Shown: positions 1 through 16,851 of the stretch, piece by piece | Position numbering within the stretch: position 1 is the first letter of the stretch | Layout: every line of letters starts with the position of its first letter | Assembly: GCA_900314345.1 (NCBI GenBank) | Contig: OMUX01000312.1 | Span: 1 to 16,851, forward strand | DNA length: 16,851 bases | Reading direction: 5' to 3' | Origin: an uncultured Erysipelotrichaceae bacterium | Lineage (GTDB): Bacteria; Bacillota_I; Bacilli_A; Erysipelotrichales; Erysipelotrichaceae | Program-made: the position numbers and the translations under genes | Notes under the pieces: model-generated | Databases searched by the model: none | The model's input: the letters and a program-made list of their open reading frames with translations, nothing else | Told to the model about the DNA's origin: nothing

Positions 1-18
1 CAACTTGCGGTTTTACAA

Positions 19-42
19 CAATGTGACTGAATAGTTACATTG
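19..42 (-). terminator. Weak terminator-like hairpin after the M15 peptidase gene
   Basis: Arms at 19-28 and 33-42 form a ten-position stem with one mismatch around a four-base loop. On the minus strand it is followed by TTGTAAAA, a poor U-tract, so termination is uncertain. It lies about 75 bases past the stop of the M15 peptidase gene. The rest of 1-117 holds no gene I can support. A plus-strand gene could end at the TAG at 32-34, but too little is visible to say. Confidence 0.3.
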
Positions 43-117
43 CATGGAGGAATTCCGCCGCCTTGGGGTAATCCAGGACAAACAGTTCGGAAGGATCACC
101 TTTCATAAACTGAAGGA

Positions 118-927
118 TCACTGCAGCGGTACGTTGTAGAACTCCTCCATGGTCTTGCCGCTGTCATGGATTTCCTTTGCTGCCTCCTTGCCGACATAGC
201 GGTAATGCCATGGACTGTACATGATGCCGGTAACAGACTGCTTGCCATCCGGATAGCGTTCAATCCAGCCGTATTTCCAGGAGTTGTCGATCAGCCACTG
301 ATAGTCCAGGTACTGCGTGAAGCAGTAGTTCAGCTCACAGGCACCGTTCCAGCATCCAAGGTCCGCTGCCAGGCCGAGCTGATGCTCGGAAGCACCCGGG
401 TAGGCATCAATGGAATCTGCATAGGTGCTGCCCTGGGTGCTCTTGTAATAGTTGTAGAGATCCAGCTGGTAATAATAGGAACGGTATCCGTCCACCAGCT
501 TGAGATAAATCTGTTCATCAATGGCATCCTGGAACATCTCCTCCAGGGATTCCGCTGCTTCTTTCCTCAGCTGCTTTGTCTCAGCGCTGTGGACATTGAC
601 ATCCACAAGATCAGAAGGCACATAGTCAGCATTCACAGTCAGTGTACGGTTGACCACCCTTGTCAGGCTGTCATCAGTGATGATATCCGGCGTGGCAGTC
701 GGTTCCGGTGTGGGAACAGGCGTGGGAGCCGGTGTCGGTGCCGGTGTTTCACTGGCCTCCGTTGTTGGTGATGCACTGAACTCTGCCGTTGGCTGCGGTT
801 TGACTGCCACAGGTGCAGAAGGCATGAAATGGATATAAAGCAGTCCGCATACAATCAGCACGGACAATACGATGATCGCAATAATCTTGTTTCTGTATCT
901 GGCTTCCATGGAAGCATTATACAACAT
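118..927 (-). CDS. Membrane-anchored M15B (VanY/LdcB-type) D,D- or L,D-carboxypeptidase homologue with Glu replaced by Ser
   Basis: The family consists of zinc peptidases that trim D-alanine from peptidoglycan stem peptides outside the membrane. The 269-residue protein has a basic N-terminus, one membrane segment (about residues 14-33), and a Pro/Thr/Ala linker (about 42-80) that would span the wall. The M15B domain follows (about 90-265). Seen motifs are DGYRS (146-150), SEHQLGLAADL (180-190, zinc ligands His182 and Asp189) and SPWHYRYVG (238-246, ligand His241). The family normally has Glu directly before PWH as the catalytic acid/base. Here it is Ser238 (codon AGT), so activity is doubtful. 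The ATG at 927 has a weak GGATGG site. An in-frame ATG at 909 is an alternative, with TATAAT just in front of it. The gene is divergent from the dehydrogenase gene. The fold assignment is firm. The activity and exact substrate are not. Confidence 0.88.
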   Translation of the reverse strand: MLYNASMEARYRNKIIAIIVLSVLIVCGLLYIHFMPSAPVAVKPQPTAEFSASPTTEASETPAPTPAPTPVPTPEPTATPDIITDDSLTRVVNRTLTVNADYVPSDLVDVNVHSAETKQLRKEAAESLEEMFQDAIDEQIYLKLVDGYRSYYYQLDLYNYYKSTQGSTYADSIDAYPGASEHQLGLAADLGCWNGACELNYCFTQYLDYQWLIDNSWKYGWIERYPDGKQSVTGIMYSPWHYRYVGKEAAKEIHDSGKTMEEFYNVPLQ

Positions 928-955
928 GGAAATCCATCCCGGATTGAACGATAAT
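927..955 (+). promoter_or_regulatory. Possible promoter of the 2-hydroxyacid dehydrogenase gene
   Basis: TGGAAA (927-932) and GATAAT (950-955) are separated by 17 bases and match the sigma-A consensus at four and five of six positions. Transcription would start near 962, leaving a leader of about 20 bases before the ATG at 982. It lies in the short gap between the two divergent genes. This is a consensus match only. Confidence 0.28.
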
Positions 956-981
956 GGAAGGAGATGAAAGAAGGAAAGATC

Positions 982-1968
982 ATGAAGATATTCTTTTATG
1001 CGCTGCGGGACTATGATGAACTTCCCTGTGCAGAAAAGTACAGCAGGGAGTATGGCATTCCATTCGGATGGACGTCTGCCTATCCTTCCGCTGATAATTA
1101 CGGCCTGATGAAAGGATATGATGCATTCTGCTGTCTTCCGTGCGATATGTCAGAGCCTGTCATCGACAAGCTCCATGAAGAAGGCATTCAGTACGTTCTT
1201 GCAAGATCCATCGGCTATGACCATCTGAACTTCGAGGCTATGAAGAAATACGGCATGCGTGCCGCCAATGTCTCATATCCTCCGGAAACCGTTGCCAACT
1301 ATGCCATCATGCTGATGATGATGGCTGCCCGCAAGGCAAAGGAAATCATGAACCGTGCCGATGCCCAGGACTATTCCCTGAAGGGAAAACTGGGGCGGGA
1401 TATCTCCGGCATGACCGTCGGTGTGATCGGCACAGGCCGCATCGGATCCACAGTCATCCAGCATCTCAGCGGATTCGGCTGCCGGATTCTCTGCTATGAT
1501 CCATATCCAAGGGAAGAGAACAAAAAATACGCAGAGTATGTGGATCTTGATACCTTGTACAAAGAATGTGATGCCATCACACTGCACGCCAATGCCACAA
1601 AGGAAAATGAGCACCTGCTCAATGAAGCAGCCTTTGCAAAGATGAAGAGAGGCATGATCATCGTGAATACTTCACGCGGAAAGCTGATTGATACAGATGC
1701 CCTGATCCATGCATTGAAAGACGGAATCGTCGGCGGTGCTGCCCTGGATGTCCTGGAGAATGAAAACGGCCTGTATTACTACAACCGTTCTGTCGATCTC
1801 ATTGACAATGATGAAATGGCAATCCTGCGTTCCTTCCCCAATGTCCTGCTCATGCCGCACACCGCTTTCTATACGGAAGTAGTTGTCGACAATATGGTCA
1901 AGAGCTGCTTTGAAGCAGCTGCTGCCTTTGAAAAAGGCGAGCCGACATACCACGAGCTGAAATTCTGA
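982..1968 (+). CDS. D-2-hydroxyacid dehydrogenase, D-lactate dehydrogenase/VanH type
   Basis: This is an NAD-dependent enzyme that reduces a 2-keto acid, most likely pyruvate to D-lactate, in the cytosol. The 328-residue length is normal. Visible features are an N-terminal YALRDYDE stretch, RSIGYDH (75-81), the dinucleotide-binding GTGRIG (150-155) with Asp173 at the end of the next strand, and the catalytic set Arg232 (NTSRG), Glu261 (in LENENG) and His293 (PHTAFYTE). The spacings match the Arg235/Glu264/His296 numbering of D-LDHs. I prefer the ATG at 982, which has AAGGA seven bases ahead. The upstream ATG at 964 directly abuts its AAGGAG. VanH of glycopeptide-resistance clusters belongs to this subgroup, but no D-Ala-D-Lac ligase or VanX is present here. 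A fermentative lactate dehydrogenase is the simpler reading. A perfect terminator follows. Confidence 0.9.
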   Translation: MKIFFYALRDYDELPCAEKYSREYGIPFGWTSAYPSADNYGLMKGYDAFCCLPCDMSEPVIDKLHEEGIQYVLARSIGYDHLNFEAMKKYGMRAANVSYPPETVANYAIMLMMMAARKAKEIMNRADAQDYSLKGKLGRDISGMTVGVIGTGRIGSTVIQHLSGFGCRILCYDPYPREENKKYAEYVDLDTLYKECDAITLHANATKENEHLLNEAAFAKMKRGMIIVNTSRGKLIDTDALIHALKDGIVGGAALDVLENENGLYYYNRSVDLIDNDEMAILRSFPNVLLMPHTAFYTEVVVDNMVKSCFEAAAAFEKGEPTYHELKF

Positions 1969-1975
1969 ACTCCTG

Positions 1976-2005
1976 ATGCCCTGGAATACCAGGGCATTTT
2001 CTTTT
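1976..2005 (+). terminator. Rho-independent terminator of the dehydrogenase gene
   Basis: There is a perfect nine-pair stem (1976-1984 with 1989-1997), an AATA loop, then TTTTCTTTT. It begins eight bases after the stop codon. It faces the rpoC terminator, so the two convergent genes are insulated by back-to-back terminators. Confidence 0.88.
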
Positions 2006-2010
2006 CAGGC

Positions 2011-2051
2011 ATAAAGAAAAGACAATACCCGTTTGAATGAGTATTGTCTTT
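2011..2051 (-). terminator. Rho-independent terminator of the rpoBC unit
   Basis: On the minus strand a 13-pair stem (2039-2051 with 2018-2030, one G-T pair) with an eight-base loop is followed by TCTTTAT. It lies eight bases past the rpoC stop and marks the end of the long ribosomal-protein/polymerase transcription unit. Confidence 0.85.
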
Positions 2052-2059
2052 CATACTGC

Positions 2060-5000
2060 TTATTCTGCGCTGGAATCTGCGGAGGATTCTGTAGTTTCAG
2101 CTGCTGTTGTCTCAGCTGTCTCCTTGGCATCCTCTGCCTCATCTGCAGCTTCGTCGGAGTTCACCACTTCATCCGGAAGCTTCTGCTGATACATTTCCTC
2201 AGCTTCAGCCTGACGTTCTCTGCGGAGTTCCTTCATCTTCTCTGCCTTGGCGATGATACGTTCCGTTGTCTCACGCTTGTAATCGGGACGTCCTGTGCCG
2301 GCAGGAATGAGCTTGCCGATGATGACGTTTTCCTTGAGGCCTTCCAGATGGTCGACCTTGCCCTTGACTGCTGCATCGGTCAGGACACGTGTTGTCTCCT
2401 GGAACGAGCATGCGGACAGGAAGGAATCCGTTTCAACTGCAGACTTGGAGATACCCAGCAGGATCGGAGTGAACACTGCCGGAGTCTTGCCTTCATCAAT
2501 CAGATCATCATTGATCTTGTTCATGTGGGCAAGAGACAGCGTCTGGCCTTCGATCAGACCGGAATCTCCGCCTTCAGTCACCATAACCTTCTTGAGCATC
2601 TGACGGATCATGACCTCCAGGTGCTTATCAGAGATATCGATGGACTGAGAGGAGTAAACCTTCTTGACTTCCTTGAGGATGTACTCTTCGACTGCACGGA
2701 CACCTGCAACTTCGAGCAGTTCCTTCGGTGCAATCTGGCCTTCAGTCAGGCAGTCGCCTGCCTTGACCTTTGTGCCGACAGTGATGGAAGACAGCACCGG
2801 CTGGGTGAGGTCGCACTTATGTTCAATGGCTTCCTTCTCACCGGTTACGACAACGATCATGCCCGTATGGTTATCCTGTTCACGGATATCCGTTACTTCA
2901 CCGTCAATCTTGGCGATGACAGCGACACGCTTCGGCGTACGTGCTTCGAACAGTTCCTCAACACGCGGCAGACCCTGTGTGATATCACCGGACTTGTTTG
3001 CAACACCACCGGTATGGAAGTTACGCATGGTCAGCTGAGTACCAGGCTCACCGATTGCCTGCGCAGCCATGACACCGATTGCTTCGCCTGCTTCAACAGG
3101 GTTGCCGGTAGCCATGTTCTTGCCATAGCACTTGCGGCAGATGCCGTTTGTGCTTTCGCAGGTGAATACGTTTCTGATCCAGACCTCTGTAACACCGGCC
3201 TTGCAGATCTTGTCAGCGAGATCTTCCGTGATGTAGGTATCCGCATCAGCGATGACTTCACCGGTATTCGGATCCGTCACAGCCTGCTGTGTATATCTTC
3301 CCTCAATTCTGTCACTGAGCTTCTCGATGATGGAGTTGTCCTTCTCATCGCGCAGTTCCTTGACGAGGTAGCCCTTTTCTGTACCGCAGTCTTCTTCGTT
3401 GACAATGACTTCCTGTGCAACATCGACCAGACGTCTTGTCAGGTATCCGGATTCAGCGGTCTTCAGAGCGGTATCGGTCAGTCCCTTACGTACGCCGTGT
3501 GTGGAAATAAAGAACTCTGATACACTCATTCCCTCACGGAAGCAGGAATAGATCGGGACTTCGATGATGGACGGCTGGTATTCCTTCTTGGACTTGGACT
3601 GTGTCGGACGAGCCATCAGACCACGCATGCCGGCCAGCTGGGTGAAGTGGTTCTTGTTGCCACGGGCACCAGAGACAGCCATCATGTTGATCGGGTTCAT
3701 ACGAGGCAGGGAAGCCATCAGGGTATCACCGACCTTGTTCTTGACACCATCCCACAGCTGGGAGAAGGCAGCTTCCCACTCCTGCGGAGTGAGGAGACCT
3801 CTGTCTCTCAGGTTGTTCAGGACATCGGCCTTCTTTCTTCCTTCATCAACGAGGTCCTGCTTGTGCGGAGCCACGGAAATGTCGGAGAGAGCGACGGTCA
3901 TGCCGGCGATGGTGGAGTAGTAATAGCCCATGTCCTTGAGGTTATCGAGGACATCGGATGTACGGGTTGTCGGGGAATCCACATCACCGTTGCCGTTCTT
4001 GTACTTGGCAAAGACAGCGGCGATCAGGTTGCCGAGGTCCTTCTTCTTGAATTCAGAAGTGATCTTGCGGCTCTGGATTTCCTTCTTGATATCAGTTCCC
4101 GGTTCAACGAAATCATCATTCGGTGTGACCTTCAGCTTGTCCCCGTCGAACTCATTCATGTACGGGAAGTCAGCCGGGAAGGCATTGTTGAAGATGATCT
4201 TGCCGACAGAAGTCAGCAGGTAGCTGTTGTTCTGGTAGTCCGTGAAGCATGTCTTGTGAACTTCACGGCCCGGGATTGCGATTCTGCTGTGCAGATGAAC
4301 CATGCCGACCTGCTCAGCCATCAGGACTTCGTTGATGTCCTTGAATACATGGCCTTCATTGTCGCCATAGCGTCTCCATCTGGAAGCCTCGACATGCTGG
4401 CCCATGGCATCCAGTGCATCAGCCTTGGCATAGAACTCCTCTGCGGTCTCTTCCATGTTCAGATAGAAGTTTCCGAGGACGAGGTCCTGTCCAGGGGTAA
4501 CGATCGGCTTGCCATCCTTCGGACCAAGGATGTTGTTGGCACCAAGCATCAGTACTTCCGTCTCGGCTCTTGCCTCTTCGGACAGCGGCAGATGGACAGC
4601 CATCTGGTCGCCATCGAAGTCAGCGTTGAAGGCCGGGCATACCAGCGGATGGACACGGATTGCATGTCCGTCAACCAGCTTCGGGAAGAAGGACTGGATA
4701 CCAAGTCTGTGCAGTGTAGGTGCACGGTTCAGGAATACCGGGTGGCCTTCAATGACCTTTTCCACAGCATCCCATACACGGGCATCCTGGCGCTCGATGA
4801 GCTTTTCAGCAGTCTTCGGGTTTGTGGCAATACCCTCATTGACCAGTTCGTTGATGACGAACGGCTTGTAGAGGTTGACTGCCATTTCCTTCGGCAGACC
4901 GCACTGCCACATAGCCAGTGTCGGTCCGATGGCAATAACGGAACGGCCTGAGAAGTCGACACGCTTGCCAAGGAGGTTCTGTCTGAAACGGCCCTGCTTG

Positions 5001-5965
5001 CCCTTGAGGGAATGAGACAGGGACTTGAGTGCACGTCCGCCGGCACCGGTGATCGGCTTGGATCTCCTGCCGTTGTCAATCAGTGCATCGACAGCTTCCT
5101 GCAGCATTCTCTTTTCGTTCTGCACGATGATGGCCGGTGTGCCAAGTTCCAGAAGCTTCTTGAGACGGTTGTTTCTGGTGATGACACGACGGTAGAGATC
5201 GTTCAGATCGGAGGTGGCGAAACGGCCGCCGTCCAGCTGCAGCATCGGTCTGAGATCAGGCGGTATGACAGGCAGGACAGTGAGGACCATCCACTCCGGC
5301 TTATTGCCGGAATCACGGAATGCCTCAACAGTCTCAAGACGCTTGATCAGCTTCTTGCGCTTGTCTCCGTTTGCCTTTTCCAGTTCAGTCTTGACTTCGT
5401 TGTATTCCTTCTCGATGTCAACCTGCTCCAGAAGAACGCGCACAGCCTCGGCACCGGTCTGGGCAGTGAAGCTGCCCGGTCCGTAGATTGCCGTGTTCTC
5501 ACGCCATTCCTTCTCGGAGAGGATCTGCTTGTACTGGAGCTTTGTATCACCCGGATCCGTTACGATCCAGGAAACGAAGTAGACAACTTCCTCCAGCTGC
5601 TTGGGCGGAACACCCAGCAGGAGGGACATTCTGGAAGGAATGCCTCTGAGATACCAGATGTGGGCAACCGGTGCAGCCAGTTCAATGTGTCCCATGCGCT
5701 CACGGCGGACGGAGGACTTTGTGATCTCAACGCCGCAGCGGTCGCATACAACACCCTGATAGCGGATCTTCTTGTACTTTCCGCAAGCGCACTCCCAGTC
5801 CTTTGTCGGACCAAAGATACGCTCGCAGAACAGACCGTCACGCTCAGGCTTCTGGGAACGATAGTTGATGGTCTCAGGCTTCTTTACTTCGCCATAGGAC
5901 CACTCGTGGATTTTCTCAGGTGATGCCAGACCAATCTTGATCGCACTGAAGTTATTGATATTCAT
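2060..5965 (-). CDS. rpoC: DNA-directed RNA polymerase subunit beta'
   Basis: This is the catalytic clamp subunit of RNA polymerase, pairing with RpoB. The 1301-residue length is slightly above the roughly 1200 typical of Firmicutes. Features in order are the N-terminal zinc ribbon (Cys59, Cys61, Cys74, Cys77) and the lid/rudder region. Next is the invariant NADFDGD loop (447-453), whose three aspartates hold the catalytic magnesium. The second zinc site follows (Cys860, Cys936, Cys943, Cys946), then the bridge helix/trigger loop region around [20 protein letters not shown] (966-985). The C-terminus ends in an acidic Ala/Glu/Thr-rich tail of about 30 residues without recognisable structure. 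AAGGAGG lies eight bases before the ATG and overlaps the rpoB stop codon. The 14-base gap and shared site make co-transcription and coupled translation with rpoB likely. Confidence 0.99.
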
Positions 5966-5979
5966 CGCGGCATCCTCCT

Positions 5980-8900
5980 TTATTCCTCATCTCCGGAATC
6001 ATTTCCGGAGTCTTCATCATCGAAGCCTACTTCAGCAGCTTCAGGTACTTCCTCTTCGAGGTTGTCCTTGATGGTAAGACTGCCTTCTTCAGCGGCATCG
6101 TTGACGAACTTCTGATGACTCAGATCGATGGTTGTCTCTTCCTTGAGTTCTTCCTTCTCAAGCTGCTTGAGATCCATCATGTTGCCGTCATCATCCAGCA
6201 TCTCCACATCCAGTGCAAGAGCCTGCAGCTCATGCACCATGACACGGAAGGATTCCGGAATTCCCGGCTCCGGGAAGTCCTTGCCCTTGACGATTGCTTC
6301 ATATGTCTTTGTACGGCCCATGATATCGTCAGACTTGTAGGTCACGATTTCCTGCAGTGTATGTGCAGCACCATATGCTTCCAGTGCCCAGACTTCCATC
6401 TCACCGAATCTCTGGCCGCCGTTCTGAGCCTTGCCGCCCAGAGGCTGCTGTGTAACGAGAGAGTAAGGTCCGGTTGCACGTGCGTGCAGCTTATCATCGA
6501 CCATGTGAGCCAGCTTGATCATGTACATGACACCAACAGCGATCGGTTCATCGAAGACTTCACCGGTCATACCGTCTGTCAGCAGGTACTTGTGCTGTGT
6601 CCCTGCTTCCTTCATGATGTCGTCAAGATCCTTGTTGGATACACCATCGAAGACCGGTGTAGCGAACTTGCAGTTCAGGCTTCTTGCGGCCATGCCAAGA
6701 TGGAGCTCGAGCACCTGTCCGATGTTCATACGGGAAGGAACGCCGAACGGGTTCAGCATGATATCGATCGGAGTACCGTCCTGCATGTACGGCATATCCT
6801 CGATCGGATTGATTCTGGAAATGACACCCTTGTTTCCGTGACGGCCGGCCATCTTATCACCTTCGGAGATCTTTCTCTTCTGGACGATGTATACCTTGAC
6901 GACCTCATTGACTCCCGGCGGAAGCTCATGGTTGTCCTTGCGCTTGAAGATACGGACGCTGTGGATAATGCCGGCGCCGCCGTGCGGAACCTTGAGGGAG
7001 TTGTCACGTACTTCTCTGGACTTCTCACCGAAGATGGCAAGCAGCAGCTTTTCTTCAGGGGTGATCTCGGACTGTCCCTTCGGCGTAACCTTGCCGACCA
7101 GGATGTCGCCTTCCTTCACCTCAGCACCAACCATGACAATGCCTCTTCCATCCAGGTTGCGGCATGCACTCTCGGAAACGTTCGGAATATCTCTTGTGAT
7201 CTCTTCCGGACCGAGTTTTGTCTCACGGCATTCAATGTCGTATTCCTCGATATGAACGGAAGTGTAGAAGTCTTCACGGACCATGCGCTCGGACATGATG
7301 ATGGCATCCTCATAGTTGTAGCCATGCCATGTCATGAACGCTACCAGGACGTTCTGGCCAAGTGCCAGCTCGCCGTTCTGCATGGAGAAGCCGTCGGCCA
7401 GGATATCGCCGCGCTCCACACGCTCACCATCCCAGACAATCGGTCTCTGGTTGAGGCAGGTGCTTGCATTGGAACGTGTGTACTTCGTCAGCTTATACTC
7501 GTGATCCTTGCCCTCATCATCTGTTACGACAACGCGGGTAGCATCAACATAAGTTACGGTACCTGCATCTGTGGATACACATGCAGCACCGGAGTCATGA
7601 GCGATACGGTACTCCATGCCGGTTCCGACATACGGGCTGTGCGGATTGAGCAGCGGTACTGCCTGACGCTGCATGTTAGCGCCCATGAGGGCACGTGTGC
7701 AGTCATCGTTTTCCAGGAAAGGAACGCACGCCGTAGCGACGGAAACGACCTGTCTCGGGGACACATCGCAATAGTCGACATCAGCCAGCGGAGCGTTGAC
7801 GGTTTCACCTGCAATACGTGCGACAACGGTTCCGTTGTCAGCCGGTACAAGCTTTCCGTCGACGATCTTGTTTGCCTGAGCAATGACGTGATCGTTCTCC
7901 TCATCGGCAGACATGTACTTCACTTCGTCAGTGACCTTGCCATCCACAACCTTTCTGTAAGGTGTCTGGATGAAGCCGTACTCATTGACTCTTGCAAAGC
8001 TTGCCAGGTAGTTGATCAGTCCGATGTTCGGTCCTTCAGGTGTCTCGATCGGGCAGATTCTTCCATAGTGGGAGTTGTGAATATCACGGACTTCGAACCC
8101 TGCACGCTCACGTGTCAGACCGCCAGGTCCAAGAGCAGAGATACGACGCTTGTTGGACAGTTCGGACAGCGGGTTTTCAGCATCCATGAACTGAGAGAGC
8201 TGGGAAGAGGAGAAGAACTCCTTGATCGCAGCCGTCAGCGGACGGATGTTTGTCAGCTGCTTCGGTGTCAGACCGGAAGCATCCGCAATGGACATACGCT
8301 CCTTGACAGTGCGCTCCATACGGGACAGACCGATGCGGAACTGGTTCTGGATCAACTCGCCGACCGTACGGATTCTACGGTTTGCCAGCATATCGATATC
8401 ATCCTGTGTACCAATACCGTCAAGCATGGTCAGCTCATAGTTGTACAGAGCATACATGTCAGGCATCGTGATGGTGTGCTTGGTGTTGAACGGATCAATG
8501 CCGATCAGACGGATCAGATTGTCTTCTTCATCAAGAACCGTGATCATCTGAACACATGCACCGACCAGCCATGCACTGACAGCTGTGCCGTTCATGACAG
8601 CATTCGTAATGGCTTCCTTGTCTGCAGAGGAGAGCTTGTTCTCCTTTGTATCAGGAACATATCTGCCGATGATCGGGGAACCGTCCTCGTTCTCCATGTC
8701 CTTGCCGTTTTCTGTGACACGGCCGACCGTGTACATACGCGGACCATAGTTGAGAACAGCTGTGACGTTGTCGTTGTTCAGCTTCACTTCCTGGCCATAT
8801 ACGGAAGCATAAACCGTAACTTCCTTGAATTCCTTTGCCAGAGCCTTGACATCTTCCGGTGTCAGGACAGTGCCCTGTTCCCAGGTTCTGTTCTTTCCTT

Positions 8901-10173
8901 CAACATCTGTTGCAAGGACTCTTCCAGCCAGACCGTTTGTCCAGCTGGTGCTCATGACTGCTGTGACAGGATGAGAGAACAGATAGTTATAAGGAAGTGC
9001 ATGGCAGTTGATGCCCTTGTTGAGCTCAGCTCTCAGAGCTTCACGGTCATACTTCGTGATTCTGACGTTCTTCTTGAAGACGGTCTTTCCTTCCGCACCG
9101 ACAAGATCTTCCTTGAGCCTGTTGTTCTCCATGCGGTCAAGAATGCTCAGCTTCTTGAGAACCTTGTAGCGTCCGGCCTTTGTCAGGTCATAGCGTCTGT
9201 AGTCGAAGAATTTCTGATCCATGGTCGTCAGTGCACCATCGATCGTAGCAATTTCATCAGCCCTCTGGTTTTCATAAACCGCAAGCAGGGCATCATGTGT
9301 TGTCTTCGCCTTGTCTGCTGCAAGTGTATTGCGGACTTCCTCATAGTTTCCGAACACACTGGTGTACAGCAGCATGTAGTCGTTCTGGAATTTTCTTTCC
9401 TCTTCCGGAACAACCACATCTTCATAGACCGGCAGGCTCAGAGCCTTGAGGAACTTCTGCATGCCGGTGGTATCAAATGCATTTTCACTCTTCTCCAGGT
9501 TCAGGGACATACCGATCGCCTTGAACAGGATTGTGGAGAGGATCTTTCTTCTGCGGTCAATCGAAACATTCATGATCCTTCCGACAGAGTTCTTCTTGTC
9601 CGTGGACAGGAACTTCTTGTCATCAGTCATGAACTCAAGCCATGTGCCGCGGCTCGGGATCAGTTCGCAGGAATAGGTATCACGTCCTGTGCGCTCTTCG
9701 CTTGAAACATCAAAGTAAGCGCCCGGGGAACGGACGATCTGAGATACGATGACACGCTCTGCACCGTTGATGATGAATGTGCCGGTCGGTGTCATCATCG
9801 GGAAATCGCCAAGGAAGACGGTCTCCTGCTTTGTGATGACTTCGCCGGTATCGGGATCAACCATCTCCAGCTCCATCTTTGCATTCAGAGGAGCGCAGTA
9901 GTTGGTCTCACGGTACTTGCATTCGTCAATCGTGTACTTGGGCTCGCCGAACTCATAGTTCAGGAACTTGAGCCTGATGTTTCCGGCATAGTTGCTGATG
10001 GGGTAGATATCCTCGAAAACCTCGCGGATGCCCTCCTTCAGGAACCATTCGTAGGAAGCCGTCTGAATCTCGGTCAGATCCGGAAGCTCCAGAGCTGCCG
10101 AAACCTTGGAGTAATCCCGGCGGACTGCCTTCTTGCCGAATTGCGTAACGCGATATGCCTGCTTGTTTTCCAT
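5980..10173 (-). CDS. rpoB: DNA-directed RNA polymerase subunit beta, enlarged, with Asn at the His526 position
   Basis: RpoB forms the other half of the polymerase active-site cleft and the rifampicin pocket. From the chosen start it has 1397 residues, about 200 more than Bacillus RpoB. The C-terminal half is conventional, with [13 protein letters not shown], the [10 protein letters not shown] motif and [20 protein letters not shown]. The extra length lies largely between [10 protein letters not shown] (327-336) and [10 protein letters not shown] (591-600), in the beta lobe. The tail is acidic. In the rifampicin region [16 protein letters not shown] is followed by [13 protein letters not shown], so the residue equal to E. 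coli His526 is Asn674. Asp516 and Ser531 equivalents are kept (Asp664, Ser679). I chose the ATG at 10173 because GAAAGG lies nine bases ahead. The ATG at 10182 touches that site and would add three residues. Confidence 0.98.
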
Positions 10174-10210
10174 GTACGCCATCCTTTCGCCATGTTACTG
10201 CTGGATATAC

Positions 10211-10253
10211 GCCGAAAAGGGTATAGTTACCCTTTATCCCTTATCGGCTTTTT
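10211..10253 (-). promoter_or_regulatory. Structured leader hairpin before rpoB
   Basis: The 97-116 bases between the methyltransferase stop and rpoB hold a strong inverted repeat. GCCGA (10211-10215) pairs with TCGGC (10244-10248). Inside, an eight-pair stem forms (10216-10223 with 10228-10235). A second CCCTT copy at 10238-10242 offers an alternative stem. In the rpoB direction no U-tract follows, so it is more likely a leader, processing or attenuation element than a terminator. In the opposite direction it is followed by TTTTT, but no gene points that way. A perfect TTGACA lies just ahead on the minus strand, without a convincing -10 at 16-18 bases. Confidence 0.5.
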
Positions 10254-10289
10254 GTCAACATATAATGCTATCATCAAGTAATCAAACCG

Positions 10290-10892
10290 TCAATTCTCTC
10301 TGATGCACTTCAATACCCGGTAACTCTTGTCATTTGCGATCTGTTCACAGTTTCCGAAGACCTCCCTGAGCTTCCTTGCCGCAGAGTCTGCACCCTGCTG
10401 CTTCCGGATCACCGCCAGGAATATTCCATGGGGCTTCAGATGTGCATATGCACCTTCAAAGATTGCATATACCGTCTTCTTTCCCGCCCGGATCGGCGGA
10501 TTGCTCAGGATCGTATCGAAGGAATCCGTGATGTTTTCAAACCCGTCTGAAACAATTACCGTGACAGGGGCATCACAGGACCTGCTGTTGGCTTCAGCAA
10601 GCTCCGCTGCCCTGGGATTCACATCACTGCAGACGACAGTGCAGGAAGGAAACAGTGTTCTGACAACAATGCCGATCACACCGTACCCGCAGCCCATGTC
10701 CAGCACGTCTCCAGCAATCTGCTCACGTGCTGCAGCCTCCAGAAGAACCTTTGTGCCGTAGTCGACACCGCTCTTGCTGAAGACGCCGTCATCTGTCGTG
10801 AAATTCCATGTGTGCCCTGCAAGGGTGAATGGATGAACCTTCCGGTTGGAAGGAAGATCACGGTTGTCTGTAAAGTAATGTTTCTGCTCCAT
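10290..10892 (-). CDS. YbxB/RsmC-like class I SAM-dependent methyltransferase
   Basis: This is probably an RNA (rRNA guanine-N2-type) methyltransferase, judged by family. The 200-residue protein is a single Rossmann methyltransferase domain. Its SAM-binding motif is VLDMGCGYG (63-71), with acidic Asp90 at the end of the next strand. The substrate/catalytic motif NPPIRAG (131-137) is typical of the RsmC/YbxB group. The N-terminal HYFTDNRDLPSNRK region also fits YbxB. The ATG at 10892 has AAGGAGG eight bases ahead. An ORF from 10931 would start inside the preceding hairpin and has no ribosome site. In Bacillus and many Firmicutes ybxB lies exactly here, between rplL and rpoB, which supports the call. 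Its true substrate has not been shown here. Confidence 0.92.
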   Translation of the reverse strand: MEQKHYFTDNRDLPSNRKVHPFTLAGHTWNFTTDDGVFSKSGVDYGTKVLLEAAAREQIAGDVLDMGCGYGVIGIVVRTLFPSCTVVCSDVNPRAAELAEANSRSCDAPVTVIVSDGFENITDSFDTILSNPPIRAGKKTVYAIFEGAYAHLKPHGIFLAVIRKQQGADSAARKLREVFGNCEQIANDKSYRVLKCIREN

Positions 10893-10910
10893 GATGTCAT
10901 CCTCCTTGAG

Positions 10911-10942
10911 GGCCGAAAGGCCGAGGAGCATTGTTCCTCGGC
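10911..10942 (-). terminator. Attenuator-like overlapping hairpins between rplL and the methyltransferase gene
   Basis: On the minus strand an eight-pair stem (10935-10942 with 10920-10927, loop of seven) is followed by only CTTTC. A second stem, GGCC-TTTC-GGCC, spans 10911-10922. The two share bases 10920-10922, so only one can form fully. The second ends four bases before the AAGGAGG of the methyltransferase gene. It is probably a partial terminator that lowers readthrough from the abundant rplJL message, or a site that masks the ribosome-binding region. Confidence 0.5.
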
Positions 10943-10973
10943 TTTTCCGGATTATTTTCGTTCAGTTGTTGAA

Positions 10974-11342
10974 TTACTTGAGTTCAACAGTAGCACCTGC
11001 ATCTGTGAGCTGCTTCTTGATGGACTCTGCTTCCTCAGCAGGTACATCCTTCTTGATCTCTGCAGGCAGATTGTCTACGAGCTTCTTAGCATCAACAAGG
11101 CCCAGACCTGTGATGGTCTTGACAACCTTGATGACAGCAACCTTAGCGTCGCCGAAGCTTGTCATCATAACTGTGACGTTCTTCGGAGCAGCAGCCTCAG
11201 CCTCTGCCGGTGCAGCAGCAACTGCAACAGGAGCAGCAGCGGAAACACCATACTTCTCTTCGATGGACTTGACCAGATCGTTGAGGTCAAGAATTGTAGC
11301 GGAATCGAGCCATTCAAGAATTTCTTCCTTTGTGATTGCCAT
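10974..11342 (-). CDS. rplL: Large ribosomal subunit protein bL12 (L7/L12)
   Basis: This is the stalk protein that recruits translation factors. It is present in several copies on L10. The 122-residue length is normal. The N-terminal dimerisation helices ([14 protein letters not shown] onward) are followed by an Ala-rich hinge (about 36-52). The C-terminal domain carries [20 protein letters not shown], close to the family signature KVAVIKxVRxxTGLGLKEAK, and ends GATVELK. GAGGAG lies nine bases ahead of the ATG, inside an A/G-rich stretch. It follows rplJ after 48 bases, in the universal order. Confidence 0.98.
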
Positions 11343-11390
11343 GATCTTTTTCTCCTCTTTTTCTTTTTCTTTCAGTTAAGCAGCTGTATT

Positions 11391-11936
11391 TTACTCAGCT
11401 GCAGGTGCTTCAGCTGCAGGTGCAGCTTCGGCTGTGGATGCACCATCTGCCGGTCTGGATTCTGCAACAGCATTGAGAGCTCTTGCGAAGCCGGAGACAG
11501 GTGCCTGCAGTACAGACAACAGCATTGACAGCATGCCCTCTTTGTTCGGCAGTGTAGCCAGAGTCTTGATCGTATCCAGATCAACAACCTCGCCGTCTAC
11601 TACGCCTCCCTTGAGAACCAGTGCCTTGTGCTTCTTGGCAAACTTTGCCATCACACGTGCTGCTGCGGTTTCGTCTTCACCGAATGCGATTGCATTCGGG
11701 CCCGTCAAAACGTTCTTGAGATCAGCAACGCCGGCATCCTCAGCAGCCTTCGCAGCCAGAGTGTTCTTGTAGACCTTCATGTCTACGTTCTCTGCGCGCA
11801 GTGCCCTGCGGAGCTCGGTGACCTCAGCAACGCTCAGTCCACGGTATTCTGCGACAACAGCAGAATGAGACTTTGTGAACTTGTCCTGAATCTCAGAGAC
11901 AACGTTCTTCTTTGATTCCAATACCGCCTGATTCAT
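11391..11936 (-). CDS. rplJ: Large ribosomal subunit protein uL10
   Basis: uL10 is the base of the ribosomal stalk. It binds 23S rRNA and L7/L12 dimers, and is the autorepressor of its own operon in Bacillus. From MNQAVLESKK it has 181 residues. The RNA-binding domain includes HSAVVAEYRGLSVAEVTELR and VYKNTLAAKAAED. It ends in an Ala/Pro/Glu-rich tail. I use the ATG at 11936, which fits the family N-terminus. AAAGGTG lies 12 bases ahead, longer spacing than its neighbours have. The reading frame stays open to 11996, but that extension runs through the attenuator hairpin and resembles no L10. Expression is expected to be controlled by the leader upstream. Confidence 0.97.
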   Translation of the reverse strand: MNQAVLESKKNVVSEIQDKFTKSHSAVVAEYRGLSVAEVTELRRALRAENVDMKVYKNTLAAKAAEDAGVADLKNVLTGPNAIAFGEDETAAARVMAKFAKKHKALVLKGGVVDGEVVDLDTIKTLATLPNKEGMLSMLLSVLQAPVSGFARALNAVAESRPADGASTAEAAPAAEAPAAE

Positions 11937-11969
11937 TGTTCGACTTTTCACCTTTCTGTTATCGCATAC

Positions 11970-12001
11970 CGAATATAAAGCCCTTGCAGACAGCAAGGGC
12001 T
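11970..12001 (-). terminator. Attenuator hairpin of the rplJL leader
   Basis: On the minus strand a perfect nine-pair stem (11993-12001 with 11979-11987) has a five-base loop and is followed by TTATATT. It sits between the L10-binding leader and the rplJ start. In Bacillus subtilis the L10(L12)4 complex controls rplJL by promoting termination at a hairpin in this place. The same arrangement is inferred here. Confidence 0.75.
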
Positions 12002-12027
12002 CAAAAGTACACAGGAAATCTGACTTT

Positions 12028-12083
12028 CTACCTCGGTAACCTTATTAAGCTTGCGCCGTTACTGTCTTTGGTAATTGATAACG
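12028..12083 (-). promoter_or_regulatory. L10 leader (ribosomal protein L10-binding RNA motif)
   Basis: On the minus strand I read ACCAAAGACAGTAAC, then a GGC-GCAA-GCT mini-hairpin, GCTTAATAAG, and GTTACCGAGGTAG. GTAAC pairs with GTTAC, and an outer TACC pairs with GGTA, leaving an AAAGACA bulge. This conserved AGACAG/CCGAGG pattern, as I remember it, is the L10 leader found before rplJ in Firmicutes. It lies about 100-140 bases before rplJ, just after a predicted start of transcription and before an attenuator. A covariance-model search was not possible here. Confidence 0.82.
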
Positions 12084-12089
12084 ACTGTT

Positions 12090-12118
12090 ATGCTACTCCA
12101 GTCTCTTCATCCTGTCAA
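12090..12118 (-). promoter_or_regulatory. Promoter of the rplJL leader, inside the sortase 3' end
   Basis: A perfect TTGACA (12113-12118) and TAGCAT (12090-12095, four of six) are 17 bases apart, predicting a start near 12083. That leaves the complete L10 leader in the transcript. The -35 box forms part of the last sense codons of the sortase gene (Leu-Thr-Gly-stop), so the promoter overlaps coding sequence. Confidence 0.7.
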
Positions 12119-12913
12119 ACTATTTTTTCTTTTCAGCCAGCGGTGTACCAGGCAGCACTCTGTCATGCTGCAAAGCACCAGCAGGATGATGGCAATCCAG
12201 GGGATTCTTCTGCCATGTGCAGGCACAATTGCTGCATCACGTGCTTCTTCAATTCTGATGCCATGCACCAGCAGACGGTGTGTATTGACACCATATGGTG
12301 TACAGGTGATCAATGTACATTCATCCTGATCACCATGAATCACCAGAGAGTCTGTTTCCTGGGGAAGCACCACGGAAATACAGTCTACTTCATAGACTGC
12401 TTTTTCTCCAAGTGTTTCAAGTATGAACCTGTCCTTCTCCTGTACATCCTCAAGATCCGTGAACAACCTGCTTCCCGGAAGTCCGCTGTGGCCTGTAAGA
12501 ACACAATGCGTTCCTTTTCCGCCAACCGGAAGGGATGTGCCTTCCAGATGCCCGATTCCTGTCTGCAGAACCTTCTCAGAAGTTCCATGATACACAGGAA
12601 TCAGTACATCAATGGAAGGAATACTGATACTGTCCATCAGACCGTTGTTGACATCAAGTGTATCCAGATACAGCTGTTTTCCTTCTTCTTCAGCTGGATT
12701 TATTCTTCCTTCATGCAGGCCATTGTTGTAAGCATGTGCATCTTCCAGCACCTTCCTGCGCTTGACATCATCCATGGATTCCGCCTGCTGTTCACTGACA
12801 ATCACCGCTTTGGTCTGATGATGTGCATTCCAGGCCTGTGATACCGGCGGATACAGCAGTAATCCAAGACCTGCAAGGATCAGCAGAACACTGATCTTTC
12901 CTCTTGCATGCAC
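12107..12913 (-). CDS. Class C (pilus-polymerising) sortase
   Basis: Class C sortases are membrane transpeptidases that cut LPXTG-like signals and join pilins through a lysine. The 268-residue protein has an N-terminal membrane segment (about 7-23) and a second near the C-terminus (about 236-256), the class C layout. The catalytic residues are His142 (LTGHSGLP), Cys204 (TLITCTPYGVNTHR) and Arg213. IPVYHGTSE and GHLEGTSLPVGG are class C signatures. The N-terminal lid usually carries an Asp-Pro-aromatic motif, but the corresponding stretch (about 61-86) is short and lacks it. The start is a GTG whose G is the last base of the pilin TAG stop. Only a weak A/G-rich ribosome site is seen, so translation is probably coupled to the pilin. 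The rplJ promoter is in its last codons. Confidence 0.93.
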   Translation of the reverse strand: MHARGKISVLLILAGLGLLLYPPVSQAWNAHHQTKAVIVSEQQAESMDDVKRRKVLEDAHAYNNGLHEGRINPAEEEGKQLYLDTLDVNNGLMDSISIPSIDVLIPVYHGTSEKVLQTGIGHLEGTSLPVGGKGTHCVLTGHSGLPGSRLFTDLEDVQEKDRFILETLGEKAVYEVDCISVVLPQETDSLVIHGDQDECTLITCTPYGVNTHRLLVHGIRIEEARDAAIVPAHGRRIPWIAIILLVLCSMTECCLVHRWLKRKNSLTG

Positions 12914-14436
12914 TAGTCTTTTCTTTTCTTCAAGCCAAGCAGGCCAAGAATGATTACAGCAATACCAGCTGCTGTGATCATCTTTGTTCCCCTGCCGCCG
13001 GTCATCGGCATCATCTTGCCGGAATGGTCAATGACATCCATCTCAAAGACACCAGGCATGGATGTACCTGTGCCATTGATGGAAGAAGATCTCAGTGCAG
13101 GATTCACGCCCTCGGTATCATGCACTGCCTCAAGAGTAATCTCTGTGGCATTTTCGTAGGTCTTTCCATTGTACTCAACGGAAGAATCCATCTTGTTGTA
13201 TCCGGCAGGAGCTGTGTCTTCAACCAGAATGTACTTGCCGTCGTCAATGCCTCTGAAGATCGTATCTGCTTCTTCTGTGCTTGCCTTGGAGCTGGCTACC
13301 TTGGTTACCTTTCCGCCTTCCAGTTCCTTGTACAGTGTGAAGGCAGCACCAGGCAGTCTGTATGCCTCACCCTTGTGATCACCATACTTATGAACAACCA
13401 GTGCATGTGTGAATACCTTTACCCTGGAAGGAGAAGTTACAGCAGTATCCTCACCAAGGTTAGGATCATTGGTGTAGGTGACTGTAGCAGAAATTGTATT
13501 TGCCACTGTTCCAGTTTCTGCTGAGTTATTGAGCATTGCGGTTCCATAAACGAAAAGTTTCTTATCTGAGTTCAACACTGAAACCTTCTTTAAATCATCA
13601 ATTGATACGTTCGCAATACTATTGTTTGCATTAACATCATTGGTAAAGAAGGATGTAATGTCCTGAATTATTCCGTCATCGCTTGTCGTTGCTACGGTGA
13701 AATCATCCTGCAGTGTAATACCCGGCTCAGCGTCAATTCTCACTTCATAGCTGTACTTGTCATAGTCAGCGTAGTTGGAGGGCAGTGTGCATTCAATGCG
13801 GTATGCGAATGTATCATTTACATCATGGTCTGCAGAGGATACCCATCTGTCATCCGGAATGGATACTGCATTCATACTGATGGTTTCTTCTGCGTCATTG
13901 GCATCCACGGTCTTCATGACAATGGTGGGAATGCTGATCTTGGCGGTTACCACAACACTGCTTGTGAGATGCAGGATATGCTTTGTGTAAGAGGAATCCT
14001 CCATGTTCTGGCTTCCGTCCTGGTCCTTGATCAGATAGTAGCCGGGCATTGCCTCAATGGTTGCTTCTTCCTTCGGGGCAACTGTGATGGTCATGCTGTC
14101 ATCCGGTGCAAGCAATGCATTCTCATTGATCAGTGTCTGGGCAAATGCGGACGCATCTTCTTCTGTTTCCAGTGCCACCGCTGCTGCGGCTGCGTTGGGG
14201 TGGGCATCCTTGTACTCTGCAGTGATGCCGGTGCCCCACTCAATGTTCTCGAGAACATCATTGTTCACCGTGCCGCTGAAGATCTGGTAGAGCTCAAAGG
14301 TATGCTCTGTAACGGATGGATTCTGAATGGTAAGGCTGACGGTCGGTGCTGGTTCTTCTGCTCTTGCGGGCAAGGCGCACATCATGCATGCGGCTGCCGC
14401 TGTGAGAAGAAAAGCTGTTTTTCTGAAATACTTCAT
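12913..14436 (-). CDS. SpaA-type isopeptide-forming pilin with MPMTG sorting signal
   Basis: This is a probable major pilus subunit, exported and polymerised by the adjacent sortase. The 507 residues include a signal peptide (1-26, cleavage after ALPARA), a first pilin domain (about 30-165), a second (about 170-340, with SADHDVNDTFAYRI and TLPSNYADYDKY typical of backbone pilins), and a C-terminal CnaB domain (about 342-472). In that domain Lys350, Glu406 of the LVEDTAPAGY E-box and Asp470 are likely isopeptide residues. The sorting signal is MPMTGG (476-481), followed by a hydrophobic helix and KKRKD. VTAK (163-166) may stand in for the usual YPK pilin motif. The ATG at 14436 has TAGGAGG a few bases ahead. 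A longer frame from 14538 begins in a terminator. Part of the second domain is AT-rich. Confidence 0.93.
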   Translation of the reverse strand: MKYFRKTAFLLTAAAACMMCALPARAEEPAPTVSLTIQNPSVTEHTFELYQIFSGTVNNDVLENIEWGTGITAEYKDAHPNAAAAAVALETEEDASAFAQTLINENALLAPDDSMTITVAPKEEATIEAMPGYYLIKDQDGSQNMEDSSYTKHILHLTSSVVVTAKISIPTIVMKTVDANDAEETISMNAVSIPDDRWVSSADHDVNDTFAYRIECTLPSNYADYDKYSYEVRIDAEPGITLQDDFTVATTSDDGIIQDITSFFTNDVNANNSIANVSIDDLKKVSVLNSDKKLFVYGTAMLNNSAETGTVANTISATVTYTNDPNLGEDTAVTSPSRVKVFTHALVVHKYGDHKGEAYRLPGAAFTLYKELEGGKVTKVASSKASTEEADTIFRGIDDGKYILVEDTAPAGYNKMDSSVEYNGKTYENATEITLEAVHDTEGVNPALRSSSINGTGTSMPGVFEMDVIDHSGKMMPMTGGRGTKMITAAGIAVIILGLLGLKKRKD

Positions 14437-14507
14437 TTTTCCTCCTAGGCTTTCTGCCTGTAACAGCTTTATTGCCTGTTGGAAGGCATTTCCTCCGCAG
14501 AAAAACA

Positions 14508-14542
14508 GAAAAAAATAAAAAAAGGCAATGAATTTCACTGCC
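14508..14542 (-). terminator. Terminator between the redox gene and the pilin gene
   Basis: On the minus strand a seven-pair stem (14536-14542 with 14524-14530, one G-T pair, loop of five) is followed by seven T, an A and seven more T. It starts 11 bases after the redox gene stop and is the strongest U-tract in the window. The pilin and sortase therefore probably use their own promoter in 14437-14507. There I see no good -35/-10 pair, only two CAGGCA repeats and a weak five-pair hairpin. Confidence 0.85.
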
Positions 14543-14553
14543 CCGATGGATGA

Positions 14554-14835
14554 TCAGCCTCTTAACGCTGCTTCCAGAACCTCTCTGACATGCGCTTTTG
14601 CCTCATCATAGGTTTCCCCCAGATGGCTTTCGTAGACCTTCTCATGGTTCAGGAACATAGCTGGTGTTGCCTGATAATCATACTGATCAGCAATTTCAGG
14701 ATGTTCCATCTCATCCACCCTGTCAAACTTCACTGCTTCGTATCTCTTGTCTTCTTCCTGCAGTTCCTTGATTGCCTTGTCTGCCTGTGCGCAGTACGGG
14801 CATCCCTGGATGTGGAAATACTTCACCTCTGTCAT
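14554..14835 (-). CDS. Thioredoxin/glutaredoxin-like protein with CPYC active site
   Basis: This is a small thiol-disulfide oxidoreductase, probably cytosolic, since no signal peptide or membrane segment is seen. The 93 residues make one thioredoxin fold. A first strand (VKYFHI) leads into GCPYC (11-15) with redox cysteines Cys12 and Cys15. The conserved Thr57-Pro58 would be the cis-proline that packs against the active site. The CPYC dipeptide is that of glutaredoxins, but many small bacterial thioredoxin-like proteins share it. AGGAGG lies seven bases before the ATG at 14835. Longer frames from 14856 or 14952 have no ribosome site and cross a terminator. It is flanked by terminators on both sides, so it looks like a single-gene unit. 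A link to the pilus is only positional. Confidence 0.88.
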   Translation of the reverse strand: MTEVKYFHIQGCPYCAQADKAIKELQEEDKRYEAVKFDRVDEMEHPEIADQYDYQATPAMFLNHEKVYESHLGETYDEAKAHVREVLEAALRG

Positions 14836-14898
14836 ATACAGTCCTCCTGCATCCATAATGTATAAGAACACTAGGTTCTTTTTCCAGAAATATGCCCG

Positions 14899-14934
14899 AA
14901 GAAAAAGGAAACGCCCCGAGGGAGAGACGTTCCC
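14899..14934 (-). terminator. Terminator or attenuator upstream of the redox gene
   Basis: On the minus strand GGAACGTCTC (from 14933) pairs with GGGGCGTTTCC (ending 14908), a ten-pair stem with G-T pairs and one bulged T. It is followed by TTTTTCTTC. It lies about 65 bases before the redox gene start and about 140 bases after the rplA terminator. It therefore ends a separate short transcript, or acts as an attenuator in the redox gene leader. Confidence 0.68.
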
Positions 14935-14992
14935 TTCCCTGACCGTTTTCACAGCCAGCCATGTCTGCCGTTTAACCCGGACAGCAGTGTTG

Positions 14993-15020
14993 ATACTACA
15001 GCAGTTTTACCATCCGTCAA
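14993..15020 (-). promoter_or_regulatory. Possible promoter for the leader of the redox gene
   Basis: TTGACG (15015-15020) and TAGTAT (14993-14998) are 16 bases apart on the minus strand. They match consensus at five and four of six positions. Transcription would start near 14986 and meet the terminator after about 80 bases. The transcribed stretch contains further hairpin potential, CTG(T)CCG with CGGCAG. It matches no riboswitch class that I know. Confidence 0.35.
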
Positions 15021-15068
15021 TTGCTGTCTTTGCTGATTCAGACAATCTTTGGAATATGTTTTCAGATA

Positions 15069-15097
15069 ATGAAAACCGCCGTATTTCTGCGGCGGTT
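15069..15097 (-). terminator. Terminator of the rplKA unit
   Basis: On the minus strand AACCGCCG (15097-15090) pairs perfectly with CGGCGGTT (15081-15074) around an eight-base loop, then TTCATT. It starts 16 bases after the rplA stop. It separates rplKA from the genes that lie between rplA and rplJ. Confidence 0.75.
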
Positions 15098-15112
15098 CAT
15101 TGCGGATTGTGA

Positions 15113-15790
15113 TTAAGCAACCGTTACCTTGATGCCAGGTCCCATTGTTGTGGAAACTGTAACACCCTTGATGTAGTTGCCCTTGACAGTCTGCGGCTTG
15201 ACACGAACGATCTGATCATACAGTGTCTTGAAGTTCTGAGCCAGAGCTTCATCGGAGAAGGAAGTCTTGCCGATCATGACATTGACGTTTCCATCCTTGT
15301 CAACACGGTATTCAACCTTACCCTTCTTGATCTCTGTGACAGCCTGTCCGACATTCATCGTAACAGTACCTGTCTTAGGGTTCGGCATGAGACCCTTCGG
15401 GCCCAGCAGCTTACCGAAACGGCCAAGCTTGCCCATCATGTTCGGAGTAGCGACGATGATGTCGAATCCGAGCCAGCCGCCCTTGATCTGCTCCAGCATG
15501 TCATCAGCACCGACGAAGTCAGCACCTGCTGCTCTTGCTTCTTCAGCCTTCGGGCCGTCTGCGATAACCAGGACCTTCTGTGTACGGCCTGTGCCGTTCG
15601 GAAGAACGATGGCACCGCGGATGTTCTGGTCTGCCTGACGAGGGTCAACATTCAGGGAATAGCTGACCTCAACGGAAGAATCAAACTTTGTTGTGCTGAG
15701 CTTCTTTGCCAGAGCTACAGCCTCTGCATAGTCGTATGTCTTTGTGCGATCGATCTGGGCGAGCGCTGCCTTGTACTTCTTACCTGCCAT
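15113..15790 (-). CDS. rplA: Large ribosomal subunit protein uL1
   Basis: uL1 forms the mobile L1 stalk at the ribosomal E site and in many bacteria represses the rplK-rplA mRNA. The 225 residues are close to the usual 230. Visible family features are the N-terminal [23 protein letters not shown] (49-59), the [20 protein letters not shown] signature (120-139) and the C-terminal [14 protein letters not shown] lies ten bases ahead of the ATG, inside the 3' end of rplK. Only two bases separate the genes, so they form one operon. A terminator follows at once, unlike the common arrangement in which rplJ comes next. Confidence 0.98.
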
Positions 15791-15792
15791 GA

Positions 15793-16218
15793 TTACTTTG
15801 CCTCCCAGCCTTCGATTGTGATGCCCATGTTGCGTGCGCTGCCAGCAATGATCTTCATTGCTGCTTCAACGTCATTGGCGTTGAGGTCAGGCATCTTGTA
15901 CTCAGCGATCTCACGGAGCTGAGCTTCTGTGATCTTGCCGGCCTTGACAGTGTTCGGTGTGCCGGAAGCCTTGTCGATTCCTGCAGCCTTCTTGAGCAGA
16001 ACTGCTGCCGGAGTTGTCTTGAGGACGAAGTCGAAGGACTTGTCTTCGTATGCTGTAATGATTACAGGAACGATGTCGCCCTTTCTGTCCTTTGTCTTGT
16101 CGTTGAATTCTGTGCAGAACTTCGGCATGTTGATGCCGGCAGCTGCCAGAGCAGGACCCGGTTTAGCACCGCCTGCAGGGAACTGAAGCTTGCTGATCTT
16201 AGCTACTTTCTTTGCCAT
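15793..16218 (-). CDS. rplK: Large ribosomal subunit protein uL11
   Basis: uL11 lies at the GTPase-associated centre and is needed for RelA activation and factor binding. The 141 residues match the family length. The N-terminal domain has the proline-rich [18 protein letters not shown] stretch (13-30) with its conserved Pro residues. The RNA-binding C-terminal domain has [21 protein letters not shown] and GITIEG. AAGGAGGAAAG stands a few bases ahead of the ATG at 16218. It is the first gene of its unit here. nusG and secE, its usual upstream partners, are replaced by a divergent SPFH gene. Confidence 0.98.
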
Positions 16219-16250
16219 GTGGCTTTCCTCCTTATACTAAGTAAGCACAT

Positions 16251-16287
16251 GCAGTGGTTGATCGGGAAAAGTGAACCCTCCCACGCA
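16251..16287 (-). promoter_or_regulatory. Probable L1-binding site in the rplKA leader
   Basis: In the untranslated leader the minus strand reads TGC-GTGGGAGGG, about 20 bases, then AACCAC-TGCA. GTGG pairs with CCAC, and TGC with GCA across one bulged base. Asymmetric GUGGGAG structures of this kind mimic the L1 site in 23S rRNA and occur before rplK in other bacteria. The identity is inferred from the motif and position, not modelled. Confidence 0.5.
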
Positions 16288-16323
16288 TATTCTTAAGCGC
16301 ACATAAAAATTGTGTGCCTGCTT

Positions 16324-16353
16324 ATATTACCTCGATGCGGGATCGATGGTCAA
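16324..16353 (-). promoter_or_regulatory. Promoter of rplKA
   Basis: TTGACC (16348-16353) and TAATAT (16324-16329) are 18 bases apart on the minus strand. Transcription would start near 16317, giving a leader of about 100 bases that contains the L1-like site. The stretch directly upstream is rich in phased A-tracts, as expected of a strong ribosomal promoter. Confidence 0.6.
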
Positions 16354-16366
16354 ACGAAATATCGGC

Positions 16367-16410
16367 TTTTTTCATGATTTCATGAATTTTTATTGATTTT
16401 TGTGCAATTT
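16367..16410 (-). promoter_or_regulatory. Phased A-tracts (UP-element-like, curved DNA) upstream of the rplKA promoter
   Basis: Five T-runs on the plus strand (A-runs in the rplK direction) have centres near 16369, 16379, 16389, 16399 and 16409, about one helical turn apart. They begin about 14 bases upstream of the -35 box. In-phase A-tracts bend DNA and can contact the RNA polymerase alpha subunit. The remaining bases between the two divergent genes (16219-16532) hold the two promoters and leaders, and no gene that I can support. Confidence 0.55.
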
Positions 16411-16469
16411 GTGCGGGGGAAACCGCTGCAGACAGGCAATAATGCTGTTGTAGCACAAAGATGCGGGTA

Positions 16470-16478
16470 TGATATGAT
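16470..16478 (+). promoter_or_regulatory. Possible extended -10 promoter of the SPFH gene
   Basis: TGATATGAT is an extended -10 (TGn followed by TATGAT, five of six). TTGTAG at 16448-16453 could be a poorly spaced -35 (19 bases). It would start transcription near 16485, about 48 bases before the ATG. Confidence 0.4.
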
Positions 16479-16532
16479 GAAATCACCGAACATACCTGTA
16501 CCCAGAACTGAAAAGAAAAGAGGTAAACAAAC

Positions 16533-16851
16533 ATGGGTTTAATCAGTGCAGCAATTTCTGCAGCCGGCTCCACCTTCTCCGATCAGTGGAAGGAGTACTT
16601 CTACTGTGAAGCCATTCCGAATGATACCATCGTCGTCAAAGGACACAAGAAGACAAAGGGATTCATCAACAAGGGTGATGACAACATCATTTCCGATGGT
16701 TCCGTGATCGCCGTCGCTGACGGTCAGTGCATGGTGATCGTCGAACAGGGCCAGGTCGTTGATATCTGTGCTCAGCCTGGCGAATTCCGCTATGATTCCA
16801 AGACAGAGCCTTCCCTGTTCACAGGATCCCTGGGTGAAGGCATCAAGAATG
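16533..16851 (+). CDS. SPFH-domain protein (YdjI / virion-core-protein-like), 3' end outside the window
   Basis: SPFH proteins form membrane-associated scaffolds. The YdjI-type group is linked with phage-shock-like envelope stress responses in Bacillus. Only the first 106 residues are visible. They open MGLISAAISAAGSTFSDQWK, typical of the family, with SDGSVIAVADGQCMVIVEQG (54-73) and CAQPGEFRYDSKTEPS (78-93) as recognisable blocks. AGAGG stands about nine bases ahead of the ATG. The gene is divergent from rplKA and shares its 314-base intergenic region. Typical members have a C-terminal zinc ribbon, which would lie beyond the window edge. Confidence 0.85.
   Translation, partial: MGLISAAISAAGSTFSDQWKEYFYCEAIPNDTIVVKGHKKTKGFINKGDDNIISDGSVIAVADGQCMVIVEQGQVVDICAQPGEFRYDSKTEPSLFTGSLGEGIKN

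What the first reader, a model, noticed from the sequence alone, without database searches (positions are those of the whole stretch)
12107..14835. Minimal sortase-pilus locus with a redox gene inside the rplKA-rplJL-rpoBC cluster
rplA and rplJ are normally adjacent in Firmicutes. Here a CPYC thioredoxin-like gene, one SpaA-type pilin and one class C sortase lie between them, all co-directional, with the rest of the cluster in canonical order. A complete two-gene pilus system without tip or anchor pilins or a housekeeping sortase, embedded in the most conserved gene cluster, is unusual. It may place surface-pilus expression near a highly expressed, growth-rate-controlled region, or simply use a safe insertion site.
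Basis: partly seen in the sequence, partly recalled or inferred. Interest (0 to 1): 0.72.

Follow-up and report, generated by a model that had tools for sequence, protein, structure and literature searches.

The report
Pilus genes inside a ribosomal cluster
In a gut bacterium that is likely a rumen Erysipelotrichaceae, a two-gene unit predicted to build a surface pilus, plus a small gene for a predicted redox protein, sits between two ribosomal-protein genes at a junction where many relatives carry other, unrelated genes, so the address is a recurrent insertion point and probably not a special pilus-ribosome link.

The parts
14554..14835 (-). thioredoxin/glutaredoxin-like protein, 93 aa, CPYC, no signal peptide by eye
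   Evidence: PF13192 26.8 bits over cut-off 24.8, scanned as the 132-aa ORF 14554-14952; sequence
12913..14436 (-). backbone (shaft) pilin, 507 aa: signal peptide about 1-26 (by eye), D1, D2 (about 167-345), SpaA-type D3, sorting signal MPMTG 476-480 with hydrophobic tail and KKRKD
13501..13743 (-). strain-variable segment of the pilin, residues 232-312; GC 0.399 against 0.492 in the rest
   Evidence: 52 of 81 positions differ from P0002 against 11 of 426 outside
12107..12913 (-). class C sortase, 268 aa; H142, C204, R213; N- and C-terminal helices
   Evidence: NF033745 250.4 bits, cut-off 160; alignment A2; AF2 model
12090..12118 (-). promoter-like site of rplJL, TTGACA-17-TAGCAT; the -35 lies inside the last codons of the sortase
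11965..12089 (-). L10 leader of rplJ; terminator-like hairpin about 11979-12001 followed by TTTATATT
   Evidence: RF00557 64.1 bits, gathering 44; consensus fold; single fold
15068..15101 (-). hairpin after rplA, CCGCCG/CGGCGG stem then TTTTCATT, terminator-like
   Evidence: -15.6 kcal/mol, z -3.7; not listed by the consensus scan
14903..14938 (-). strong hairpin in the region upstream of trx, terminator- or attenuator-like
   Evidence: 63-nt stretch with this and a smaller hairpin: -31.4 kcal/mol, z -4.7; not listed
14508..14544 (-). hairpin plus U-run between trx and the pilin, terminator-like
   Evidence: -12.1 kcal/mol, z -3.2
15113..15790 (-). rplA, left flank
   Evidence: TIGR01169 327.6 bits
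11391..11936 (-). rplJ, right flank
   Evidence: NF000955 184.3 bits

Best explanation
Between rplA and rplJ sit a thioredoxin-like gene and a pilin-class C sortase pair that is predicted to make a backbone-only covalent pilus, at a junction where 24 of 25 genomes of the genus with both ribosomal genes on one contig (this one included) have 1-12 kb of extra DNA. Shown: the genes, the differing cargo, and a promoter-like site plus L10 leader kept just upstream of rplJ in the loci where the leader was recognised. Inferred: because rplJL-rpoBC keeps its own promoter and attenuator, DNA placed upstream is tolerated, so the junction collects genes over time, and this genome's pilus pair is one such cargo. 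Predicted mechanism of the pair: the pilin is exported by its signal peptide, the sortase cleaves the MPMTG signal between T and G and joins each pilin to lysine 166 of the next, and intramolecular isopeptide bonds (K175 with N323 or N326; K350 with a C-terminal Asp, E406 as catalyst) would stiffen the shaft; a base pilin and anchoring sortase, if used, would have to come from elsewhere, for example contig C198. The thioredoxin-like protein looks cytoplasmic and is probably a bystander: the mature pilin has a single cysteine. Pilin-sortase transcripts likely run into the L10 leader, whose terminator hairpin would end them when free L10 is in excess.
For: Interval sizes in family and genus; six of six sister-family genomes with both coordinates in the truncated listings have 172-194 bp. 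Cargo differs, and the families listed for it are mostly ordinary host genes; an M24 peptidase lies between rplA and rplJ in 10 of the 25, while here it sits with its hydrolase neighbour on contig C40. L10 leader in 20 of 20 genus loci scanned. Promoter-like site scoring at least 9 of 12 within 70 bp upstream of the leader pattern in 32 of 32 non-short genus loci (20 with both genes on one contig, 12 with the rplJ side only), 24 of 24 other non-short loci (16 and 8) and 20 of 24 short ones, against 140 of 2000 random 70-mers; 8 loci without the pattern were dropped. Pilin fold and residues. Sortase. Backbone-only pili in Streptococcus suis srtF strains (PMC2797073; abstract and passages). L10 attenuation in B. 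subtilis (PMC4538822; abstract and one section). Insertion of a few genes between operons of this cluster as the usual first step of break-up (PMC8046335; passages).
Against: No expression or microscopy data. 32 of 57 genus genomes with both genes have them on different contigs and could not be counted. The pilin is below the curated cut-offs of NF033902 (46.7 against 95) and TIGR04226 (25.7 against 30). The sorting signal is MPMTG, not LPXTG. No consensus promoter was found for the pilin. The terminator scan also misses the hairpins after rplA and in the L10 leader, so its silence after the sortase is weak evidence. Four of 24 short sites lack the promoter-like site. A thioredoxin-like gene (40% identical) also follows rplA in G148, so the redox gene may be older at this site than the pilus pair. 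G148 has next to it a gene with a weak phage-integrase SAM match, and integrase and transposase matches occur among cargo proteins, so mobile elements are not wholly absent from the site.
Confidence: 0.72

Rival explanations
1. Assembly or binning chimera: the pilus genes come from elsewhere and were joined to the ribosomal contig by mistake.
For: Draft genome in 425 contigs, 83% complete. No other genome searched shows pilin or sortase here. GC is slightly lower in the cargo (0.48) than in the flanks (0.50-0.54), and third-position GC of the sortase is 0.44 against 0.60-0.64 in rplK, rplA, rpoB and rpoC, although rplJ and rplL are also low at 0.52 and 0.48.
Against: The composition step is small. 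The sortase reading frame runs through the rplJ promoter without a gap. A trx-like gene follows rplA in an independent genome. Extra DNA at the same spot is the genus rule. The database clusters (90% identity) of this pilin and sortase are recorded on 5 and 4 contigs, longest 63,553 and 29,463 bases, although their neighbours could not be seen.
Confidence: 0.06
2. Expression coupling from rplKA: the insertion is selected because the pilus rides on ribosomal-protein transcription.
For: All genes are co-directional; the pilin has no consensus promoter of its own.
Against: Three hairpins with U-runs or U-rich tails lie between rplA and the pilin; cargo on the opposite strand occurs in relatives, for example the hydrolase of cluster 1 in six loci; the cargo families listed are mostly not surface-related.
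Confidence: 0.1
3. The pilin is displayed on the surface but not polymerised, as for Bifidobacterium longum FimM whose sortase is a pseudogene (PMC7719627, abstract seen).
For: No tip, no base; non-canonical MPMTG signal.
Against: The sortase frame is open, with H142, C204 and R213 invariant in 23 sequences; its start overlaps the pilin stop, so the two are likely coupled in translation; K166 is invariant in 33 pilins.
Confidence: 0.14
4. The cassette arrived on a mobile element with a dedicated attachment site at rplA-rplJ.
For: An integrase-like gene beside the trx-like gene of G148; single integrase and transposase matches among cargo.
Against: No recombinase among the window proteins scanned; no repeat flanking the cassette beyond chance (the best candidate is reached by 71 of 2000 shuffles; list); the cargo families listed are mostly enzymes and transporters.
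Confidence: 0.05

Closest known systems
Streptococcus sanguinis sortase-dependent pilins PilA, PilB and SSA1632 (PDB 8wxd, 8wgg, 9uvr)
   Different: Several related subunits are solved from that species, here one pilin alone; MPMTG instead of the LPNTG seen; D2 segment differs between strains
Pilus loci elsewhere in the same genus (for example G166 C43, G173 C33, G146 C9, G168 C28)
   Same: Backbone pilin near a class C sortase. G182 C165 shows just a sortase and a backbone pilin in the 8 kb fetched, near a contig end, so a two-gene set may not be unique
   Different: The other examples add one or more of a 1000-1600 aa tip-like protein, a 300-aa minor pilin or a 156-158-aa small pilin (judged by eye); none was seen on the contig of rplA or rplJ
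Streptococcus suis srtF pili made of the major subunit only (PMC2797073, abstract and passages seen)
   Same: Pili of backbone pilin only, made by one pilus sortase
   Different: There the minor pilin gene is present but broken; here none is present in the locus
Gene insertions that break the secE-rpoBC operon cluster in Bacilli and Gammaproteobacteria (PMC8046335, passages seen; nrdHEF between rplL and rsmC in Lactobacillaceae)
   Same: A few genes inserted inside this cluster
   Different: Different place (rplA-rplJ); the paper's main text has no match for 'erysipelotrich' or 'rplk'; here the content changes many times within one genus
Bacillus subtilis rplJL leader attenuator (PMC4538822, abstract and one section seen)
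   Same: L10 leader with a terminator hairpin upstream of rplJ
   Different: Here another gene ends inside the promoter just upstream, so its transcripts may enter the leader (untested)

Membership tests
Sortase-dependent (SpaA/RrgB-type) backbone pilin | Multi-domain Ig-like pilin fold | tested here: met
Sortase-dependent (SpaA/RrgB-type) backbone pilin | Pilin-motif lysine for inter-subunit linkage | tested here: met
   K166 invariant in all 33 aligned pilins; its role is inferred from position
Sortase-dependent (SpaA/RrgB-type) backbone pilin | E-box and isopeptide-forming residues | tested here: met
   K350, E406, N326 invariant; K175, N323 at least 90%; the bonds themselves are not testable here
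Sortase-dependent (SpaA/RrgB-type) backbone pilin | C-terminal sorting signal with hydrophobic stretch and basic tail | tested here: met
   MPMTGG plus helix 482-506 and KKRKD; TIGR01167 20.5 bits, cut-off 15.9; the LPXTG letter pattern itself is not kept
NCBIfam NF033902 SpaH/EbpB family major pilin | Score over the curated cut-off of 95 bits | tested here: not met
   46.7 bits; so it is not filed under this named subfamily
Sortase-dependent (SpaA/RrgB-type) backbone pilin | Polymerises into pili | not testable with these tools
   needs protein or cells
Class C sortase | Family model over cut-off and His-Cys-Arg triad | tested here: met
   NF033745 250.4 bits, cut-off 160; H142, C204, R213 invariant in 23. 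A DPW/F/Y lid motif (recalled) is not seen in residues 30-92 by eye; treated as variable, not defining
Canonical pilus operon (backbone plus at least one accessory pilin plus sortase) | Tip or base pilin in the locus | tested here: not met
   no further pilin among the genes between rplK and rpoC
L10 leader RF00557 | Covariance model over gathering score | tested here: met
   64.1 against 44
Mobile genetic island | Recombinase or flanking repeats | tested here: not met
   no recombinase among the window proteins scanned; flanking repeats within chance

The most novel reading that the evidence does not exclude
The rplA-rplJ junction of these Erysipelotrichaceae is a plug-in site whose right wall is a self-contained promoter-L10-leader module, and in this genome the pilus operon has no terminator of its own but borrows the L10-sensing attenuator: free L10 ends pilus transcripts in the leader, while low L10 lets them run on into rplJL-rpoBC, so pilus transcription feeds ribosome-stalk and RNA-polymerase synthesis.
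Probability: 0.2. Interest if true: 0.6.

Novelty: new member of a known kind. Interest (0 to 1): 0.4.

Why it matters
It shows that one boundary inside one of the most conserved gene clusters of bacteria is a frequently re-used insertion point in a family of gut bacteria, and offers a simple reason: the downstream unit appears to carry its own promoter and attenuator. It also gives a two-gene, backbone-only pilus candidate with a strain-variable middle domain, and a natural test of whether foreign transcripts can feed rplJL-rpoBC through the L10 leader.

Tried and rejected
Ancestral presence of the three genes: rejected for pilin and sortase, which were not seen at the interval in any other genome searched; left open for the thioredoxin-like gene, which also follows rplA in G148. 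Functional link of the redox protein to pilin folding: set aside, because the protein shows no signal peptide by eye and the mature pilin has one cysteine (C216). Direct repeats at the cassette ends: D3 looked like a piece of the L10 leader before trx, but 71 of 2000 shuffles score as high, and Rfam gave no L10 match there. Other RNA families upstream of trx: sub-threshold matches only. Plasmid search with rplA: 19 records, all at 60-80% identity, nothing of use. First scan of genome contigs with the sortase: no relative; the second scan, with rplJ, gave named relatives, which point to rumen Erysipelotrichaceae / Solobacterium (titles only). Paper searches: the listings showed nothing on an insertion at rplA-rplJ in this family or on its pili; the library lacks most subscription journals. 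Hypothesis that the rplJ promoter exists only where cargo is inserted: rejected, 20 of 24 short sites have it too.
Full report
What is there. The window is a complete contig (C161) of a draft genome of 2.28 Mb in 425 contigs, 83% complete. The closest named relatives of its rplJ are two uncultured Erysipelotrichaceae (isolates RUG503, RUG10685; RUG as a rumen label is recalled) and a 'Solobacterium sp.' from sheep rumen, 73-75% identical, so a rumen Erysipelotrichaceae is likely; the taxonomy line is. On the - strand the order is rplK, rplA, trx, pilin, sortase, L10 leader, rplJ, rplL, rsmC-like, rpoB, rpoC (rplL, rpoB and rpoC recognised by eye).

A strain-variable segment. Two close relatives in the protein database (P0002, P0003; 88 and 86% identical) differ from this pilin mainly in residues 232-312: 52 and 44 of 81 positions there, against 11 and 28 of 426 elsewhere; for P0002 only 1 of 195 positions after residue 312 differs. 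GC is 0.399 in this segment and 0.492 in the rest of the gene; 60 of 426 overlapping segments of that length are as low or lower, so the GC dip by itself is not extreme. Exchange of part of D2 by recombination is the simplest reading, but only three sequences were compared.

The sortase. It passes the class C model by a wide margin (250.4 against 160), with triad residues H142, C204 and R213 invariant in 23 sequences; the closest solved sequence is 8gr6, a putative sortase-like protein. The model has pLDDT 80.6. Its start overlaps the pilin stop (TAGTG), which suggests translational coupling. A homologue 85% identical (P0122) ends four residues earlier than this one, which continues through TTGACA.

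The redox gene. The 93-aa protein with CPYC is a thioredoxin/glutaredoxin relative just over one Pfam cut-off. Homologues occur in 22 of 70 genus genomes (this one included), elsewhere in the genome except here and in G148, where one lies 109 bp after rplA.

The site in relatives. I looked for rplA and rplJ in 145 genomes drawn from the family (128 and 129 with a match). Of 129 genomes with at least one of them, 100 had both on one contig and strand: 72 with 152-288 bp between the matches, 26 with 1.1-33.7 kb, 2 more than 600 kb apart; 28 had them on different contigs and 1 lacked one. In the genus (70 genomes) 66 had at least one gene and 57 both; 25 had both on one contig, of which 1 (G200) had 244 bp and 24 had 1.1-12.2 kb; 32 had them on different contigs and 9 had one only. 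One of the 24, G190, has a second rplJ on another contig. In the sister family only six genomes have both coordinates in the truncated listings; all six are 172-194 bp. So the short gap is the likely ancestral state and filling is recurrent, also within genera (for example g8 and g26 hold both states).

The cargo. Among 19 genus intervals compared on one locus each, shared proteins group them into six sets; this genome is a set of its own, as are G161 and G190. The commonest cargo is an M24 peptidase, between the two genes in 10 of the 25 same-contig genomes, in several with an alpha/beta hydrolase; in this genome that pair is on contig C40, 59-63% identical. Other cargo includes a serpin and a patatin (G159), a PTS-type regulator (G125), a sigma-factor/WG-repeat protein (G147), a lactonase upstream of rplJ in G141, and in G150 a 2228-aa SpaA/Cna_B protein with a relative in G158; G160 and G181 have intervals of the same size as G158. 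For a wider look I scanned 51 cargo proteins of the genus and 54 of 59 from other genera (representatives of 140-1000 aa; loci L101-L105, L163-L170 and L172 were not included). The tool lists only the 25 families matched by most members (of 61 and 88 in Pfam, 27 and 38 in PHROGs); those listed are mostly enzymes and transporters, with one IS200-type transposase match in Pfam, two transposase families and one integrase in PHROGs, one member each. No sortase or pilin of this kind was found in 68 other flank or interval loci (58, 10), and no sortase hit in the genus lies on the contig of rplA or rplJ apart from this one. In the family sample some single-contig genomes carry sortases on the same contig, none inside the interval.

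Why the site may tolerate insertions. The L10 leader is present in 20 of 20 genus loci scanned, next to rplJ. A promoter-like pair with at least 9 of 12 matches lies within 70 bp upstream of the leader pattern in 32 of 32 non-short genus loci (12 of them known from the rplJ side only), 24 of 24 other non-short loci (8 from the rplJ side only) and 20 of 24 short loci; 140 of 2000 random 70-mers do as well. Eight loci without the pattern were dropped, five of them filled intervals. In the consensus fold of 21 leaders, 4 of 20 predicted pairs, all in the terminator hairpin, show changes on both sides, with a small covariation term (-0.77). Its role as an L10 attenuator is by analogy with B. subtilis (PMC4538822, abstract and the structure section read). 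Published work on this cluster describes the same route, a few genes inserted at an operon boundary first (PMC8046335, passages).

Regulation. Terminator-like hairpins follow rplA (z -3.7), precede trx (z -4.7, a stretch with two hairpins) and follow trx (z -3.2). A weak promoter-like site lies before trx (15020-14993, 9 of 12), but the region has no more such sites than shuffles (5 against 5.8). No consensus promoter was found before the pilin. On the coding strand the terminator scan lists nothing between the pilin start and rplJ except two hairpins inside the pilin gene; as it also misses the rplA and leader hairpins, this is weak evidence. The sortase frame covers the -35 box of the rplJ promoter. 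Read-through into the L10 leader is therefore likely but untested.

Pilus completeness. Elsewhere in the genus, most pilus loci that I listed have a backbone pilin and class C sortase plus large tip-like proteins or small pilins; G182 C165 shows only a sortase and a pilin in the stretch fetched. In this genome contig C198 carries a second class C sortase (291.8 bits), a 240-aa protein with an LPYTG signal and a 209-aa sortase-domain protein near the contig end; C277 has a class B sortase (208 bits). These could supply a base and anchor in trans; that is inference. Backbone-only pili are known in Streptococcus suis (PMC2797073, abstract and passages).

Verdict. The pilus is a new member of a known kind; the address is one instance of a recurrent insertion point in the family. 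The shared-attenuator idea is the part worth testing.

Noticed in passing
window 13501-13743: Strain-variable, AT-rich segment of the pilin (residues 232-312) with near-identical flanks in P0002; looks like allele exchange in domain D2.
   Followed up: partly
L066 (own contig C198) 87-2243: Second sortase locus of this genome: class C sortase, 240-aa LPYTG protein and a small sortase-domain protein near the contig end; no backbone pilin recognised in the contig.
   Followed up: partly
L091 257-6943 and L092 (G158): A 2228-aa SpaA/Cna_B protein lies in the same rplA-rplJ interval in G150, with a 2149-aa relative in G158; G160 and G181 have intervals of the same size as G158.
   Followed up: partly
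L162 6516-8536 (own contig C40): M24 peptidase and alpha/beta hydrolase pair that in many relatives occupies the rplA-rplJ interval is here near a gene weakly matching class B sortases and a gene that looks like trmD (by eye).
   Followed up: partly
L171 852-2262 (G148): Thioredoxin-like gene after rplA followed by an opposite-strand gene with a weak phage-integrase SAM-like match.
   Followed up: partly
window 118-927 and 964-1968: Downstream of rpoC: a VanY-family carboxypeptidase and a D-2-hydroxyacid dehydrogenase; both score far below the cut-offs of the vancomycin-resistance models, so probably ordinary relatives.
   Followed up: no
L098 839-3238 (G147): Protein with sigma-70 regions 2 and 4 and WG repeats, a cargo of the same interval.
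   Followed up: no
L087 1196-1441 and L096 5345-5417: A T-box leader (G186) and a tRNA gene (G154) lie inside the rplA-rplJ interval.
   Followed up: no
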